A stretch of 64,000 nucleotides of DNA. Origin: Streptomyces sp. ML-6 (lineage in GTDB: Bacteria > Actinomycetota > Actinomycetes > Streptomycetales > Streptomycetaceae). The first letter of the stretch is position 1. Each line of letters begins with the position of its first letter. Made by a program: the position numbers and the translations under genes. Below, piece by piece: positions 1 through 64,000 of this stretch. The notes beneath the pieces were generated by a model. That model made no database searches. It saw only the letters and a list, made by a program, of their open reading frames with translations, and had not been told where the DNA came from. The stretch covers positions 806,001-870,000 of the forward strand of contig NZ_JAOTIK010000001.1 of assembly GCF_030116705.1 (NCBI RefSeq), in the 5' to 3' direction.

Positions 1-110
1 CCATGGTCGTGCGACCGGCGCGCAGGCCATGGCGCACGAGCCGAGGCGAGGCGAGGCGCCGCTCCGGCACCGCGGGCCGGGGAAGCGACGAGCCGCCCCC
101 GCCGTGACCC

Positions 111-395
111 TCAGCTGCCCGGCCCTCGGTGCCGGGTGTGTTCCGCCGCGATGCCGAAGCGCTGCCGTTCGCCGGGAGCGGACGGCGGGGAGCCGATCGA
201 GGAGACGGAACTGATCGCCCGCTCCTCGGCCGCCGCCTCGTCGTTCTCGAGTCGTTCCAGGTCAGCGGCCGAGACCAGCGCCACCAACGGCTTGCCGTGC
301 CGGGTCACGACCACACGTTCGCCGCCGTAGACGACGCGGTTGATCAGTTCGGCGAGCTCAGCCCGTGCTTGCGTCACCGGAATCTCATAGGCCAT
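111..395 (-). CDS. Phd/YefM-family antitoxin
   Basis: Encodes 94 aa. The N-terminal 60 or so residues are a classic Phd/YefM fold: MAYEIPVTQARAELAELI, then a GGERVVVTRHGKPLVALVS strand-turn. In this family that part dimerises and binds operator DNA, while the C-terminal tail masks a RelE/YoeB or Doc toxin. The tail here is rich in Glu, Ala and Ser and should be disordered. The ATG is chosen because family homology begins there and a TATGAT -10 box lies six bases upstream, implying a leaderless mRNA. No toxin is visible; it may lie beyond base 1, because the gene is read toward the window edge. The gene is divergent from clpP. Confidence 0.85.
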   Translation of the reverse strand: MAYEIPVTQARAELAELINRVVYGGERVVVTRHGKPLVALVSAADLERLENDEAAAEERAISSVSSIGSPPSAPGERQRFGIAAEHTRHRGPGS

Positions 396-401
396 GCTCC
401 C

Positions 402-407
402 ATCATA
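402..407 (-). promoter_or_regulatory. -10 box, leaderless antitoxin promoter
   Basis: TATGAT on the minus strand ends six bases before the antitoxin ATG, which places the transcription start on the start codon. No convincing -35 is visible; the expected position overlaps the TGTACA operator. Confidence 0.45.
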
Positions 408-410
408 ACC

Positions 411-451
411 TTCTGTACGTCCTGTACATTTTTTACAGACACATGTACAGG
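411..451. promoter_or_regulatory. TGTACA operator between antitoxin and clpP
   Basis: Two exact TGTACA hexamers (423-428 and 444-449) sit in a perfect 9-bp inverted repeat, CCTGTACAT / ATGTACAGG, with a 13-bp spacer. A third near copy, TGTACG, is at 414-419. TGTACA cores are the known recognition element of YefM operators, so this is probably the antitoxin's own operator. It overlaps the -35 area of the antitoxin promoter and lies directly upstream of clpP, so it could control both genes. Sequence seen; role inferred. Confidence 0.6.
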
Positions 452-483
452 TCACCGTGCAGACCCGGAAGAGAGGCGTCGCC

Positions 484-1122
484 ATGCCGTTCCGCCCCAC
501 CGCCCGCCATGTGCTGCCCGAGTTCACCGAGCGCACCAGCAGCGGGACCCGCACCCTCGACCCGTACTCCAAGCTGCTCTCCGAGCGGATCGTCTTCCTC
601 GGCACCCCGGTCGACGATGCCGCCGCCTCCGATCTGATCGCCCAGTTCATGTACCTGGAGCACGACGCCCCGGACCGGCCCGTCTCGCTCTACATCAACT
701 CCCCCGGGGGCTCGTTCGGGGCCATGTCGGCGATCTACGACACGATGCAGTACCTCAGCTGCGAGGTGGAGACCTACTGCCTCGGCCAGGCCGGCTCCTG
801 CGCGGCGGCACTGCTCGCCGCGGGCGCCCCCGGCCGCCGCCACGCACTGCCGGGGGCCCGGGTGGTGGTGCAGCAGCCCGCACTCCCCGAGCCCCTGCGG
901 GGCCAGCCGTCCGACCTGGAGATCGAGGCGCGGGAGCTGGAACGGGTCCGGGGAATGCTCATCGACCTGTTGGCCCGTCACACCGGCCGCGACGCCGGAC
1001 ACATCGCCACCGACATCGAGCGCGACCTGGTCCTCGACGCGGCGGGGGCCAAGGCGTACGGCCTGGTCGACCACATCATGACGAGCCGCAGGGCGTCGCT
1101 CCCTCCGCACGGCGCGCGGTGA
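484..1122 (+). CDS. clpP: ClpP-family protein lacking the catalytic His
   Basis: Encodes 212 aa with the full ClpP fold: [10 protein letters not shown] oxyanion loop, nucleophile region [14 protein letters not shown] (Ser105), and Asp181 in IERDLVLDA. The catalytic His, normally in the (M/I)HQP motif, is Gln130 (VVVQQP, codon CAG). The protein is therefore expected to be inactive or severely impaired alone. It may form mixed rings with an active ClpP, as known for other multi-ClpP bacteria. ATG 484 is chosen for the GGAAGAGAGG ribosome site; an in-frame GTG at 457 adds nine residues. It probably corresponds to the monocistronic clpP5 of S. coelicolor, judging from synteny remembered rather than checked. 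The protein at 1130 follows by seven bases. Confidence 0.88.
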
Positions 1123-1129
1123 ACGCCCG

Positions 1130-1438
1130 ATGCAGCCGCCCGACTTCCCGCCGCTCCCCGCACTGACCCGCGCCGAGGGGGAGTTCATCGACCGCTACCT
1201 CGAAGTCCTCGACCAGCTGGGCCGGATCAACCCGGCCCGGGGCAGCGACACCTACGGGGCGTTGCGCGCCGCGCAGGCACTGGTCTCACGGGCCGGCGAC
1301 CTGCGGGACGCGCTGGCGCTGATGCACGAGCGCGGGGAGGCCCGGATCCATGCCGCCACCCTGGCCCGGGCACTGCGCGTGCTGGACGGGGAGCGGCGGG
1401 CCGGGCGCGTCACCGTACCGCCCGCTCCGGCGAGTTGA
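1130..1438 (+). CDS. Small helical hypothetical protein
   Basis: Encodes 102 aa and starts seven bases after the clpP stop, so it is almost certainly cotranscribed. It is predicted mostly alpha-helical, rich in Ala, Arg and Glu, with a Pro-rich start and end. No Cys, signal peptide or membrane segment is present. I do not recognise a family. Coupling to a degenerate ClpP makes a role as adaptor or partner possible, but nothing in the sequence proves it. Confidence 0.6.
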   Translation: MQPPDFPPLPALTRAEGEFIDRYLEVLDQLGRINPARGSDTYGALRAAQALVSRAGDLRDALALMHERGEARIHAATLARALRVLDGERRAGRVTVPPAPAS

Positions 1439-1570
1439 CCGGCGCCCGCCCCTTCGTGACCGCCGGAGGGTGCGCAACTCCCCCGCTCCGGAGCGCGGCG
1501 GGCGTCACCCAACTCCCGTACTCGACACGCCCGGAGCGCATGGCGAAATTCCTCGCTCGTTCGGCGTAGG

Positions 1571-1592
1571 AAGTCCCTCGCGCGAGGGACTT
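1571..1592. other. Perfect 22-bp palindrome
   Basis: AAGTCCCTCGC followed immediately by its exact complement, giving a 22-bp palindrome with no loop. It lies 130 bp past the 1130-1438 gene. It could be an operator for a dimeric regulator or a bidirectional terminator; the absence of a loop favours a protein site. Confidence 0.4.
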
Positions 1593-1620
1593 TCCAACTT
1601 GCGTTTTCCGCGTGACCAGT

Positions 1621-1643
1621 GGGCGGAATCAACTGTTCCGCCC
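1621..1643. terminator. Hairpin in the clpP-nlpC spacer
   Basis: GGGCGGAA / TTCCGCCC, an 8-bp perfect stem with a 7-base loop (TCAACTG). No U-tract follows, which is usual for Streptomyces. It is compatible with a weak terminator for the upstream operon. Confidence 0.35.
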
Positions 1644-1818
1644 CTGGTACGGGACCGGGCCGAATATCCCGAACAGCCATCGGAATCGCCACGTCCACTC
1701 GAACGGGTCAGTCGTGAGGAGCCTCACATATCCCTGTTTCGGCTCGGAAATCCGGCAGTGAGTGCGTCAAGATCCCTGGGACGACAAGCCCCCGCCACCG
1801 CGGCGGGGCGGTCCGGGC

Positions 1819-2004
1819 GGACGCCGAGTCCTGCCGCCGCCCGGATGCCTGGTCGACGGAAGTGGATCGGCAGGAGTGGAGGACCCGAGCACAACGGGTC
1901 GGCCGGAACATCGGTCGTCCCTCGGGGTGAAGCCGCCGAAAGCGGCCGGGCAACTTCGCCAGCCCGAACCCGACAGGTCATCCTTCACAGGCGGCTGACG
2001 AAGG
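1819..2004 (+). promoter_or_regulatory. ydaO-type c-di-AMP riboswitch
   Basis: The leader before the NlpC/P60 gene carries the conserved blocks of the actinobacterial ydaO/yuaA aptamer. These are ACGCCGAGTCCTGCCG at the 5' side, GGGGTGAAGCCG in the middle, and CCCGAACCCGACAGGTCA followed by TCACAGGCGGCTGACGAAGG at the 3' side. In streptomycetes this RNA binds cyclic di-AMP and turns off cell-wall hydrolase genes such as rpfA and nlpC-type genes. The aptamer ends about eight bases before the ATG, so control may act through the ribosome site or by termination. Boundaries are approximate. Confidence 0.9.
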
Positions 2005-2011
2005 GTTGCGC

Positions 2012-2485
2012 ATGACTGCGCAGGTTCATGTCCCGTCTCTGATCGCCCGGGCCGGTACGGCCTCGGTTCTGACGCTCGCCGCCGTCGGCGGCACCGTGCT
2101 CGCCCCGGGTGCCACCACGGAGGCCCAGGCAGCGACCCGCTCGATGAAGGCACTCAGCATCGCCGCGTCGAAGAAGGGTTCGCCCTACCGCTGGGGAGCC
2201 GCCGGCCCCCACCGTTTCGACTGCTCCGGCCTGACGCTCTACTCGTTCAAGAAGGCGGGCAAGAAGCTACCCCGCACGGCCCAGCAGCAGTACAACAAGA
2301 CCCGTCACATCTCGGCCTCGAACCGGCAACGTGGCGACCTGGTCTTCTTCCACTCCGGCCGCAGCGTCTACCACGTGGGGATCTACGCCGGGAAGGGAAA
2401 GATCTGGCACTCGCCGAGGACCGGCGCGGTGGTCCGGCTGGAGAAGATCTGGACGAGGAGCGTCTACTACGGGCGGGTCCGTTGA
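2012..2485 (+). CDS. Secreted NlpC/P60 peptidoglycan endopeptidase
   Basis: Encodes 157 aa. A Sec signal peptide (about residues 1-40, cleavage after AQA) leads into one NlpC/P60 domain. The catalytic triad is visible: Cys71 in FDCSGL, His121 in YHVGIY and His133 in IWHS. The family cleaves D-Glu-mesoDAP-type bonds in peptidoglycan stem peptides during growth and sporulation. No LysM or SH3 binding domain is present, so this is a minimal enzyme. ATG 2012 is used; a TTG two codons earlier is possible. Expression is probably governed by the c-di-AMP riboswitch directly upstream. Confidence 0.93.
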   Translation: MTAQVHVPSLIARAGTASVLTLAAVGGTVLAPGATTEAQAATRSMKALSIAASKKGSPYRWGAAGPHRFDCSGLTLYSFKKAGKKLPRTAQQQYNKTRHISASNRQRGDLVFFHSGRSVYHVGIYAGKGKIWHSPRTGAVVRLEKIWTRSVYYGRVR

Positions 2486-2527
2486 GGCACGCCCAGCGGC
2501 CCGGGACCGCCTTCCGCGGGCCGTGCC

Positions 2528-2563
2528 CCGGACGGGCGGTGGCGGCGTCCACCGCCCGTCCGG
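2528..2563. terminator. Bidirectional terminator hairpin
   Basis: Perfect 15-bp inverted repeat (CCGGACGGGCGGTGG and its complement) with a 6-base loop. It lies between two convergent genes, 43 bp past the NlpC stop and 8 bp past the stop of the ATPase on the other strand. Confidence 0.75.
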
Positions 2564-2570
2564 CCCCTCC

Positions 2571-3002
2571 TCAGGCGTGCACGGGACCGGGCCACGGGAG
2601 CACGATCCATACCGTCTTGCCGCCGGCGGCGGTGGGGGTGACCGCGAGCCGTCCTCCGTATTCCTTGGCCAGGGTCCGGATGATGACCATGCCTCGTCCG
2701 TTGTCCTGCTGGACGGCCGCTGGCAGTCGCCGGGGCCACCGGGGATGACTGTCCGTCACCCCCAGCGACAGTTGTTCCTCCCGGTCCAGCCGGAGGTCCA
2801 CCGTGAAGGTGGGCGACTGCCCGAAGGTGTGCTGAACGGCGTTGGTCGCGAGTTCCGAGACGATGAGCCGGATGCCGTCGGCGAATTCGGTGTCGGCGGT
2901 CAGGCCCCATTCGGTGAGCACCATGGCCACGTACTTCCGGGCCGCCGCGACCGAGACCGGCTCGCTCGGCAGAGTGACGCTTGCTTCCTGATGATCCGCC
3001 AT
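2571..3002 (-). CDS. RsbW-like ATP-binding protein
   Basis: Encodes 143 aa forming a single HATPase_c domain of the anti-sigma/SpoIIAB type. The N-box is ELATNAVQH and the G1 box is DNGRGMVII. There is no His-phosphotransfer or sensor domain, so it is not a histidine kinase. Start at 3002 is chosen for a GGGAAAGGGG ribosome site; a GTG seven codons earlier is possible. With the DUF5753 regulator and DUF397 gene next door it forms the triad repeated many times in Streptomyces genomes (abaA/whiJ-like loci). The members are thought to interact in developmental or antibiotic control; the ATPase's exact target is unknown. Confidence 0.85.
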   Translation of the reverse strand: MADHQEASVTLPSEPVSVAAARKYVAMVLTEWGLTADTEFADGIRLIVSELATNAVQHTFGQSPTFTVDLRLDREEQLSLGVTDSHPRWPRRLPAAVQQDNGRGMVIIRTLAKEYGGRLAVTPTAAGGKTVWIVLPWPGPVHA

Positions 3003-3204
3003 GGCAAGCCGCCCCTTTCCCACCCGGACCGACCGGCTGTCGCTCCGGGTCGTGCTTCGCGCCAGATTGCCACCGATGCTGCCCTCTGCAACGGTGATCC
3101 ACCAAGATATGCATATATCTGTCGCTCGATGCGGTGAACCCCCTCACGCGAAACCGTGCGCGGGCGACAATGTCCGTCCGGCGGGCGAGGGAGGGAGGCC
3201 GTGG

Positions 3205-4065
3205 ATGCGGCACGGTCCTGCGGTACGGCGTCGCAAGCTCGGGGAGGAGCTCCGGAGCCTGCGCCACACATCGGGGCTGACCAGCCGGGACGCCGCGCGG
3301 ATACTCGGCTGGCACCAGTCGAAGGTCAGTCGGATCGAGACCGGTGTCAGCGGGGTGCGGCCGGCCGATGTGACCCGGCTGCTGGACGCCTACGGCGTGG
3401 ACGACACGCAGTTGCGGGATCTCCTGGCGACCCTGGCGGGTTCGGCCGGCGGGGGCGGCACCGGGTGGTGGCACGCCTATCGCGGCCTGATCCCGCCCCA
3501 GTACCGCGATTTCATCAGTCTGGAGTCCCAGGCGCGGACCGCGCGCACCCTGGAGACCTCGGTGGTGCCGGGGCTCCTTCAGACGGCCGACTACGCGCGT
3601 GCGGTGACCCGGGCTTCGCTGGACGGACTGCCCGCCGCCCGGCTGGACTCACTGGTGGAGGTGCGCCTCGCCCGGCAGGGGGTGCTGAGCAGCGATCCGC
3701 CGTTGCGGCTGAGCGCGGTGCTCGACGAGGCGGTCCTGCGGCGGGAGGTCGGTGGGCGCCGGGTGATGAGGGATCAGTTGCGTCATCTGGCCCGGGTGGC
3801 CCAACTCCCCCATGTGCAACTCCAGTTGCTTCCGTTCTCGGTCGGTGGCTACGCCGGCCTCACCGGCCCTTTCGTTATTTTCTCCTTTCCGAACACTTCT
3901 GATCTCGACGTGATTGTTCTTGACCATTTGACGAGTAGCCTCTACCTGGAGCGGAAAGAAGACCTTGAGGCGTACGGCTCGGCCTTCCGCACCATGCAGG
4001 CACACGCGCTGTCGCCCGAGCACTCGTTGGACCTCATCGCCGCGATCGACCGCGGCGACCGGTGA
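3205..4065 (+). CDS. WhiJ-like XRE regulator with DUF5753
   Basis: Encodes 286 aa. An N-terminal XRE helix-turn-helix (about residues 10-65; LTSRDAARILGWHQSKVSRIE) is followed by the DUF5753 (Scr1-associated) domain from about 95 to 280, starting GLIPPQYRDFISLESQARTA. ATG 3205 has a GAGGGAGG ribosome site. Family members (WhiJ, Scr1) bind DNA and are countered by a small DUF397 protein, here encoded 24 bases downstream. The pair behaves like a toxin-antitoxin module in some published cases. The 3' third uses unusually many A/T-ending codons (FVIFSFPNTSDLDVIVL), as is common in this family. Confidence 0.9.
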   Translation: MRHGPAVRRRKLGEELRSLRHTSGLTSRDAARILGWHQSKVSRIETGVSGVRPADVTRLLDAYGVDDTQLRDLLATLAGSAGGGGTGWWHAYRGLIPPQYRDFISLESQARTARTLETSVVPGLLQTADYARAVTRASLDGLPAARLDSLVEVRLARQGVLSSDPPLRLSAVLDEAVLRREVGGRRVMRDQLRHLARVAQLPHVQLQLLPFSVGGYAGLTGPFVIFSFPNTSDLDVIVLDHLTSSLYLERKEDLEAYGSAFRTMQAHALSPEHSLDLIAAIDRGDR

Positions 4066-4089
4066 CTTCGGACCGCCCGAGAGGACGTC

Positions 4090-4296
4090 ATGTCGGATTG
4101 CCTCGCACAACACGACTTACGGTGGCGGCGCAGCAGCCGCAGCACGGGTATGAACAACTGTGTGGAAGCCGCTCCGTTCACGGACGGGCGGCTGGTCGTA
4201 CGGGACTCCAAGGACGTGTCCAGGCCACCGCTGCAATTCTCCGCGGTGGCCTGGACCTCTTTCGTCTCCGATCTGTGCCGGGATCCGTTCAGCTGA
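4090..4296 (+). CDS. DUF397 protein, partner of the XRE regulator
   Basis: Encodes 68 aa with the typical DUF397 pattern: LRWRRSSRS near the N-terminus, NCVEAA, VVRDSKD, and a C-terminal FSAVAWTSFVSDL. Members antagonise or modulate the adjacent DUF5753 regulator, and some activate antibiotic production. The gene follows the regulator by 24 bases and its end overlaps the convergent bioF by 8 bp. Confidence 0.9.
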   Translation: MSDCLAQHDLRWRRSSRSTGMNNCVEAAPFTDGRLVVRDSKDVSRPPLQFSAVAWTSFVSDLCRDPFS

Positions 4297-5431
4297 CGGG
4301 GGCGGTCCGCCGCACGGTCGCCACGGCCGTGTCGATCTGCTCCTCGGTCAGGTCGGCGCGCGCGGTCAGCCGCAGCCGGGACACCCCGTCCGGCACCGAC
4401 GGCGGCCGGAAGCAGCCCACGAGGACCCCGGCGGCACGGCAGTCGGCCGCCCAGCGCACGGCGGTCTCCGCCGACGGGGCCCGCACCGACACCACCGCGG
4501 CGTCGGGGCGCACGGCGGTCAGACCGGCCGCCGTCAGCCGCTCGTACAGGGCGGTGGCGACCTCGCGGGCCCGGCCGGCGCGCTCCGGTTCCCGGCGCAG
4601 CAGCCGCAGGCCGCCCAGCGCGGCGCCCGCCGCGGCCGGTGCGAGGCCGGTGTCGAAGATGAACGTACGGGCCGTGTTGACCAGGTGCTCGATGACCCGG
4701 GCGGGGCCGAGGACGGCTCCGCCCTGGCTGCCGAGGGACTTGGAGAGGGTGAGCGTGGCGACGATCCCCGTGCCGCCCGCGAGACCGGCGGCGGCGAGCG
4801 CGCCTCGGCCGCCTTCCCCCAGTACGCCCAGTCCGTGCGCGTCGTCGACGAGCAGCGCGGCGCCCTCCGCGCGGCAGACGTCGGCCAGGCCGGGCAGCGG
4901 TGCCGCGTCGCCGTCGACGGAGAAGACCGAGTCGGTGACGGCCAGCGCCCTGCCGTCGTGCGCCCGCAGTTCCTTGCGCACGGCGTCGGGGTCGGCGTGT
5001 GTGACCACGGCGGTCTCGGCGCGGGAGAGCCGGCAGCCGTCCACGATCGAGGCGTGGTTGCCCGCGTCGGAGACGATCAGCGAACCGCGTCCGGTGAGCG
5101 CCGTGACGGCCGCGAGGTTGGCCGCGTAGCCCGACGACAGCACCAGGGCCGCTTCGAAACCGCAGAAATCGGCCAGTTCACGTTCCAGTTCGGCATGCAG
5201 TGCGGTGGAGCCGGTGACAAGTCTGGATCCGGTCGCGCCCGCACCCCACCGGTGTGCGGCCTCGGCCGCGGCGGCGGTGACCTCGGGGTGTCGCGTCAGC
5301 CCCAGATAGTCGTTGCTCGCGAGGTCCAGGAGGCCGGACCCGGCGGACCGGGGGCGGAGCGTGCGGACGAGCCCGGCGTCCGCGCGGCGGCGCGCCTCGT
5401 CGTCGATCCAGTCGAACGGGTCGAGGGGCAT
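4289..5431 (-). CDS. bioF: 8-amino-7-oxononanoate synthase
   Basis: Encodes 380 aa, normal length for BioF. This alpha-oxoamine synthase condenses pimeloyl-ACP/CoA with L-Ala using PLP, the first committed step of biotin ring assembly. Visible features are SNDYLGL near the N-terminus, GSRLVTG, the DDAHGLG cofactor motif, and the PLP lysine in TLSKSLGSQGG. ATG 5431 begins MPLDPFDWIDDEA as in other actinobacterial BioF. The gene is divergent from bioBAD, with a 142-bp shared control region. No BirA or BioQ box could be recognised with confidence. Confidence 0.95.
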   Translation of the reverse strand: MPLDPFDWIDDEARRRADAGLVRTLRPRSAGSGLLDLASNDYLGLTRHPEVTAAAAEAAHRWGAGATGSRLVTGSTALHAELERELADFCGFEAALVLSSGYAANLAAVTALTGRGSLIVSDAGNHASIVDGCRLSRAETAVVTHADPDAVRKELRAHDGRALAVTDSVFSVDGDAAPLPGLADVCRAEGAALLVDDAHGLGVLGEGGRGALAAAGLAGGTGIVATLTLSKSLGSQGGAVLGPARVIEHLVNTARTFIFDTGLAPAAAGAALGGLRLLRREPERAGRAREVATALYERLTAAGLTAVRPDAAVVSVRAPSAETAVRWAADCRAAGVLVGCFRPPSVPDGVSRLRLTARADLTEEQIDTAVATVRRTAPVS

Positions 5432-5573
5432 GAGCGATCCCTTTTGTAGGCAGCTCACAGACCCTAACCGCGGGCGCCACAGGTCATGGTGTGGCAATAC
5501 ACACACCCTCGACAGGCTCTGTTGTCCGGTTCCTCCTTGGCTGCGGGCCGTGCGGTAGGCCAGGATCAACGCC

Positions 5574-6770
5574 ATGGACCTCCTGAACACGCTGGTGGAC
5601 AAGGGGCTGCGGCGCGAGCTGCCGACCCGCGAAGAAGCACTCGCCGTACTGGCGACGCCGGACGACGACCTGCTCGAAGTGGTGGCCGCGGCCGGAAAGG
5701 TGCGCCGTCAGTGGTTCGGGCGGCGCGTGAAACTCAACTATCTGGTCAACCTCAAGTCCGGTCTGTGCCCCGAGGACTGCTCGTACTGCTCGCAGCGGCT
5801 CGGTTCGAAGGCCGGCATCCTCAAGTACACCTGGCTGAAACCCGACGAGGCGTCCAAGGCCGCCGCCGCGGGCGTGGCCGGCGGTGCCAAGCGGGTGTGT
5901 CTGGTGGCGAGCGGTCGCGGTCCGACGGACCGTGACGTCGACCGGGTGTCGGAGACCATCGAGGCGATCAAGGAACAGAACGAGGGCGTCGAGGTGTGCG
6001 CCTGTCTCGGTCTGCTCTCCGACGGGCAGGCCGAGCGGCTGCGCTCGGCGGGCGCCGACGCGTACAACCACAACCTCAACACGTCCGAGGGGACGTACGG
6101 GGAGATCACCACCACCCACACCTATGCCGACCGGGTGGAGACCGTGCAGCAGGCGCAGGCCGCCGGGCTGTCGGCGTGTTCCGGGCTGATCGCCGGTATG
6201 GGTGAGAGCGACGCCGATCTGGTCGATGTCGTCTTCTCGCTGCGCGAGCTGGACCCGGACTCGGTGCCGGTGAACTTCCTGATCCCGTTCGAGGGGACGC
6301 CGCTGGCCAGGGAGTGGAACCTCACCCCGCAGCGCTGCCTGCGCATCCTGGCGATGGTCCGGTTCGTCTGCCCGGACGTGGAGGTACGGCTCGCGGGCGG
6401 GCGCGAGGTGCATCTGCGCTCGATGCAGCCGCTCGCCCTGCACCTGGTCAACTCGATCTTCCTGGGCGACTACCTCACCAGCGAGGGGCAGGCGGGCCAG
6501 GCGGACCTGGACATGATCGCGGACGCCGGTTTCGAGGTGGAGGGGACGGACACGACGACGCTGCCCGCGCACCGTGCGGAGCCCGGCGGCGGTTGCGGTT
6601 CGCACGGGGGCGGCTGCGCGCCGTGCGGCGACGCGCCCGGGGAGAGCGCGGGCGCGGAGGCCGGGACCGCAAAGGGCCCGGCCGCTGCCCCGGAGACGCC
6701 GGCCGCGCGCACGGACCTGGTGGCGGTCCGCCGTCGCGGCGCGGGGACGGATCTCGCCCCCAATGCGTGA
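5574..6770 (+). CDS. bioB: Biotin synthase (radical SAM)
   Basis: Encodes 398 aa. It inserts sulfur into dethiobiotin. The radical-SAM CxxxCxxC motif is Cys65, Cys69, Cys72 (CPEDCSYC), followed by the BioB segments YNHNLNTS and VPVNFL. The core ends near residue 330. It is followed by an unusual roughly 65-residue tail with a Gly/Cys/His cluster ([15 protein letters not shown]; Cys341, 348, 351), an Ala/Pro-rich linker and a basic end [14 protein letters not shown]. coli BioB has about 346 residues and lacks this. The first gene of bioBAD; its stop overlaps bioA by 8 bp. Confidence 0.96.
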
Positions 6771-8067
6771 GTCCCTCTCCCCGGCCGAGCTGCGCGCCCT
6801 GGACCGGGCCCACGTCTGGCATCCGTACGGCCCGATGCCGGGCCGGCAGGAACCGCTGGTCGTGGAGTCCGCGTCCGGGGTGCGGCTGCGGCTGGCCGAA
6901 CCGGTCCACGGGCAGCGCGAGTTGGTGGACGGCATGTCGTCCTGGTGGTCGGCGGTGCACGGCTACAACCACCCGGTGCTCAACGAGGCGGCCCGCGGCC
7001 AGCTGGACCGGATGAGCCATGTGATGTTCGGCGGGCTGACCCACGAGCCCGCCGTGCGACTGGCCACCCGGCTGGTCGAGATCACCCCGGAGCCGCTGCG
7101 GCACGTGTTTCTGGCCGACTCCGGGTCGGTCTCCGTCGAGGTCGCGGTGAAGATGTGCCTGCAGTACTGGCGCTCGGCCGGGCGACCGGCCAAGCAGCGG
7201 CTGCTGACCTGGCGGGGCGGCTACCACGGGGACACCTGGCAGCCGATGTCGGTGTGCGACCCGGAGGGCGGGATGCACGAGCTGTGGTCGGGCGTCCTGC
7301 CCCGGCAGGTCTTCGCCGACGCGCCCCCGGCCGGTTTCGAGGCGGAACCGGACGCCGCGTACGCACGGCACCTGCGGGAGCTGATCGCCGAGCACGCCGA
7401 CCGGCTGGCCGCGGTGATCGTGGAGCCGGTGGTGCAGGGCGCGGGCGGAATGCGGTTCCACTCCCCCGCGTACCTGCGGGTGCTCCGCGAGGCGTGCGAC
7501 GCCCATGACGTCCTGCTGGTGTTCGACGAGATCGCCACGGGTTTCGGCCGCACGGGCGAGCTGTTCGCCGCCGGGCACGCGGGGGTGTCGCCCGATGTCA
7601 TGTGCGTGGGCAAGGCCCTGACCGGCGGCTATCTGACGATGGCGGCGACGCTGTGCACCTCCCGGGTGGCGGAGGGCATCTCGCGCGGCGAGGTGCCGGT
7701 GCTCGCGCACGGCCCGACGTTCATGGGCAACCCGCTCGCCTCCGCCGTGGCCTGCGCCTCCGTCGACCTGCTGCTCGGCCGGGACTGGCGGCGGGAGGTG
7801 GAGCGGATCGGCACGGGGCTGCGGGACGGCCTCGCCCCGGCGGCGGAACTGCCGGGGGTGCGGGACGTACGGGTGCTGGGCGCGATCGGCGTCGTACAGC
7901 TGGACCACGAGGTGGACATGGCGGCCGCGACCCGGGCGGCGGTGCGGGAGGGCGTGTGGCTGCGGCCGTTCCGCGACCTCGTCTACACGATGCCGCCGTA
8001 CGTGACCGACGACGAGGACGTGGCGCGGATCTGCCGTGCCGTGGGCGCGGCTGCGCGGGAGGGCTGA
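6763..8067 (+). CDS. bioA: DAPA aminotransferase
   Basis: Encodes 434 aa. This class III PLP aminotransferase converts 8-amino-7-oxononanoate to 7,8-diaminopelargonate with SAM as amino donor. Landmarks are HVWHPYGPM at the N-terminus, [25 protein letters not shown], and the PLP lysine in [10 protein letters not shown]. The ATG lies inside the last codons of bioB (8-bp overlap), so translation is coupled. The reading frame continues open upstream as an antisense-like extension, but homology starts only here. Confidence 0.95.
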
Positions 8068-8068
8068 G

Positions 8069-8758
8069 ATGACCGTTCTGGTGGTGACGGGCACGGGCAC
8101 GGAGATCGGCAAGACGATCGTGACGGCGGCCGTGGCGGCGGTGCGCCCGGACCGGTCCGTCGCGGTGCTCAAGCCCGCGCAGACGGGGCTCGCGCCGGAT
8201 GAGCCGGGGGACGCGGCCGAGGCGGCGCGGCTGGCCGGCGATCATGTCACCGCGGTCGAACTGGCGCGCTTCCCCGAACCGTTGGCGCCCGCCACGGCTG
8301 CCCGCAGGGCGGGGCTGCCTCCGGTGCGGCCGTACGAGATCGCCGACGCGGCGGAGAAGCTGGCGACCGAGCACGATCTCGTGCTGATCGAGGGCGCGGG
8401 CGGTCTGCTGGTGCGGTTCGACGACGAGGGCGCGACCCTCGCCGACGCGGCCCGGCTGCTGGCCGCCCCGGTGCTGGTCGTGACACCCGCCGGGCTGGGC
8501 ACGCTCAACACCGCGGCGCTGACCTCGGAGGCGCTGCGGGCCCGGGGGCTCGAATGCCGCGGCCTGGTGGTGGGCAGCATGCCCGCAGAGCCGGACCTGG
8601 CGGCGCGCTGCAATCTGGTGGACCTACCAGTGGTGACGGGCGCGCCGCTCCTGGGCGCGGTCCCGGCCGGCGCGGGCGCGCTGGCGCCCGCCGATTTCCG
8701 TGCGCGGTCCGGGAGTTGGCTCGCCGCGGAACTGGGCGGGACCCGGCCGCCCGGCTGA
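8069..8758 (+). CDS. bioD: Dethiobiotin synthetase
   Basis: Encodes 229 aa. The ATP-dependent enzyme closes the ureido ring of dethiobiotin using CO2. The P-loop GTGTEIGKT is at residues 7-15, and the switch region is EGAGGLLV. It starts one base after the bioA stop, completing a bioBAD operon; bioF is divergent. No bioC or bioH, which supply the pimeloyl precursor, is nearby, as is usual in actinomycetes. Confidence 0.95.
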   Translation: MTVLVVTGTGTEIGKTIVTAAVAAVRPDRSVAVLKPAQTGLAPDEPGDAAEAARLAGDHVTAVELARFPEPLAPATAARRAGLPPVRPYEIADAAEKLATEHDLVLIEGAGGLLVRFDDEGATLADAARLLAAPVLVVTPAGLGTLNTAALTSEALRARGLECRGLVVGSMPAEPDLAARCNLVDLPVVTGAPLLGAVPAGAGALAPADFRARSGSWLAAELGGTRPPG

Positions 8759-8944
8759 GCGGCCGGGCCGTACGGAACGGAACGGGCCGGGTGAAACGGG
8801 CAGGGAGCTGCAGAACGGGCGGAACGGGCCGGGCCGGGCCGGGCCGGGCGGAACGACCGCGCGGGGAGAATTTGCCGTGCGGAGCGGGAAGAATCCTAGA
8901 AGAGCCGCACTCTTCGCTCGTGCGCCCGGCCGAGGAGGTCCGTC

Positions 8945-9622
8945 ATGCGTCTGCGCAGCACGAGAATCCCGCAGGACGCGGTGCACCACCCCGTCTTCGC
9001 CCGGTTCTACGCCCGGGTGAGCGTGATCGCGGAGACCAGGGCGGGGCTGGGCGCGGTGCGTGCGGAACTGCTGGCCGGGCTGTCCGGCCGGGTCATCGAG
9101 GTGGGCGCGGGCAACGGGCTGAACTTCGCGCACTACCCGCCCGGGGTGGCGGAGGTGGTGGCCATCGAACCCGAGTGTGGCCTGCGGCGGTTGGCGGTGC
9201 GGTCCGCCCTGCGCGTCGGCCTCCCGGTGGACGTGGTGCCGGGCACGGCGGAGGCGCTGCCGGTCAAGAGCGAGGCGTTCGACGGAGCCGTCGCGTCGCT
9301 GGTGCTGTGCACCGTACGGGATGTGGAGCGCTCGCTCGCGGAGATCAGGAGGGTGCTGCGGCCCGGTGGTGCGCTGTGCTTCTTCGAGCACGTGCGGGCC
9401 GAGGGCCGGGCCATGGCGCTGACGCAGCGGGCGCTGGACCGTACGGTCTGGCCGCTGCTGACGGGCGGGTGCCATACGGCGCGCGACACCCTGGCGGCCA
9501 TCGAGGGGGCCGGGTTCGTGGTGGAGTCCTACCGCAGGGTCAGGATGCCGGAGCGGGGTGTCCAGCTGCCCACCTCGTCGTGCGTACTGGGCACGGCGCG
9601 GCGACCGGGCGGGGCGGGCTGA
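8945..9622 (+). CDS. Class I SAM-dependent methyltransferase
   Basis: Encodes 225 aa. Rossmann motif I is VIEVGAGNGLNF (about residues 36-47). The acidic turn after beta2 is VVAIEPE and the post-motif is GALCFFEHV. The overall pattern is close to UbiE/METTL7-like enzymes that act on small molecules, but the substrate cannot be deduced. A very good ribosome site, GAGGAGG, precedes the ATG. The gene is monocistronic; the spacer before it (8759-8944) is a GC-rich run of short GGGCC-type repeats. Confidence 0.85.
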   Translation: MRLRSTRIPQDAVHHPVFARFYARVSVIAETRAGLGAVRAELLAGLSGRVIEVGAGNGLNFAHYPPGVAEVVAIEPECGLRRLAVRSALRVGLPVDVVPGTAEALPVKSEAFDGAVASLVLCTVRDVERSLAEIRRVLRPGGALCFFEHVRAEGRAMALTQRALDRTVWPLLTGGCHTARDTLAAIEGAGFVVESYRRVRMPERGVQLPTSSCVLGTARRPGGAG

Positions 9623-9741
9623 CGCCCCGGGCCGCCTCCGGGTCCGAGGCGCCCGGCCGTCGCAGCGTCACGGGCCGGGGCGAGCGCGTCGCCCACCGTG
9701 CCGTGCCGTCGTGCGGCGCGGATACCGCCGTACGGTGCGGC

Positions 9742-9813
9742 GCCACCATGCAGTGCAGTGCCGCCATGCAGTGCAGTGCCGCCATGCAGTGCAGTGCCGC
9801 CATGCAGTGCAGT
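9742..9813. repeat. Four tandem 18-bp repeats
   Basis: Four head-to-tail copies of GCCGCCATGCAGTGCAGT (the first has one change) between convergent genes. Each copy contains the internal double TGCAGT, and the array runs straight into the palindrome at 9808-9833. Confidence 0.9.
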
Positions 9814-9833
9814 TGCAGTGCACTGCAACTGCA
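9808..9833. terminator. Perfect 26-bp palindrome of TGCAGT motifs
   Basis: A 13-base half-site (TGCAGTTGCAGTG) is followed directly by its exact complement. It ends one base before the toxin stop codon on the minus strand, so it may form the toxin transcript's 3' hairpin. The lack of a loop also fits a protein-binding site. Confidence 0.55.
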
Positions 9834-9834
9834 G

Positions 9835-10206
9835 TCACAGGCTCCAGTGGCGCAGCTCGTCGGCAATGGCCCGGACGTCGGCCTTGCCCTCCTTGACCAG
9901 CCTGGCCAGGTCGCGTACCTGCTCGGGCGAGGTGACGACCTTGAGGCCGGAGGCCACGAGGTAGCCGTACGCAACGGCTGAGGAGAACATCGCGTTGGAG
10001 TGTTCGAGCGCGGGGACGTGGAGCAGCAGTTGCAGGAGCGCGGCGGCCCTGATGTGCGGGTCGCTGTAGACGGGGCTGCCGAAGATCTCGGCCTCGTGAC
10101 GGGCCACCGCGGCCACGAGCGCACCCCAGTCGACGACCTGCGGATCGCCGGGGGTCTTGTGCTCGGCCACCATGAGCAGCCAGGACAGGTCGATCTGGAG
10201 GTTCAA
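9835..10206 (-). CDS. Fic/Doc-like toxin component
   Basis: Encodes 123 aa, matching from memory the group annotated in Streptomyces as 'fic family toxin-antitoxin system, toxin component' (LSWLLMVAEHKTPGDPQV near the start). Doc/Fic enzymes use HxFx(D/A)(G/N)K to modify targets. The corresponding segment here, LEHSNAMFSSAVAYGYL, keeps His but not the phosphate-binding loop. The enzyme is therefore either divergent or inactive. It starts with TTG overlapping the antitoxin stop (TTGA), giving translational coupling, with an AAAGG ribosome site inside the antitoxin gene. Confidence 0.75.
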   Translation of the reverse strand: MNLQIDLSWLLMVAEHKTPGDPQVVDWGALVAAVARHEAEIFGSPVYSDPHIRAAALLQLLLHVPALEHSNAMFSSAVAYGYLVASGLKVVTSPEQVRDLARLVKEGKADVRAIADELRHWSL

Positions 10207-10430
10207 CGCGTACCTTTGCGCTCCGGGCCGAACTCCTCGGCGAACACCGACTCGTACTGCTTCATGAAGTCGGCCGCTGCTTCGACGAAGGTGTGTCCGA
10301 CCTCCCCCGCGTCCTGCCGCACGAGTTCCTCTATGTAGCGGTTCACACTCATCCCCCTTTGCAGCGCTCGTTGCCGCGCGGCCTCGGCGGTGGCCTCGTC
10401 CACTCTCACGTTCAGCTGAGTCTTGGGCAC
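10203..10430 (-). CDS. Ribbon-helix-helix antitoxin
   Basis: Encodes 75 aa. The N-terminus, MPKTQLNVRVDEATAEAARQ, is an RHH beta-strand plus helix that dimerises and binds DNA. A second helix (MSVNRYIEELVRQ) and an acidic C-terminal tail for toxin neutralisation follow. It starts with GTG, eight bases downstream of a strong palindrome, and is the first gene of the operon, antitoxin before toxin. Confidence 0.85.
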   Translation of the reverse strand: MPKTQLNVRVDEATAEAARQRALQRGMSVNRYIEELVRQDAGEVGHTFVEAAADFMKQYESVFAEEFGPERKGTR

Positions 10431-10438
10431 GAAACCAC

Positions 10439-10458
10439 GCTAGCGCGCTTGCGCTAGC
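10439..10458. promoter_or_regulatory. Inverted-repeat operator of the toxin-antitoxin operon
   Basis: GCTAGCGC-GCTT-GCGCTAGC, a perfect 8-bp inverted repeat with a 4-bp centre. It lies immediately upstream of the antitoxin GTG. RHH antitoxins normally autorepress through such sites; the role is inferred from position and symmetry. Confidence 0.65.
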
Positions 10459-10506
10459 ACCGGCAACAGCTGCTCCCGATGCCCCGTACACCCGTCGACC
10501 GCCCCC

Positions 10507-10554
10507 ATGAGGGGTCCGTCGGGGCCCGTGATGAGGGGTCCGTCAGGGCCCGTG
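10507..10554. repeat. Two tandem 24-bp repeats
   Basis: ATGAGGGGTCCGTC(G/A)GGG plus CCCGTG, twice in tandem with one mismatch. They lie in the 430-bp spacer (10431-10861) between the divergent antitoxin and SLT genes. The rest of that spacer holds a small CTGCT-TAGT-AGCAG hairpin near 10595 and a very C-rich tract before the SLT gene. Confidence 0.85.
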
Positions 10555-10861
10555 AATGTGATGCCACCCATAGGAGCTGGGTCACATACCAAGCTGCTTA
10601 GTAGCAGCGAACCCTCCCCAATGGCTCCAAACAGCCATCAAAACTCTCATTCCGGACATCTCTCCTGGTCCGGGTAGTACGTCACATCGTTGACCCCCAC
10701 CGCGGCCGCCGCTAACCATGGCTGTCATCGCGGAAACCGCCGGACCGGCCGGACACCCACCAGGCCGCCGCACCCCCGCACCGCAGGACCCGCCCCCGCC
10801 CCACCCCCCGGCACCCCCGTGCCCGGGACCGGGCACCCCCACACCAGGAGCACCCACCCGC

Positions 10862-11356
10862 ATGATGATCACCCGCACCCGTCTGCGCGCCCTGACCGCC
10901 ACCGTCGCCACCACCGCCGCCGCGGCCGCCGCCCTCACTCTCACCTCCACCTCCGCCCAGGCCGCCGAGACCCCCCAGGCCGCCCCCGCCGCCAAGACCA
11001 CCACCGCCACCGGCACCCAGGGCGACAAGGGCCACGCCAACAACCTCGACGGCTGGATCAAGGAAGCCCTGGCCGTCATGAAGGCCAAGGGCATCCCCGG
11101 CACCTACGAAGGACTGCACCGCAACATCATGCGCGAGTCCAGCGGCAACCCCAACGCACAGAACGGCTGGGACATCAACGCCCAGAAGGGCACCCCCTCC
11201 AAGGGCCTGCTCCAGGTCATCCAGCCCACCTTCGACGCCTACCACGTCCCCGGCACCGCCCACAGCCTCACCGACCCCGTCGCCAACATCACCGCCGCCG
11301 CCAACTACGCCGCCGACCGCTACGGCTCCATCGACAACGTCAACTCCGCCTACTGA
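10862..11356 (+). CDS. Secreted lytic transglycosylase-like (SLT) protein
   Basis: Encodes 164 aa. A Sec signal peptide (about 1-34, cleavage near AQA-AE) and a short Ala/Thr linker are followed by an SLT-like domain. The presumed catalytic Glu92 lies in MRESSGNP, followed by SKGLLQVIQPTF and the C-terminal PVANITAAANYAADRYGS. Family members cleave glycan strands in the wall. Codon third positions are almost all C, far more than neighbours, which suggests very high expression. The frame stays open upstream, but signal peptide and homology start at ATG 10862. Confidence 0.9.
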   Translation: MMITRTRLRALTATVATTAAAAAALTLTSTSAQAAETPQAAPAAKTTTATGTQGDKGHANNLDGWIKEALAVMKAKGIPGTYEGLHRNIMRESSGNPNAQNGWDINAQKGTPSKGLLQVIQPTFDAYHVPGTAHSLTDPVANITAAANYAADRYGSIDNVNSAY

Positions 11357-11427
11357 CAACCGAATCACGGGTCACCCTCGGCACAAACCGTTCGCCGAGC
11401 GGACCGGCACTCTGCTTGGCTCGCCCG

Positions 11428-11877
11428 ATGAACGAGCACCGGAACGATCACCGAAACGACCTCCGCATCCGCCATGCCGGCCTCCCGGACATCGACGCCG
11501 TATTGGACTTCTGGCGCGAGGCTGCGGAGGGGACGAGCATCAGCGACGACCACGACGGAGTGGCCCGACTGATTTCGAGAGATCCCGAAGCCCTGCTCCT
11601 GGCGGAGCGGGACGGGCGGCTCGTCGGAACGGTCATAGCGGGTTTCGACGGCTGGCGGTGCTCCGCCTACCGCCTGGCCGTACACCCGGACGCGCGCCGA
11701 CAGGGCATCGCCGCCGCACTGATGGCGGCGGCGGAGCAGAGGTTCACCGCTCTGGGCGGGCGCCGCGTCGACGCCATGGTCCTGGAGGCCAACGAACGGG
11801 CGCACCACGCATGGGCCGCGGTCGGCTACCACCGCGAGGATCACTGGCGACGTTGGGTAAAGCCGCTCACAGAGTGA
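11428..11877 (+). CDS. GNAT family N-acetyltransferase
   Basis: Encodes 149 aa. A single GNAT domain has motif A, YRLAVHPDARRQGIAAALMAAAE, which holds the acetyl-CoA pyrophosphate loop (RRQGIA). The C-terminal AHHAWAAVGYHREDHWRRWVK is typical of RimI-like enzymes. The substrate is unknown. It stands alone 71 bp after the SLT gene; base composition is somewhat less C-biased than that neighbour. Confidence 0.85.
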   Translation: MNEHRNDHRNDLRIRHAGLPDIDAVLDFWREAAEGTSISDDHDGVARLISRDPEALLLAERDGRLVGTVIAGFDGWRCSAYRLAVHPDARRQGIAAALMAAAEQRFTALGGRRVDAMVLEANERAHHAWAAVGYHREDHWRRWVKPLTE

Positions 11878-12050
11878 GACGATCACCGAAAGAGTGGTCG
11901 ACTTTGCCGATCCTTTACTATGGGTGTCCTTCTGTCCGCCCCTTCCGAAAGGTGTGAGCGTCCTTCCATGGGCGAGCCTCCCAGTAGCCGTTGCCACAGG
12001 CACCGAGCGATCCTCCTGCCCCTGCCCGATCATGGGACGGAGGTGAACCG

Positions 12051-13385
12051 ATGACCGAAGTGCTTCTTCTGCTCGTGGCGGTCCTGCTCTCGCTCGCCTG
12101 CGGTGCCTTCGTCGCGGCGGAGTTCTCGCTGACGACGGTCGAGCGCGGACAGCTGGAACGGGCCGTCGAGCGGGGCGAGCGTGGTGCGGCGAGCGCCATG
12201 AAGGCTGTGCGCAGCCTCACCTTCCAGCTCTCCGGCGCACAGCTCGGCATCACCGTCACCAACCTGGTGGTCGGCATGCTCTCCGAACCGTCCATCGCGA
12301 AGCTGATCCGCGGCCCGATGGAGGCCATCGGGCTGCCGCCGAGCCTGGCATCCTCCGTGGCCCTCGTCCTGGGAACCGCGCTGTCCACCGTCTTCCTGAT
12401 GATCGTCGGCGAGCTGGTCCCGAAGAACTGGGCGATCTCCTCCCCGCTGGCCGTGGCGAAGACCGTGGCGGCCCCCCAGCGGATCTTCACCGCAATCTTC
12501 CGGCCCTTCATCAGCCACCTCAACAACACCGCGAACCGGATCGTGCGCCGCTTCGGCCTGGAACCGGCCGAGGAGCTCGCGTCGGCGCGCAGCCCCCAGG
12601 AGTTGGCCGCGCTGGCACGGCACAGCGCGAAGGAGGGCGCCTTGGAAGCGGACACCGCGGAGCTTTTCGTCCGCACCCTCAACCTGGCGGAGCTGACGGC
12701 GGAGAACGTGATGACCCCCCGGGTCCAGGTCACCGCCCTCGACGCGCAGGCGACCGCCGAGGACGTGGCGAACGCCACCCGGGCGACCGGCCTGTCCCGC
12801 TTCCCCGTCTACCGCGGCAACCTCGACACCGTCATCGGTGTCGCGCACATCAAGGACGTCCTGGCGATACCCGCCGAACAGCGGCCCCGTACGCGCGTCT
12901 CGGAGATGCTGCGCGAGCCCCTGCTCGTACCGGAGACCCTCACCGTGGACCGGCTCCTGGACCGGTTGTCCGGCAAGCTCACGATGGCCGTCGTCATCGA
13001 CGAGTACGGCGGCACGGCCGGGGTCGCGACGCTGGAGGACATCGTCGAGGAGGTGGTCGGCGAGGTGCGTGACGAACACGACCCGCACGAGACGCCGGAC
13101 CTCGCGCCGGCCGGTGAGGACGCCGACGGGCGGACCCTGTGGTCGGCCGACGGCGCCGCGCGCGTCGACCAGCTGAGGACGATCGGACTGCGGGTGCCCG
13201 ACGGCCCCTACGAGACCCTCGCCGGAGTGGTCGCCACCGAGGTGGGCCGCATTCCCGCCGTGGGTGATTCGGTCGAGATGGCGGGCTGGCGGATCGACGT
13301 GGTCGACGCGTCCGGACGCCGTGTCGCGCGGGCCCTGCTGCACGCGCCGCTGCCCGACGACGAGCGGACGGAGGACGAACGATGA
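12051..13385 (+). CDS. CNNM/CBS-domain membrane protein (CorC/HlyC type), first copy
   Basis: Encodes 444 aa. An N-terminal CNNM domain with about four membrane segments (residues 1-170; AAEFSLTTVE, GAQLGITVTNL, GELVPKNWAI) is followed by a pair of CBS domains (about 215-340; VMTPRVQVTALDA, MAVVIDEYGGTAGVATLEDI). A C-terminal CorC/HlyC transporter-associated domain completes it. Relatives move or sense Mg2+ or Co2+. ATG 12051 follows a GGACGGAGG site. The stop overlaps the next gene's start (ATGA), so the two paralogues are translated together and may form a heterodimer. Confidence 0.93.
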   Translation: MTEVLLLLVAVLLSLACGAFVAAEFSLTTVERGQLERAVERGERGAASAMKAVRSLTFQLSGAQLGITVTNLVVGMLSEPSIAKLIRGPMEAIGLPPSLASSVALVLGTALSTVFLMIVGELVPKNWAISSPLAVAKTVAAPQRIFTAIFRPFISHLNNTANRIVRRFGLEPAEELASARSPQELAALARHSAKEGALEADTAELFVRTLNLAELTAENVMTPRVQVTALDAQATAEDVANATRATGLSRFPVYRGNLDTVIGVAHIKDVLAIPAEQRPRTRVSEMLREPLLVPETLTVDRLLDRLSGKLTMAVVIDEYGGTAGVATLEDIVEEVVGEVRDEHDPHETPDLAPAGEDADGRTLWSADGAARVDQLRTIGLRVPDGPYETLAGVVATEVGRIPAVGDSVEMAGWRIDVVDASGRRVARALLHAPLPDDERTEDER

Positions 13386-14401
13386 TCGCCGTCCAGCTCC
13401 TCATCGGACTGTTGACCCTGGTCGTCAACGCCTTCTTCGTCGGTGCGGAGTTCGCCCTGATCTCTGTGCGCCGCAGCCAGATCGAGCCCGAGGCCGAGGC
13501 CGGGAACCGGCGGGCGCGGAGTGTCGTCTGGGGCCTCGAACACGTATCGGCGCTGCTCGCGGCGGCCCAGCTGGGCATCACGCTGTGCACGCTGGTGCTC
13601 GGCATCGTCGCCGAGCCGGCCATCGCGCACCTGCTGGAGCCCGTCTTCGACGCGGTGGGGGTGCCGCACGGACTGATCCATCCGATCTCGTTCGTGATCG
13701 CGCTCTCCTTGGCGACGTACCTGCACATGCTGCTCGGCGAGATGGTGCCGAAGAACATCGCCCTGGCCGAGCCCGTACGGGCCGCGCTGCTGCTGGGACC
13801 GCCTCTGGTGGCGCTCGCCAGGGCCCTGCGCCCGGTGATCTTCACGATCAACGCCTTCGCCAACGCCTTGCTCAAGATCCTGCGCGTCGAGGCGAAAAAC
13901 GAGGTGGCGGCAACGTTCTCCGACGACGAGCTGGCCCGCCTGGTGAAGGACGCCGGGGACGCCGGGCTGGTCGACGACCGCTCGGCCGAACGACTGCACC
14001 ACGCCCTCGAGCTGGGCCGCCGCCCGGTGCGGGACGTGGTGATGCCGGTGGACCGCGTCGTGTACGCCGAGGTCGGCACCACGCCGGAGCAGTTGGAACG
14101 CCTCTCGTACGAGACCGGCTTCTCCCGCTTCCCCGTGATGGGCAGCGCGGAACGGATCCTGGGCTACCTCCATGTGAAGGACGCCCTCGACGCCGTACCG
14201 CGCGACGTCCCGTTCCCCGTGGCGTCGATGCGGCCGATCGCCCGGGTCCGGGCCGACACCCCGCTCGACGACGTACTGACCGCGCTGCGGCGCAGCCGTA
14301 CCCACCTGGCGGCGGTCCTCGACGAGGACGGGCGACTGGCCGGAATGGTCACCATGGAGGACGTGCTCCGCGAACTGGTGGGCCGCCCCAAGGCCCGCTG
14401 A
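13382..14401 (+). CDS. CNNM/CBS-domain membrane protein, second copy
   Basis: Encodes 339 aa. It has the same CNNM membrane domain as the previous gene (GAEFALISVRRSQIE, AAQLGITLCTLVLG, GEMVPKNIAL) and a CBS pair (VVMPVDRVVYAE, LAAVLDEDGRLAGMVTMEDVLREL). It lacks the extra C-terminal CorC/HlyC domain, which explains its shorter length. It overlaps its partner by 4 bp and ends just before a strong terminator. Confidence 0.93.
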   Translation: MIAVQLLIGLLTLVVNAFFVGAEFALISVRRSQIEPEAEAGNRRARSVVWGLEHVSALLAAAQLGITLCTLVLGIVAEPAIAHLLEPVFDAVGVPHGLIHPISFVIALSLATYLHMLLGEMVPKNIALAEPVRAALLLGPPLVALARALRPVIFTINAFANALLKILRVEAKNEVAATFSDDELARLVKDAGDAGLVDDRSAERLHHALELGRRPVRDVVMPVDRVVYAEVGTTPEQLERLSYETGFSRFPVMGSAERILGYLHVKDALDAVPRDVPFPVASMRPIARVRADTPLDDVLTALRRSRTHLAAVLDEDGRLAGMVTMEDVLRELVGRPKAR

Positions 14402-14428
14402 ACCGCCACTCCGGTCACCAGCACCGCA

Positions 14429-14467
14429 CGGGCCGGTGACGCCTCCCCCCGGGGCGTCACCGGCCCG
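14429..14467 (+). terminator. Terminator after the CNNM pair
   Basis: A 15-bp perfect stem (left arm CGGGCCGGTGACGCC) with a 9-base loop begins 27 bp after the stop codon. No U-run. Confidence 0.8.
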
Positions 14468-14562
14468 GTCCGTTTCCGGCACCGGTCCGTTTCCGGCCCC
14501 GCGAGCTGCGGGCTGTGGGCTGCGGGTGACCGAGAACCCGGGGAAGGCCGGAGCCACCGCGA

Positions 14563-14568
14563 TACGAT
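14563..14568 (+). promoter_or_regulatory. -10 box before the SGNH hydrolase
   Basis: TACGAT lies nine bases upstream of ATG 14578, so transcription would start at or within about two bases of the start codon. No ribosome site is visible, consistent with a leaderless mRNA. Confidence 0.45.
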
Positions 14569-14577
14569 CGCATCGCC

Positions 14578-15426
14578 ATGGAAATGAATGCCTCCTACAA
14601 CAGTCTCGTCGCGGTCGGCGACTCGTTCACCGAGGGCATGTCGGACCTGCTGCCCGACGGTTCCTACCGCGGCTGGGCCGATGTCCTGGCCGGACGGCTC
14701 GCCGCCCGCGCTCCGGGGTTCCGCTACGCGAACCTCGCCGTGCGGGGCAAACTGATCGGCCAGATAGTCGACGAGCAGGTCGACGCGGCCGCGGCCATGG
14801 GCGCGGATGTCGTCACGCTCGTCGGCGGGCTCAACGACACCCTGCGCCCCAAGTGCGACATGGGCATGGTCCGGGGGCGGATCGAAGAGGCCGTGGAGCG
14901 TCTCGCCCCCTCCTGCAAGAAGCTCGTGCTCATGCGGAGCCCCGGCCGGAACGGGCCGGTGATGGAGCGTTTCCGGCCGCGGATGGAGGAGCTGCTCTCC
15001 CTGGTCGACACGCTGGCGGCCCGGCACGGGGCGGTGGTCGTCGATCTGTACGGGGCACCCGCCCTGGGAGACCCCCGGTTGTGGGACGTGGACCGGCTGC
15101 ATCTGACAGCCGACGGGCACCGCCGGGTCGCCGAGGCCGTCTGGCAGACGCTGGGCCTGCCGCCGGAGGACGACTGGCGGAGCCCCCTGTCGGCCGCAGT
15201 GCCGCCGAAGTGGGCGAGGCGACGCGTCGACGACCTCCGTTTCGCCCGTGAACACCTGATGCCGTGGATCGGCCGTCGGCTGACCGGCCGCTCGTCCGGA
15301 GACGGCCGGACGGGCGCCCAGTACAGCCCCGAACTGGGCAGAGCCTTCTGGGTCACCCCCCAGGACACCCGGGACCCCGGTCCGGTGGCGGGATGGCGCC
15401 GAGTGGACGCGGATCCGCTCTCGTAG
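14578..15426 (+). CDS. SGNH/GDSL-family hydrolase
   Basis: Encodes 282 aa. Block I is GDSFTEG with nucleophile Ser16; block III is GGLND; block V is DRLHLTADGH (catalytic Asp and His). There is no signal peptide, so it should be cytoplasmic. Family members cleave esters, thioesters or acyl groups. The roughly 80-residue C-terminal extension after the catalytic core (WARRRVDDLRFAREHLMPWIGRRLTG) is typical of the actinobacterial subgroup. It precedes purB by 59 bp. Confidence 0.9.
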   Translation: MEMNASYNSLVAVGDSFTEGMSDLLPDGSYRGWADVLAGRLAARAPGFRYANLAVRGKLIGQIVDEQVDAAAAMGADVVTLVGGLNDTLRPKCDMGMVRGRIEEAVERLAPSCKKLVLMRSPGRNGPVMERFRPRMEELLSLVDTLAARHGAVVVDLYGAPALGDPRLWDVDRLHLTADGHRRVAEAVWQTLGLPPEDDWRSPLSAAVPPKWARRRVDDLRFAREHLMPWIGRRLTGRSSGDGRTGAQYSPELGRAFWVTPQDTRDPGPVAGWRRVDADPLS

Positions 15427-15471
15427 CAACCCACAAACCGGACCGCGGCGCTGGCCTGCACAAATCGCCAG

Positions 15472-15477
15472 TAGAAT
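15472..15477 (+). promoter_or_regulatory. -10 box of purB, leaderless
   Basis: TAGAAT, eight bases upstream of GTG 15486. There is no ribosome site between them, so purB is probably transcribed from its start codon. A -35 is not evident. Confidence 0.5.
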
Positions 15478-15485
15478 CCGGACAC

Positions 15486-16928
15486 GTGACTGCTGTGTCT
15501 GCGAAGCCTCGCATCCCCAATGTCCTGGCCGGCCGCTACGCCTCCACGGAGCTGGCCGTCCTCTGGTCCCCCGAGCAGAAGGTGAAGCTGGAACGCCGGC
15601 TGTGGCTGGCGGTGCTGCGCGCTCAGAAGGACCTCGGGATCGAGGTGCCGGAGGCCGCGCTCACCGACTATGAACGTGTCGTCGACCAGGTCGACCTGGC
15701 CTCGATCGCCGAGCGCGAGAAGGTGACCCGCCACGACGTCAAGGCCCGGATCGAGGAGTTCAACGCCCTCGCCGGCCACGAGCAGGTCCACAAGGGCATG
15801 ACCTCCCGGGACCTCACGGAGAACGTCGAGCAGCTTCAGATCCGGCTCTCCCTGGAGCTGATGCGCGACCGCACGGTGGCGGTTCTGGCCAGGCTCGGCA
15901 AGCTGGCGGGCGAGTACCGCGAGCTGGTCATGGCCGGGCGCTCCCACAACGTCGCCGCACAGGCGACCACGCTCGGCAAGCGCTTCGCGACGGCCGCGGA
16001 CGAGCTCCTGGTGGCGTACGGGCGGCTGGAGGACCTGCTGGGCCGCTACCCGCTGCGCGGCATCAAGGGCCCCGTGGGCACCGCGCAGGACATGCTCGAC
16101 CTGCTGGGCGGCGACGCCGACAAGCTCGCCGACCTCGAACAGCGCATCGCCGCACACCTCGGCTTCACCCAGGCTTTCACCTCGGTGGGCCAGGTCTACC
16201 CCCGTTCCCTCGACTACGACGTGGTGACCGCCCTGGTCCAGCTGGCCGCTGCGCCCTCGTCGGTCGCGAAGACGATCCGTCTCATGGCCGGCCACGAGCT
16301 GGTGACCGAGGGCTTCAAGCCGGGCCAGGTCGGCTCGTCCGCGATGCCGCACAAGATGAACACCCGCTCCTGCGAGCGTGTCAACGGCCTGATGGTGATC
16401 CTGCGCGGCTACGCGTCGATGACCGGCGAGCTGGCGGGCGACCAGTGGAACGAGGGCGACGTCTCGTGTTCCGTGGTCCGCCGGGTGGCGCTCCCGGACG
16501 CCTTCTTCGCGTTCGACGGTCTGCTGGAGACCTTCCTGACGGTGCTCGACGAGTTCGGGGCGTTCCCGGCCGTCGTGGCCCGTGAGCTGGACCGCTACCT
16601 GCCGTTCCTCGCCACGACCAAGGTCCTGATGGGCGCGGTGCGTGCGGGGGTCGGCCGTGAGGTCGCCCACGAGGCGATCAAGGAGCACGCGGTCGCCTCG
16701 GCACTGGCCATGCGCGAGCAGGGCGCCGAGCGCAACGAGCTGCTCGACAAGCTGGCCGCCGACGAGCGCATCCCGCTGGACCGCGCGGAGCTGGACGCGT
16801 TGATGGCCGACAAGCTCTCCTTCACCGGGGCCGCCGGCGACCAGGTCGCCTCGCTGGTCTCCCGCATCGAGGAGATCGTCAAGCAGCACCCCGAGGCTGC
16901 CGCGTACACGCCGGGCTCCATCCTGTGA
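15486..16928 (+). CDS. purB: Adenylosuccinate lyase
   Basis: Encodes 480 aa. It acts twice in purine synthesis, releasing fumarate from SAICAR and from adenylosuccinate. The fumarase-superfamily signature is GSSAMPHKMN. Other conserved blocks are GMTSRDLTENVEQ and RSHNVAAQATTLGKR. GTG is chosen for the N-terminus VTAVSAKPRIPNVLAGRYAS and the -10 box just upstream. It is followed 19 bp later by mug. Confidence 0.97.
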   Translation: MTAVSAKPRIPNVLAGRYASTELAVLWSPEQKVKLERRLWLAVLRAQKDLGIEVPEAALTDYERVVDQVDLASIAEREKVTRHDVKARIEEFNALAGHEQVHKGMTSRDLTENVEQLQIRLSLELMRDRTVAVLARLGKLAGEYRELVMAGRSHNVAAQATTLGKRFATAADELLVAYGRLEDLLGRYPLRGIKGPVGTAQDMLDLLGGDADKLADLEQRIAAHLGFTQAFTSVGQVYPRSLDYDVVTALVQLAAAPSSVAKTIRLMAGHELVTEGFKPGQVGSSAMPHKMNTRSCERVNGLMVILRGYASMTGELAGDQWNEGDVSCSVVRRVALPDAFFAFDGLLETFLTVLDEFGAFPAVVARELDRYLPFLATTKVLMGAVRAGVGREVAHEAIKEHAVASALAMREQGAERNELLDKLAADERIPLDRAELDALMADKLSFTGAAGDQVASLVSRIEEIVKQHPEAAAYTPGSIL

Positions 16929-16947
16929 CGGCCACGCCCACAGCCGG

Positions 16948-17517
16948 ATGACTCCCGAAGAGCTCCGCGCCGCCCGCGACCACACCGTTCCCGATGTGGT
17001 CGCGGGCGGTCTGCGGGTCCTGTTCTGCGGAATCAATCCCAGTCTGACGACCGGCGCCACGGGCCACCACTTCGCCCATCCCGGCAACCGTTTCTGGCCC
17101 GTCCTCCATCGGTCCGGCTTCACCCCCCGCCAGCTGAAACCGGCCGAGCAGACCGAACTGCTGCGTTACGGGCTCGGCATCACCAACGTGGTCGCCCGCG
17201 CCACCGCCCGGGCGGACGAGCTGTCCGCCGAGGAGTTCCGCGAGGGCGGCCGGATCCTGGCCGCCAAGGTCGAGCAGTTGCGACCGCGGTGGCTGGCGGT
17301 CGTGGGAGTCACGGCGTATCGCACCGCCTTCAACCGGCGAACCGCCCGGATCGGTCCGCAGGACCACACCATCGGCGTCGCCCGTGTCTGGGCCCTGCCC
17401 AACCCCAGTGGCCTGAACGCCCACTGGACCACCCTGACCATGGCGGAGGAGTACGCACGCCTCCGCGCCGCAGTCGACCACGACGAGCCCCAGCCCTTTT
17501 CCTCCGAAGCCCCCTGA
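16948..17517 (+). CDS. mug: G/U mismatch-specific DNA glycosylase
   Basis: Encodes 189 aa. Uracil-DNA-glycosylase superfamily of the Mug/TDG type: the active-site motif is CGINPSL (Asn as in MUG, not Asp as in UNG) and the minor-groove motif is NPSGLNAH. It removes U, ethenocytosine or T opposite G. It lies 19 bp behind purB and is likely cotranscribed. Confidence 0.94.
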   Translation: MTPEELRAARDHTVPDVVAGGLRVLFCGINPSLTTGATGHHFAHPGNRFWPVLHRSGFTPRQLKPAEQTELLRYGLGITNVVARATARADELSAEEFREGGRILAAKVEQLRPRWLAVVGVTAYRTAFNRRTARIGPQDHTIGVARVWALPNPSGLNAHWTTLTMAEEYARLRAAVDHDEPQPFSSEAP

Positions 17518-17585
17518 CCCCTGCCTCCTCCAGCACTCAGGAGCCTTCGGCCGCACGGTGTTCCGCGAGGTAAGGGATCGGCGGG

Positions 17586-18323
17586 TCACGCGTCCCGGCG
17601 TCTGATCGCCCACCAGCCGGCCAGCACCGCGACCGCCGCCCAGGCCGCTGCCACCGCGAGCCCGGCCCATGGTCCGAGAGCTCCCTCGGGGTTCTGGTGG
17701 AGCACCAGCTGTCCCGCGCGGTCCGGCAGATACTGCGCAACGCTGCCCGCGACGTCTCCGACCACGAAGGAGACGATGAGTATGAACGGGATGAGCAGGC
17801 TGAGCACGGCGACGGCGCTGCGCAGCACCACTGCCAGTCCGGCGGCGAACAGAGCCATCAGGGCCAGGTACGTCCCGCCTCCGACGACTGCTCGCAGGGC
17901 GCCCGGCTCGCCGAGGCCGATCGCGTACTCGCCCATGAACATCTGGCCCACCAGGAAGGAACTGAGGCTGGTGACCAGGCCGACGGCGAGTGCCATCGTT
18001 CCGATGAGCGCGATCTTGACGGTGTAGAAGAGGTTGCGGCGCGGCACGGCGGCGAGCGATATGCGCAGAGCGCCGTTGAGGTACTCGGACGAGATCGCGG
18101 TCGCGCCGAAGCTGATGGCCGCGATCTGACCGAAGTTCAGCGCGTAGAAGGCGTTGAAGACCGGATCGGCTCCCGGGTTGTCCGCCTCGGCCTGGCCGAC
18201 GGTGGCGAAGGCCAGCACGGTGATGGCGAGTGTCACGAGAAGGATCGCGGCCAGGGAACCGGCGACGGACCGCACCGATCTGATCTTGATCCACTCGGAG
18301 TGCAGCACTGCGGCGGTCGACAT
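17586..18323 (-). CDS. ABC-2 type transporter permease
   Basis: Encodes 245 aa with about six membrane segments (for example SLAAILLVTLAITVLAF and LSLLIPFILIVSFVV). The cytoplasmic start HSEWIKIRSVRS is typical of ABC-2 permeases paired with drug or lantibiotic-type ATPases. It lies two bases behind the ATPase gene at 18326 and forms one exporter with it. Confidence 0.9.
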   Translation of the reverse strand: MSTAAVLHSEWIKIRSVRSVAGSLAAILLVTLAITVLAFATVGQAEADNPGADPVFNAFYALNFGQIAAISFGATAISSEYLNGALRISLAAVPRRNLFYTVKIALIGTMALAVGLVTSLSSFLVGQMFMGEYAIGLGEPGALRAVVGGGTYLALMALFAAGLAVVLRSAVAVLSLLIPFILIVSFVVGDVAGSVAQYLPDRAGQLVLHQNPEGALGPWAGLAVAAAWAAVAVLAGWWAIRRRDA

Positions 18324-18325
18324 GG

Positions 18326-19264
18326 TCAGCCCTCCCGAGGGTCGGTGGTCGAGGTGGACGCCGATGCGAATTCCGTGGCATCGGCGGTGAGGTCGAGGTA
18401 GGCCTGTTCCAACGTGACCTGCTCATCGACGAGTTCGAGAACGGCGATGCCCTCGGCTGCGGCCAGCGCACCGATCTCCCCGGCCTTCGCACCCTCCACG
18501 GTCCAGCGGCCGTCACCGTCCCGCGCCGGCTCGTACCCCTTGCGGAGCAATATGTCGCGCAGCCTGGTGGGCTCGGTCGTGCGCACCCGCACCCGGGGCC
18601 GGCTGCGGGACTCCAGGAATTCCCGCATCGGCAGGTCGGCGAGGAGCCGGCCCCGGCCGAGCACCACCAGGTGGTCGGCGAACGACGAGGTCTCGTTCAT
18701 CAGGTGACTGGAGACCAGGACCGTCCGCCCTTCCCGGGCGAGTCTCTTCATCAACTCCCGGATCCAGATGATGCCTTCCGGGTCCAGACCGTTCGACGGC
18801 TCGTCGAGCATCACGACCTCCGGATCGCCCAGCAGGGCGGCAGCTATGCCCAGCCGCTGGCGCATGCCGAGCGAGAAGGTCTTGATCCGTGCTCCGCCGA
18901 CCTCTCTGAGGCCCGCCTCCTCCAGAACCTCCTCGACCCTGCGCGCACCCAGGCCGTTGCTGACGGCGAGGGCCCGCAGGTGGTTCCGGGCGGTGCGCGA
19001 GCCGTGGGCGGCCTGGGCATCGAGCAGGGCGCCCACGCGGCGCAGCGGGTTGTCGAGCGTGGTGTAGGGCCGCCCGCCGATCGTGGCCCTGCCGGCGGTG
19101 GGCCGGTCAAGGCCGAGAACGAGTCGCATGGTGGTGGACTTGCCCGCGCCGTTGGGGCCGAGAAAACCGGTGACGCGTCCGGGCCCCACACTGAACGTGA
19201 GGTCGTCCACGGCGCGGTTCGCACCGTATTCCTTGGTGAGTTGCTGGACGTCGATGTTGGTCAT
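18326..19264 (-). CDS. ABC transporter ATP-binding protein
   Basis: Encodes 312 aa. Walker A is GPNGAGKST, the signature is SLGMRQR, Walker B is VVMLDEP, and the H-loop is SSHL. It has the C-terminal extension of the CcmA/BcrA-type drug-efflux ATPases. It is divergent (107 bp) from a histidine kinase/response regulator pair, the usual arrangement for an exporter induced by its own substrate, such as a cell-envelope antibiotic. The substrate is not identifiable. Confidence 0.93.
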   Translation of the reverse strand: MTNIDVQQLTKEYGANRAVDDLTFSVGPGRVTGFLGPNGAGKSTTMRLVLGLDRPTAGRATIGGRPYTTLDNPLRRVGALLDAQAAHGSRTARNHLRALAVSNGLGARRVEEVLEEAGLREVGGARIKTFSLGMRQRLGIAAALLGDPEVVMLDEPSNGLDPEGIIWIRELMKRLAREGRTVLVSSHLMNETSSFADHLVVLGRGRLLADLPMREFLESRSRPRVRVRTTEPTRLRDILLRKGYEPARDGDGRWTVEGAKAGEIGALAAAEGIAVLELVDEQVTLEQAYLDLTADATEFASASTSTTDPREG

Positions 19265-19371
19265 GTCCTCAGCCTCGCGGTCGCGCCCCGGGCCCCGCCT
19301 CCCCCGCGAGTGGGGACGATCTCCCTCGCTCGGGGGAGCCGTCGGGCTGCGCGGGCTGACACGATGGCGGC

Positions 19372-20544
19372 ATGTTCCGTCTTCTCCGCCCGCTCGCCTC
19401 GTCCGTGACCTACACCCGATGGCTCCACATCGTCATCCCGGGTGCGGTCTGCAGCGTGTGGATGTTCATCTCACCGGACACGCCGTGGGCGCCCATGCTC
19501 TTCGCTGTTCCGGCCGGGCTGCTGCCGGGGATGCGGCTCGCCGAGGGGGTCCAGGCACAGCTTCTGCTCACCCCCGGCGAGCGGGGCAGGCCCGATGCCT
19601 CGATATCCGCGAGCCCCGCAACCACCTGGGCGGATCGTTGGAGAACCGTGGCGTGGCTGGAGATACGGCTGGTGTTCGCCGCTGTCGTAGGGATGGCCAG
19701 TGTGTGGCTGCCCGCGACCGCGGTCGACCTCGCCATGGCCGCGTCCGGATTCCGTCCGAGCGGCGACTGGCTGGTCCGCGGGGTGGAGGCGCACTGGTGG
19801 TACGCCCTGGTCGTTCCGGTTCCCCTGCTGGTTCTGCTCGCCCTCGTCGTGGCAAGCGGCCGGTTGATCACCGCGGCCGCCCGGTGGTTCCTCGGTCTCT
19901 CTCCGGTACAGCGGCTGACCGCGCTGGAGGAGCGTACGGAACAGTTGTTGGAACGCAATCGCATCGCCCGTGAGTTGCACGACTCGATCGGGCACGCGTT
20001 GACGGTCGCGGTCGTGCAGGCGGGCGCGGCCCGGGCGGCGCAGAACCCGGAGTTCACCGAGCGGGCGCTGACCGCGATCGAGGAGACCGGCCGCGACGCG
20101 CTCGACGACCTGGAGCGGGTTCTGCGGGTGCTGCGTGAATCGGGAGGACCGGTGGGGCAACAGCCGACGTTGGTGGAAGCGGACCGGCTGCTGGACTCCG
20201 CGCGCAGTTCGGGCGCGGAGGTCGACGCGGAGGTGTCCGGCCCGCTGGAGCAGTTGCCGGGGTCCGTCTCCCGCGAGGGATACCGCATCCTTCAGGAGTC
20301 CCTCACCAACGTGCTGCGCCACTCGGGGGCGGTTTCCATCCGGGTGCGGATCAGTATCACGAAGAGGCGGCTGGAATTGGAAGTCACCAATCCGCTCACG
20401 GACACGACACGCAAACCGGGCGGGGGGAGCGGGTTGCGGGGAATCCGGGAACGGGCCGCGTTGCTGGGTGGAAAGGCGAAGACGGGTCCGCACGGCGACG
20501 AGTGGCGGGTGCGGGCGAGTCTTCCGTTGAACGGGTTGAGGTGA
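19372..20544 (+). CDS. Sensor histidine kinase, NarL-type (HisKA_3)
   Basis: Encodes 390 aa. Four hydrophobic segments lie before residue 165. The HisKA_3 dimerisation box is RELHDSIGHALTVAVVQAG with phospho-acceptor His203. A HATPase domain with an NVLRHSG N-box and GGGSGLRGIRERA G-box follows. There is no large extracytoplasmic sensor, so it probably senses within the membrane. The response regulator starts 4 bp downstream; the divergent ABC transporter is the likely target. Confidence 0.93.
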   Translation: MFRLLRPLASSVTYTRWLHIVIPGAVCSVWMFISPDTPWAPMLFAVPAGLLPGMRLAEGVQAQLLLTPGERGRPDASISASPATTWADRWRTVAWLEIRLVFAAVVGMASVWLPATAVDLAMAASGFRPSGDWLVRGVEAHWWYALVVPVPLLVLLALVVASGRLITAAARWFLGLSPVQRLTALEERTEQLLERNRIARELHDSIGHALTVAVVQAGAARAAQNPEFTERALTAIEETGRDALDDLERVLRVLRESGGPVGQQPTLVEADRLLDSARSSGAEVDAEVSGPLEQLPGSVSREGYRILQESLTNVLRHSGAVSIRVRISITKRRLELEVTNPLTDTTRKPGGGSGLRGIRERAALLGGKAKTGPHGDEWRVRASLPLNGLR

Positions 20545-20548
20545 TCCG

Positions 20549-21199
20549 ATGCCGATCCGTGTTCTTCTGGTGGACGACGAACCCCTTGTCCGGGCGGGGT
20601 TGCGTGCGGTTCTCGACTCCCAGCCCGACATCGAAGTGGTGGGCGAGGCAGGCGACGGGGCCGCCGTGATCCCGTTGCTGCGTCAGCTGCACCCCGACGT
20701 GGTGGCCATGGACGTCAGAATGCCACTGATGGACGGCATCGAAGCCACCCGGGTGGTGCTGCGCACGGTGCCGGACCCGCCGAAGATCCTGGTGGTCACC
20801 ACCTTCGAGAACGACGAGTACGTCTATGAGGCGCTGCGGGCCGGCGCGGACGGTTTTCTCCTCAAGCGTTCCCGTCCCGCCGAGATCGTGCACGCGGTGC
20901 GCCTGGTCGCCGAGGGCGAGTCGTTGCTGTTCCCGGCGGCGGTCCGGCAGCTCGCCGCCGAGTACGGCACCAGCAAGGCGCGAGCGGTCATGGACCGGGC
21001 GGCGCTCACCGACCGGGAGTCCGCCGTCCTGCGTCTGATGGCCCGCGGCCTGTCGAATGCGGAGATCGCCGCCAAACTCGTGGTCGGGGTCGAGACGGTG
21101 AAGACCCATGTGAGCGCCGTGCTCACCAAGTTGGGGGCACGGGACCGCACCCAGGCGGTGATCGCGGCCTACGAGTCCGGGTTCGTCGCTCCGGGGTGA
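20549..21199 (+). CDS. LuxR/NarL-family response regulator
   Basis: Encodes 216 aa. The receiver domain has Asp10/Glu11 and phospho-acceptor Asp55 (VVAMDVRMP). A C-terminal GerE helix-turn-helix reads LTDRESAVLRLMARGLSNAEIAAKLVVGVETVKTHVSAVLTKL. It is cotranscribed with the kinase and probably controls the divergent ABC exporter. Confidence 0.95.
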   Translation: MPIRVLLVDDEPLVRAGLRAVLDSQPDIEVVGEAGDGAAVIPLLRQLHPDVVAMDVRMPLMDGIEATRVVLRTVPDPPKILVVTTFENDEYVYEALRAGADGFLLKRSRPAEIVHAVRLVAEGESLLFPAAVRQLAAEYGTSKARAVMDRAALTDRESAVLRLMARGLSNAEIAAKLVVGVETVKTHVSAVLTKLGARDRTQAVIAAYESGFVAPG

Positions 21200-21297
21200 C
21201 GGCCCCGTCCCGGACGTCCATCGCGGCCCACGGTCGCCCCGCACCCGGCCAGCGAGTACCATCCGCCTGACATGCGCTCGAGCAGGGAGGACACCTC

Positions 21298-22455
21298 GTG
21301 GGCCGGCTGACCGGTGGAGACCCGTCACTGTTGCGGCGCATCAATTCCGCAGTGGTGCTGCACGCTCTCCGGGGCGCCGACTCCCCCACTCTCACGGATC
21401 TGACCCGTATCACGGGCCTGTCCCGGCCGACGGTCGAGGGCGTGATGGAGGGGCTCTTCGAGGCCGGGCTGGTCGTCGAGTCGGTGCCCGACGGGGCCGG
21501 GGCCCGGCGGCAGGGCCGGCCGGCCCGCCGGTTCAGGTTCCGGGCCGAGGCCGGGTATCTGCTCGGCATCGAGATCGGCCCGCACCGGGTGTCCGCCCTG
21601 CTGTCCGGGCTGGACGGCCGGATCATCGGCTCCGGCTCGCGCAAGGTGTCGGAGACCGCGAGCGCCGATGACCGGCTCGACAAGGTGAGGGCCGTGGTGG
21701 CCGACCTCCTGCGGCGGACGGGGGTGGCCCGGAGCAGTCTGCGGGCGGTGGGGATCGGCAGTCCCGGCATCGTGGAGGCCGACGGGACGGTACGGCTCGG
21801 CACCGCGCTGCCGGGGTGGACAGGGCTGGCGCTGGGCGAGCGGCTGAGACGGTCCTTCCGCTGTCCCGTCCTCGTGGAGAACGACGCCAATGCGGCAGCG
21901 GTCGCGGAACACTGGAAGGGCGCCGCCGTCGAGTCCGACGACGTCGTCTTCGTCCTGGCAGGGCTGAGCCCCGGTGCCGGGTCCTTGATCGGCGGGCGTC
22001 TGCACCGCGGCTTCGGCGGTGCGGCGGGCGAGATCGGCGCACTGCATCTGCTGGGCCGCGAGGCCACTCCGGAACGCCTGCTGTCCACGACGGGCACGCC
22101 GCTGGACCCGTTGGACGAGCCCGCCGTGGCCGATGTGTTCGCGAAGGCACGCCAGGGTGACATCCGGGCCCAGGCTGCGGTCGAGCGGTTCATCCAGCGT
22201 CTGGTGCACGATGTCGCGGCGCTGGTGCTGGCGCTGGATCCGGAGCTGGTGGTGGTGGGCGGCTGGGCCACCGGGCTGGACGACGTGCTGGAGCCGCTCC
22301 GTCGGGAGCTGGCCCGCTACTGCCTCCGGCCGCCCCGGGTCACACTGTCGCTGCTCGGGGAGACGGCGGTGGCCACCGGCGCACTGCGGCTGGCTCTCGA
22401 CCGTGTGGAGGAGCAGCTCTTCGCGGTGGAGGGAACGGCGACGGCCCGCCGCTGA
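21298..22455 (+). CDS. ROK-family transcriptional regulator
   Basis: Encodes 385 aa. An N-terminal winged HTH (about residues 15-75; SPTLTDLTRITGLSRPTVEGVMEGL) is followed by a ROK sugar-kinase-like domain (LLGIEIGPHRVSALL, VGIGSPGIV, VENDANAAAVAEHW). The ROK zinc motif CxCGxxGC is absent, as in many repressor-type members; whether it binds a sugar is unknown. The GTG start has a GGGAGGA ribosome site, and a TACCAT -10-like box lies near 21257. No sugar genes are adjacent. Confidence 0.9.
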   Translation: MGRLTGGDPSLLRRINSAVVLHALRGADSPTLTDLTRITGLSRPTVEGVMEGLFEAGLVVESVPDGAGARRQGRPARRFRFRAEAGYLLGIEIGPHRVSALLSGLDGRIIGSGSRKVSETASADDRLDKVRAVVADLLRRTGVARSSLRAVGIGSPGIVEADGTVRLGTALPGWTGLALGERLRRSFRCPVLVENDANAAAVAEHWKGAAVESDDVVFVLAGLSPGAGSLIGGRLHRGFGGAAGEIGALHLLGREATPERLLSTTGTPLDPLDEPAVADVFAKARQGDIRAQAAVERFIQRLVHDVAALVLALDPELVVVGGWATGLDDVLEPLRRELARYCLRPPRVTLSLLGETAVATGALRLALDRVEEQLFAVEGTATARR

Positions 22456-22660
22456 GTGCGACGGGCCGTGCGTGCCGGTGTCCCGGTGAGAGGTCCGGGG
22501 CGTCCGGGGCCGGGACTCGCCCCGGGGCTCCCGGAACGGACTGTTGTCCCCGGCACAGGCTCTTGGCCCCGGGACGGGGCTTCGGGGCGTCCGGTGTTCC
22601 TGGGCCGGGTCCGGATGACCTGAAGCTCCCGGGTCCGGAGCTCCGGGACCGGGCGGGGTC

Positions 22661-23428
22661 TCAGGACGCCTGGCGCTGCTGGGTATGGTGGCTGATCTCC
22701 AGGTCGCCCGAGTCGCCGAAGGTGAGCCGGCAGGTGTCCGCCCGGTACGTGGCGACGGAGAGCGCGGCGGTGCCGCCCGCGGCGAGGTAGCGGGTGGTGA
22801 CGACGAGCACGGGGGCGCCGGGAAGCCGGTCGAGTTCCTTGGCGTCGTCCACCCGGGCGGATCCGAGCTCCACCGACCGGTCCTGGCCTTCGAGGCGGAG
22901 GCGGTGCAGTTCGCGCAGGACGCCGCGGGCCCGGACGGCGCCGGAGGGGGTGTCGATCGCGGAGAGTTCGGGCACGGACGAGGCCGGGACGTAGAGGAGT
23001 TCCGCCGCGACCGCCTGGCCGTGGGTCACCCGGATCCGGCGCACGATGTGTACCGGCTCGTCGGCGTCCACGTCGAGTGCGGCCGACACCGACGCCGGTG
23101 CGACGGCCGTCGTGCAGTCCACTGGCTGCCATGCCTCGGCCGTACCGCCGCCGGACCAGTCCCGCTGCGCGGTGGAGACGGCGACCCCGACACGCGGCGG
23201 GGCGACGGTGGTTCCGACGCCGCGGCGGCGCTGGAGCCTTCCTTCGAGTTCGAGCTGCTCCAGAGCCTGTCGGAGCGTGGCTCGGGCGACTCCGAACCGG
23301 GCGGCGAGCTCACGCTCGTTGGGCAGGATCTCGCCCACCGCAAAGTCCGAGTCGAGTGCCTCACTGAGCACGGTCTTGAGGTGCCAGTACTTCGGCTCCT
23401 GCACCGATTCCAGCTGCGTGGTCCCCAC
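22661..23428 (-). CDS. GntR-family regulator, HutC/UTRA subfamily
   Basis: Encodes 255 aa. An N-terminal winged HTH (about 15-75; ILPNERELAARFGVARATLRQALEQLELEGRL) is followed by a UTRA effector-binding domain (about 90-245; VHIVRRIRVTHGQAVAAELLYVP). It belongs to the DasR/HutC/PhnF group, which often senses sugar phosphates or amino acids. The GTG start follows a GGAGGACAG site. It is convergent with the ROK gene. The 205-bp spacer between them (22456-22660) is filled with degenerate CCGGG-type repeats and no clear gene. Confidence 0.92.
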   Translation of the reverse strand: MGTTQLESVQEPKYWHLKTVLSEALDSDFAVGEILPNERELAARFGVARATLRQALEQLELEGRLQRRRGVGTTVAPPRVGVAVSTAQRDWSGGGTAEAWQPVDCTTAVAPASVSAALDVDADEPVHIVRRIRVTHGQAVAAELLYVPASSVPELSAIDTPSGAVRARGVLRELHRLRLEGQDRSVELGSARVDDAKELDRLPGAPVLVVTTRYLAAGGTAALSVATYRADTCRLTFGDSGDLEISHHTQQRQAS

Positions 23429-23485
23429 CCTGTCCTCCGCAATCGCCCAGCGGCTTTTCCGCGACGTTATTTATTAAAGGTTCCT

Positions 23486-23501
23486 GTCTTAACGGTGAGA
23501 C
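23486..23501. promoter_or_regulatory. Candidate GntR operator
   Basis: GTCTTA-ACGG-TGAGAC, an inverted repeat with five of six matched positions. It lies in an unusually AT-rich stretch (23465-23515) about 60 bp upstream of the GntR start and resembles HutC/PhnF-type operators built on GTCT/AGAC arms. Inferred autoregulatory site. Confidence 0.4.
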
Positions 23502-23618
23502 GATAAAACGGGATACCCCCTTGGTCAAGACCAATCCTCAGTCGGTCACGCAGCGGAACGGCACTCTGCCGCAGAGCGTTCACAGGATGTTCGTGGCCCC
23601 GTGCACCGGGCGCAGCAC

Positions 23619-23650
23619 GAAGCCCCACGCCGGCCGGGGCGTGGGGCTTC
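23619..23650 (-). terminator. Terminator of the ECF sigma gene
   Basis: A 13-bp perfect stem (GAAGCCCCACGCC and complement) with a 6-base GGCCGG loop, about 80 bp beyond the sigma factor stop. The remainder of the 304-bp spacer 23429-23732 holds only the AT-rich operator region. Confidence 0.75.
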
Positions 23651-23732
23651 ATGCAAAGACGCCGGTGGGACGGGCCGTCCCGCCGGTGCCGACCGGTCGG
23701 GTGTCGGCCGGGGGACTGGAAGGCCGGGCCCG

Positions 23733-24626
23733 CTACTGCGTCGTGGCGGCGGAGAGGTGGGCGACCTTGTCGGGGTTACGCACGATGTACACGCACTGGA
23801 CGAGCCCGTCCCTGATGTCCACCTGGAGGACCGAGTCGGCCTTTCCGTCCAGGAGCACCAGCAGGCCCGGCCCGCCGTTGAGTTCCAGGAGCCTGGTGTC
23901 GAAGTCCGCCGTCGGGTCGGGGGCGACGGCGACGAGGAACCGGCCCACCTTGTCGGCGCTCTCGATGACCCGCAGCGGAGCCCTGGACTTCCCGCCGCTG
24001 TCGCCGACGAGCCGCACATCGGGCGCGAGCAGGGCCAGCAGCCCCTCGATGTCACCGCCCGCCGCCGCGGCGAGGAACCGTTCCGTGAGGTCGCGGCGGT
24101 GCGCCGGGTCGACGTCGTAGCGGGGCTTGCGCTCCTCCACGTGGTGCCGGGCGCGCCCCGCGAGCTGGCGCACCGCGGCCTCGCTCCGGTCCAGGGCGGC
24201 GGCGATCTCCGCGTACGGGAAGCCGAACGCCTCGCGGAGCACGAAGACGGCCCGTTCCAGCGGGGAGAGGGACTCCAGGACGACGAGCACGGCGATCGAC
24301 ACGGAGTCGGCCAGAACGGCCTGTTCCGCCGTGTCGGGCACGGCCGGTCCGAAGTCGGTGACCACGGGCTCCGGAAGCCATGGGCCGACGTACGCCTCGC
24401 GGCGCGACTGCACCTGTCGCAGCCGGTCGATGGCCAGGCGGGTGACGATCCTGACGAGGAAGGCACGTGGTTCGCGCACCTCCGCGCGGGACGCGGACGA
24501 CCAGCGCAGCCATGCCTCCTGCACCACGTCCTCGGCGTCGGCGATCCTTCCCAGCATGCGGTAGGCGACCCCGGTGAGCACGGGGCGGTGGTCCTCGAAG
24601 ACATCGGTCGCGGTGTCGGCTGTCAC
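23733..24626 (-). CDS. ECF41-type sigma factor (SigJ-like) with SnoaL-like C-terminus
   Basis: Encodes 297 aa. Sigma region 2 reads FEDHRPVLTGVAYRMLGRIADAEDVVQEAWLRW; region 4 reads LSPLERAVFVLREAFGFPYAEIAAALDRSEAAVRQL. They are followed by the fused SnoaL-like domain (about 185-290) that defines ECF41. In that family the C-terminal domain replaces an anti-sigma factor. The linker motif SGGK and the NPDK motif near the end, both important in ECF41 regulation, are present. GTG 24626 is chosen because relatives begin TDTATDVFE; an in-frame GTG at 24653 is possible. The alpha/beta hydrolase is divergent. Confidence 0.93.
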   Translation of the reverse strand: MTADTATDVFEDHRPVLTGVAYRMLGRIADAEDVVQEAWLRWSSASRAEVREPRAFLVRIVTRLAIDRLRQVQSRREAYVGPWLPEPVVTDFGPAVPDTAEQAVLADSVSIAVLVVLESLSPLERAVFVLREAFGFPYAEIAAALDRSEAAVRQLAGRARHHVEERKPRYDVDPAHRRDLTERFLAAAAGGDIEGLLALLAPDVRLVGDSGGKSRAPLRVIESADKVGRFLVAVAPDPTADFDTRLLELNGGPGLLVLLDGKADSVLQVDIRDGLVQCVYIVRNPDKVAHLSAATTQ

Positions 24627-24778
24627 CTCTCCATCCCAGCCGACCCGTCGCACCCTGTCCAGCGCGAATCGCCCACCCCCTTGAACCCCGGGCTACCGAA
24701 CGGTAATTGTTGTTGACAAGACGTCTAAGTCACCTTCAGGCATGGCCTCTTCATGCCGGATCACCCGGGGAGCACCGC

Positions 24779-25609
24779 ATGGCCACCACGGTCTCGTTCA
24801 GCGTCGAATCACCACAAGGGCCCCGGACCGTGTCCGTGCAGTACGAACGGACCGGGACCGGCGAGCCGTTGCTCCTGCTCCACGGCATCGGTCACCACCG
24901 TCAGGCCTGGGACCCGGTGCTGCCCGTCCTGGCCGGGGAGCGCGACGTGATAGCCGTGGACCTCCCCGGCTTCGGCGGCTCCCCCGCGCTACCCGACGGT
25001 CTGCCGTACGACTTGCCGACCGTGGTCACGGTGCTCGGCTCGTTCTGTTCGGTGGTCGGCGTGGACCGGCCGCACGTGGCGGGCAACTCGCTCGGCGGTC
25101 TGCTGGCGCTGGGGCTCGGCAGGGAAAAGCTCGTCCGGTCGGTGACGGCGCTGTCGCCCGCGGGTTTCTGGGCCCCGGGAGAGCGGCGCTACGCGTTCAC
25201 GACGCTGCGGGCCATGCGGCGGGCCGCCCTGTCGATGCCGGTGCCGCTGATCGAGCGGCTGTCGCGCAGCGCGGCCGGGCGCACGACGCTGACCAGCACC
25301 ATCTACGCCCGGCCCGGCCGTCGTTCACCCGACGCCGTCGTGGCCGAGACCGTCGCCCTGCGGGAGGCGACCGGTTTTCACCAGACGCTCGCCGCCGGCC
25401 GGGACGCCCTGTTCACCGATGACGTACCGGGGCTGCCCGTGACCGTCGCCTGGGGCAGCCGGGACCGGATCCTGCTGCGCCGACAGGGCGTCAGGGCCAA
25501 GCGCGTCATCCCCGACGCCCGGCTGGTCCGGCTTCCGGGGTGCGGACACGTGCCGATGAACGACGATCCCGCCCTCGTGTCCCGGGTGATCCTCGACACC
25601 AGCCGCTGA
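24779..25609 (+). CDS. Alpha/beta hydrolase
   Basis: Encodes 276 aa. The catalytic triad is visible: nucleophile Ser in GNSLGG, Asp in WGSRDR and His in GCGHVP. The oxyanion motif LLLLHGIGHHRQAW is near residue 30. There is no signal peptide. The substrate is unknown; the position next to an ECF41 sigma factor suggests it may belong to that regulon. A TTGACA hexamer at 24713 lies upstream without a clear -10. Its 3' 285 bp overlap the convergent EamA reading frame. Confidence 0.9.
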   Translation: MATTVSFSVESPQGPRTVSVQYERTGTGEPLLLLHGIGHHRQAWDPVLPVLAGERDVIAVDLPGFGGSPALPDGLPYDLPTVVTVLGSFCSVVGVDRPHVAGNSLGGLLALGLGREKLVRSVTALSPAGFWAPGERRYAFTTLRAMRRAALSMPVPLIERLSRSAAGRTTLTSTIYARPGRRSPDAVVAETVALREATGFHQTLAAGRDALFTDDVPGLPVTVAWGSRDRILLRRQGVRAKRVIPDARLVRLPGCGHVPMNDDPALVSRVILDTSR

Positions 25610-26521
25610 GTCGGCCCCGGCGGACCCGCCCGCCGCTCCCCGGGTCAGGACGCCCGACCCGAGGACGACCCCGAGCCCGACCAGGAGGCTGCCGCCGGCC
25701 TGCGCGACGCCGTACGAACCGGCGCCGACCAGCGGTGCGGTGAGCGCGGCGGAAACCGGGATCAGGCCGGAGAAGAGGGTGGCGCGCTCGGCGCCGATGC
25801 GCTGCATGCCCATGTACCAGCAGACAAAGCCGACCACGGTGACCACCGCCGCCTGCCACACCAGCGCGAGGGCCTCCGCCGCCGTGGGCGTCCGCAGCAC
25901 GCCGCCGCCGTCCAGGACGACGCCCAGCAGCACCGACTCGACGGCGGCGACGGCGCAGACCGTGGCGGACAGCAGCCGCGGCCCGAGCGGTCGCAGCACG
26001 GGGACGGCGAGGACCGCGAAGCCGACCTCGCCCGCCAGGGCCCCTGCCGAGCAGAGGACGCCCGCCAGGTCCGTACGGCCCCAGCCCTGCACCGTGAAGG
26101 CCCCGGCGGCGACGAGGGCGGACGCGTACAGCACCGGGCGCGTCGGCCGGCGGCCGTCCAGCAGCGGTACGAGAACGGCGACCAGGATCGGGGCGCAGCC
26201 GACGAACACCCCCGGAACAGCGGGTTCCGCGGATCGTTCCGCGGCGAGGACGGCCAGGTTGAAGCCGACCATGCCGACGGCTGCCAGCAGGGCGAGTCTT
26301 CCCCACTGCCGCGGGGTGAGGGCGCGCAGCACGGTGGCCGTCCGGGCCCTGCCGTCGCGGGCCAGGACGGGTACGAGCAGCAGTGCCGCGAGGCCGTAGC
26401 GCAACGCCTGGCCACCCGCGTACGGATAGTCCCCCAGAACGCTGTTGGCGGTGAAGGAGGCGCCGACGAGGACGCAGGCGAAGGCCGCGAGAAGCGAGCC
26501 GCGCAGAGAAGTGGCGTTCAT
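25325..26521 (-). CDS. EamA/DMT-family exporter with read-through C-terminus
   Basis: Encodes 398 aa in the open frame. The first roughly 300 residues are a complete ten-segment EamA (DMT) transporter, with two five-helix halves (AFACVLVGASFTANSVLG; VGFVCWYMGMQRIGAERATLFSGLIPVSAAL). The last roughly 95 residues (GVEDHPGHEGGIVVHRHV onward) are the antisense of the hydrolase gene and look non-native. A stop has therefore been lost or a frameshift occurs near 25640-25660, where TCCTGA sits in the next frame. It is divergent by 47 bp from a MocR regulator that probably controls it. Confidence 0.85.
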   Translation of the reverse strand: MNATSLRGSLLAAFACVLVGASFTANSVLGDYPYAGGQALRYGLAALLLVPVLARDGRARTATVLRALTPRQWGRLALLAAVGMVGFNLAVLAAERSAEPAVPGVFVGCAPILVAVLVPLLDGRRPTRPVLYASALVAAGAFTVQGWGRTDLAGVLCSAGALAGEVGFAVLAVPVLRPLGPRLLSATVCAVAAVESVLLGVVLDGGGVLRTPTAAEALALVWQAAVVTVVGFVCWYMGMQRIGAERATLFSGLIPVSAALTAPLVGAGSYGVAQAGGSLLVGLGVVLGSGVLTRGAAGGSAGADSAAGVEDHPGHEGGIVVHRHVSAPRKPDQPGVGDDALGPDALSAQQDPVPAAPGDGHGQPRYVIGEQGVPAGGERLVKTGRLPQGDGLGHDGVG

Positions 26522-26568
26522 GGGACCGACGCTAGGCAGCCGGGCGGTCCGGTTTAAGGTCCACTTCC

Positions 26569-28061
26569 ATGACGTCTTCGGGGACCAATCCGCCGTCGGA
26601 CCGCTCGGCCGGTGCCGATGTCGGCTCCGGCGCCTGGGAGTTGCTGCTCCCGGCCGTCGAGGAGCCCGCCCGTCGGCGCGGTCGCGCGCTGCAGGCGGCG
26701 TTGCGCGAGGCCGTGCGCTCGGGCCGGCTCGTTCCGGGGACGCGGCTGCCGTCCAGCCGCGCGCTCGCGGCCGATCTGCGGGTGTCGCGCGGGGTGGTCA
26801 CCGAGGCGTACGAGCAGCTCACCGCCGAGGGGTATCTGCGCAGCGGGCGCGGGGCGGGCACCTGGGTGGGCGAAGCGGTCCGGGCCGCCGCGCCGGAGGT
26901 CCGTGATCTCGCGCCGCGCGCCCCCGGCGTACGCGTGGACTTCCGGCCGGGCACGCCGGACCTGTCACTGTTCCCGCGTGCCGCCTGGGCCGCCGCGCAC
27001 CGCTCGGTGCTCGGCCGGCTGCCGCACGACGCGCTCGGCTATCCCGATCCTCGGGGGCTGCCCGTGTTGCGGGAGGCCCTGGCCGCCCTGCTGGCGCGGC
27101 GCCGTGGCGTGGTCGCCGATCCCGAGCGCCTGGTGGTGTGCTCCGGCGTGGCGCAGGCGACGACGTTGCTGGGGTTCGTCCTGCACGGGCGCGGGCTGCG
27201 GACCGTCGGCGTCGAGGATCCCGGGAGCCACGAACACTCCGCGCTGTTCGCCTCCGCGGGGCTCGCCACCACCGGTCTGCCGCTCGACGACGAGGGGCTG
27301 GCGGTCGAGCCCCTCGTGCGCTCGGGCGTGCGCGCGGTCGTGACCACCCCCGCCCACCAGTTCCCCACCGGAATCGCCTACTCCGCCACTCGTCGCAGCC
27401 AGTTGCTGGACTGGGCGCGTGCCGTGGGCGGGCTGATCGTGGAGGACGACTACGACGGCGACTTCCGCTACGACCGCGCGCCCGTGGGCGCGCTGCAGGG
27501 GCTCGACCCGCGGCACGTCGCGTACACCGGTTCGGTGAGCAAGTCGCTGGCTCCCGGGCTGCGACTGGGCTGGCTCCTGGCTCCGGCGGACATGACGGAC
27601 GAGATCGTTGCCCGCAAGCGGACCATGGACCTGGGCAATCCCTCCGTCGACCAGGCGGTCCTGGCCGACTTCATCACCGGAGGCGGTTACGACCGGCAGT
27701 TGCGCCGCTGCCAGCGCGCCTACCGCGAGCGCCGGGACACGCTCACGTCGATGCTGGCGGAGTGCTTCCCCGGCACCGCGGTGAGCGGGATCGCCGCCGG
27801 GCTCCACATCATCGCCGGGCTGCCCGGACGGTACGGCCCCGAGTCGGTGCTCCTGGCGCGTGCGGCCCGTGCCGGAGTGGCCCTGCGGCCGCTCACCGCC
27901 GCCGGAACCACCGCCTCCGGGGACCGTGCGGTGAATCTGGTCCTCGGTTACGCGCATCTGGCCCCTTCCGAGATCGAGCGGGGGTGCGGCTGCTGGCGGC
28001 GGCCCTGCGGGACCCGGACGGGCCGGACGCCCGGGAGGGCCGGGGCCGGGTGTTCACCTGA
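26569..28061 (+). pseudogene. MocR/PdxR-family regulator with a 1-base frameshift
   Basis: It begins with a GntR winged HTH (about residues 35-105; RLVPGTRLPSSRALAADLRVSRGVVTEAYEQL) followed by an aminotransferase-I-like domain. The PLP lysine is in TGSVSKSLAPGLRLGW and the cofactor Asp in VEDDYDGDF. Up to LAPSEIERG (base 27984) the frame is intact. The expected C-terminus VRLLAAALRDPDGP then continues in the next frame, ending at 28061. One G is missing from the run 27980-27984. Uncorrected, the frame runs to 29406 across phoD. Corrected length is 497 aa, normal for the family. It is divergent from the EamA exporter. Either a sequencing error or a recent mutation. Confidence 0.85.
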
Positions 28062-28213
28062 GGTTGGTGTGCGCGCCGCCGACGGGCACGAGGGTGGCAC
28101 CGGCCGACCAGCCGCCCTCGGGGCCTCCTGTCCGGATCGTGCCGGTCGTGGGTCCGGTGCCCCGTCCGGACCGGGTCCCGAGTCCCACCGACCAGTGCCC
28201 CGGAGGCGCCTCG

Positions 28214-29794
28214 ATGTCGTACCGTCCCCGTGTTCCGTCCCCCGACCGCCGCAGTGTGCTGCGCGGTTCGATCGCCGCGTCCGCCGCGCTCACGCTCCCC
28301 GTGGTGGGCGCCTCGGCCCCCGCGTTCGCGCTCTCCGGCCGGCCGCGCGCGGCGTGGGGTGTGCAGGTGGGCGATGTCACCTCGTCCTCCGCACTGGTCT
28401 GGGTGCGCTCGGACCGCCCGGCGCGGATGGTCGTGGAGACCTCCGCGACCGAGTCCTTCCGGCGGGCGCGCACCTGGCAGGGGCCGCTCCTCGGCCCGGG
28501 CAGCGACTTCACGGGGACGACCCCTCTGTACGGACTGCCGCCGGGCGAGCAGGTGCACTACCGGGTGACGCTCCTCGATCCCCAGGACCCGCGCCGGAGC
28601 GGGAAGCCGGTGCACGGGACCTTCCGGACGGCGCCCGCCCGGCGCAGGGACGGGGTGCGCTTCCTGTGGTCGGGGGACATCGCGGGACAGGGCTGGGGCA
28701 TCAATCCGGACATCAGCGGCTACGTGGTCTACGACGAGATGCGCCGCCTGGACCCGGACTTCTTCCTCTGCAGCGGCGACAACATCTACGCGGACGGCGT
28801 CATCGAACCGAGCGTGACGCTGCCCGACGGACGGGTCTGGCGCAACGTCACCACCGAGGAGAAGTCGAAGGTCGCCGAGACCCTCGCCGAGTACCGCGGG
28901 AACTTCCGCTACAACCTGCTCGACCGCAACCTCCGCGAGTTCAACGCGCAGGTTCCCTCGATCGTCCAGTGGGACGACCACGAGGTGCGCAACAACTGGT
29001 ACCCCGGGCAGATCCTCGACGACGCCCGGTACACCGAGAAGGACGTGGACGTGCTGGCGGCCCGTTCGACGCGGGCGTTTCGCGAGTACTTCCCCGTGTC
29101 CACGCCGCACGGTCCGGCCGGGGAGGACCGGATGCACCGGGTGGTGCGGCACGGTCCGCTGCTCGACGTGTTCGTCCTCGACATGCGGTCCTTCCGCAAC
29201 GCCAACTCGCCCGGCCGGCAGGCCGACGACACGACGGGCATCCTCGGTGCCGAGCAGCTGAGGTGGCTCAAGCACGAGCTCTCCCGGTCCCGCGCGGTGT
29301 GGAAGGTGATCGCGGCGGACATGCCGCTGGGGCTGGTGGTCCCCGACGGCGCGACGGACTTCGAGGCGGTCGCCCAGGGCGATCCGGGAGCTCCGCTCGG
29401 GCGTGAGCTGCAGATCGCGGAACTGCTCCGGTTCATCAAGCACCGGAGGATCACCGGCACGGTCTGGCTGACGGCCGATGTGCACTACACGTCGGCGCAG
29501 CACTACGCGCCCGAGCGTGCGGCGTTCAAGGACTTCGCGCCGTTCTGGGAGTTCGTGTCGGGGCCGCTGGCCGCCGGTCAGTTCCCGGCCAACGCCCTCG
29601 ACGCGACGTTCGGCCCCGACCGGGTCTTCGTGCGGGCTCCCGACCGGGCGAACGTGTCGCCGATGGAGTCGCCGCAGTACTTCGGGCAGGTGGACATCGA
29701 CGGCGACAGCGGCGAACTGACCGTGCGGCTGCGGGCGCAGGGCGGGGCGGTGCTGTTCAGCAAGGTGCTGCGGCCGGGGCGCGTCGGACAGTGA
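28214..29794 (+). CDS. Tat-secreted PhoD-family alkaline phosphatase
   Basis: Encodes 526 aa. A twin-arginine signal (PDRRSVLRGSIAASAALTLP, cleavage near AFA) is followed by the PhoD N-terminal fibronectin-like domain (about 45-145) and the metallophosphatase domain. Metal-site motifs are LWSGDIAG, LCSGDNIYADG, VQWDDHEVRNNW and LTADVHYTSAQ. PhoD enzymes are Ca/Fe phosphodiester/monoester hydrolases used to scavenge phosphate. ATG 28214 is set by the signal peptide. Only a single GTTCACC unit (28052) resembles a PHO box, so PhoP control is not shown. Confidence 0.94.
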   Translation: MSYRPRVPSPDRRSVLRGSIAASAALTLPVVGASAPAFALSGRPRAAWGVQVGDVTSSSALVWVRSDRPARMVVETSATESFRRARTWQGPLLGPGSDFTGTTPLYGLPPGEQVHYRVTLLDPQDPRRSGKPVHGTFRTAPARRRDGVRFLWSGDIAGQGWGINPDISGYVVYDEMRRLDPDFFLCSGDNIYADGVIEPSVTLPDGRVWRNVTTEEKSKVAETLAEYRGNFRYNLLDRNLREFNAQVPSIVQWDDHEVRNNWYPGQILDDARYTEKDVDVLAARSTRAFREYFPVSTPHGPAGEDRMHRVVRHGPLLDVFVLDMRSFRNANSPGRQADDTTGILGAEQLRWLKHELSRSRAVWKVIAADMPLGLVVPDGATDFEAVAQGDPGAPLGRELQIAELLRFIKHRRITGTVWLTADVHYTSAQHYAPERAAFKDFAPFWEFVSGPLAAGQFPANALDATFGPDRVFVRAPDRANVSPMESPQYFGQVDIDGDSGELTVRLRAQGGAVLFSKVLRPGRVGQ

Positions 29795-29805
29795 ACCCGT
29801 CGGCG

Positions 29806-29835
29806 ATCGGCCCCCGGTGACGGCCGGGGGCCGAT
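29806..29835 (+). terminator. Terminator after phoD
   Basis: A 12-bp perfect stem (ATCGGCCCCCGG) with a 6-base loop begins 12 bp past the stop and is followed by TGTCAG. Confidence 0.8.
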
Positions 29836-29863
29836 TGTCAGTGGTGGGTTCTACGGTTTTTCC

Positions 29864-31237
29864 ATGACCCGATCCGTTCAGGCATTGGCCTACGCGCGCC
29901 CGTCCGCCCTGGAGTCCTCGCAGACGGGGCAGCTCCTCGGGCTGGAGACCTCCGGTGGCCTCACCCCACGGGGCGCCGAGCTCCACCCCCGGTTCTTCTC
30001 CGGCTTTCTCACCTCGCCGAGGATCGCGGCCCAGGGTCTCCTGGCCGTGGCGGACGTGGCGTCCACGCGCTACTACCAGCGCACGCTGCCCGCGTCGCTC
30101 GACCCGGTGGTGACGGGCAACGGAGACCGGTTGCGCTTCGAGTCGTTCTCCGGCTGCTGCGGTGTGTACGCGCGCCTCGACGTGCTGCGGGAAGGTCTGG
30201 ACGGTCAGCGGACGGGTCACGGCACCACGAACGTGGACGTCAACAATCCGCTGCGGCAGGCGCTTTCGCGGATGGCCGGGGACGATCCGCTGCATCTGCG
30301 GGTGGGCCCGGACGAGATGGCCGTGACCACGCTGGACGGTCCGGTCGTGGAGAAGAAGGTGCCGCTGCCCGACCGGTGGCTGCGCGGCTTCGCCGAGGCG
30401 CAGGTGGTGTCCGCCGGCTTCGATCTCCGGGCCGAGCTCCCGGCCGCCGAGGCCGTCCGGTTCCTGCGTTCGCTGCCGCGTTCGTCGGGCAACGCCTCGC
30501 GGGGCGCCCGCTGGGTGATACCCGCCGGGAAGACGCTTCGACCGACGACCCGGCCGGTGGCGGGTGCGGTGTGCCTGCCGGGCCCGGAGCGGCTCGCCGC
30601 ACTGCAGCGGGTGCTGCGTCATGCCACGTCGCTGCGGGTGTACGGGCCGGTCACCGACGGGGCGGCCACCGCGAGCGCCTGGGAGGTCGTGCTGCCGGGC
30701 ATGCGTCTCACCCTGACGCTCTCGCCCGATGCCGCGCGCGGTTTCTCGGGCGAGGGCGGGGTGCTCGACGCCCTGGCCACCGACGACGCGGCGGCCGACG
30801 CCGAGCTGGTGTCGGTGCTGCTGGCCTGGGAGCCCCGGATCGACCCCGCCGATCTGGCGGAGCAGTCCGGTCTCACGGTGGAACGGGTACGGGCCGCGCT
30901 CACCCGGCTGGGCACGGCGGGCCGGGTCGGCTACGACCTCGCCGACGCGGCCTACTTCCACCGCGAGCTGCCGTACGACGCCGACCGGGCCGAGCGCCAC
31001 AATCCGCGTCTGGTGGCGGCGCGACAACTGGCAGGTTCGGGCGCGGTGGTGCTCGATGGGGACGTGGCTGCCGTGTCCTCGGGAGAACGCCGTTATCAGG
31101 TGAGGGAGAAGGACGGAATGCTGAGCTGTACCTGCCAGTGGTGGGTCGACTACCGGGGGCGGCGGGGCCCGTGCAAGCACGCCCTGGCCGTCCGGATGGT
31201 CCGCCGTGGTGCGCCGGTCGCCGGGGGTGTGCGATGA
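29864..31237 (+). CDS. SWIM zinc-finger protein
   Basis: Encodes 457 aa. A C-terminal SWIM motif, CTCQWW...GPCKH (about residues 429-446, CxCx(n)CxH), binds zinc and nucleic acid or protein partners. The long N-terminal region (LTPRGAELHPRFFSGFLTSP, SCCGVYARLD) is conserved in actinobacterial homologues but has no defined activity. The stop overlaps the start of the DUF6493 gene (ATGA), so the two products are made together. Such SWIM plus HEAT-like pairs often lie with MoxR ATPase/VWA genes, but none is present here. Confidence 0.9.
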   Translation: MTRSVQALAYARPSALESSQTGQLLGLETSGGLTPRGAELHPRFFSGFLTSPRIAAQGLLAVADVASTRYYQRTLPASLDPVVTGNGDRLRFESFSGCCGVYARLDVLREGLDGQRTGHGTTNVDVNNPLRQALSRMAGDDPLHLRVGPDEMAVTTLDGPVVEKKVPLPDRWLRGFAEAQVVSAGFDLRAELPAAEAVRFLRSLPRSSGNASRGARWVIPAGKTLRPTTRPVAGAVCLPGPERLAALQRVLRHATSLRVYGPVTDGAATASAWEVVLPGMRLTLTLSPDAARGFSGEGGVLDALATDDAAADAELVSVLLAWEPRIDPADLAEQSGLTVERVRAALTRLGTAGRVGYDLADAAYFHRELPYDADRAERHNPRLVAARQLAGSGAVVLDGDVAAVSSGERRYQVREKDGMLSCTCQWWVDYRGRRGPCKHALAVRMVRRGAPVAGGVR

Positions 31238-33888
31238 AGGAGCTCCTCATCGCCGTACGGGAATCGCCCGCGCACCACGTGCCGCCCCTGCTGGCCGGGA
31301 TGGACCGGGCGGAGCGCAGGGCGGCGCTGGCCGAGCTGAAGGCGCTCCGGAAGGAGGTCCGGGGCTGGCGCTGGGAGAAGCAGGGCAAGGTCCGCAGGGC
31401 CCTGCTGGTGGCCGGTGCGGGCTGCCACACGGGCGCCGCGGGATGTGCCGCCTGGCTCGGCGGCCGGGACCTGATCGGCTGGGACCGTCCGCCCGTCCCC
31501 CTGATCCTCGCGGTCCTGGCGGACCGTGATCCGGAGTGGCTCGGTGACGTCGCACACCGGCTGGCGGCCCGGACCGCGACGGCGGAGGTCGCGTACGAGC
31601 TGATCTCCGCCCTGGTCAAGAAGGCGCAGTGCCCCCTGCCCACGACGGAGGGTTTCGTGCGGGGCTGGGTCAGCATGGTGTCGAGGGCGCAATGGCAGCG
31701 GCAGCGGAGAACGCCTCTCGTCGAGGTGCTCCGCGCCGATCCGTACACGGTCGACCTCCTGCCGCGGATCTTCGAGATGACGGAACTTCCTCCGGAGATG
31801 CCCTGGAGCGACGACCCGGACAGCCCGTGCCGGTGGGGCGCCACGCTGGCCGCGCTCGCGGAGGAGGGCCTGCTGGAGCGGTCGGTGGTCGTCGACGGCT
31901 GTGTGGCCCGGCTGCTGCGCGGCGGCAATTCCAGCGAGATGCGTTTCTTCCTGACCGTGCTGCGGGAGCTCGACCTGACCGAACAGGAGGAGGCGGAACG
32001 GATCCCGGACTGGGCCGGGATGGCCGCGGACGGCATCTCCACCGTGGCCGGCCACGCCCAGGGGGTGCTCACCCGGCTGGACGGGCGCGGTGAGCTCTCC
32101 GTGCGGACCCTGGCGGAGGTCTCGGAGTCGGTGCTGTTCCGCACCGAGAAGAAACTGGTCCGGTCCCAGCTCGTGCTGCTCGGCAAGGTGCTGCGCCGTG
32201 ATCCGTCGGCGGTCGACGAACTGCTGCCCGCCGTCGGGGGTGCCTTCGAGCACGAGGACATCGACATCCAGGAGCGGGCGTTGAAGCTCCTGGCCCGGTA
32301 CCTGCCCGCCGCCGGGGCATCGGTGCGGGAAGGGCTCGCCGCGTCGGCCGCGTTGCTGGGGCCGGCGCACCGGACGATGGTGGCCGAGGTGTTCGGCGGT
32401 CCGGTGGCCGAGCAGCCCGGCACGGCGAAGTACGAGGAGGTGCTGCCTCCGGTGCCGGTCCCGCAGCCTCTCGATCCGGCACCCGCGACGCTGCCCGAGC
32501 TGGTCGAGGAGGTGGTGACCCTGGTCAGATCGACGACGCCGGACGTCACCGCCTTCGAGCGGGCGCTGGACGGGCTGGTGCGCCACGCCCACTCCGACCG
32601 GGCGGCGTTGACCGAAGCGTTGCGTGAGGCGCTGACGGGTGAGTGGTGGCTCGGCGGCGGGCCGCAGGCGCAGACCGAGCGGCAGCTCCGCTCGGAGGCA
32701 AGCCTCAGGACCGTCCTGGCCACGCTGTTCGGGCAGGTGTCGGTGCGGGCCGTGCAGGAGGAGCGCGCCTCCTGGACCGCTGCCGGAACCTGCTCCCACG
32801 CCGCGCTGAACGGGGTCATGAAGGCACGGCTGTGGGAGGCGGCCCACGCGATGCTGACCGGCAGCCTCCCGTTCCTGCTGGCCGTCCCCACCTGGCACAC
32901 CGGTTCGCTCGAGCCGGCCGTGCTCGTCGAGCGGCTGCGCACGTATCAGCAACTGGACATCCGGCCCGGCGAGGCCGACTTCGCCCAGGCCCTGCTGCGA
33001 GTGCGGCGCGGCGATCAGCACGAGGCCGCCGGGGCGGCCGCCCTGCTCGGTACCCCCGAGGGCGACCGGCTGGCGGCATGGCTGCGGGCCGACGAGCCGT
33101 TCACTCAGGTGTACCGGTTCGATCTGAAGAGCAGGACCCGGAAGGGCCAGTCGGTCGTCCGGTCGAACCGCCCCCTGATGGCCAGCCGGGAACGCCCGCT
33201 CGTTCTGGAGGAGTTCCCCCGTTCCTTCCGTGGCCTGGGCGGGGCCCAGACCCCGGCACATCAGTTCTGTCACCACTGGGGGGAGCACCCGGAGCACTGG
33301 GTCGCCACCCTGCCCGAGGACGCCGAGACGATGGCCGCCTGGCTGCTGCCGAACATCGCGACCGGTGTGACGGACGAGATACGGGACACGATCCGACCGC
33401 TCCTGCTGCTCGCCGAACTCGACTCGCCCGCGGGCGAGGCCGTTCATCTGGCGGCGGCGTACGGATTGGGTTCCCGGTTCCCGGAGGACCGGCTGACGGC
33501 GGTGGACGCCCTGCTGATGCTCGCCACCCGGCAGCAGCTCGACGCGGCGCTGCTCGGCGAACAGCTGGCGATGCTCCTCGGGCATGGCCTGATCAAGCCC
33601 AACCGCCTCGCAGATTCCGCCCGTACCGCCGCCACCACCGGCGCGTACCGGACGGTGCTGTCCATGCTGACCGGTGTTCTGCCCGTGCTGCTGGCGCAGG
33701 AGAAGGCGCCTCGCGGACTGAGCGACCTGCTCTCCGTGGCCGCCGAGTGCGTCGAGCACTGCGGCGCGACGGGGGCCGAGCCGATACCCGGGCTCGCCGA
33801 GACGGCGGGGCGCGGCGGGACGTCGCAGCTGGTGCGCCAGGCGGCACGCCTGAAGGACGCCTGGGAACGGAGTGCGGAACGGGTGTGA
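31234..33888 (+). CDS. DUF6493-type large helical-repeat protein
   Basis: Encodes 884 aa. It is almost entirely predicted alpha-helical with HEAT/ARM-like periodicity. The N-terminus MKELLIAVRESPAHHVPPLLAGMDRAERRAALAELKALRKEVRGW and the late segment RSNRPLMASRERPLVLEEFP match the DUF6493 group as I recall it. There is no catalytic motif, signal or membrane segment. It overlaps the SWIM gene by 4 bp; the pair is conserved and probably forms a scaffold-plus-zinc-finger complex of unknown job. A long unrelated open frame runs in from upstream, but ATG 31234 is coupled and fits. Confidence 0.8.
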   Translation: MKELLIAVRESPAHHVPPLLAGMDRAERRAALAELKALRKEVRGWRWEKQGKVRRALLVAGAGCHTGAAGCAAWLGGRDLIGWDRPPVPLILAVLADRDPEWLGDVAHRLAARTATAEVAYELISALVKKAQCPLPTTEGFVRGWVSMVSRAQWQRQRRTPLVEVLRADPYTVDLLPRIFEMTELPPEMPWSDDPDSPCRWGATLAALAEEGLLERSVVVDGCVARLLRGGNSSEMRFFLTVLRELDLTEQEEAERIPDWAGMAADGISTVAGHAQGVLTRLDGRGELSVRTLAEVSESVLFRTEKKLVRSQLVLLGKVLRRDPSAVDELLPAVGGAFEHEDIDIQERALKLLARYLPAAGASVREGLAASAALLGPAHRTMVAEVFGGPVAEQPGTAKYEEVLPPVPVPQPLDPAPATLPELVEEVVTLVRSTTPDVTAFERALDGLVRHAHSDRAALTEALREALTGEWWLGGGPQAQTERQLRSEASLRTVLATLFGQVSVRAVQEERASWTAAGTCSHAALNGVMKARLWEAAHAMLTGSLPFLLAVPTWHTGSLEPAVLVERLRTYQQLDIRPGEADFAQALLRVRRGDQHEAAGAAALLGTPEGDRLAAWLRADEPFTQVYRFDLKSRTRKGQSVVRSNRPLMASRERPLVLEEFPRSFRGLGGAQTPAHQFCHHWGEHPEHWVATLPEDAETMAAWLLPNIATGVTDEIRDTIRPLLLLAELDSPAGEAVHLAAAYGLGSRFPEDRLTAVDALLMLATRQQLDAALLGEQLAMLLGHGLIKPNRLADSARTAATTGAYRTVLSMLTGVLPVLLAQEKAPRGLSDLLSVAAECVEHCGATGAEPIPGLAETAGRGGTSQLVRQAARLKDAWERSAERV

Positions 33889-34140
33889 CGGTGTGGCGGG
33901 GTGGCGGTCCCGGGCACCGTGACGAGCGGTGTTCCGGACCGCCGCGCCAGCCGCCGCGCCCGGCACGGTGGATGCTCCGGAGCGGGAGACGGGGCCCACG
34001 GGCAGCGGGACCGCCATGGGCTGGGGCCCCGACAGGGACAACAGTGACCGAAAACGACAGGAAAGGGATCAGATTCGCACTTAACCCATCGGTCACAGGC
34101 TGTTCGTGATCAGGCAACAACGCTCGGTCAGAGTGAATGC

Positions 34141-35637
34141 ATGACTGATGCGACCTCCACGAAGACCGTCCGCCGCTCCCACCACTGGCGGCGGGACGTG
34201 ACCGAACTGGCCGCGCTGTTCACCGCGGTCGCGGTGGCCGACGCCCTCGCCAATCTGATCGGGCACCAGCCGGACGGGCCGTTCCTGCTGGTCGCCTCGG
34301 CCGTGGTGCTGGCGGTGACGGCCGGCTTCCACACCTGGTGGGCACGGCGGCACAGCCACGCACCGCCGCCGACCGGTTCCGGTCGCCCCGACGGGGGCGA
34401 CACGGAAGCCTCCCTCCAGGTCGTCAGCGACATCGGCACCGGTGCCGGTGTCGAGGGGAAAGCACCCGCGGGCGCACCCGTCGCCGAAGGGCCCGCATCG
34501 GCCCTGACTCCGGCCCCGGCGCCGACTCCGGCACCGTCCGCCGAGGGCACGGCGCTGTGGCGGATGCGTACCACCGTGCGGGACGCTCCCGGCAGTCTGG
34601 CGGCGCTGTGCGGCGCGCTCGCCCGGCACCGGGTCGACATCCTCACCCTGCAGACGCACCCGCTGTCGCGGGGCACGGTCGACGAGTTCCTGCTGCGCGC
34701 ACCCGCCCGGCTCCCGGCCCGGCAGCTGAGCCGGGCGGTCTCCGCGGCCGGGGGCAGCTCGACCTGGATCGAACGGGCCGACGCGCACGATCTGGTGGAC
34801 GCCCCGACGCGCGTCCTGGGCCTCGCCACCCGCACGGCCCTGGATGCTGCCGAACTCCCCCTGGCGTTGCGTCAGTTGCTCGGCCGTTGCACCATCCGCT
34901 CGTCGCCCGCCGTCTCGGTCACCGGCCGCGCGACCGATGAGACCGCACCGGTCGAGGGAGTGCTGGAGGAGACGGTGATACGACTGCGCGACCCGTCCGG
35001 CGGCACCCTCACCATCGAGCGCCCCCATCTCCCGTTCACCCCGACCGAGTTCGCCCGGGTCCGCGCCCTGGTCGAGCTCGATGCCCGGCTCGGCCCCCGC
35101 GTCCCGCGCGGCAAGGACGTCCTCACCCTCCCCGAGGGCAACGAGATCACCATCCGTCGCGCGGACCACGACGACCTGCCGGCGGCCCGCGCGATGCACG
35201 GCCGCTGCTCCGAGCAGACGCTGCGGCTGCGCTACCACGGCCCGGTCCGCGATGCGGACCGGTACCTCGACCACCTGCTGAGTCCGCGGTTCGGCCGCAC
35301 CCTGGCCGCGCAAACGGAGTCCGGCCGGCTGGTCGCCCTCGGCCACCTGCTCTGGGACGGCGACGAGACCGAGGTGGCCCTCCTCGTCGAGGACGAGTGG
35401 CAGCGCCGGGGCATCGGTTCCGAACTGCTCGGCCGCCTGGTGGCGCTCGCCGCCGAGGCCGGATGCGAGAGCGTCTACGCCGTCACCCGGGCCTCCAACA
35501 CCGGCATGGTCGCCGCGATGCGCGCGCTGTCCCTGCCGCTGGACTACCAGATCGAGGAGGGCACCCTGGTCGTCACCGCCCGGCTGGACGCCACCGCGGT
35601 CCGCTCGCTGCCCCCGTACGAGCAGGCCGGGCGCTGA
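34141..35637 (+). CDS. Membrane-anchored ACT-GNAT acetyltransferase
   Basis: Encodes 498 aa. Order: two N-terminal membrane segments (about 20-40 ELAALFTAVAVADALANLIG; 48-66 LLVASAVVLAVTAGFHTWW), an Ala/Pro/Gly-rich linker (about 75-135), an ACT domain (about 140-215; RTTVRDAPGSLAALCGALARHRVDILTLQ), and a C-terminal GNAT domain (about 335-480; VALLVEDEWQRRGIGSELLGRLV holds the acetyl-CoA loop). ACT-GNAT enzymes in actinobacteria acetylate proteins under amino-acid control; membrane tethering is the unusual part. The 252-bp spacer before it shows no gene. Confidence 0.88.
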   Translation: MTDATSTKTVRRSHHWRRDVTELAALFTAVAVADALANLIGHQPDGPFLLVASAVVLAVTAGFHTWWARRHSHAPPPTGSGRPDGGDTEASLQVVSDIGTGAGVEGKAPAGAPVAEGPASALTPAPAPTPAPSAEGTALWRMRTTVRDAPGSLAALCGALARHRVDILTLQTHPLSRGTVDEFLLRAPARLPARQLSRAVSAAGGSSTWIERADAHDLVDAPTRVLGLATRTALDAAELPLALRQLLGRCTIRSSPAVSVTGRATDETAPVEGVLEETVIRLRDPSGGTLTIERPHLPFTPTEFARVRALVELDARLGPRVPRGKDVLTLPEGNEITIRRADHDDLPAARAMHGRCSEQTLRLRYHGPVRDADRYLDHLLSPRFGRTLAAQTESGRLVALGHLLWDGDETEVALLVEDEWQRRGIGSELLGRLVALAAEAGCESVYAVTRASNTGMVAAMRALSLPLDYQIEEGTLVVTARLDATAVRSLPPYEQAGR

Positions 35638-35668
35638 CACCGCCCGGCCCCGGGACGTCCTGCCCGGC

Positions 35669-35769
35669 GGTCCGCACGGAGCACCCCTCCGACGGTCCGC
35701 ACGGGACACCATGCCCGACGTCCCGTACGGAACACCCTTCCGGTGCTCCGCACGGGACCCCCGGCCCGG
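35669..35769. repeat. Four degenerate 25-26-bp tandem repeats
   Basis: Units starting at 35669, 35694, 35719 and 35745 share the pattern G(G/C)TCCG(C/T)ACGG followed by (G)ACACC(C/A) and CCCGAC-like ends. They fill the gap between two convergent genes. A second direct repeat, CCCGGCAACCTGT, occurs at about 35763 and 35794, the latter inside the 3' end of the next gene. Confidence 0.6.
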
Positions 35770-35791
35770 CAACCTGTGCAGGAGGGAGGCC

Positions 35792-37042
<1,251 letters not shown>

Positions 37043-37055
37043 GCCATCACTCTGA

Positions 37056-37082
37056 ACATTCACCGGGTGTATGCGGGAATGT
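37056..37082. promoter_or_regulatory. Candidate Lrp operator
   Basis: ACATTC-N15-GAATGT, an exact inverted repeat in the 59-bp gap between the divergent PLP enzyme and Lrp gene. Lrp/AsnC regulators bind such spaced half-sites; it would cover both promoters. Confidence 0.55.
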
Positions 37083-37089
37083 CCCGTGC

Positions 37090-37095
37090 TACGTT
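37090..37095 (+). promoter_or_regulatory. -10 box of the Lrp gene
   Basis: TACGTT ends six bases before ATG 37102 with no ribosome site between, suggesting a leaderless autoregulated transcript. Confidence 0.4.
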
Positions 37096-37101
37096 CGCCA
37101 A

Positions 37102-37599
37102 ATGGCTGATTCCGTCGTTCTTGATCCGGTGGATCTGCATATTCTGCGGCTGTTGCAGAACGATGCCCGGACCACTTACCGCGAGCTGGCCGCCGAGGTC
37201 GGCGTGGCGCCGTCGACCTGCCTGGACCGGGTGGCCAGGCTGCGGCGCACCGGCGTCATCCTCGGCCACCAGTTGCGTCTGGACCCCGCGCGGCTCGGCC
37301 GCGGCCTGGAGGCGCTGCTCTCCGTGCAGGTCCGCCCGCACCGCAGGGAGCTCATCGGCCCGTTCGTCGAACGCATCAGGACGCTGCCGGAGTCCCGTGC
37401 GCTCTTCCATCTGACCGGCCCGGACGACTATCTGGTCCATGTGGCGGTCACGGGCACGGCCGATCTGCAACGCCTCGTGCTCGACGAGTTCACCTCGCGC
37501 CGCGAAGTGGCACGGGTCGAGACCCGGTTGATCTTCCAGCAGTGGGAATGCGGGCCGCTGCTGCCGCCGGCCGCGGAACCGGCGGAGTCCGGCCGCTGA
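37102..37599 (+). CDS. Lrp/AsnC-family regulator
   Basis: Encodes 165 aa. HTH (about 8-60; LDPVDLHILRLLQNDARTTYRELAAEVGVAPSTCLDRVARLRRTGVI) and an RAM/AsnC ligand domain (about 70-150; GPDDYLVHVAVTGTADLQRLVLDEF). It probably senses an amino acid and controls the divergent sulfur amino-acid enzyme. Confidence 0.94.
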   Translation: MADSVVLDPVDLHILRLLQNDARTTYRELAAEVGVAPSTCLDRVARLRRTGVILGHQLRLDPARLGRGLEALLSVQVRPHRRELIGPFVERIRTLPESRALFHLTGPDDYLVHVAVTGTADLQRLVLDEFTSRREVARVETRLIFQQWECGPLLPPAAEPAESGR

Positions 37600-37648
37600 A
37601 GCCGAATGACGATGGCGCGAAAGCCCCCTGCCGTACGAGGATGTCCAC

Positions 37649-39334
37649 ATGCCAGACACTTCCAGCAGCGCGCTGCCCCGCCAGGTCGCCGACGCCTACG
37701 TCGACGCCTACGTCGCACTCGACCCGATCGCCGGTACGTACCTGGGCGTCGCGGAGAGTTCGCGCCGTCTCCCCGACTTCTCCCCCGCCGGCCAGGAAGC
37801 CCTCGCCGAGCTGGCCCGTACCACCCTGGCGAAGCTCGACGCCGCGGAGCGGCTGCCCGGCGCGGACGACGATGCCGAGCGCCGCTGCGGCCGTCTGCTG
37901 CGCGAGCGCCTCACGGCGGAACTCGCCGTCCACGACGCCGAAGAGGGGCTGCGCACGGTCTCCAACCTGTCCTCCCCGGCGCACAGCCTCCGTGAGGTGT
38001 TCACGGTGACGCCGACCGGGACCGACGAGGAGTGGGCGGCGGTCGTGGACCGGCTGCGGGCCGTCCCCGCCGCGCTGGAGGGCTACCGCGAGTCGCTCGC
38101 GCTGGGCCTGGAGCGCAAGCTGTACGGCGGGCCGCGCGCCACCGCCACCTTCATCGGCCAGCTCGACGAGTGGGCCGGCGAGAACGGCACGGGCTTCTTC
38201 CAGGACTTCGTGGCCGCCGGTCCGGAGGGGCTCCGTGCCGATCTGGACGACGGCGCCCGGCTGGCGGGCGAGTCGGTCGCCGCGCTCCGCGACTGGATGC
38301 GCGACGTGTACGCGCCCGCGGTGGAGGGCGCGCCGGACACGGTGGGCCGCGAGCGGTACGCCCGCTGGTCGCGCTACTACAACGGCACCGACCTGGACCT
38401 CGACGAGGCGTACGCGTACGGCTGGTCCGAGTACCACCGGCTGCTCGCCGAGATGCGGGTCGAGGCCGAGAAGGTGCTGCCCGGCGCCGACCCCTGGGAG
38501 GCGCTCGCCCACCTCGACGTGCACGGGACGCACATCGAGGGGGTCGAGGAGGTCCGGGAGTGGCTCCAGGGCCTGATGGACGAGGCGATCGAGGCGCTCG
38601 ACGGCACGCACTTCGAACTCGCCGAGCGGGTGCGGAAGGTGGAATCCCGCATCGCCCCGCCCGGTGGTGCCGCCGCGCCGTACTACACCGGCCCGTCCGA
38701 GGACTTCTCGCGCCCCGGCCGCACCTGGCTGCCCACGATGGGCGAGACCCGTTTCCCGGTGTACGACCTGGTGTCCACCTGGTACCACGAGGGTGTGCCC
38801 GGCCACCACCTGCAGATCGCCCAGTGGGTGCACGTGGCCGACAGCCTGTCCCGCTACCAGGCGTCGATCGGCGGGGTCAGCGCCAACTGCGAGGGCTGGG
38901 CGCTCTACGCGGAGCGGCTCATGGACGAGCTGGGCTTCCTGCCCGACCCGGAGCGCCGTCTCGGCTATCTGGACGCGCAGATGATGCGGGCCTGCCGGGT
39001 GATCGTGGACATCGGCATGCACGCGGAGATGGAGATCCCGGCGGACTCCCCGTTCCACCCCGGTGAGCGGTGGACCCCCGATCTGGCACAGGAGTTCTTC
39101 GGCAACCACAGCGGTCGTCCCGCCGACTTCGTGGAGAGCGAGCTGACCCGCTATCTGTCGATGCCGGGGCAGGCCATCGGCTACAAGCTGGGCGAACGCG
39201 CCTGGCTGCTCGGCCGGGAGAACGCCCGCAAGGCGCACGGCGACGCGTTCGACGCCAAGGCCTGGCACATGGCAGCCCTGTCCCAGGGGCCGTTGGGGCT
39301 CGACGACCTCGTGGACGAGCTGTCCGCTCTCTGA
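37649..39334 (+). CDS. DUF885-family zinc peptidase-like protein
   Basis: Encodes 561 aa. The DUF885 hallmark HEGVPGHHLQ (about residues 378-387) resembles a gluzincin HExxH site, and CEGWALYAERLMDELG supplies the downstream Glu. Conserved segments YNGTDLDLDEAYAYGWSEYHRL and YLSMPGQAIGYKLGE flank it. There is no signal peptide, so it is a cytoplasmic, presumably metal-dependent, peptidase of unknown substrate. It starts 49 bp after the Lrp gene and is followed by its own hairpin. Confidence 0.93.
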   Translation: MPDTSSSALPRQVADAYVDAYVALDPIAGTYLGVAESSRRLPDFSPAGQEALAELARTTLAKLDAAERLPGADDDAERRCGRLLRERLTAELAVHDAEEGLRTVSNLSSPAHSLREVFTVTPTGTDEEWAAVVDRLRAVPAALEGYRESLALGLERKLYGGPRATATFIGQLDEWAGENGTGFFQDFVAAGPEGLRADLDDGARLAGESVAALRDWMRDVYAPAVEGAPDTVGRERYARWSRYYNGTDLDLDEAYAYGWSEYHRLLAEMRVEAEKVLPGADPWEALAHLDVHGTHIEGVEEVREWLQGLMDEAIEALDGTHFELAERVRKVESRIAPPGGAAAPYYTGPSEDFSRPGRTWLPTMGETRFPVYDLVSTWYHEGVPGHHLQIAQWVHVADSLSRYQASIGGVSANCEGWALYAERLMDELGFLPDPERRLGYLDAQMMRACRVIVDIGMHAEMEIPADSPFHPGERWTPDLAQEFFGNHSGRPADFVESELTRYLSMPGQAIGYKLGERAWLLGRENARKAHGDAFDAKAWHMAALSQGPLGLDDLVDELSAL

Positions 39335-39340
39335 CCGGCC

Positions 39341-39375
39341 CTCCGACCCTCCGGCTTCCGGCGAGAGGGTCGGAG
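39341..39375 (+). terminator. Terminator after the DUF885 gene
   Basis: CTCCGACCCTC / GAGGGTCGGAG, a perfect 11-bp stem with a 13-base loop, starting 6 bp after the stop. The recombinase remnant begins immediately after it, so the insertion lies just past an intact terminator. Confidence 0.7.
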
Positions 39376-39376
39376 A

Positions 39377-40069
39377 GTGCCGTCCACGCTCCGCAGCTAC
39401 CGGGGCGACGTTCGACTGTTCAGCGAGTTGCTCATCGACGGCCGCTACGGGTGGGGGACGGCTCGCGAAGAAGGCTTCGGCACCCATCCGGTGGCGAGCG
39501 CTCACGAGTGGAACGCCTTCCCCACCTCCAGGACTACGAGGGCGACCCGGAGGCCAGGCCCTTCACCCGTGAGGAACTGCAGCGGTTCCTCGACTACGCC
39601 GACGACCGGGTCGTCCGCCCCGTGAAGTCCAAGTGCACGGGCGCCCTTGCCGCCTACCACGACGCCACCCTCTTCAAGGTCGTCCACGGTTGGGACCTTC
39701 GCCGGACGGAGACCTCCAAGCTGGATGTTGTCGGCTTCGGGCGCAATCCGCAGGCTCGGCAGTTCGGTCGCTACGACACGCTCAACGTCCGCTACGGCAA
39801 GGCCAGGATCGGAACCCCGGACGACGTTCCCTGGCTGCTCCCAGGAGGGCATCCGGGGTGCCCCCTCACCGACAGCCAGATGGGCTCGCCTCCGCAAGAT
39901 CGGGATCCGGCCCAAACAGGACCGCTCCACCGCGCTGTTCACCCTCGCGGCCGAATTCCCCGCCGCGATTCTCGGGGTCCACATCAAGGCCGCCGTCCAG
40001 TGGCAGCAGGCATCAGCCGAGGACTGGGCCGCCTACGCCGCCGGTGTGGGCCGGCGGAGAAGATCGTGA
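39377..40069 (+). pseudogene. Decayed fused tyrosine recombinase/integrase remnant
   Basis: Three fragments in two frames. Frame 2 (39377 to about 39530) reads VPSTLRSYRGDVRLFSELL, an integrase SAM-like N-domain. Frame 1 (about 39530-39880) reads ARPFTREELQRFLDYADD, GALAAYHDATLFKVVHGWDLRRTETSKLDV and RYGKA, the start of the catalytic domain with its first Arg. Frame 2 (about 39890-40069) reads LRKIGIRPKQDRSTALFTLA ... AAVQWQQASAEDWAAYA, the C-terminus of a different, helper recombinase of a multi-recombinase element. The catalytic core (HxxR, Tyr) is missing. At least two frameshifts and an internal deletion make it non-functional. The following 40070-40347 shows no convincing gene. Confidence 0.8.
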
Positions 40070-40347
40070 CCCGCCTTCGGGCTCCGTAACTCGCCGCACA
40101 GAGCCAGGCACTGCCGGGCCGGGCGGTCCTGATGATGCCGTGCACGGCCTGGCCGATCCGATCGGCGGCGAGGTCAGGGGCGGGCTGCCCAGCTTCCAGC
40201 CGGCTGATGATGCCGGCACAGTACCGTGCACGGCTGGGTTGCCGCTCACGTTCGGCCGCTCCGTGGTGGGCTGGAACCGGGCCGGGAACCCGGTCGGCGT
40301 CCGGGCTCCCGGCAGGGCTTCGGCAAGGCGCATGACCTACCGGGACG

Positions 40348-41037
40348 TCAGTGTGGGAGAGAGCGCCACACGGTGCCCAGAACGCGTTCGGCGGGAAAGT
40401 ACCCCACCAGCTGCGAGTCCAGGCTGTTGACGGGGTTGTCGCCGAGCAGCACCAAGCTCCCGGGCGGCACCAGGCCCGTCGCCGAGTCGGCCATACCAGG
40501 GACACGATCGCGAGGTATCGGGTCTCCCTCGACGGCCACCACTCTCTTGATCAGCCACCTACGGTCGGCGATGGCTGAGGCCCCAGCAGTGCGCCTTACC
40601 GGCGGAGTGCTCCAGCGAGCACCGGCCGTAGGCCGTTCGATGACGACAACCTGCCCCGGCCTGGGCGTGCGGCTCCGGCGTACGAGCACTCGGTCCCCGT
40701 CACGGTAGGTGGGGCGCATGCTCTCCCCGTGCACGGTCACCGCGACCACCCTGCGCCCGAGACACACCGGGGCGACGCTCCTCACGGTGAGGGCAAGGGC
40801 TGCCAGTCCGCAGGTCAGGGCCGGGCCGGCGGCCCCCGCAAGGAGAAGGACGAGTGCGCCGGCCCACGCTGCGACCGTTCCCGCGCATACTCCGGTGCGG
40901 GCCACCCACGGCCGACGCGGAGGGCGGGCCCGCGGCTCGGCTGTGCCCCCTGCCGGCAGCGCCGCCAGGACGTGCGCGGGCAGGGAAGTGCGAGGTTCCC
41001 CGACGGGCGTTCCCATTGTCGGTGGTTCGTGGGTCAC
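40348..41037 (-). CDS. S26-family signal peptidase of the Cys-rich peptide operon
   Basis: Encodes 229 aa. Two membrane segments lie about 48-70 and 72-92. The S26 Ser-Lys dyad is visible: Ser106 in VHGESMRPTYRDGD and Lys164 in WLIKRVVAVEGD, plus the box GDNPVNSLDSQLVG. It is a true type I signal peptidase fold, not a maintenance paralogue. It starts with GTG overlapping the ABC gene stop (GTGA), so it is the last gene of the operon. It probably removes the leader of the 64-aa peptide, whose AAAAAP stretch offers an AxA-type site, during or after export. Confidence 0.9.
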   Translation of the reverse strand: MTHEPPTMGTPVGEPRTSLPAHVLAALPAGGTAEPRARPPRRPWVARTGVCAGTVAAWAGALVLLLAGAAGPALTCGLAALALTVRSVAPVCLGRRVVAVTVHGESMRPTYRDGDRVLVRRSRTPRPGQVVVIERPTAGARWSTPPVRRTAGASAIADRRWLIKRVVAVEGDPIPRDRVPGMADSATGLVPPGSLVLLGDNPVNSLDSQLVGYFPAERVLGTVWRSLPH

Positions 41038-42872
41038 GTCAGTCCTCCCATGACAACCGGGGCGTCCGCTTCGTCCTGGTAACCGGACGCCTGCAGCAGG
41101 AAGAGCCGGGCATACGCGCCTTCGGCGGCCATCAGCGCGGCATGGTCGCCCTGTTCGACGACCCGGCCGTCCGCGAGTACGACGATCGAGTCGGCGTCCC
41201 GCAGAGCGCCCAGGCGATGCGAGACGAGCAGGCTGGTCCGCCCGCAGCGGTGCTCTCGGAGCGCGGCGTGGATCTCGGCCTCGGCCTCGGCGTCCAAGCC
41301 GGCGGACGGTTCGTCGAGGATCAGCAGATCGCGCTGGTCGCGGAGGAACGCTCGCGCCAGCGCGAGCCGTTGCCACTGCCCGCCAGAGAGCACGACTCCG
41401 GTCTCCGGATCGTCCTTGTCCGACTCCATGAAGAAAAGACGGGACAGCAGAGTGTCGTAGCCCTGCGGCAGATCTTCGAGTGTGTCGTGGATCCCCGCGC
41501 GCCGAGCCGCCCCCTGGAGCCGGTCGCGGTCGCCGAGCGCCGCCAGATCACCCAGGGCGACGTTCTCGGCGGCCGTCATGTCGTAGTGCATGTAGTCCTG
41601 AAACACCGCGCCAATGCGCTCGCGCAACTCCGCAGGGTCGAAGTTGCGGAGGTCCTCCCCGTCCCACAGGATCGCTCCACGGGTGGGGTCGTAGAACCGG
41701 CACATCAACTTGACCAATGTGGATTTGCCCGCGCCGTTGAGGCCGACGAGCGCCACGGCGGTCCCATGGGGGATGAAGAGGTCGACGCCGCGCAGTACCC
41801 AGGGGTGCTCGTCCGAGTACCGGAACCAGACGTCCCGCAGTTCGATCCCGTGTCGCAGGGTCGGGACCGGACGCGGCACGGCGGGCACCGGCAGGTCGGG
41901 GCCTGCGGAGGTCACCGTCATGTAGTGATCGAACATGAGGAGAGCCTGGTGCGTGCCGGCGACCTGGCCGATGAGCGCCACCAGCGAACTCTGAACACCT
42001 GCCACTGCAGCGACGAACATGGTCACTCCGCCGACCGAGAGGGCTCCGGTGCGCGCGGCGTCCACCGCCCATATCAGGCCGGAACCGCTCACCAGCGCGG
42101 CCAGCAATCCTAGTCCTGTCTGCACGAGGCCGGTGCGCCTGTCCACGCTCCGCTTCGCGGCGTCGGTGGCACGGCGCTCGCTCAACATGCGTCCTCGCAG
42201 GAAGGCACCGATACCGAAAAGCCGTACCTCCTTGGCGGAGTCGACCCCGGTCAGCAGCTGGCTGTAGAAGATTTCCCGCCGTTCGGCGGGGCCGACGGCC
42301 CAGAACATGTGCGCCCTGTGCCGCGACAGCCGGAGCTCGGCGAGCAGCATGGGCACCCCGGCCAGCAACACGAGAAGGGCCATCAGCGGACTGAGCAGGA
42401 GCAGTGAGCCGAGGAATCCGACAACGGTGACGGCTAACCGGACGATTTGCAGCATGCTGATGACGGTCTGGCTCGGGGTGCTTCGGCCGGCCTGGTCTGC
42501 CAGGCGCAGCTGGTCCAGAAAGCGCGGATCCTCGAACCGGCGCAGTCCGGCGAAACTCCCGACAGCCGTGAACAGCCGCTCCTGGGCGAGTAGCGCCACT
42601 CTGCGGTCCATCTCCGTGCGCACGTACTGGACCAGGTGCGGCACGATGCTGGTGGTGGCGGCGGCTCCGGCAAGCGCCGTGGCCACGGCGATCAGCTTGG
42701 CTGCCGAAGCGCCCGTGGTCAGAAGGTCCAGTACCAGTTTGGTCAGCCACGCGGTAGCTACCGGAAGTATTCCGGTGACGACCATGAACCCGGCATAGAG
42801 TGCCACCGGGCCTGGTGCTGCCCTGCATGTCAACGCACATGCCGACGCCGCGCGTCGTACGGTCACGCGCAT
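41034..42872 (-). CDS. ABC exporter, fused membrane and ATPase domains
   Basis: Encodes 612 aa. A six-helix membrane domain (about 20-320) is followed by an ATPase domain: Walker A GLNGAGKSTL, signature LSGGQWQRLALARAF, Walker B LLILDEPSAGLD. It belongs to the half-transporter exporter type common in peptide natural-product clusters. It lacks the N-terminal C39 peptidase domain that would cleave double-Gly leaders, which fits the presence of a separate S26 peptidase. It sits 43 bp after the TlpA gene and overlaps the peptidase gene by 4 bp. Confidence 0.93.
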   Translation of the reverse strand: MRVTVRRAASACALTCRAAPGPVALYAGFMVVTGILPVATAWLTKLVLDLLTTGASAAKLIAVATALAGAAATTSIVPHLVQYVRTEMDRRVALLAQERLFTAVGSFAGLRRFEDPRFLDQLRLADQAGRSTPSQTVISMLQIVRLAVTVVGFLGSLLLLSPLMALLVLLAGVPMLLAELRLSRHRAHMFWAVGPAERREIFYSQLLTGVDSAKEVRLFGIGAFLRGRMLSERRATDAAKRSVDRRTGLVQTGLGLLAALVSGSGLIWAVDAARTGALSVGGVTMFVAAVAGVQSSLVALIGQVAGTHQALLMFDHYMTVTSAGPDLPVPAVPRPVPTLRHGIELRDVWFRYSDEHPWVLRGVDLFIPHGTAVALVGLNGAGKSTLVKLMCRFYDPTRGAILWDGEDLRNFDPAELRERIGAVFQDYMHYDMTAAENVALGDLAALGDRDRLQGAARRAGIHDTLEDLPQGYDTLLSRLFFMESDKDDPETGVVLSGGQWQRLALARAFLRDQRDLLILDEPSAGLDAEAEAEIHAALREHRCGRTSLLVSHRLGALRDADSIVVLADGRVVEQGDHAALMAAEGAYARLFLLQASGYQDEADAPVVMGGLT

Positions 42873-42915
42873 CTGCGTGCACCTTCCACCGAATCTGTGG
42901 AGTCCTCAAGCGGAC

Positions 42916-43470
42916 TCATGCCGCACTGGAGACCGCAGCACCGGCGTGACCGAGGTCCAGGTTGTCGGTGGTCGCCACGAGCGTGCCCCTCGAGTCGCGG
43001 GCGACCTGGAGCAGCGCCGGAAAGCCAATGACGGCGAAGGCCAGCGACATCGGCCCACCTCGCTCCTCGACGACCACCTGTGCCACGGGGGCGAGTTGTG
43101 CGGCGTACGCGGCCGTCTCGTCCTCCTCACCGACCACAACTGCCAGGGCCTGCCGGCGCCCACCGGGGAGGGCACGTGCGTACTCCAGGAACTTGGGCAT
43201 CGTCTCCCGGCACATCTTGCAGTCGGGCGTGAAGAAGGCGACCGCCGTGTTGTCCACGAGCTGTTCCTGGTCCAGCTGTTGACCTTCGGTTGTGACGGTC
43301 CGGAACGGGTGCACCCTCTCACCCTTGGTGATGGAGGATGCCGGGCCCCGGCCGACGCGGGCGATTTGCTCGGAATGCTCCCGGAGTCGTTTGATGACAC
43401 CCACCGTGAGGACCAGGTCAAGTGCGCAGAGCAACCCCACGAGCACGACCAGTCCGGCGAGGACGGGCAT
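42916..43470 (-). CDS. TlpA/MauD-like membrane-anchored thioredoxin
   Basis: Encodes 184 aa. One N-terminal membrane helix (about 4-25; LAGLVVLVGLLCALDLVLTVGV) anchors an extracytoplasmic thioredoxin-like domain whose active site is Cys84-Lys-Met-Cys87 in FFTPDCKMCRETMPKF. The same pairing of MauD-like thioredoxin and MauE occurs in methylamine dehydrogenase clusters, where they are needed for disulfides in the Cys-rich small subunit. Here the likely client is the six-Cys peptide encoded upstream. It starts eight bases after the MauE-like gene. Confidence 0.9.
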   Translation of the reverse strand: MPVLAGLVVLVGLLCALDLVLTVGVIKRLREHSEQIARVGRGPASSITKGERVHPFRTVTTEGQQLDQEQLVDNTAVAFFTPDCKMCRETMPKFLEYARALPGGRRQALAVVVGEEDETAAYAAQLAPVAQVVVEERGGPMSLAFAVIGFPALLQVARDSRGTLVATTDNLDLGHAGAAVSSAA

Positions 43471-43478
43471 TGTGCCTC

Positions 43479-44018
43479 CTAGCGTCTTATAGGACGGAAT
43501 AGTTGGACGAGGTCGTCGGAGACGACGGCCAGCGCTCCGACCAACACGCCGGAGCATGCCGCCAGCAGTGCCTCGGCCGGCCTGAGATGGCCCGCAGCCG
43601 AGTGGGCCGCCACGCCGCAGAGCGCGATCATCCAGAGCACGATGTTCCGCACGATGTGCCGGGCACCGAGCGGGTACTCCGAAGCGCCGAAGCACCGGCA
43701 TACGGCCTGGCGCCGCCCTGTGAGGGCGCGCGCCAGGCCGATGGTGAAGACCGCCAACAGACAAGCGGCCAGAACAAAACCCGCTGATCCCGCCCAGTCG
43801 CCCAGCGGCGTTGCGAGCAGGAGCAGGACAACCGACACCTCGCTGATCACCACGGCCGCACCGCAGACGCGTACCCAGCCATCCGGGACGAGGCCCATGG
43901 CCTTCAGCGATCGGCAGAACCCCGAGAACGCGGCAGCGGTACGCACCTTGCCGACCGCTGCCGCCGCGAACACCACCACGAGGCATACAGCACAGGCGGC
44001 AGCGACTACGTCCACCAT
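43479..44018 (-). CDS. MauE/DoxX-like membrane redox protein
   Basis: Encodes 179 aa. Four to five membrane segments form a MauE-type fold. The redox Cys pair is Cys107/Cys109 in the loop VCRCFGASEYPLGARHIVRN, the characteristic MauE motif before a conserved HIVRN. Related to vitamin-K-epoxide-reductase/DsbB-like proteins, it should pass electrons between the membrane quinone pool and the TlpA-like partner. It lies between the peptide gene (87 bp upstream) and the thioredoxin gene (8 bp downstream). Confidence 0.88.
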   Translation of the reverse strand: MVDVVAAACAVCLVVVFAAAAVGKVRTAAAFSGFCRSLKAMGLVPDGWVRVCGAAVVISEVSVVLLLLATPLGDWAGSAGFVLAACLLAVFTIGLARALTGRRQAVCRCFGASEYPLGARHIVRNIVLWMIALCGVAAHSAAGHLRPAEALLAACSGVLVGALAVVSDDLVQLFRPIRR

Positions 44019-44105
44019 GAGGACCCTTTCCCAAGGCCGGTCCCGGCCCGGGCCGCCGTGTGCGGCCCGGGTCTCAGAGGATCAGCGAGGTCGGTTGCAC
44101 GCTGG

Positions 44106-44300
44106 TCAGCGGCAGTCGTCGCAGTACATGAACACCCAGCCGGTCGAGCAGTTGTCGCTGTACGCCCACCAGTGGTTGTTCCAGTCGTCGCAGCCCGAAC
44201 CGGTGAAGCACTTGTAGCAGGGGGCCGCGGCCGCGGCGTCGACCCCGGGTACGAACCGCTCCAGCAGTTTGCTTCCCAGCTCTTCGATCGTCTTGAACAC
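44106..44300 (-). CDS. 64-aa Cys-rich precursor peptide
   Basis: A likely secreted peptide or RiPP-like precursor. Residues 1-26 (MFKTIEELGSKLLERFVPGV then DAAAAA) form an amphipathic helix ending in an Ala run. They are not hydrophobic enough for a Sec signal, so this looks like an export leader. Residues 27-64 form a core with six Cys at 28, 31, 37, 51, 60 and 63 and five Trp. CxxC pairs lie at both ends (PCYKC and YCDDC) and the middle is WNNHWWAYSD. GTG start with AAGGAG eight bases upstream. It is the first gene of the operon with MauE, TlpA, ABC exporter and S26 peptidase. No known family recognised. Confidence 0.85.
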   Translation of the reverse strand: MFKTIEELGSKLLERFVPGVDAAAAAPCYKCFTGSGCDDWNNHWWAYSDNCSTGWVFMYCDDCR

Positions 44301-44423
44301 GTCGGACTCCTTCTCTCGGTCGTTCTCCCGATGAATCTCGCGATGGAGCCCCTCCCCTACGCTCTCGGAGCGTCAGGGAGAATGCCCAGCCCTTCGGCCG
44401 TTGGAGATACTGGTTGGCGCATG

Positions 44424-44452
44424 TTGGAAAAACCTTGGAAGGGCCTTGAATT
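44424..44452. promoter_or_regulatory. 11-bp-spaced TTGGAA direct repeats, SARP-type operator
   Basis: TTGGAAA (44424), TTGGAAG (44435) and TTGAATT (44446) are spaced exactly 11 bp, with further TTGG copies at 44401 and 44414. SARP activators bind heptamer direct repeats with 11-bp periodicity. It lies between the divergent peptide operon and SARP remnant, about 125 bp upstream of the peptide start. Confidence 0.55.
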
Positions 44453-44510
44453 CGCAGGCCGGTCCCGTTGTCCCGACATCGGGTCTTCGCCCCGGGGGGA
44501 GAGGAGGTCC

Positions 44511-45019
44511 GTGGACTTCATTCTGTTCGGCGGCATCGAGGCACGTGTCGATGGTGCTGCGGTTGACCTGGGCCATGTTCGTCAGCGGTCGGTTCCGGCG
44601 GGGCTGCTGGTCGATGCCGATGCTCCGGTCCCGACCGCCAGGATCGTGGACCGGGGGTGGGGGACCGTCCTCCGCCACGAGCCCACGCCACGCTCTACAG
44701 CCATGTGTCCCGCCTGCGCCGGGTCCTGGCCACGGCGGCCGAGGAGGTGCGCATCCCACGGCAATCGGGCTCGTACGTCCTCACGGTCGATTCGCCAGCC
44801 GTGGACCTGCACCGCTTTCGTGGCCTGGTTGGGCAGGCCCGCGCCGCGGACGACAGCCACGCTGCGGTGCTGTTCGCACAAGCGCTTGCACTGTGGCGCG
44901 GCGATGCCTTCGGCGATCTGGACACTCCTTGGTTCAACGTCCTGCGCGAGCCGTGGCACCGGGAGAGACTCGCGACCGAACCGGATCTGAAGCTCCCCCG
45001 GTGCCCCGTCAGCCGCTGA
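44511..45019 (+). pseudogene. Truncated, frameshifted SARP regulator
   Basis: GTG 44511 with a perfect GGGGAGAGGAGG site begins VDFILFGGIEARVDG ... TARIVDRGWG, the OmpR-like winged HTH of SARPs. One base is then missing in the G-run near 44658. The next frame continues DRPPPRAHATLYSHVSRLRRVLATAAEEV ... SGSYVLTVD and the first part of the BTAD domain (FRGLVGQARAADDSHAAVLFAQALALWRGDAF). The protein stops after about 169 codons, against more than 260 in intact SARPs, overlapping the sbcC end by 11 bp. It was probably the pathway activator of the adjacent peptide operon and is now broken, unless the G-run is a read error. Confidence 0.75.
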
Positions 45020-48000
45020 GCGGATCGGCGGTGCGGTGCCGGACCGCCGATCCGTGCCGTTCCTTCACCACCTCGAGCTGGGCGGGGATGCGGCGGCGCA
45101 GGTCGGCGACATGGCTGACGATGCCGACGCTGCGGTCCCGCTCGCGCAACGAGTCCAGTACGTCGAGCACTTCGTCGAGGGTCTGGTCGTCCAGGCTGCC
45201 GAAGCCCTCGTCGATGAAGAGGGTGTCCAGCCGTACGCCGCCCGCCTCGTCGGTGACGACGTCGGCGAGGCCGAGCGCGAGGGCGAGCGAGGCGAAGAAC
45301 GTCTCGCCGCCCGAGAGCGTGGCCGTGTCGCGCTCCCGGCCGGTCCAGGCGTCGACGACGTGCAGTCCGAGGCCCGCCCTGCGGCCCCCGGTGCGGGCGT
45401 CGGAGTGGACCAGTGTGTACCGGCCGGACGACATGCGCTGCAACCGGGCGGTGGCCGCGGCGGCGACCTGTTCGAGCCGGGCGGCGAGCACGTACGACTC
45501 CAGCCGCATCTTGCGTTCGTTGTCGGCGGAGGTTCCGGCGGTGAGCCCGGCCAGCCGTGCCACCCGGTCGTACTCCTCGCGCAGCGGGCCGAGTCCGCGC
45601 ACCTCCCGCTCGGCGTCCCGCGAGAGCCGGCCGAGTTCGGCGCAGCGCTCGCGCGCGGCGGCCAGCACGGCGGAGGCGTCCCGCAGCAGCCGTTCGGCCG
45701 TGTCGTACGCGGCCTGCGCGGCGGCCACCTCGGCCGGCGGGAGCTGCGCGGCGGCCCGGGTGTCCGTCTCGGCGAGCCGGTCGGCCACGGCGGCCGCCTC
45801 GGACTGCCAGTCGTCGACGAGGCGCTGGAGTTCGCGCTGTGCGGTCTCGTCGAGCAGGTTCAGCGCCGCGGCCCGCGGGGTGTCGAAACCGGCCCGGAAC
45901 GCGGCGTCCGCGAGCCGGTCGTCGGCCTCCTTGCGGCGCTGTGCGGCCTCCTCCTCCGCGCGCACCGCCGCGGCGGCCTCGGCGAGCAGGCCGATCCGGC
46001 GCTCCAGCAGTGCGGCGTGCTCGGCCACGCTGCCGGACTCGCCGCGGGCGGCCACCAACCCGGCCTCCAGCACCGCCTGTTCACGGTCCAGTCCTTCCCG
46101 CAGCGAGGTGCGGGCGGCGGCCCGGCGCTCGGCCCGCTGCCGGTCCTCGAGCCGTTCGGCCTGCTCCCGCTCGGCGGCCGCGAGGGCCTCGCGCGCCGCG
46201 TGCGTGCTGGCCGCGGTGCGGTGCGCCTCGGCGTGATCGCGCGTCAGCCGGTCGACGAACGCGCCGAGTTCGGAAACGGTGGGATCGACGGCAACGGACT
46301 CGGGGGCTGTGGGATCGACGGCGGAATCGAAGGCGGTGGGATCGGGGGCGACGGGCTCCGGCGCGGTCCCGGGCCGTTGCTGCCCGGCCGGACCGGTGTC
46401 CTTCGCCCCGTCCTCCGGCCGGGGCTCCGCCGTGCGGGCGGCCAGGCGCGCGGCCGCGTGCTGTTCGCGTACGACGCCCAGTTCCCGGTCCGCCGCGGTG
46501 CGCGCCTCCTCGGCGCGCCGGTACGCGTCGAGGGCCCGTTCCTCGGTGGCCCGGTCGACGTGCCCGTCGGCGGCGCGGGCCGGTCGGGGGTGGTCGGCCG
46601 AGCCGCAGACCTTGCAGTCCTCGCCGTCCACCAGTTCCGCCGCGAGTTCCGCCGCGATGTCGCGCAGCCGTCGTTCGCGCAGCTCCAGCCAGGATTCGTG
46701 GGCGTGGGCGGCGTGTTCGCGGGCCCCGGCCAGCCGCTCGGCCGCGGCCGACACCCGGATGGCGAGCGCGTCGCGGCGGCGGGCCGCCTCCAGTCGCGCA
46801 CGGGCGGGCTCCAGGCGGCCGGCGAGCTGTTCGGCCCGGGTGGCGGCCTCCTGGGCCTCCTCGATGCGGGCCCGCAGGCCGTCCCGGACGTCCTCCCAGC
46901 CGGCCAGCCAGCCGTCCGCCTCGCGGATCAGCTCGTCGTCGTCCCTGGCCTGGCGTTCCAGTCCGGCGCGCTCGACGTCGATCTCGGCGCTGCGCCGCTC
47001 GGCGCCGCGCGCGGCCTCGAGGCCGCCGAGTTCCTGTCTCAGCCGCCCTTCCAGTTCCGCCAGTTGTTCGGCACCGGCGTCGGCCAGGGTGGCCGGCAGC
47101 GGCGCGCGGGCACGGTCGCGGGCCGCCAGGGCCGCCTGGTACGCGCGCTCGGCCTCGTCGCGCAGGTCCAGGGCGGGGGCGACGAGGTCCGCCTTGCGGG
47201 CGCGGGCGAGCCGGTCGCGGTTCTCCTCGTGGCCGGGACGGCGGGCCTCGAGCGCGGCGGAGCGGCGCAGCGTCTCCTCGTGGCGCTGCTGGAGTGCCGC
47301 GAGTGCGCGGGCCCGGTCGAGGTCTTCCAGGGCGGCCGCCCGTCGGCTGTCGGCCATGGTCAGGGCGGACGCGGCGATGTCGAGCCGTTCGCGGGCGCCG
47401 CTGCGCGCCGTCGCGGCCCATTCCAGGACGCCGTCGGCGAGGCCGGGTTCTCCGGGCCGGGTGTCGGGGAGCGGCGTCCCGGCGACCGGTCCGGCGGCCT
47501 GGGCGATCCGTTGGGCCGTCCCGACGATGCGTTCGTCCCCGGCCCTGACCTGGGCCTCGGCGGTACGGCGCAGTTCCGCCAGGCGCTCCTCCACGGCGGC
47601 GAAGCGGCGGGTGTCGAAGAGCCTGCCGAGCAGTTTGCCGCGCGCCTCGGCGTCGGCGCGCAGGAAGCGTGCGAAGTCGCCCTGCGGCAGGAGCACCACT
47701 TGGCAGAACTGTTCCCGGCTCATCCCGATGAGCTGGGTGATCTCCTCGCCGATCTCCTGGTGGGAGCGGCTGAGCGGCTGCCAGCCCCGGTCCGGGCGGT
47801 GTTCCCGCAGCTCGCTCCGTGCCTTCTCCGTCGTGAAGCCGCTGCCCTTCCGCTTGGGGCGGGGCTGGGCCGGGCGCCGGGTGATCTCGAGGCGTCTGCC
47901 GCCGACGGTCAGCTCCAGCCGGACCTCGGTGGCGACGTCCACCGGGGCGTGGTCGCTGCGCAGGGAGGTGCCGGGGCTCTGTCTCGCCCCGGGCACCGCG

Positions 48001-48161
48001 CCGTACAGGGCGTAGCAGACTGCGTCGAGGACCGAGGTCTTCCCCGCGCCGGTCGGCCCGTGCAGCAGGAAGAGCCCGGCCGAGGAGAGCGCGTCGAAGT
48101 CGATGTCCTGGGTGGTGCCGAACGGCCCGAAGGCGGTGATGGCGAGCCGGTGGAGTCTCAA
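45009..48161 (-). CDS. sbcC: Exonuclease SbcC (Rad50-like ATPase)
   Basis: Encodes 1050 aa. An SMC-like ATPase split across the ends: Walker A GPTGAGKTSVLDAV near residue 35; signature TLSGGETFFASLALALGL and Walker B LDTLFIDEGFG near the C-terminus. Between them are long coiled coils and a zinc hook at CKVCG. With SbcD it opens hairpins and trims double-strand ends. A low-complexity insert (PTAFDSAVDPTAPESVAVDP) lies in the second coil. TTG start overlaps the sbcD stop. The frame continues open upstream but homology starts at LRLHRLAITAFGPFG. Confidence 0.95.
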   Translation of the reverse strand: MRLHRLAITAFGPFGTTQDIDFDALSSAGLFLLHGPTGAGKTSVLDAVCYALYGAVPGARQSPGTSLRSDHAPVDVATEVRLELTVGGRRLEITRRPAQPRPKRKGSGFTTEKARSELREHRPDRGWQPLSRSHQEIGEEITQLIGMSREQFCQVVLLPQGDFARFLRADAEARGKLLGRLFDTRRFAAVEERLAELRRTAEAQVRAGDERIVGTAQRIAQAAGPVAGTPLPDTRPGEPGLADGVLEWAATARSGARERLDIAASALTMADSRRAAALEDLDRARALAALQQRHEETLRRSAALEARRPGHEENRDRLARARKADLVAPALDLRDEAERAYQAALAARDRARAPLPATLADAGAEQLAELEGRLRQELGGLEAARGAERRSAEIDVERAGLERQARDDDELIREADGWLAGWEDVRDGLRARIEEAQEAATRAEQLAGRLEPARARLEAARRRDALAIRVSAAAERLAGAREHAAHAHESWLELRERRLRDIAAELAAELVDGEDCKVCGSADHPRPARAADGHVDRATEERALDAYRRAEEARTAADRELGVVREQHAAARLAARTAEPRPEDGAKDTGPAGQQRPGTAPEPVAPDPTAFDSAVDPTAPESVAVDPTVSELGAFVDRLTRDHAEAHRTAASTHAAREALAAAEREQAERLEDRQRAERRAAARTSLREGLDREQAVLEAGLVAARGESGSVAEHAALLERRIGLLAEAAAAVRAEEEAAQRRKEADDRLADAAFRAGFDTPRAAALNLLDETAQRELQRLVDDWQSEAAAVADRLAETDTRAAAQLPPAEVAAAQAAYDTAERLLRDASAVLAAARERCAELGRLSRDAEREVRGLGPLREEYDRVARLAGLTAGTSADNERKMRLESYVLAARLEQVAAAATARLQRMSSGRYTLVHSDARTGGRRAGLGLHVVDAWTGRERDTATLSGGETFFASLALALGLADVVTDEAGGVRLDTLFIDEGFGSLDDQTLDEVLDVLDSLRERDRSVGIVSHVADLRRRIPAQLEVVKERHGSAVRHRTADPLSG

Positions 48162-49324
48162 CGGTTCACCTCGCGCACCGCGTCGTCCACCCGTACGTGG
48201 TCGAAGGCGCCGCGCAGCACCGTCCGTTCCTGTTCGTCGGCCGCCGATCCGCCCCGCACGTGTGCCACGAAGTCCTCCGCGATCTGCTGGTCGTCGCGCC
48301 CCTTGAGACGCTGTGCGTACGAGGCGAGCGGGTCCTCGGGGGCCCGGTCGGGTTCGAACACGAGGCTGAGCGTGTGCGGGAACCGCTCGGCGAGCCGGGC
48401 CATCGGTTCGACCGGGCGCGTCGGGTCGGTGAGGGTGGCCTCGATCCAGGACTCCCGGTGCCGCTCCAGCGCGGGGTCCTCGACGAGGTCGTCGAGGCGG
48501 CCCCGGAGCCGGGCGAGCGGGCGGGGCACGGGGAGGTCGACGCGTTCGGCGGCGAACGTGCCCGGTGCGCCGAGGTCGATCAGCCACATGGTCTTGCGGT
48601 GGTGGGCCTCGGAGAAGGAGTACGCGAGCGGCGAACCCGAGTAGCGGACCCGTTCGGTGACGGTCTGGCAGCCGTGCAGATGGCCGAGTGCCACGTAGTC
48701 GACGCCGTCGAAGACGCCGGCGGGGACGGCGGCCACTCCGCCGACGGTGATGTCGCGTTCGCTGTCGCTGGGTTCGCCGCCCGCGACGAAGGCGTGGGCG
48801 AGGACCACGGAGCGGGTGCCGTCGGGGCGGGTCGCGAGGTCGGCGCGGACCTGTTCCATGGCCGCGCCGAGCACCGCCTCGTGCCCGGCGCGCCCGGCCC
48901 CGAGAACGTCCTTGACCAGGGCGGGTTCCAGGTAGGGCAGTCCGTAGAACGCGACGTCGCCGTGCGGGTCGGACAGGACGAGGGGGGTGGCGCAGTCGGC
49001 GGGGTCGGTGCGCAGGTGGATTCCGGCCCGCTCGATCAGTCCCGCGCCGACGCCCAGCCTGCGGGCCGAGTCGTGGTTCCCGGAGATCATCACGGTGGGC
49101 ACGTCGGCGGTGGCGAGGCGGTGCAGCGCGTCATCGAAGAGTTCCACCGCGGACAGGGGCGGAACGGCTCTGTCGTACACGTCACCCGCGACGAGCACGA
49201 CGTCCACCTCGTACGCGTGCACCGTCGCCACCAAGTGGTCCAGAAAAGCGGCCTGGGCCTCGATCAGGGATACCCGGTGGAACGACCGTCCGAGGTGCCA
49301 GTCCGACGTGTGCAGGATTCTCAA
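48158..49324 (-). CDS. sbcD: Exonuclease SbcD (Mre11-like nuclease)
   Basis: Encodes 388 aa. Metallophosphatase motifs are visible: ILHTSDWHLGRSF, VVLVAGDVYDRAVPP, ISGNHDSARRLG and YVALGHLHGCQ. TTG 49324 is the best start: it gives LRILHTSDWHLG as in relatives and has GGAG seven bases upstream; no in-frame ATG is near. It forms the SbcCD complex with the next gene (4-bp overlap). The spacer 49325-49548 before it has no recognisable feature. Confidence 0.94.
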   Translation of the reverse strand: MRILHTSDWHLGRSFHRVSLIEAQAAFLDHLVATVHAYEVDVVLVAGDVYDRAVPPLSAVELFDDALHRLATADVPTVMISGNHDSARRLGVGAGLIERAGIHLRTDPADCATPLVLSDPHGDVAFYGLPYLEPALVKDVLGAGRAGHEAVLGAAMEQVRADLATRPDGTRSVVLAHAFVAGGEPSDSERDITVGGVAAVPAGVFDGVDYVALGHLHGCQTVTERVRYSGSPLAYSFSEAHHRKTMWLIDLGAPGTFAAERVDLPVPRPLARLRGRLDDLVEDPALERHRESWIEATLTDPTRPVEPMARLAERFPHTLSLVFEPDRAPEDPLASYAQRLKGRDDQQIAEDFVAHVRGGSAADEQERTVLRGAFDHVRVDDAVREVNR

Positions 49325-49548
49325 GAGCCGGCTCCGACCTTCATCGTTCCCTTCCTCGCCCCCCGGGCCCGTGTCGGCCGCGATACCGCCGTGCCCTGTC
49401 GGCGACCCCGTCGACGGGGCTCCTTGCTTCGCCTCCGACAGTCTTCCATCACCACCGGTGCCGTCGGGCGGGAAGATCGATCCGCCCTGCGACAGGGGGT
49501 CGTTCCGTGACCTTTCATCCCGTATGACCGAATGCCCCCTGTGCCGGT

Positions 49549-50175
49549 TCAGGCGTCGCCGTACGCCTCGCCGCCCAGTTCGAGTTCCGCCTCGCCCGCC
49601 GTGACGTCGGCCAGCCAGCCGCGGAACGCCTCGACGTCCGCGTCCGGCAGCCCGATCTCGATGACGACGGCGTCCGTGTAGCGGACCTCGCGCACGCTGC
49701 GGCCGGTGGCGCGCAGGTCGTTCTCCAGCTTGCCCGCGCGCTGGTGGCCGACGGTGACCGTGGCGAGGCGGAACCGGCGGCGGGTGATGGTGCCGAGTGC
49801 GTCGAGGGCCTCGCCGACCACTCCCCCGTAGGCCCTGATCAGTCCGCCCGCGCCGAGTTTGACGCCGCCGTAGTAGCGGGTGACGACGGCGACGACGTAG
49901 CGCATCTCGCGGCGCGTCAGCATCTGGAGCATGGGTACGCCGGCGGTGCCGCCGGGCTCCCCGTCGTCGCTCGCCTTCTGCACCGAGGCGTCGGCGCCGA
50001 TCACGTAGGCGAAGCAGTTGTGGGTGGCGGTGGGGTGTTCCTTGCGGACGCGTGCGACGAAGTCCTGGGCCTCCTGCTCGGTGGCGGCGGGGGCGAGCGC
50101 GCAGATGAAGCGCGATCGGTTGATCTCGGTCTCGTGCACGCCCGCTCGGGCGACTGTCCGGTACTGCTCCTGCAT
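49549..50175 (-). CDS. YigZ/IMPACT-family protein
   Basis: Encodes 208 aa. The N-terminal UPF0029 (IMPACT) domain shows the motif RSRFICALAPAATEQEAQDFVARVRKEHPTATHNCFAY and DDGEPGGTAGVPML. A C-terminal DUF1949 domain (about 140-200) follows. Thought to bind ribosomes or nucleic acids and influence translation; the exact role is unsettled. It is divergent from the CoA-binding gene (58-bp gap). Confidence 0.93.
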   Translation of the reverse strand: MQEQYRTVARAGVHETEINRSRFICALAPAATEQEAQDFVARVRKEHPTATHNCFAYVIGADASVQKASDDGEPGGTAGVPMLQMLTRREMRYVVAVVTRYYGGVKLGAGGLIRAYGGVVGEALDALGTITRRRFRLATVTVGHQRAGKLENDLRATGRSVREVRYTDAVVIEIGLPDADVEAFRGWLADVTAGEAELELGGEAYGDA

Positions 50176-50233
50176 CCGGCCAGCCTATGCCCCGGAGGGG
50201 AATGGTCCGGGGCCGCCGCCCGTTGTCCGGGTC

Positions 50234-50644
50234 ATGTACGCAGACGAAGAGACGATCCGCAGGATTCTCCGCGACGGTGGCGACACCTGGGCGGTGGTCG
50301 GCCTGTCCAACAACCGGTCCCGCGCGGCCCACCACGTGGCCGAGGTGCTGCAGCGCTTCGGCAAACGGGTGGTTCCGGTGCATCCGAAGGCGGAGCCGGT
50401 CCACGGCGAGAAGGGGTACGCCTCGCTGGCCGACATCCCGTTCCCGGTGGACGTGGTGGACGTCTTCGTCAACAGCGACCTGGCCGGCGCGGTGGCCGAC
50501 GAGGCGGTGGCGGTGGGCGCCAGGGCCGTCTGGTTCCAGCTCGGCGTGATCGACCCGGAGGCGTACGACCGGACGCGCGCCGCCGGGCTCGACATGGTGA
50601 TGGACCGGTGCCCCGCCATCGAGATCCCCGCCCTGCCGGCCTGA
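50234..50644 (+). CDS. CoA-binding domain protein (YccU-like)
   Basis: Encodes 136 aa. A single Rossmann-type CoA-binding domain: TWAVVGLSNNRSRAAHHVAEVLQRFGKRVVPVHPK, VDVVDVFVN, AVWFQLGV and MDRCPAIE. Similar to the ligand-binding part of succinyl-CoA synthetase alpha, but no catalytic His is present. Function unknown; followed 89 bp later by the AAC(3) gene. Confidence 0.92.
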   Translation: MYADEETIRRILRDGGDTWAVVGLSNNRSRAAHHVAEVLQRFGKRVVPVHPKAEPVHGEKGYASLADIPFPVDVVDVFVNSDLAGAVADEAVAVGARAVWFQLGVIDPEAYDRTRAAGLDMVMDRCPAIEIPALPA

Positions 50645-50733
50645 AACCGACGGCCGGAATCCGGCCGCGGCGCCTCACCCGGCCGGATGTGCCCGGTATC
50701 ACGTTCGGCCCGGGGCTGGGAGAATGGCCCACT

Positions 50734-51585
50734 GTGAGCACTACGACCGCGCCACCCCTCCCCCATGCCCGGAGCGGGCTGGCGGGCCAGTTGTCCGCAC
50801 TCGGCGTGAAACGCAACGGCATCCTCCTGGTGCACTCCTCGATGCGCGCGGTCGGCCCGGTGAGCGGGGGCGTCCGCGCGGTGGTCGACGCCCTGCGGGA
50901 GGCGGTCGGGAGCCACGGCACGCTCGTGGTACCCGCCTTCACACCGGAGAACTCCGACACCTCCCCGCACTATCTCGCCCGGGTGCGCGGCCTCACGGAC
51001 CGGGCCCGGGAGGCGGTGCGGGCGAGCATGCCGCCCTTCGACCCGGCGACGTCGGCGGCCCCGTCGATGGGGGTCCTCCCGGAGGCCGTGCGGCTCTCCG
51101 ACGGGGCGGTGCGCAGTCTCCATCCGCAGACGTCCTTCGCCGCGCTCGGCCCCCTGGCCCCTTGTCTGATGGCGCGTCACTCCCCCGACTGCCACCTCGG
51201 CGAGGCCTCGCCGCTGGCCCGTCTTTACGACCGGAGGGCCCATGTGCTCATGCTGGGCACCGGTTTCGACACCTGCACCGCCTTCCACCTCGGCGAGTAC
51301 CGGGTAGCGGCCCCGCCCCGGCGCGCCTACCGCTGCGTGGTGACGGCCGGGGAGCGGCGCCAGTGGTGGGAGTACGAGGACGTCGCCCTGGACGACAGCG
51401 ACTTCGCGGCCCTGGGCGCCGACTTCGTCCGGTCGGACCCGGGGGCGTGCGTCCGTACCGGAACGGTGGGTTCGGCGACGAGCAGGCTCTTCCGGCTCGA
51501 CCACGCCGTGGACTTCGCGACCCGTTGGCTGTCCTCGCACCGCAGCGGCGCGCGGGCCCGGGCGCTCTGCCACTCGCCCGGCTGA
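50734..51585 (+). CDS. AAC(3)-family N-acetyltransferase
   Basis: Encodes 283 aa. The antibiotic_NAT family is recognised by ILLVHSSMRAVGPVSGG, GTLVVPAFTPENSD, SMGVLPEAVR, HPQTSFAALGP and VLMLGTGFDTCTAFHLGE. These enzymes acetylate the 3-amino group of aminoglycosides, but many chromosomal streptomycete copies are cryptic or act on other amines. GTG start with a GGGAGAA site. No aminoglycoside biosynthesis genes are nearby. Confidence 0.92.
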   Translation: MSTTTAPPLPHARSGLAGQLSALGVKRNGILLVHSSMRAVGPVSGGVRAVVDALREAVGSHGTLVVPAFTPENSDTSPHYLARVRGLTDRAREAVRASMPPFDPATSAAPSMGVLPEAVRLSDGAVRSLHPQTSFAALGPLAPCLMARHSPDCHLGEASPLARLYDRRAHVLMLGTGFDTCTAFHLGEYRVAAPPRRAYRCVVTAGERRQWWEYEDVALDDSDFAALGADFVRSDPGACVRTGTVGSATSRLFRLDHAVDFATRWLSSHRSGARARALCHSPG

Positions 51586-51653
51586 GCCCGGGTTCCGGCG
51601 GCCCCTTTCACCGTACGGGCGGAAGCGGGACCGCCGGGGCGGCCCGTGCCCCG

Positions 51654-52499
51654 TCAGGCGTCGGGCGGGTCCGGGGTCTCGCCCGGCTCCGCCAGGGCCA
51701 GCAGCTGTTCGGGCGTGACCCCCGTCGGGATCGGCACCGGGGCCGGGGTGCGCAGCGGCGGCTGCCAGCCCTTCTCCGGGTCCCAGCTGCGCACGACGCG
51801 GGCGGGGGCACCGGCCACCACCGCGTGGTCGGGCACCTCGCCCCGTACCACCGCTCCCGCGGCGACCACCACGTTGCGGCCGAGTCTGGCGCCGGGGAGG
51901 ATCACCGCTCCGGTGCCGATCCAGCAGCCGGGTCCGATGGAAACGGGTTCCATGCGGGGCCATTGCCGGCCGACCGGCTCGTGGGGGTCGTCGTAGCTGT
52001 GGTTCGTGGACGTGATGTAGACGTACGGTCCGCAGTACGTGTCCGGGCCGATGGTCACCGTGGTGTCGGCGACCACGTGGCTGCCCCGGCCGAGCACGAC
52101 CCCGTCCCCCAGGGTCAGGATGGGGTCGGGGCCGAGGTCCAGGTCGGGCATGAGGCCGGCCGTCAGCGTGACCTGCTCGCCGATGATGCAGTGCGCGCCG
52201 AGTTCGATCCACGGTTCGCCGAAGACCGTGCCCTGCGGGAAGGCCAGCCGGGTTCCGGGGCCGATCCGGCCGAAGCGCAGCCTGCCGGGATGTTCCGCGG
52301 TGACCGCGCCCGCCTCCTGCACCCATCGCCAGCCGCGGTGGACGGCCCCGGACAGGGCGCGCCGCCGCCAGGCGGCAAGGGATGAGAACGCGTTCCTGTT
52401 CTTCGGCACCCGCACACGGTAGTCGTCGGCGCCGGCCCCGATCCCCGCGACGACCTGTGATGTTCGCCCCACCGGCCGGTGGACGCCCGGCCGTCGCAT
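51654..52499 (-). CDS. Hexapeptide-repeat acyltransferase (WbbJ-like)
   Basis: Encodes 281 aa. A left-handed beta-helix from about residue 80 to 235 is built from hexapeptide units (IGEQVTLTAG, LGDGVVLGRGSHVVADTTVTIG, ILPGARLGRNVVVAAGAVVRG). The probable catalytic His lies in the loop TSTNHSYDD. It resembles sugar or maltose O-acetyltransferases; acceptor unknown. ATG 52499 is chosen for the excellent GGAGGAACGG site even though the first roughly 35 residues are not conserved; a GTG at 52409 is the alternative. Divergent from the gamma-carbonic anhydrase. Confidence 0.88.
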   Translation of the reverse strand: MRRPGVHRPVGRTSQVVAGIGAGADDYRVRVPKNRNAFSSLAAWRRRALSGAVHRGWRWVQEAGAVTAEHPGRLRFGRIGPGTRLAFPQGTVFGEPWIELGAHCIIGEQVTLTAGLMPDLDLGPDPILTLGDGVVLGRGSHVVADTTVTIGPDTYCGPYVYITSTNHSYDDPHEPVGRQWPRMEPVSIGPGCWIGTGAVILPGARLGRNVVVAAGAVVRGEVPDHAVVAGAPARVVRSWDPEKGWQPPLRTPAPVPIPTGVTPEQLLALAEPGETPDPPDA

Positions 52500-52590
52500 A
52501 CCGTTCCTCCGAAGCGGTCGAACGACCGCGGCCGGCCGACCGGAGTGTACGGGCCCGGCCGCACGACACCTGAGCACGGAGGGACGGGCG

Positions 52591-53121
52591 ATGGCAGAGC
52601 GGGCGTTGGTCACGGGAATGGGCGGCAAGGATCCGGACATCGACGCGGACGCCTTCACGGCGCCGACCTCGGTCGTCATCGGCGAGGTCACGATGGCCGC
52701 GGGCTCCAGCGTCTGGTACCAGGCCGTGCTGCGGGCCGACTGCGGCCCCATCGTCATCGGCGCCGACAGCAACATCCAGGACAACTGCAGCGTCCACGTC
52801 GACCCGGGATTCCCGGTCACGGTCGGCGAGCGCGTCTCCGTCGGGCACAACGCCGTGCTGCACGGCTGCACCGTCGAGGACGACGTCCTGGTCGGCATGG
52901 GCGCCACCGTCCTCAACGGCGCCCACATCGGGGCCGGTTCGCTGATCGCGGCGCAGGCGCTGGTCCCGCAGGGGATGCGGGTGCCCCCGGGCTCGCTCGT
53001 CGCGGGCGTCCCCGCCAAGGTCAAGCGGGAGCTGACCGAGGAGGAGCTCGAGGGCATCAAGTTCAACGCGGTGGGCTACGTGGAGCTGGCCAGGGCCCAC
53101 CGCCGGGCGCACGAGGGCTGA
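52591..53121 (+). CDS. Gamma-carbonic anhydrase-like protein
   Basis: Encodes 176 aa. A left-handed beta-helix with the three zinc His of the Cam family: His69 (CSVHVD), His86 (VGHNAVLHG) and His91. Gln64 and Asn66 (IQDNCSVH) are also conserved. It lacks the acidic proton-shuttle loop of archaeal Cam, as is true of the YrdA/CaiE group, so CO2-hydration activity is uncertain. Confidence 0.92.
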   Translation: MAERALVTGMGGKDPDIDADAFTAPTSVVIGEVTMAAGSSVWYQAVLRADCGPIVIGADSNIQDNCSVHVDPGFPVTVGERVSVGHNAVLHGCTVEDDVLVGMGATVLNGAHIGAGSLIAAQALVPQGMRVPPGSLVAGVPAKVKRELTEEELEGIKFNAVGYVELARAHRRAHEG

Positions 53122-53193
53122 GCGGGAGGGACTGCACCGGGCGCGGGGCGGCCGGTCCCGCGGGCCGCGCCACCCGCCCCCGTCCGGTCGCGG

Positions 53194-53853
53194 TCAGTCC
53201 GCGGCCGGAACGATCCCCGCGTCGGCCACGGGGGCGGGCGAGGTCCGTGCCGCCACCTTCTTGGCCCGGCCCTTCAGGATCAGCATCGAGGTCACGCCGA
53301 TCAGCACCGCGGCCACGAGGCCGAGGTAGGAGAACCGCTTGAGCCACGCCTCGGCGACGATCCCCACCGAGTGGACGACGGCCGTGGTGCCACCGGCCCA
53401 GACGATGCCGCCGAAGACGTTGGCGGTCAGGAACTTCCAGTACGGCATGTGGAGCACGCCCGCCAGGGGGCCCGCGAAGATCCGCAGCAGTGCGACGAAG
53501 CGGCCGAAGAAGACCGCCCACATCCCCCACTTCTGGAACGACCGCTCCGCCAGCGCGATCTGGCTCTCGCCGAAGTGCTTGGGGAACTTCCCGCCGAGCC
53601 ACGCCAGCAGCGGCCGTCCGCCCTTGCGTCCGATGGCGTAGCCGATGGAGTCGCCGATGATCGCGCCGGCCGAGGCACAGGCGCCGAGGATCCAGGGGTT
53701 GATCCCGTCGTGTCCGGCGGCCAGCAGCGCCGCGCTGACCAGGACGATCTCGCCCGGCAGCGGAATCCCGAGGCTCTCCAGCCCGATGACGACGCCCACC
53801 AGGGCGTACACGCTGATCGCGGGGACGGTCACCAGCCATTCCTGGATGTGCAA
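53194..53853 (-). CDS. DedA-family membrane protein
   Basis: Encodes 219 aa with about five membrane segments and the DedA motifs ESLGIPLPGEIVLV near the start, GDSIGYAIGRKGGR, and FFGRFVALLRIFAGPLAGVLHMPYWKFL. DedA proteins are proton-linked lipid scramblase-type transporters affecting envelope homeostasis and antimicrobial sensitivity. The Ala/Val/Lys-rich C-terminal tail is cytoplasmic. Monocistronic. Confidence 0.94.
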   Translation of the reverse strand: MHIQEWLVTVPAISVYALVGVVIGLESLGIPLPGEIVLVSAALLAAGHDGINPWILGACASAGAIIGDSIGYAIGRKGGRPLLAWLGGKFPKHFGESQIALAERSFQKWGMWAVFFGRFVALLRIFAGPLAGVLHMPYWKFLTANVFGGIVWAGGTTAVVHSVGIVAEAWLKRFSYLGLVAAVLIGVTSMLILKGRAKKVAARTSPAPVADAGIVPAAD

Positions 53854-53953
53854 TGCCGGTTCCTTCCGTACGGATGTCCTGTTGCCCGCCGGGCAACTCC
53901 TCGGCGCGCGGCGGGCAGCCTACCCGTACCGGTCTTCGTCCGGACAACGCGAA

Positions 53954-53992
53954 GGGCCGCCACGCGCCCCCTTCCGGGAGGTGTGGCGGCCC
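53954..53992 (-). terminator. Terminator of the thioesterase gene
   Basis: GGGCCGCCAC / GTGGCGGCCC, a perfect 10-bp stem with a 19-base internal region, 20 bp beyond the stop codon of the minus-strand gene at 54012. Confidence 0.65.
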
Positions 53993-54011
53993 CGTGCGGA
54001 ACGGGCCGGAA

Positions 54012-54464
54012 TCAGGCGTTGGGCCGCAGCGTCCAGACGACCGTCATCTCGCCGGTCACGGCGCCGTCCTCGCGCCGGATCTCGATGACCACGGGGAACT
54101 CCGGGCGCTTGCCCTCGTCGAGTTCGGCCACGACCTCGGCCACCGGGCGGCCGAGGGTCGCCGTCGCGGTGACGACGCCCTTGGCCAGCTTCTTGTAGCC
54201 GATCTCCGCCTTCACGGCGAGCGGCACGGCACGCGACAGCTGGTCGCCGAAGGCGGCGATGACGATCGCGCCGCTCGCCGATTCCGCCAGCGTGAACATC
54301 GCCCCGGCGTGCGGTCCGCCGATGTGGTTGTGGTAGCCGGCCTGGTCCGGGAGCCGGACCACCGCGCGCTCCGCGGTCGTCTCCAGGAATTCGAGATTGA
54401 GGGTCCGGGCCATCGGAACCGTCGCGACGAGCATCTCGCCGACGGACATCTGTTCAGCGCTCAT
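54012..54464 (-). CDS. Hotdog-fold thioesterase-like protein (DUF4442/PaaI)
   Basis: Encodes 150 aa, a single hotdog domain. The motif NHIGGPHAGAMFTLAESASG carries the helix of PaaI-type acyl-CoA thioesterases. The DUF4442 group keeps the fold but its substrate is undefined. A twenty-residue helical start (MSAEQMSVGEMLVATVPMAR) precedes the domain. Divergent from the Pro/Gln-rich membrane protein. Confidence 0.85.
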   Translation of the reverse strand: MSAEQMSVGEMLVATVPMARTLNLEFLETTAERAVVRLPDQAGYHNHIGGPHAGAMFTLAESASGAIVIAAFGDQLSRAVPLAVKAEIGYKKLAKGVVTATATLGRPVAEVVAELDEGKRPEFPVVIEIRREDGAVTGEMTVVWTLRPNA

Positions 54465-54592
54465 GGCCGGATGTTACTTGCGAGTACAATCTTTGGCCAC
54501 CCCGGGCCCCGCCCACCGGAACGCATCCTTCACCGTCCGCACACGGGGGCGGGCTTAGCAGACCGGCCACCACCCCTCTATCGTTACTCGCC

Positions 54593-55657
54593 ATGTGGCC
54601 AGGACAGCAGCCGCCCGGGGGCGAGCAAAACCCGCAGGACCAGAATCAGAACCCGTACCAGCAGCCGGGGTACCAGCAGCCGAATCCCTATCAGCAGCCG
54701 GGATACCAGCAGCAGGGCCAGCCCGGTCAGCAGCCGGGCCAGCCGGGGTACCAGCAGCCCGGCTACCAGCAGCCGAACCCGTACCAGCAGCCGACCGTGC
54801 CGCAGTACTCGGTGCCCGGCCCGCCCGGCGCTCCGCAGCCCGGCGACAACGGCCGGAAGAAAACCACCGTGGTCGCGATCGTCGCGGCCACCGCGGTTGT
54901 CGTGGCCGCCGTGGTGACCGGTGTCGTCGTGCTCAACAAGGACGACGACAAGACCGACGACGTCGCCGGCGGCGGCAACTCCTCGGCACCGGCCAAGCCG
55001 TCCGGGTCCGCCTCCCCCGAGGCGAACCCGCGCGGTGAGGACGAGGACGCCAAGCCCCTCATCCCCGGCTGGAAGGTCGTCACCAACCCCAAGTGGGGCA
55101 CCCGGTTCGACGTGCCCGGCGACTGGGAGGTCGGGAAGCCCGGCACGCTCTCGTACTTCGAGGACGACAAGAAGGGTGACGGCTCGCCCCTCATCGGTTT
55201 CACCGCGCCGTCGTTCTACCAGAAGAAATGGTGCGTGGACGACCCCGACAAGGACGGCAGCACGGAGGACATGAGCCTCGCGAGCGCCGGCACCAAGGGC
55301 GCCCAGGGCGCCACCGACGCCGCCAAGAACGCGCACAGCGAGGCCGGCACCTGGGTGTGGGCCGCCTACGCGCAGCACATGCCGCAGAGCACCATCAAGT
55401 TCACCCCCGCCAAGCAGTACACCACCAAGTCGGGCCTCACCGGTCAGGTCGTCACGGCCACCGCTCCCAATGTCACGAAGCGGAAGAAGTGCGACAGCGA
55501 CGGCAAGGCCACCGCCTTCACCTTCAAGAACAAGAAGGGTGAATTCGCGTCCTGGATCCTCTACGGGGCCGACTCCGTCAAGGACGAACTCCCGGACGAG
55601 ACGATCCAGAAGATCCTCAGCACCGTGCGGCTGGTGGAGGTCGCGCCGGAGTCCTGA
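54593..55657 (+). CDS. Membrane protein with a Tyr/Gln/Pro-rich N-terminus
   Basis: Encodes 354 aa. Residues 1-85 are low complexity, with repeats of the type NPYQQPGYQQP. A single membrane helix (about 90-116; TTVVAIVAATAVVVAAVVTGVVVL) is followed by an Asp/Ser-rich linker and an extracytoplasmic domain of about 190 residues (GWKVVTNPKWGTRFDVPGDW to the end). The topology puts the disordered tail in the cytoplasm. The outer domain resembles the streptomycete 'hypothetical membrane protein' group with no known function. The repeats are visible at DNA level from about 54637 to 54800. Confidence 0.85.
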   Translation: MWPGQQPPGGEQNPQDQNQNPYQQPGYQQPNPYQQPGYQQQGQPGQQPGQPGYQQPGYQQPNPYQQPTVPQYSVPGPPGAPQPGDNGRKKTTVVAIVAATAVVVAAVVTGVVVLNKDDDKTDDVAGGGNSSAPAKPSGSASPEANPRGEDEDAKPLIPGWKVVTNPKWGTRFDVPGDWEVGKPGTLSYFEDDKKGDGSPLIGFTAPSFYQKKWCVDDPDKDGSTEDMSLASAGTKGAQGATDAAKNAHSEAGTWVWAAYAQHMPQSTIKFTPAKQYTTKSGLTGQVVTATAPNVTKRKKCDSDGKATAFTFKNKKGEFASWILYGADSVKDELPDETIQKILSTVRLVEVAPES

Positions 55658-55684
55658 CCCTCCGGCCCTCCCCCGGGAAAACAG

Positions 55685-57067
55685 GTGGCACGGCGGAGGC
55701 GGAGCGGCGATAGTCCCTGGGTGATCGCCGCCTCCCCCGCCTCCGCCGCGCCTTCGAACCGTTCCGCCCGCAACTACCGTCTTCTGACCGCCGCCGCGGT
55801 CATCACGGGCCTGGGTACCCATGGCGCGCTGATCGCGGCGGCGTTCGCCGTTCTGCAGGCGGGCGGCGACGGGGGCGACGTCGGCCTGGTGGCCGCGGCC
55901 AGGGCCGTGCCGCTGGTGCTCTTCCTGCTGGTCGGCGGGGCGATCGCGGACCGGCTGCCACGTCACCGGGTGATGGTCGCGGCGAACGTCCTCAACTGTC
56001 TCTCGCAGGCGGTCTTCGCCTGGCTGGTGCTGGCCGGCGACCCGAAGCTGTGGCAGATGATGCTGCTCACCGCGCTGTGCGGGACCGGGCAGGCGTTCTT
56101 CAACCCGGCGGCCGAGGGCATGCTGATGTCCAGCATCAGCCATGAGCAGGCGAGCCGCGCCTTCGCGCTGTTCCGGATGGCCACGCAGGGCGCGACGATC
56201 GGCGGGGCTGCGCTCGGCGGCGCCATGATCGCGGCGATGGACCCGGGCTGGGTGCTGGCCGTCGACGCCGCGGCCTTCGCCGCGGCGGGCGTGCTGCGCG
56301 CGTTCCTGGACGTCAGCCACATTCCCTCGCGCGCGCCGGGCGGCGGGCTGCTCGCCGACCTGCGGGACGGCTGGCAGGAGTTCATCGGCCGTCCCTGGCT
56401 GTGGAGCATCGTGGCGCAGTTCTCGGTGGTGGTCGCCGCGGTGGGCGCCGCCGAATCGGTGTACGGGCCGCTGGTCGCCCGGGACGAGCTCGGTGGCGCC
56501 CGCCCGTGGGGCTTCGCGCTCGCCGCGTTCGGGGCCGGCACGCTGGGCGGGGCGCTCCTGATGACCCGCTGGAAGCCGCGGCGGATGCTGCTGGTCGGGA
56601 CGCTCTGCGTCTTCCCGCTGGCCTTTCCGCCGGCGGGCCTCGCGGTGCCGTTGCCGGTGGTCTGGCTCTGCCTGGTGATGTTCGTCAGCGGCGTCGCCAT
56701 CGAGGTGTTCGGGGTCGCGTGGATGACGGCCATGCACCAGGAGATCCCCGAGGAGAAGCTGTCGCGCATCTCGGCGTACGACTGGTTCGGCTCGGTGGCG
56801 ATGATGCCGGTGGCGACGGCGCTCGCGGGCCCGGTGGAGTCGCTGGTGGGGCGCAGTCAGGCCCTGTGGGGCTGCGCGGGGCTGATCGTGCTGGTCACCG
56901 GGGCCGTGTTGTTCGTCCCCGAGGTGCGCAACCTGACCCGGAAACCCGACCCCGCCGGAGTGACGGTCAAGACCCCGGGCCCGGTTCCCGGTACGACTGC
57001 GGCCACGGGCCCGGCTCCGGCCGCGGCCTCAGCCGATGCCGAAGGCTCCGTCGGGCGGCTCGGGTGA
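55685..57067 (+). CDS. MFS transporter, EntS-like
   Basis: Encodes 460 aa from GTG 55685; a GTG at 55721 would remove a charged twelve-residue start and may be the real one, since neither has a good ribosome site. Twelve membrane segments of the EntS/enterobactin-exporter-like MFS type: ADRLPRHRVMVAANV is the loop 2-3 motif, and TGQAFFNPAAEGMLMSSIS is conserved. Probably exports a small hydrophobic molecule or siderophore, but no such genes are adjacent. The 3' end overlaps the convergent gene by 39 bp. Confidence 0.9.
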   Translation: MARRRRSGDSPWVIAASPASAAPSNRSARNYRLLTAAAVITGLGTHGALIAAAFAVLQAGGDGGDVGLVAAARAVPLVLFLLVGGAIADRLPRHRVMVAANVLNCLSQAVFAWLVLAGDPKLWQMMLLTALCGTGQAFFNPAAEGMLMSSISHEQASRAFALFRMATQGATIGGAALGGAMIAAMDPGWVLAVDAAAFAAAGVLRAFLDVSHIPSRAPGGGLLADLRDGWQEFIGRPWLWSIVAQFSVVVAAVGAAESVYGPLVARDELGGARPWGFALAAFGAGTLGGALLMTRWKPRRMLLVGTLCVFPLAFPPAGLAVPLPVVWLCLVMFVSGVAIEVFGVAWMTAMHQEIPEEKLSRISAYDWFGSVAMMPVATALAGPVESLVGRSQALWGCAGLIVLVTGAVLFVPEVRNLTRKPDPAGVTVKTPGPVPGTTAATGPAPAAASADAEGSVGRLG

Positions 57068-57874
57068 GGCGACCGCCTCGCCGTCCCCGACCGGCCGGGC
57101 GGACCCGATGAACCGGTCCAGCGCGGGACCGTGCTCGACCCTGGCGGGGAAGGCGTCGGCGGCGCAGCTCCGGGTCAGGGCCGCGATGTCGACGGGGTGC
57201 CGGGACGCGACGAGGACGGCGTTGCCGAAACGCCGGCCGCGCAGCACCGCCGGTTCGGCGATCAGCGCGAGTTCCTCGAAGACCGCCGCGAAGGTGGCCA
57301 GTTGGGAGCGGAGGAAGTCGAAGGGTGCCCCGTCCGCGAGGTTGGCAACGTAGATCCCGCCCTCGCGCAGCGCCCTGCGGGCGGCTCGCGCGTACTCGAC
57401 GGAGGTGAGGTGGGCGGGCACCCGCGAGCCGCCGAAGACGTCCCCGATCAGTACGTCGAGGGACCCTGCCGCGGTCCGTTCCAGCAGGCCGCGGGCGTCC
57501 GTGCCGTGCACGGCGATCCCGCTGTCCTCGGGCAGCGGGAGCCGTTCGGCGACCAGTTCGAGCAGCCCGAGGTCGGCCTCGGCGACGTCCTGGCGGGAGC
57601 CCGGCCTGACCTCGGCGACGTAGCGGGGCAGGGTGAGCGCGCCGCCGCCGAGGTGGAGGACGTCCAGCGGCGCGCCCGGTGGTCCGGCGCGGTCGACGAC
57701 ATGGGCGAGCCGTCGCACGTACTCGAACTCCAGGTGGTCCGGAGCGTCGAGGTCCACGTACGACTGGGGCGCGCCGTCGACGGTGAGCAGCCAGGCCCTG
57801 TCCCGGTCCACGTCGGGGAGGAGTCTGGCGGTGCCCTGGTCCACGTCCCGGATGACGGGTATCGGCTCGTTCAC
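57029..57874 (-). CDS. Spermidine-synthase-like protein
   Basis: Encodes 281 aa. The nucleotide-binding motif VLHLGGGALTLPRYVAEVRPG and the polyamine-site region LDVLIGDVFGGSRVPAHLTS are those of the spermine/spermidine synthase fold. The Asp-rich catalytic loop is altered (DVFGG rather than DxSDP), so polyamine formation is doubtful; many actinobacterial members of this kind are annotated as 'fused MFS/spermidine synthase' relatives with unknown substrates. Confidence 0.85.
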   Translation of the reverse strand: MNEPIPVIRDVDQGTARLLPDVDRDRAWLLTVDGAPQSYVDLDAPDHLEFEYVRRLAHVVDRAGPPGAPLDVLHLGGGALTLPRYVAEVRPGSRQDVAEADLGLLELVAERLPLPEDSGIAVHGTDARGLLERTAAGSLDVLIGDVFGGSRVPAHLTSVEYARAARRALREGGIYVANLADGAPFDFLRSQLATFAAVFEELALIAEPAVLRGRRFGNAVLVASRHPVDIAALTRSCAADAFPARVEHGPALDRFIGSARPVGDGEAVASPEPPDGAFGIG

Positions 57875-57896
57875 CCCTCCATTGTGGGGTGCCGGA

Positions 57897-58742
57897 TCAG
57901 CTGCCGAGGACCGCGGCGACGGCCTCGGCGTGCGTGGCCGCCTGGGCGAGACCCGCTCGGGCCGCCGCGGCCCGGTGGCCCGGGTCGAGGGGGTTGCGGC
58001 CGAACGCGCCCTTCGACGCCGCGTCGGGGGTGATGACCTCGACGCGGGCGCCGTTCGCGACGAGCTCGGCCCCCTGTGCGGCCGGGGCGGCGATGGCCTT
58101 GTTGCCGCTCGCCGACGGGGCGATGACGACGACGCGCCGGTGGCCGGCGGCGAGGTGGGCGTTGGCCGTGGAGTACACCCCGCCGTCGATGCAGTCCCGT
58201 CCCCCGGCCCGGGCGACGGGCCACACGCCGGGAACCGCCGAGCTCGCGGTGACGGCGTCCACGAGGGGGACGCCGTCCTCCTTGCCGAACGTGTGGAGTT
58301 CGCCGGTGAAGGCGTCGACGGCGGTGATGCGCAGGGGGCGGTCGGGCCACTCCGTCGAGGGGAGGCGGCTCGCGATCGCCGCGCGCCGTTCCTCCGCGTC
58401 GAGGTCGAGCCGGGCGCCCCGCGCCAGCCGGCCCAGCCTCCGGCCGTACTCCTCGGGGGTGCGGGAGAGGAGCACGGCCCCCGCGTAGCGCAGCAGGGTG
58501 AGTGCGCCGAGCCGGCCGCCCCTCATCTCCCGCGGGTCGGCGAGCTGGAGTTCGTACATTCCGGGGAGGTCGAGCAGTCCGGAGGCCAGCTGCGCGCCGA
58601 CCGAGGCCCCGGCCGAGCTGCCGATGATCAGATCGACGGTGGAGAGGTCCGCGCCTGCTTCCGCGAGTCCGTGCAGGATCCCGATTTCCCAGGCTCCGCC
58701 GGTGACACCGCCGGAACCGAGCACCAGTGCTGTTTCTGTCAT
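57897..58742 (-). CDS. Patatin-like phospholipase
   Basis: Encodes 281 aa. The oxyanion loop GSGGVTGGAW is near residue 10. The nucleophile elbow GSSAG has Ser43 and the dyad Asp is in DGGVYSTANAHLA. There is no signal peptide or membrane segment; predicted cytoplasmic acyl hydrolase. ATG 58742 is preferred; a GTG six codons upstream exists. Follows tuf3 on the same strand but is separated from it by a terminator. Confidence 0.92.
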   Translation of the reverse strand: MTETALVLGSGGVTGGAWEIGILHGLAEAGADLSTVDLIIGSSAGASVGAQLASGLLDLPGMYELQLADPREMRGGRLGALTLLRYAGAVLLSRTPEEYGRRLGRLARGARLDLDAEERRAAIASRLPSTEWPDRPLRITAVDAFTGELHTFGKEDGVPLVDAVTASSAVPGVWPVARAGGRDCIDGGVYSTANAHLAAGHRRVVVIAPSASGNKAIAAPAAQGAELVANGARVEVITPDAASKGAFGRNPLDPGHRAAAARAGLAQAATHAEAVAAVLGS

Positions 58743-58764
58743 GCCGTCAGTCTTGCGCACGGTG

Positions 58765-58803
58765 CGGGGCCCGCCTCCCGTGGGGTACGGGAGGCGGGCC
58801 CCG
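58765..58803 (-). terminator. Strong terminator after tuf3
   Basis: Perfect 16-bp stem (CGGGGCCCGCCTCCCG and complement) with a 7-base loop, 5 bp after the tuf3 stop. Confidence 0.85.
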
Positions 58804-58808
58804 GGGCC

Positions 58809-59978
<1,170 letters not shown>

Positions 59979-60477
59979 GGTTCATTCCTTGGGTTTCGAA
60001 GCTGGGTGAGGACCCCGGGGCCCGGCCGACCCTCCCCTTGCGGGGTCCGCCGGACTGTCGGGGGAGGGTCAGCTTCGGGCGCCGCCGAGGGGCGCTGCGG
60101 CGGCGGTGCACGCCGCCGGGACGACTGCTGCGGTCGCGGGGCTCACGGCAGCCTTCGGCGCGTCCGCGACTGCGGACGGCGCTGCGGGGAAGGCGTACCG
60201 GAACATGGCTCCGATGATGTCCGGCCCCCGCCGCCCCGTCGAATGGTTTTCCGGCGGACTTCCCGGGGCCGGTACGGGAGTTGGGCGCACGGCCACCGGC
60301 ACGTGCCCGCCGCCGCGGCCCGGCGGGCGGTCCGGCATGCGGTCCGGCGCGGCGCAGGGTCACGAGGCCCACGGCCGTGCGGTGCGGGCGGCCCGTTCGC
60401 CGTACGGCGTGTGCGCCGTCGCCTCCGTGCCGCGCATGTCGCGGTGTTCGTTCACCGCTGTCGGCTACTCTCCCGGC
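59979..60477. other. Spacer between divergent tuf3 and TVP38 genes
   Basis: About 500 bp without a convincing gene. On the tuf3 side it contains a 10-bp inverted repeat, GACCCTCCCC (60028-60037) / GGGGAGGGTC (60061-60070), with a smaller GC hairpin inside; this would lie in the tuf3 leader RNA. A TACTCT box at 60466-60471, six bases before the TVP38 ATG, suggests a leaderless start for that gene. Confidence 0.5.
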
Positions 60478-61191
60478 ATGTTCGACCCCGCCCCCACCGC
60501 CCGGCCCGCCACCGGCCTCGCCGTGCGCTGCACCAGGGTGCTGCTCTCGCCCTGGTCCCGGTTCTCACTGCTCGTGGTGGTGCTGCTGGCCGCGGCGGTC
60601 GCGATGCTGCTCCTCGAACCCCAGCGGCTGCTCGCCACCGGCTGGCCCGCCCGGCTCGACGGCGGCGTCGTGGCGGTCCTCCTGTTCGGGGTCGCGTACG
60701 GCGTGTGCACCGTCGCCTTCGTACCGCGCCCCCTGCTCAACCTCGCCGCGGGCGCGCTCTTCGGCACGCAGGCGGGGCTGGCCGCCGCGCTGGCGGGGAC
60801 GGTGCTGGGGGCGGGCATCTCGTTCGGGCTGGGCAGGGTGCTCGGGCAGGACGCGCTGCGCACGCTGCTGCGCGGGCGGTGGCTCAGGGCGGCGGACGGC
60901 CAGCTGAGCCGGCACGGGTTCCGTTCGATGCTGGCGCTGCGACTGTTCCCGGGTGTCCCGTTCGCGGCGGCAAACTACTGCGCGGCGGTCTCGCGCATGG
61001 GGTATCCGCCGTTCCTGGTCGCCACCGGGCTCGGTTCGATCCCGAACACCGCGGCGTACGTGGTGGCGGGCAGCGAGGCGACGTCGCCGACCTCGCCCGC
61101 GTTCCTGGCCGCCATGGGCTTCATCGTGCTGACGGGGGTCGGCACGGCCTTCGTCGCCTGGCGCAAGCGCCACCGGCTGGCCTCCGAGTGA
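60478..61191 (+). CDS. TVP38/TMEM64-family membrane protein
   Basis: Encodes 237 aa with about six membrane segments and the SNARE-associated (VTT) core: LLNLAAGALFGTQAGLAAALAGTVLGAGISFGLGR, then LRLFPGVPFAAANYCAAVSRMGYPPFLVATGLGSIPNTAAYV. Related to DedA; probably a lipid scramblase-type transporter. Start 60478 is chosen because the frame upstream has no membrane or homologous sequence and a -10-like TACTCT lies six bases upstream. Next gene is uppP, also a lipid-carrier protein. Confidence 0.9.
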   Translation: MFDPAPTARPATGLAVRCTRVLLSPWSRFSLLVVVLLAAAVAMLLLEPQRLLATGWPARLDGGVVAVLLFGVAYGVCTVAFVPRPLLNLAAGALFGTQAGLAAALAGTVLGAGISFGLGRVLGQDALRTLLRGRWLRAADGQLSRHGFRSMLALRLFPGVPFAAANYCAAVSRMGYPPFLVATGLGSIPNTAAYVVAGSEATSPTSPAFLAAMGFIVLTGVGTAFVAWRKRHRLASE

Positions 61192-61200
61192 CCCTTCTCT

Positions 61201-61230
61201 CCTCCCGGGACCGGTGCCGGTCCCGGGAGG
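61201..61230 (+). terminator. Terminator after the TVP38 gene
   Basis: CCTCCCGGGACC / GGTCCCGGGAGG, a perfect 12-bp stem with a 6-base loop, 9 bp past the stop. Confidence 0.75.
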
Positions 61231-61419
61231 CGGGGTGGCCGGCGGCCGGACGACCCGGGTGCGGGCGGCGTTGTTCACCCGGGGGAGATACCCTGCCCGC
61301 GACCGACCGAAGGGCCGCGGATCCTGCGCGGTCCTGTTCTCCATTGACCGCCATACGCACGTCGCCGACGGTTCCGCCGTCGGCCGATGCATGATCACCT
61401 CCGGGATGGCCAAAGCCCC

Positions 61420-62292
61420 ATGAGCTGGTTCGAATCGTTCGTCCTGGGCCTCGTTCAGGGACTGACCGAATTCCTGCCGATCTCCTCCAGCGCGCATCTG
61501 CGGCTCACTGCGGCATTCGCCGGCTGGCACGACCCGGGTGCGGCGTTCACCGCCATCACCCAGATCGGCACGGAGGCGGCAGTCCTCATCTACTTCCGCA
61601 AGGACATCGTCCGGATCGTCTCGGCGTGGTTCCGTTCCCTGGTGGACCGGTCGATGCGCGGCGACCACGACGCCCAGATGGGCTGGCTGGTGATCGTGGG
61701 CTCCATCCCCATCGGTGTGCTCGGCGTGACGCTCAAGGACCAGATCGAGGGCCCCTTCCGCGACCTGCGGCTGATCGCCACCACCCTGATCGTCATGGGC
61801 ATCGTCCTCGGCATCGCCGACCGTCTCGCCGCGCGCGAGGAGACGGGCGGCAGGCACCGGGCCGGCAAGGAGCGCAAGACGCTCAAGGAACTCGGCGTGA
61901 AGGACGGCCTGATCTTCGGCTGCTGCCAGGCGATGGCCCTGATCCCGGGCGTCTCCCGCTCCGGGGCCACCATCAGCGGCGGTCTGCTCATGGGGTACAC
62001 CCGTGAGGCGGCGGCCCGGTACTCCTTCCTGCTCGCGATCCCCGCAGTGCTGGCCTCGGGCGTCTTCGAGCTGAAGGACGCGGGCGAGGGGCACGTGTCG
62101 TGGGGGCCGACGATCTTCGCGACCTTCATCGCGTTCGGCGTGGGGTATGCCGTCATCGCCTGGTTCATGAAGTTCATCACGACCAAGAGCTTCATGCCGT
62201 TCGTGATCTACCGGATCATTCTGGGCATTCTGCTGTTCATCCTGGTCGGCGCGGGGGTCCTGAGCCCGCACGCGGGCGAGTCCGCGGGCTGA
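61420..62292 (+). CDS. uppP: Undecaprenyl-diphosphate phosphatase
   Basis: Encodes 290 aa with about eight membrane segments. The two active-site motifs are EFLPISSSAHLRL (residues 17-29) and PGVSRSGATISGG. It converts undecaprenyl diphosphate to the monophosphate carrier used for peptidoglycan and wall polymer synthesis, and overexpression of the family gives bacitracin resistance. ATG 61420 fits MSWFESFVLGLVQGLTEF of relatives. Confidence 0.96.
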   Translation: MSWFESFVLGLVQGLTEFLPISSSAHLRLTAAFAGWHDPGAAFTAITQIGTEAAVLIYFRKDIVRIVSAWFRSLVDRSMRGDHDAQMGWLVIVGSIPIGVLGVTLKDQIEGPFRDLRLIATTLIVMGIVLGIADRLAAREETGGRHRAGKERKTLKELGVKDGLIFGCCQAMALIPGVSRSGATISGGLLMGYTREAAARYSFLLAIPAVLASGVFELKDAGEGHVSWGPTIFATFIAFGVGYAVIAWFMKFITTKSFMPFVIYRIILGILLFILVGAGVLSPHAGESAG

Positions 62293-62441
62293 CCAGGTAC
62301 CCACTTCCATCCTGATCCAGCGTTTTCTTGCACCTTCGCACAACCGCGCACCATGATCATCTCTCACTCGCCTCCCACCCGAAGGGGCGGAACACCTCGA
62401 ACCGCGAAGGTGCGACTGCAAAGTCGACGAGCGGGAAGAAG

Positions 62442-62487
62442 GATCCGGTGCGGGGCGGGCGGACCACCGCCCGCCCCGCACCGGATC
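62442..62487. terminator. Very strong bidirectional terminator
   Basis: Perfect 21-bp stem with the tetraloop ACCA (left arm 62442-62462, right arm 62467-62487). It lies between convergent uppP and LapA-domain genes. Confidence 0.9.
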
Positions 62488-62493
62488 TCCGGG

Positions 62494-62748
62494 TCAGCGC
62501 TTCGCGCGGCGGCGGGCCAGGAGGGCACCCATGAGCAGCCCGACCGCCAGGGTCACGGTCAGCACCGCCCAGAGCGGCAGAGTGACCGTGGCGACCCACA
62601 GCCGTATGCCCACGGACGCGGTGTTCACGGCAATGAACCAGATCGTGAGCACCGCCAGCACCACGAATCCGATCGTGCGCAGCCGGATGTCCCGTCCCTT
62701 GACGGTCAGGGTCGACGGAGCATCCGATCGAGAGGTCTTCTGCACCAT
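62494..62748 (-). CDS. LapA-domain small membrane protein
   Basis: Encodes 84 aa. Two membrane helices (about 25-44 IGFVVLAVLTIWFIAVNTAS and 55-77 LPLWAVLTVTLAVGLLMGALLA) flank the conserved ...NTASVGIRLW... segment, with a basic RRRAKR end. This is the LapA (DUF1049) fold; in Gram-negatives it helps regulate LPS assembly, in actinobacteria its role is unknown. Confidence 0.88.
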   Translation of the reverse strand: MVQKTSRSDAPSTLTVKGRDIRLRTIGFVVLAVLTIWFIAVNTASVGIRLWVATVTLPLWAVLTVTLAVGLLMGALLARRRAKR

Positions 62749-62839
62749 TCATCCAGTATCGGGCGGTTCGGGCGATCGGTCCTGGTGGGCCCGGCCCCGC
62801 TCCTGTACGCCCCGTGCGCCGCACAATGTGCCGGCCGGC

Positions 62840-63109
62840 TCAGGGTATGTCGCCCCGCCAGTCCCACCGGGCGGGATCGCCGTCCCGGGGACCGTACTCC
62901 GCCCGGCCGCCCGCTCCGAACCGCCCGATCTCCGTGTTCAGCGCCGCCCCCTCGCGCAGCGCCGCGTCCGTCCAGCCGGTCACGTCGAGGAGCAGCCCGT
63001 CGAGGGGGCCGCCCACCAGCTCCCGGTAGGAGTGGCCCGGCCGGGGTCCCGGATCGGGATCGTCGTGGTCGGCGCCGTACACGCGCCGCTGCCGCATCAG
63101 CTCGTCCAT
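62840..63109 (-). CDS. Hypothetical 89-aa protein
   Basis: Encodes 89 aa, acidic and Gly-rich, starting MDELMRQRRVYGADHDDPDPG and ending ARWDWRGDIP. The central segment SYRELVGGPLDGLLLDVTGWTDAALREGAAL looks like a real small globular domain seen in streptomycetes. No Cys, signal peptide or membrane helix; function unknown. The open frame continues upstream, but ATG 63109 begins the conserved-looking part. Confidence 0.7.
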   Translation of the reverse strand: MDELMRQRRVYGADHDDPDPGPRPGHSYRELVGGPLDGLLLDVTGWTDAALREGAALNTEIGRFGAGGRAEYGPRDGDPARWDWRGDIP

Positions 63110-63415
63110 GGGGGCAGGATCGCACCCGGCACTGACAGCGGCGCCCCGGTGGCCGCCGGGCCCCGCGGGCACGTCGGCCCCGCCCGGCGGCGGGGCAGTC
63201 CCGCTCCGGCGCCGGTCCCGGCTCCCGAACAGGCACCGGGCCCCGGCGGGCCGTAGCGTACGAAACGGCCCCGGCGCACGTCCGCGACGCCCCACCGCTC
63301 CGCGCGGACGGGGGTCCCTCATGGATCTCCCGGACAGAGGGGCCGAAAGTCCCTGCCGTACGACGGCCGTACGTACCAGCCTGGGACGGGATACCGCCGG
63401 ATTCTGGAGGGAACC
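63110..63415. other. Spacer before the universal stress protein
   Basis: About 305 bp. The only recognisable element is the DevR/OsdR-like box at 63339-63353. The left part is GC-rich and shows no gene, hairpin terminator or repeat. Confidence 0.5.
63339..63353. promoter_or_regulatory. DevR/OsdR (DosR-type) box
   Basis: GGGGCCGAAAGTCCC; its complement GGGACTTTCGGCCCC matches the DosR/DevR dormancy box of the GGGACTTT-(A/C)G-(T/G)CCC type. It lies about 63 bp upstream of the universal stress protein ATG, a standard target of DevR in mycobacteria and of OsdR in Streptomyces. Sequence match seen; control inferred. Confidence 0.6.
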
Positions 63416-64000
63416 ATGACCGCCACCGACCGTCCCGTGATCGCCGCCGTGGACGGCTCCCCGCACAGCCGGGAAGCCCTCGACTGGGCCGCCCACGAAG
63501 CCGTGCGACGAGGACTCGCACTGGTCGTCGTACACGCCCGGACGCCCGATCGGCGCAGTGCGCAGGACGCCCTGCGGCGCGAGTCGGAGGAACTGCTCGA
63601 ACGGTCCGTGCAGCGGGTGTCCGAGATCGAGCCGACCCTGCACCCGACGACGCTCTCGCCTCTGGACTTCCCCTCGGCGGCCCTCACTTCGCTCAGCCGT
63701 GACGCGTCGCTGGTGGTCGTCGGCTCGCGCGGGCTCGGCGGGTTCCGGTCCCTGATGCTCGGCTCCAACAGCCTCGCGACCGCCTCGATGGCCAAGTGTC
63801 CCGTCGTCGTCATCCACGGCGGGGCGACGGACGAGGGGGCGACGGCGGAGGAGTTCACCGACATCGTCGCGGGCGTGGCCGCTGACGAGAGCAGCGAAGC
63901 GGTGCTGGAGTTCGCCTTCGGGACCGCCGCCTCCCGGCCGGGCGCACGGCTGCGGATCGTGCACGGCTGGACGATGTTCTCCTCGCTCCTGTCCGGCGGC
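63416..64000 (+). CDS. Universal stress protein, two-domain type (cut by window)
   Basis: 195 codons are visible, open to the window end. The first USP domain (residues 1-140) begins TDRPVIAAVDGSPHSREALDWAAHEA and ends with the ATP-binding motif GSRGLGGFRSLMLGSNSLATASMAKCPVVVIH. A second domain starts near residue 150 (FTDIVAGVAADESSEAVLEFAF ... RLRIVHGWTM). Tandem USPs of about 290 aa are expected. Ribosome site GGAGGGAACC. Probably induced by hypoxia or nitric oxide through the upstream DevR-type box. Confidence 0.94.
   Translation, partial: MTATDRPVIAAVDGSPHSREALDWAAHEAVRRGLALVVVHARTPDRRSAQDALRRESEELLERSVQRVSEIEPTLHPTTLSPLDFPSAALTSLSRDASLVVVGSRGLGGFRSLMLGSNSLATASMAKCPVVVIHGGATDEGATAEEFTDIVAGVAADESSEAVLEFAFGTAASRPGARLRIVHGWTMFSSLLSGG

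Follow-up and report, generated by a model that had tools for sequence, protein, structure and literature searches.

When a short cysteine-rich reading frame lies beside genes for redox, export and cleavage proteins, as it does in this Streptomyces genome, one question comes before the others: do these genes serve a single pathway that leads to a disulfide-bonded peptide, or does the frame merely share its neighbourhood with machinery intended for another client? Here we argue that the first answer is probably correct, and that the operon would make one disulfide-rich mini-peptide, exported by the ABC protein, furnished with disulfides by the TlpA/MauE pair and released by S26 cleavage after an A-x-A motif.

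The operon and its components

The window, that is, the whole stretch of 64,000 nucleotides that was analysed, carries on the minus strand, at 40348-44300, an intact operon of five genes in the order precursor-MauE-TlpA-ABC-S26, which is also the usual one among related loci. Every frame is present and open, and the parts match those that the earlier note had named.

44312-44307, minus strand: ribosome-binding site AAGGAG, 6 bases 5' of the precursor GTG (read from the sequence)
44106-44300, minus strand: precursor peptide gene, 64 aa, GTG start; six Cys, all within the core; homologues P0002-P0018
44229-44300, minus strand: leader, residues 1-24, (V/M)FKTIEELGSKLLERFVPGVDAAA, with a P-x3-A-x-A end; motif kept in alignments A1 and A4-A6
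44109-44228, minus strand: core, residues 25-64, 40 aa
43479-44018, minus strand: MauE-family membrane protein, 179 aa; four hydrophobic stretches, CRCFG motif
42916-43470, minus strand: TlpA/MauD-like thioredoxin-type protein, membrane-anchored, 184 aa; CKMC
41034-42872, minus strand: ABC exporter, 612 aa; membrane and ATPase domains fused
40348-41037, minus strand: S26 signal peptidase, 229 aa; Ser/Lys dyad GESM...LIKR; 4-bp overlap with the ABC gene
44801-44974, plus strand: fragment of a BTAD (SARP/AfsR-type) regulator gene; PF03704 positions 1-63 of 146, inside ORF 44657-45019

The recognition of the components, as claimed previously, is sound for the ABC exporter, in which membrane and ATPase domains are found, and for MauE and S26, which score above the curated cut-offs: MauE reaches 73 bits against PF07291 (cut-off 27), which places it in the MauE family, and S26 reaches 66 bits against TIGR02227 (cut-off 47), as a type I signal peptidase does. 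The TlpA-like protein, taken alone, stays below such cut-offs (AhpC-TSA, 18.8 bits, cut-off 26), and its assignment is supported by the profile of its family, which matches thioredoxins, StoA and ResA in the PDB; the MauD model matches 3 of 22 family members. Its thioredoxin-type sequence, its membrane anchor (hydrophobic N-terminal stretch 3-21) and its CxxC (C84 and C87, both invariant) identify it as a member of the MauD/TlpA thioredoxin family. The CRCFG motif of MauE is invariant in alignment A3, and MauE may be linked to the quinone pool. On the ABC exporter, domain models gave no match to a C39 peptidase domain, in keeping with its description as peptidase-less. The 4-bp overlap reported earlier is real, the ABC stop codon TGA lying at 41036-41034 and the S26 start codon GTG at 41037-41035, so that the S26 gene spans 40348-41037. 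None of the five operon genes encodes a lanthipeptide, YcaO, radical-SAM or lasso enzyme, as had been stated, the wider neighbourhood being only sampled in this respect, and no immunity gene was recognised.

The BTAD fragment on the opposite strand has apparently decayed; an intact BTAD gene stands divergent to the precursor on a Streptomyces atratus plasmid. Among the clusters of recurrent neighbours, those identified, each through one typed member, are BTAD-type genes (26 loci) and AraC-type genes (11 and 5 loci); some ORFs of the other clusters may be antisense frames. The operon also occurs on named Streptomyces plasmids, with MauE/DoxX, ABC and S26 annotated beside a hypothetical precursor in one case, and TlpA, ABC and S26 annotated in another. 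The TlpA protein is matched by 8 plasmid records.

The precursor itself reads VFKTIEELGSKLLERFVPGVDAAA up to the boundary between leader and core and AAPCYKCFTGSGCDDWNNHWWAYSDNCSTGWVFMYCDDCR beyond it. Cleavage would be expected after the A-x-A at residue 24, and, if it occurs there, the oxidised core has a predicted average mass of 4674.0 (computed), which would fall to 4603.0 or 4531.9 with one or two further residues removed. The core cysteines are spaced C-x2-C-x5-C-x13-C-x8-C-x2-C, and the AlphaFold2 model shows three strands, with block means of 82-89 over residues 31-64. By hydropathy, the only measure applied here, the window precursor has no 19-aa segment that exceeds KD 1.6, hence no transmembrane segment or H-region; across 78 leaders, the best 10-aa hydropathy mean has a median of 1.08 and a maximum of 2.32, and by this measure a Sec-type signal peptide with a hydrophobic core is not recognised.

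Co-occurrence of precursor and machinery

Related loci were sampled with the TlpA profile, which yielded 80 of them, and the named relative Streptomyces sp. L-9-10 (L006) brought the set to 81. In the genus survey 40 of the 80 listed places were taken, namely the first 44 less four: the window's own place, the identical second copies in G137 and G166, and one partial match. The class survey contributed 39 of 56 listed places, three of which are also in the genus listing, and along with it four lower-ranked places of the genus listing were added; the remaining listed places in both surveys are mostly weaker and stand outside the counts. Because L006 was found via the precursor and the TlpA profile (A2) goes back to loci first detected in that way, the genus survey depends in part on the precursor; the class survey is more independent in this respect. 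A precursor was recognised by rule, as a frame with the leader motif (the spacing from P to A-x-A being allowed to vary from 2 to 6) and at least 4 Cys. L006:4097-4294 was discarded from the precursors as a false match without a ribosome-binding site. The matches L028, L029 and L036 were also judged false, since they lie inside a long frame resembling an oxidoreductase subunit.

Machinery genes standing generally without a Cys-rich short frame, the outcome that the earlier note had named as speaking against its reading, is not what the surveys returned. The rule found a precursor in 71 of 81 loci (36 of 40 in the genus survey, 34 of 40 in the class survey, plus L006), and inspection added five more, for 76 of 81; in the other 5, of which one lies at the end of a contig, neither rule nor inspection found one. 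Within the 64-kb window the rule matches exactly once, at the gene 44106-44300, and in 400 kb of control DNA from the same genome it has no match. Up to three precursors occur at one locus. MauE is present in 81/81 loci (TlpA being the anchor of the search), and 68 loci have the complete set of four machinery genes; in the other 13, ABC and/or S26 is missing from the stretch examined. Catalytic motifs are retained almost throughout: CxxC in 81 of 82 TlpA matches, CxCFG in 80 of 81 MauE matches, and the S26 catalytic Ser and Lys each in 69 of 70. In Streptomyces sp. L-9-10 the whole operon is kept, with identities of 77% for the precursor, 56% for MauE, 73% for TlpA, 78% for ABC and 53% for S26. 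The 64-aa frame, the conservation of which had been proposed as a check, is conserved at the protein level across its homologues.

These data bear directly on the possibility that MauE and TlpA serve some other client, such as methylamine dehydrogenase or a cytochrome c, and that the peptide frame is unrelated to them, or no gene at all. The names MauE and MauD do come from methylamine dehydrogenase maturation, but a precursor that is conserved as a protein and is found by rule in 71 of 81 loci largely refutes this possibility, which we regard as scarcely credible. Methylamine dehydrogenase subunits had no match in the genome, a weak test because the control genomes were silent too. Taken together, the four-gene machinery and the precursor point to a large, so far uncharacterised peptide family in Streptomyces and related soil bacteria.

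Leader geometry, cysteine parity and variable cores

The leaders follow the conserved consensus ..G[SD]RLL..[FL]VPxxxAxA, are not strongly hydrophobic and are free of cysteine throughout. In 78 of 78 precursors exactly three residues separate P from A-x-A; since the rule itself requires A-x-A, only this spacing, and not the presence of the motif, carries independent weight. Eight precursors fall outside the rule: five end in P-x3-A-x-A, two (L098) have A-x-A but no proline, and one (L174) is without A-x-A.

The number of core cysteines is even in 77 of 78 cores, the exception holding 7 (53 of 54 after dereplication at 70%, 30 of 31 at 50%), as compared with 102 of 164 among control ORF starts that have four or more Cys. 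The even numbers agree with disulfides, and the P-x3-A-x-A site with cleavage by S26. Six cysteines occur in 37 and ten in 14 of the 78 cores. One could imagine that the exported peptide binds metal through CxxC pairs, as a metallophore or in a zinc-ribbon-like manner, and is kept reduced by the redox pair, since the window core has CxxC at both its start and its end; however, the commonest cysteine numbers, 6 and 10, are not multiples of 4, the spacings are hypervariable and no PDB sequence matches better than E 0.2, which makes metal binding a very improbable function.

A further modification by an enzyme encoded elsewhere, such that the product would not be disulfide-only, also has to be considered: many cores contain Ser, Thr and Trp, and for lanthipeptides, maturation genes outside the cluster are known (PMC8960859). 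Yet even parity is what full disulfide pairing predicts, and the five operon genes, around which the neighbourhood was only sampled, encode no known modifying enzyme of this kind, so that we consider such a modification improbable; it overlaps the disulfide pathway favoured here.

Median pairwise identity is 28% for cores, 42% for leaders and 55% for the ABC protein, and the precursors are short peptides with a conserved leader and a variable core, as RiPP precursors are. This combination of conserved leader and machinery with a hypervariable core holds in Streptomycetaceae, Streptosporangiaceae and probably some other families. Leader and core similarity rises with that of TlpA, MauE and ABC (Mantel r 0.55-0.63, 63 single-precursor loci), a correlation that shared descent alone could explain.

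The proposed pathway and the direction of the redox step

The sequence of events can be envisaged as follows. The ribosome would deliver a precursor whose leader, soluble and probably helical, would guide it to the operon's own ABC exporter. Once across the membrane, the peptide would have its cysteines oxidised or shuffled by the TlpA-like thioredoxin anchored there, which would itself be regenerated by MauE, as DsbA is by DsbB. S26 would then cut after the A-x-A that ends the leader, as the motif and the conserved catalytic residues suggest, releasing an acidic peptide of 38-40 residues with three disulfides. The earlier interpretation of export, oxidation and S26 cleavage is, at the level of sequence, supported.

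The redox step admits an alternative. Solved and curated proteins related to the TlpA profile include StoA, ResA and thioredoxins, and the active sites CGPC (13 of 81) and CEPC (7 of 81) are common; all of these are of reductive types, two of the closest solved relatives, ResA and StoA, being reductases. Since, in addition, the middle pairs of the CxxC motif are mixed (GP 13, AP 10, PA 9 and EP 7 of 81), an oxidative direction of this step is a tentative assignment. TlpA/MauE could accordingly act as a reductase or isomerase that keeps cysteines open or mends wrong pairs, with air or a housekeeping oxidase forming the disulfides. Against this stands the unfailing presence of MauE beside TlpA, together with the speculation that MauE forms disulfides in the beta subunit of methylamine dehydrogenase (PMC7794033), and we judge a reductive or isomerising role unlikely, if worth keeping in mind. 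It shares every other step with the oxidative pathway.

Returning to that pathway, conserved leader and machinery combined with a hypervariable core resemble diversifying selection on a secreted effector, which, judging from these patterns, would most likely be directed against bacteria in the neighbourhood, as an antimicrobial or as a signal. If this is true, antibiotic-producing genera would hold a large pool of small disulfide-stapled peptides whose operon lacks the lanthionine, YcaO, radical-SAM and lasso enzymes used for class recognition. The operon would also offer a compact module for producing such peptides in actinobacteria, and a simple, testable client for MauE and MauD-type proteins that makes a direct test of redox direction possible.

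Comparison with known systems

Methylamine dehydrogenase maturation, for which MauE and MauD are named, is alike in that a MauE-family protein (PF07291) and a MauD-like thioredoxin are encoded with a Cys-rich client; here, in contrast, the client is a short exported peptide. Leaders of cinnamycin-type lanthipeptides lack a Sec signal, end in A-x-A and are thought to be cut by signal peptidase, but the products carry lanthionine rings, and the cinnamycin model matched only 1 of 30 precursors, weakly (E 0.0096). The class II double-glycine bacteriocins (pediocin type) were considered and set aside: the leader ends in AxA and the ABC protein has no C39 match. The operon adds a candidate case of leader removal by signal peptidase; neither 'signal peptidase' nor 'S26' occurs in the main text of a review of RiPP proteases (PMC10885120).

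The description of the system as undescribed was an overstatement, because decRiPPter flagged in 2020, as its main text describes, Streptomyces candidate families with mauE (three families) and mauD (one), whose precursors have at least 8 Cys, and proposed these genes as RiPP maturation genes (PMC7794033). Compared by that main-text description only, those families are similar in genus, mauE/mauD and Cys-rich precursor; the section lists candidates and gives for them neither a leader motif nor a cleavage site, a role for S26 or a product (PMC7794033). No characterised product and no curated family was found for the present precursors.

Actifensin, as presented in the text of PMC6989792, is likewise actinobacterial, a mature six-Cys peptide of ~4 kDa with a 32-residue leader and ABC transporter genes nearby, some operons holding several copies. 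It differs in its subtilisin-like protease and GA-type site, and the text consulted is without the word thioredoxin (PMC6989792). Its core pattern, C-x5-12-C-x3-C-x9-10-C-x4-5-C-x-C (PMC6989792), is not that of the window core, which does not belong to the actifensin family.

A cluster with its own disulfide oxidoreductase, exporter and protease has a precedent in TMcin, a ribosomal disulfide peptide whose clusters, as far as the text of PMC13252029 describes them, provide an ABC transporter, a leader protease of their own and, in staphylococci, a thiol oxidoreductase dedicated to the peptide. TMcin differs in having one disulfide, a transmembrane precursor, the DsbA-type TmcD and the S2P-type TmcP, and its non-staphylococcal clusters are described as being without the oxidoreductase gene (PMC13252029). 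Whether the present peptides form a distinct class, that is, hypervariable disulfide-only mini-proteins made by a self-contained module of MauE, TlpA, peptidase-less ABC and S26 and diversified by Streptomycetaceae and Streptosporangiaceae as an arsenal against neighbours, is a proposal to which we give slightly less than even chances; diversification behind a conserved leader would then be a feature that they share with the conotoxins of cone snails.

Organization of the operon

The operon occupies the minus strand at 40348-44300 of the window, in a genome of 9.13 Mb that its relatives place, apparently, in Streptomyces, and comprises five genes, given here in the order of transcription and followed by two neighboring features:

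44106-44300, minus strand: precursor, 64 aa (first gene)
43479-44018, minus strand: MauE (second gene)
42916-43470, minus strand: TlpA/MauD-like thioredoxin (third gene)
41034-42872, minus strand: ABC exporter (fourth gene)
40348-41037, minus strand: S26 signal peptidase (fifth gene)
44801-44974, plus strand, in ORF 44657-45019, upstream of the operon: BTAD regulator fragment, matching 63 of the model's 146 positions (less than half the domain)
45009-48587, minus strand: SbcC/Rad50-like ATPase gene, adjoining the BTAD fragment; ordinary

The 4-bp overlap of the S26 and ABC genes claimed in the earlier note is borne out, the four shared bases being GTGA. Taken singly, the product of 42916-43470 falls under all curated cut-offs in a curated model search, and its assignment as TlpA/MauD-like comes from the family profile and the CxxC motif.

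A single-sequence search of 5.8 billion proteins returned two close homologues of the precursor, and a profile search 17, none of them with a Pfam domain and all labelled hypothetical or uncharacterized wherever named. The complete operon is present in Streptomyces sp. L-9-10. In codon comparisons, the window precursor differs from that of L-9-10 by 12 synonymous and 14 non-synonymous codon changes and from that of another relative (L089) by 11 and 22, respectively, the third codon position being the one most often altered, a pattern that fits a translated, fast-changing peptide. The AlphaFold2 model, built with 18 sequences, contains a low-confidence leader helix (residues 5-12) and a three-stranded core (residues 28-33, 43-48 and 56-60), with block means of 82-89 over residues 31-64; no convincing structural neighbor was found in the PDB.

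Distribution of the gene set

A profile from three precursors was searched against 392 genomes of the genus and matched 44 (E <= 0.01), with several spurious ones among the weaker matches; at the better matches, MauE and TlpA genes adjoined. A profile of the TlpA proteins from these better loci, which served as the search anchor, matched 59 of the 392 genus genomes at E <= 1e-12, 29 of 394 genomes in the class survey at E <= 1e-15, spread over 11 of 137 genera. In the phylum survey it matched 2 genomes out of 396, both from the window's genus.

The sample of 81 loci consisted of the L-9-10 operon and 80 retrieved stretches, most of them close to 10 kb in length; the genus survey supplied 40 of these stretches, and the other 40 came mainly from the class survey. 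MauE was present in all 81, the loci being anchored on TlpA, and the complete four-gene machinery in 68. The commonest gene order was precursor-MauE-TlpA-ABC-S26, with order and strand more variable in the class-survey loci. Active-site motifs were retained almost throughout: CxxC in 81 of 82 TlpA matches, CxCFG in 80 of 81 MauE matches and, of the S26 dyad, Ser in 69 of 70 sequences and Lys in as many.

The second large group of loci (family f17) probably belongs to Streptosporangiaceae, since two of its members have precursors exactly matching those of Planobispora longispora (L153, P0028) and Planomonospora (L139, P0037). Micromonospora rosaria and Nocardiopsis rhodophaea are also among the organisms named in precursor-profile matches.

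Variation among the precursors

Under a fixed rule, an ORF of 40-105 aa was called a precursor if it showed the leader motif and carried 4 or more core Cys. A short Cys-rich ORF near MauE and TlpA, a co-occurrence of the kind that the earlier note proposed to look for, was found by this rule in 71 of the 81 loci; 400 kb of control sequence from the window's genome yielded 0 matches. Three precursors in L170 and one without A-x-A in L174 were added after inspection, and those in L098, L103 and L167, which rest on leader resemblance, after a relaxed scan that gave 16 matches per 400 kb of control. No precursor was found by rule or inspection in L092, L155, L157 and L173, nor in L091, where the contig itself starts 740 bases ahead of TlpA and the stretch with it.

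The rule set comprised 78 precursors, 77 from the loci and the window's own. The spacing from the conserved proline to A-x-A was exactly three residues in all 78, the rule permitting two to six, and no leader contained Cys. The cores carried 6 (37 precursors), 8 (24), 10 (14), 4 (2) or 7 (1) Cys. The number remained even in 53 of 54 precursors after dereplication at 70% identity and in 30 of 31 at 50%, and it was even also in the eight precursors that the rule set does not include; among ORF starts in the control that had 4 or more Cys it was even in 102 of 164. Full pairing of the cysteines in disulfides would predict such even numbers. The cores are hypervariable, median pairwise identity over 63 loci being 28% for the core, 42% for the leader and 55% for the ABC protein. 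Two or three precursors per locus occur in L098, L102, L104, L138, L140, L141 and L170, those of L140 lying on opposite strands.

Regulators, plasmids and unusual loci

ORFs of a BTAD (SARP/AfsR-type) similarity cluster lie near 26 of 80 loci and those of two AraC-type clusters near 11 and 5, each cluster typed by Pfam from one example. Because the BTAD fragment in the window is truncated, decay of the local regulator is suggested. The arrangement is intact on a Streptomyces atratus plasmid, with the BTAD regulator on the opposite strand from a series of hypothetical precursor (identical to homologue P0014), MauE/DoxX, hypothetical TlpA, ABC and S26 genes. Eight plasmid records, all from Streptomyces, match the TlpA protein; in L196, L197 and L202 the operon resides on Streptomyces plasmids of 0.11-1.07 Mb, and an integrase or transposases lie close to it in two of three plasmids inspected.

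The window's genome encodes a second precursor, P0035 (G000:C1:7661016-7661219, minus strand; L198, L199), of 68 aa with 10 Cys and of the CWQC subfamily. Near it are only a weak MauE remnant and a long opposite-strand ORF that, by eye, resembles AfsR at its start. P0035 seems to be an orphan and could be served in trans by the machinery encoded in the window. L012, in which a precursor is followed by internal pieces of ABC and S26 genes and the stretch holds no MauE or TlpA match, appears to be a decayed relative of the operon. L169 (frame 4452-5016, plus strand) has two TlpA-like genes, one without CxxC.

Proposed pathway

From the motifs and gene company, the most likely sequence of events would be export, thiol chemistry and cleavage. 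As hydropathy reveals no hydrophobic stretch fit for a Sec signal in the window precursor, the simplest reading is that the ABC exporter would carry it out with the leader as guide. TlpA and MauE would then oxidise or shuffle the peptide thiols. A serious rival is that TlpA acts as an isomerase or reductase, since its active sites include CGPC and CEPC, which are typical of reductases. Under the proposed pathway, S26 would finally free the core from the leader; S26 enzymes cleave after A-x-A, and the leader end matches this preference. The hypervariable core behind a conserved leader, the multiple precursors, the plasmid carriage and the nearby regulators suggest that the peptide is a weapon or a signal.

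Comparison with known systems

MauE and MauD are known as partners in the maturation of methylamine dehydrogenase. The decRiPPter text (PMC7794033), in the part available, mentions the speculation that MauE forms disulfides in that process and describes three candidate families from Streptomyces that carry mauE (one of them mauD as well), each having a precursor with at least 8 Cys; these are likely the same family as the 8-10-Cys members found here. There is a fair chance that the peptide family deserves a class of its own. Actifensin (PMC6989792), the nearest characterised actinobacterial six-Cys peptide found, differs from the window peptide, in the portion of the source at hand, in its protease, in how the leader ends and in the pattern of its Cys. 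TMcin (PMC13252029), according to the accessible part of its description, has a disulfide along with an oxidoreductase, a protease and an ABC transporter that belong to the same cluster, and shows such a combination to be a workable plan.
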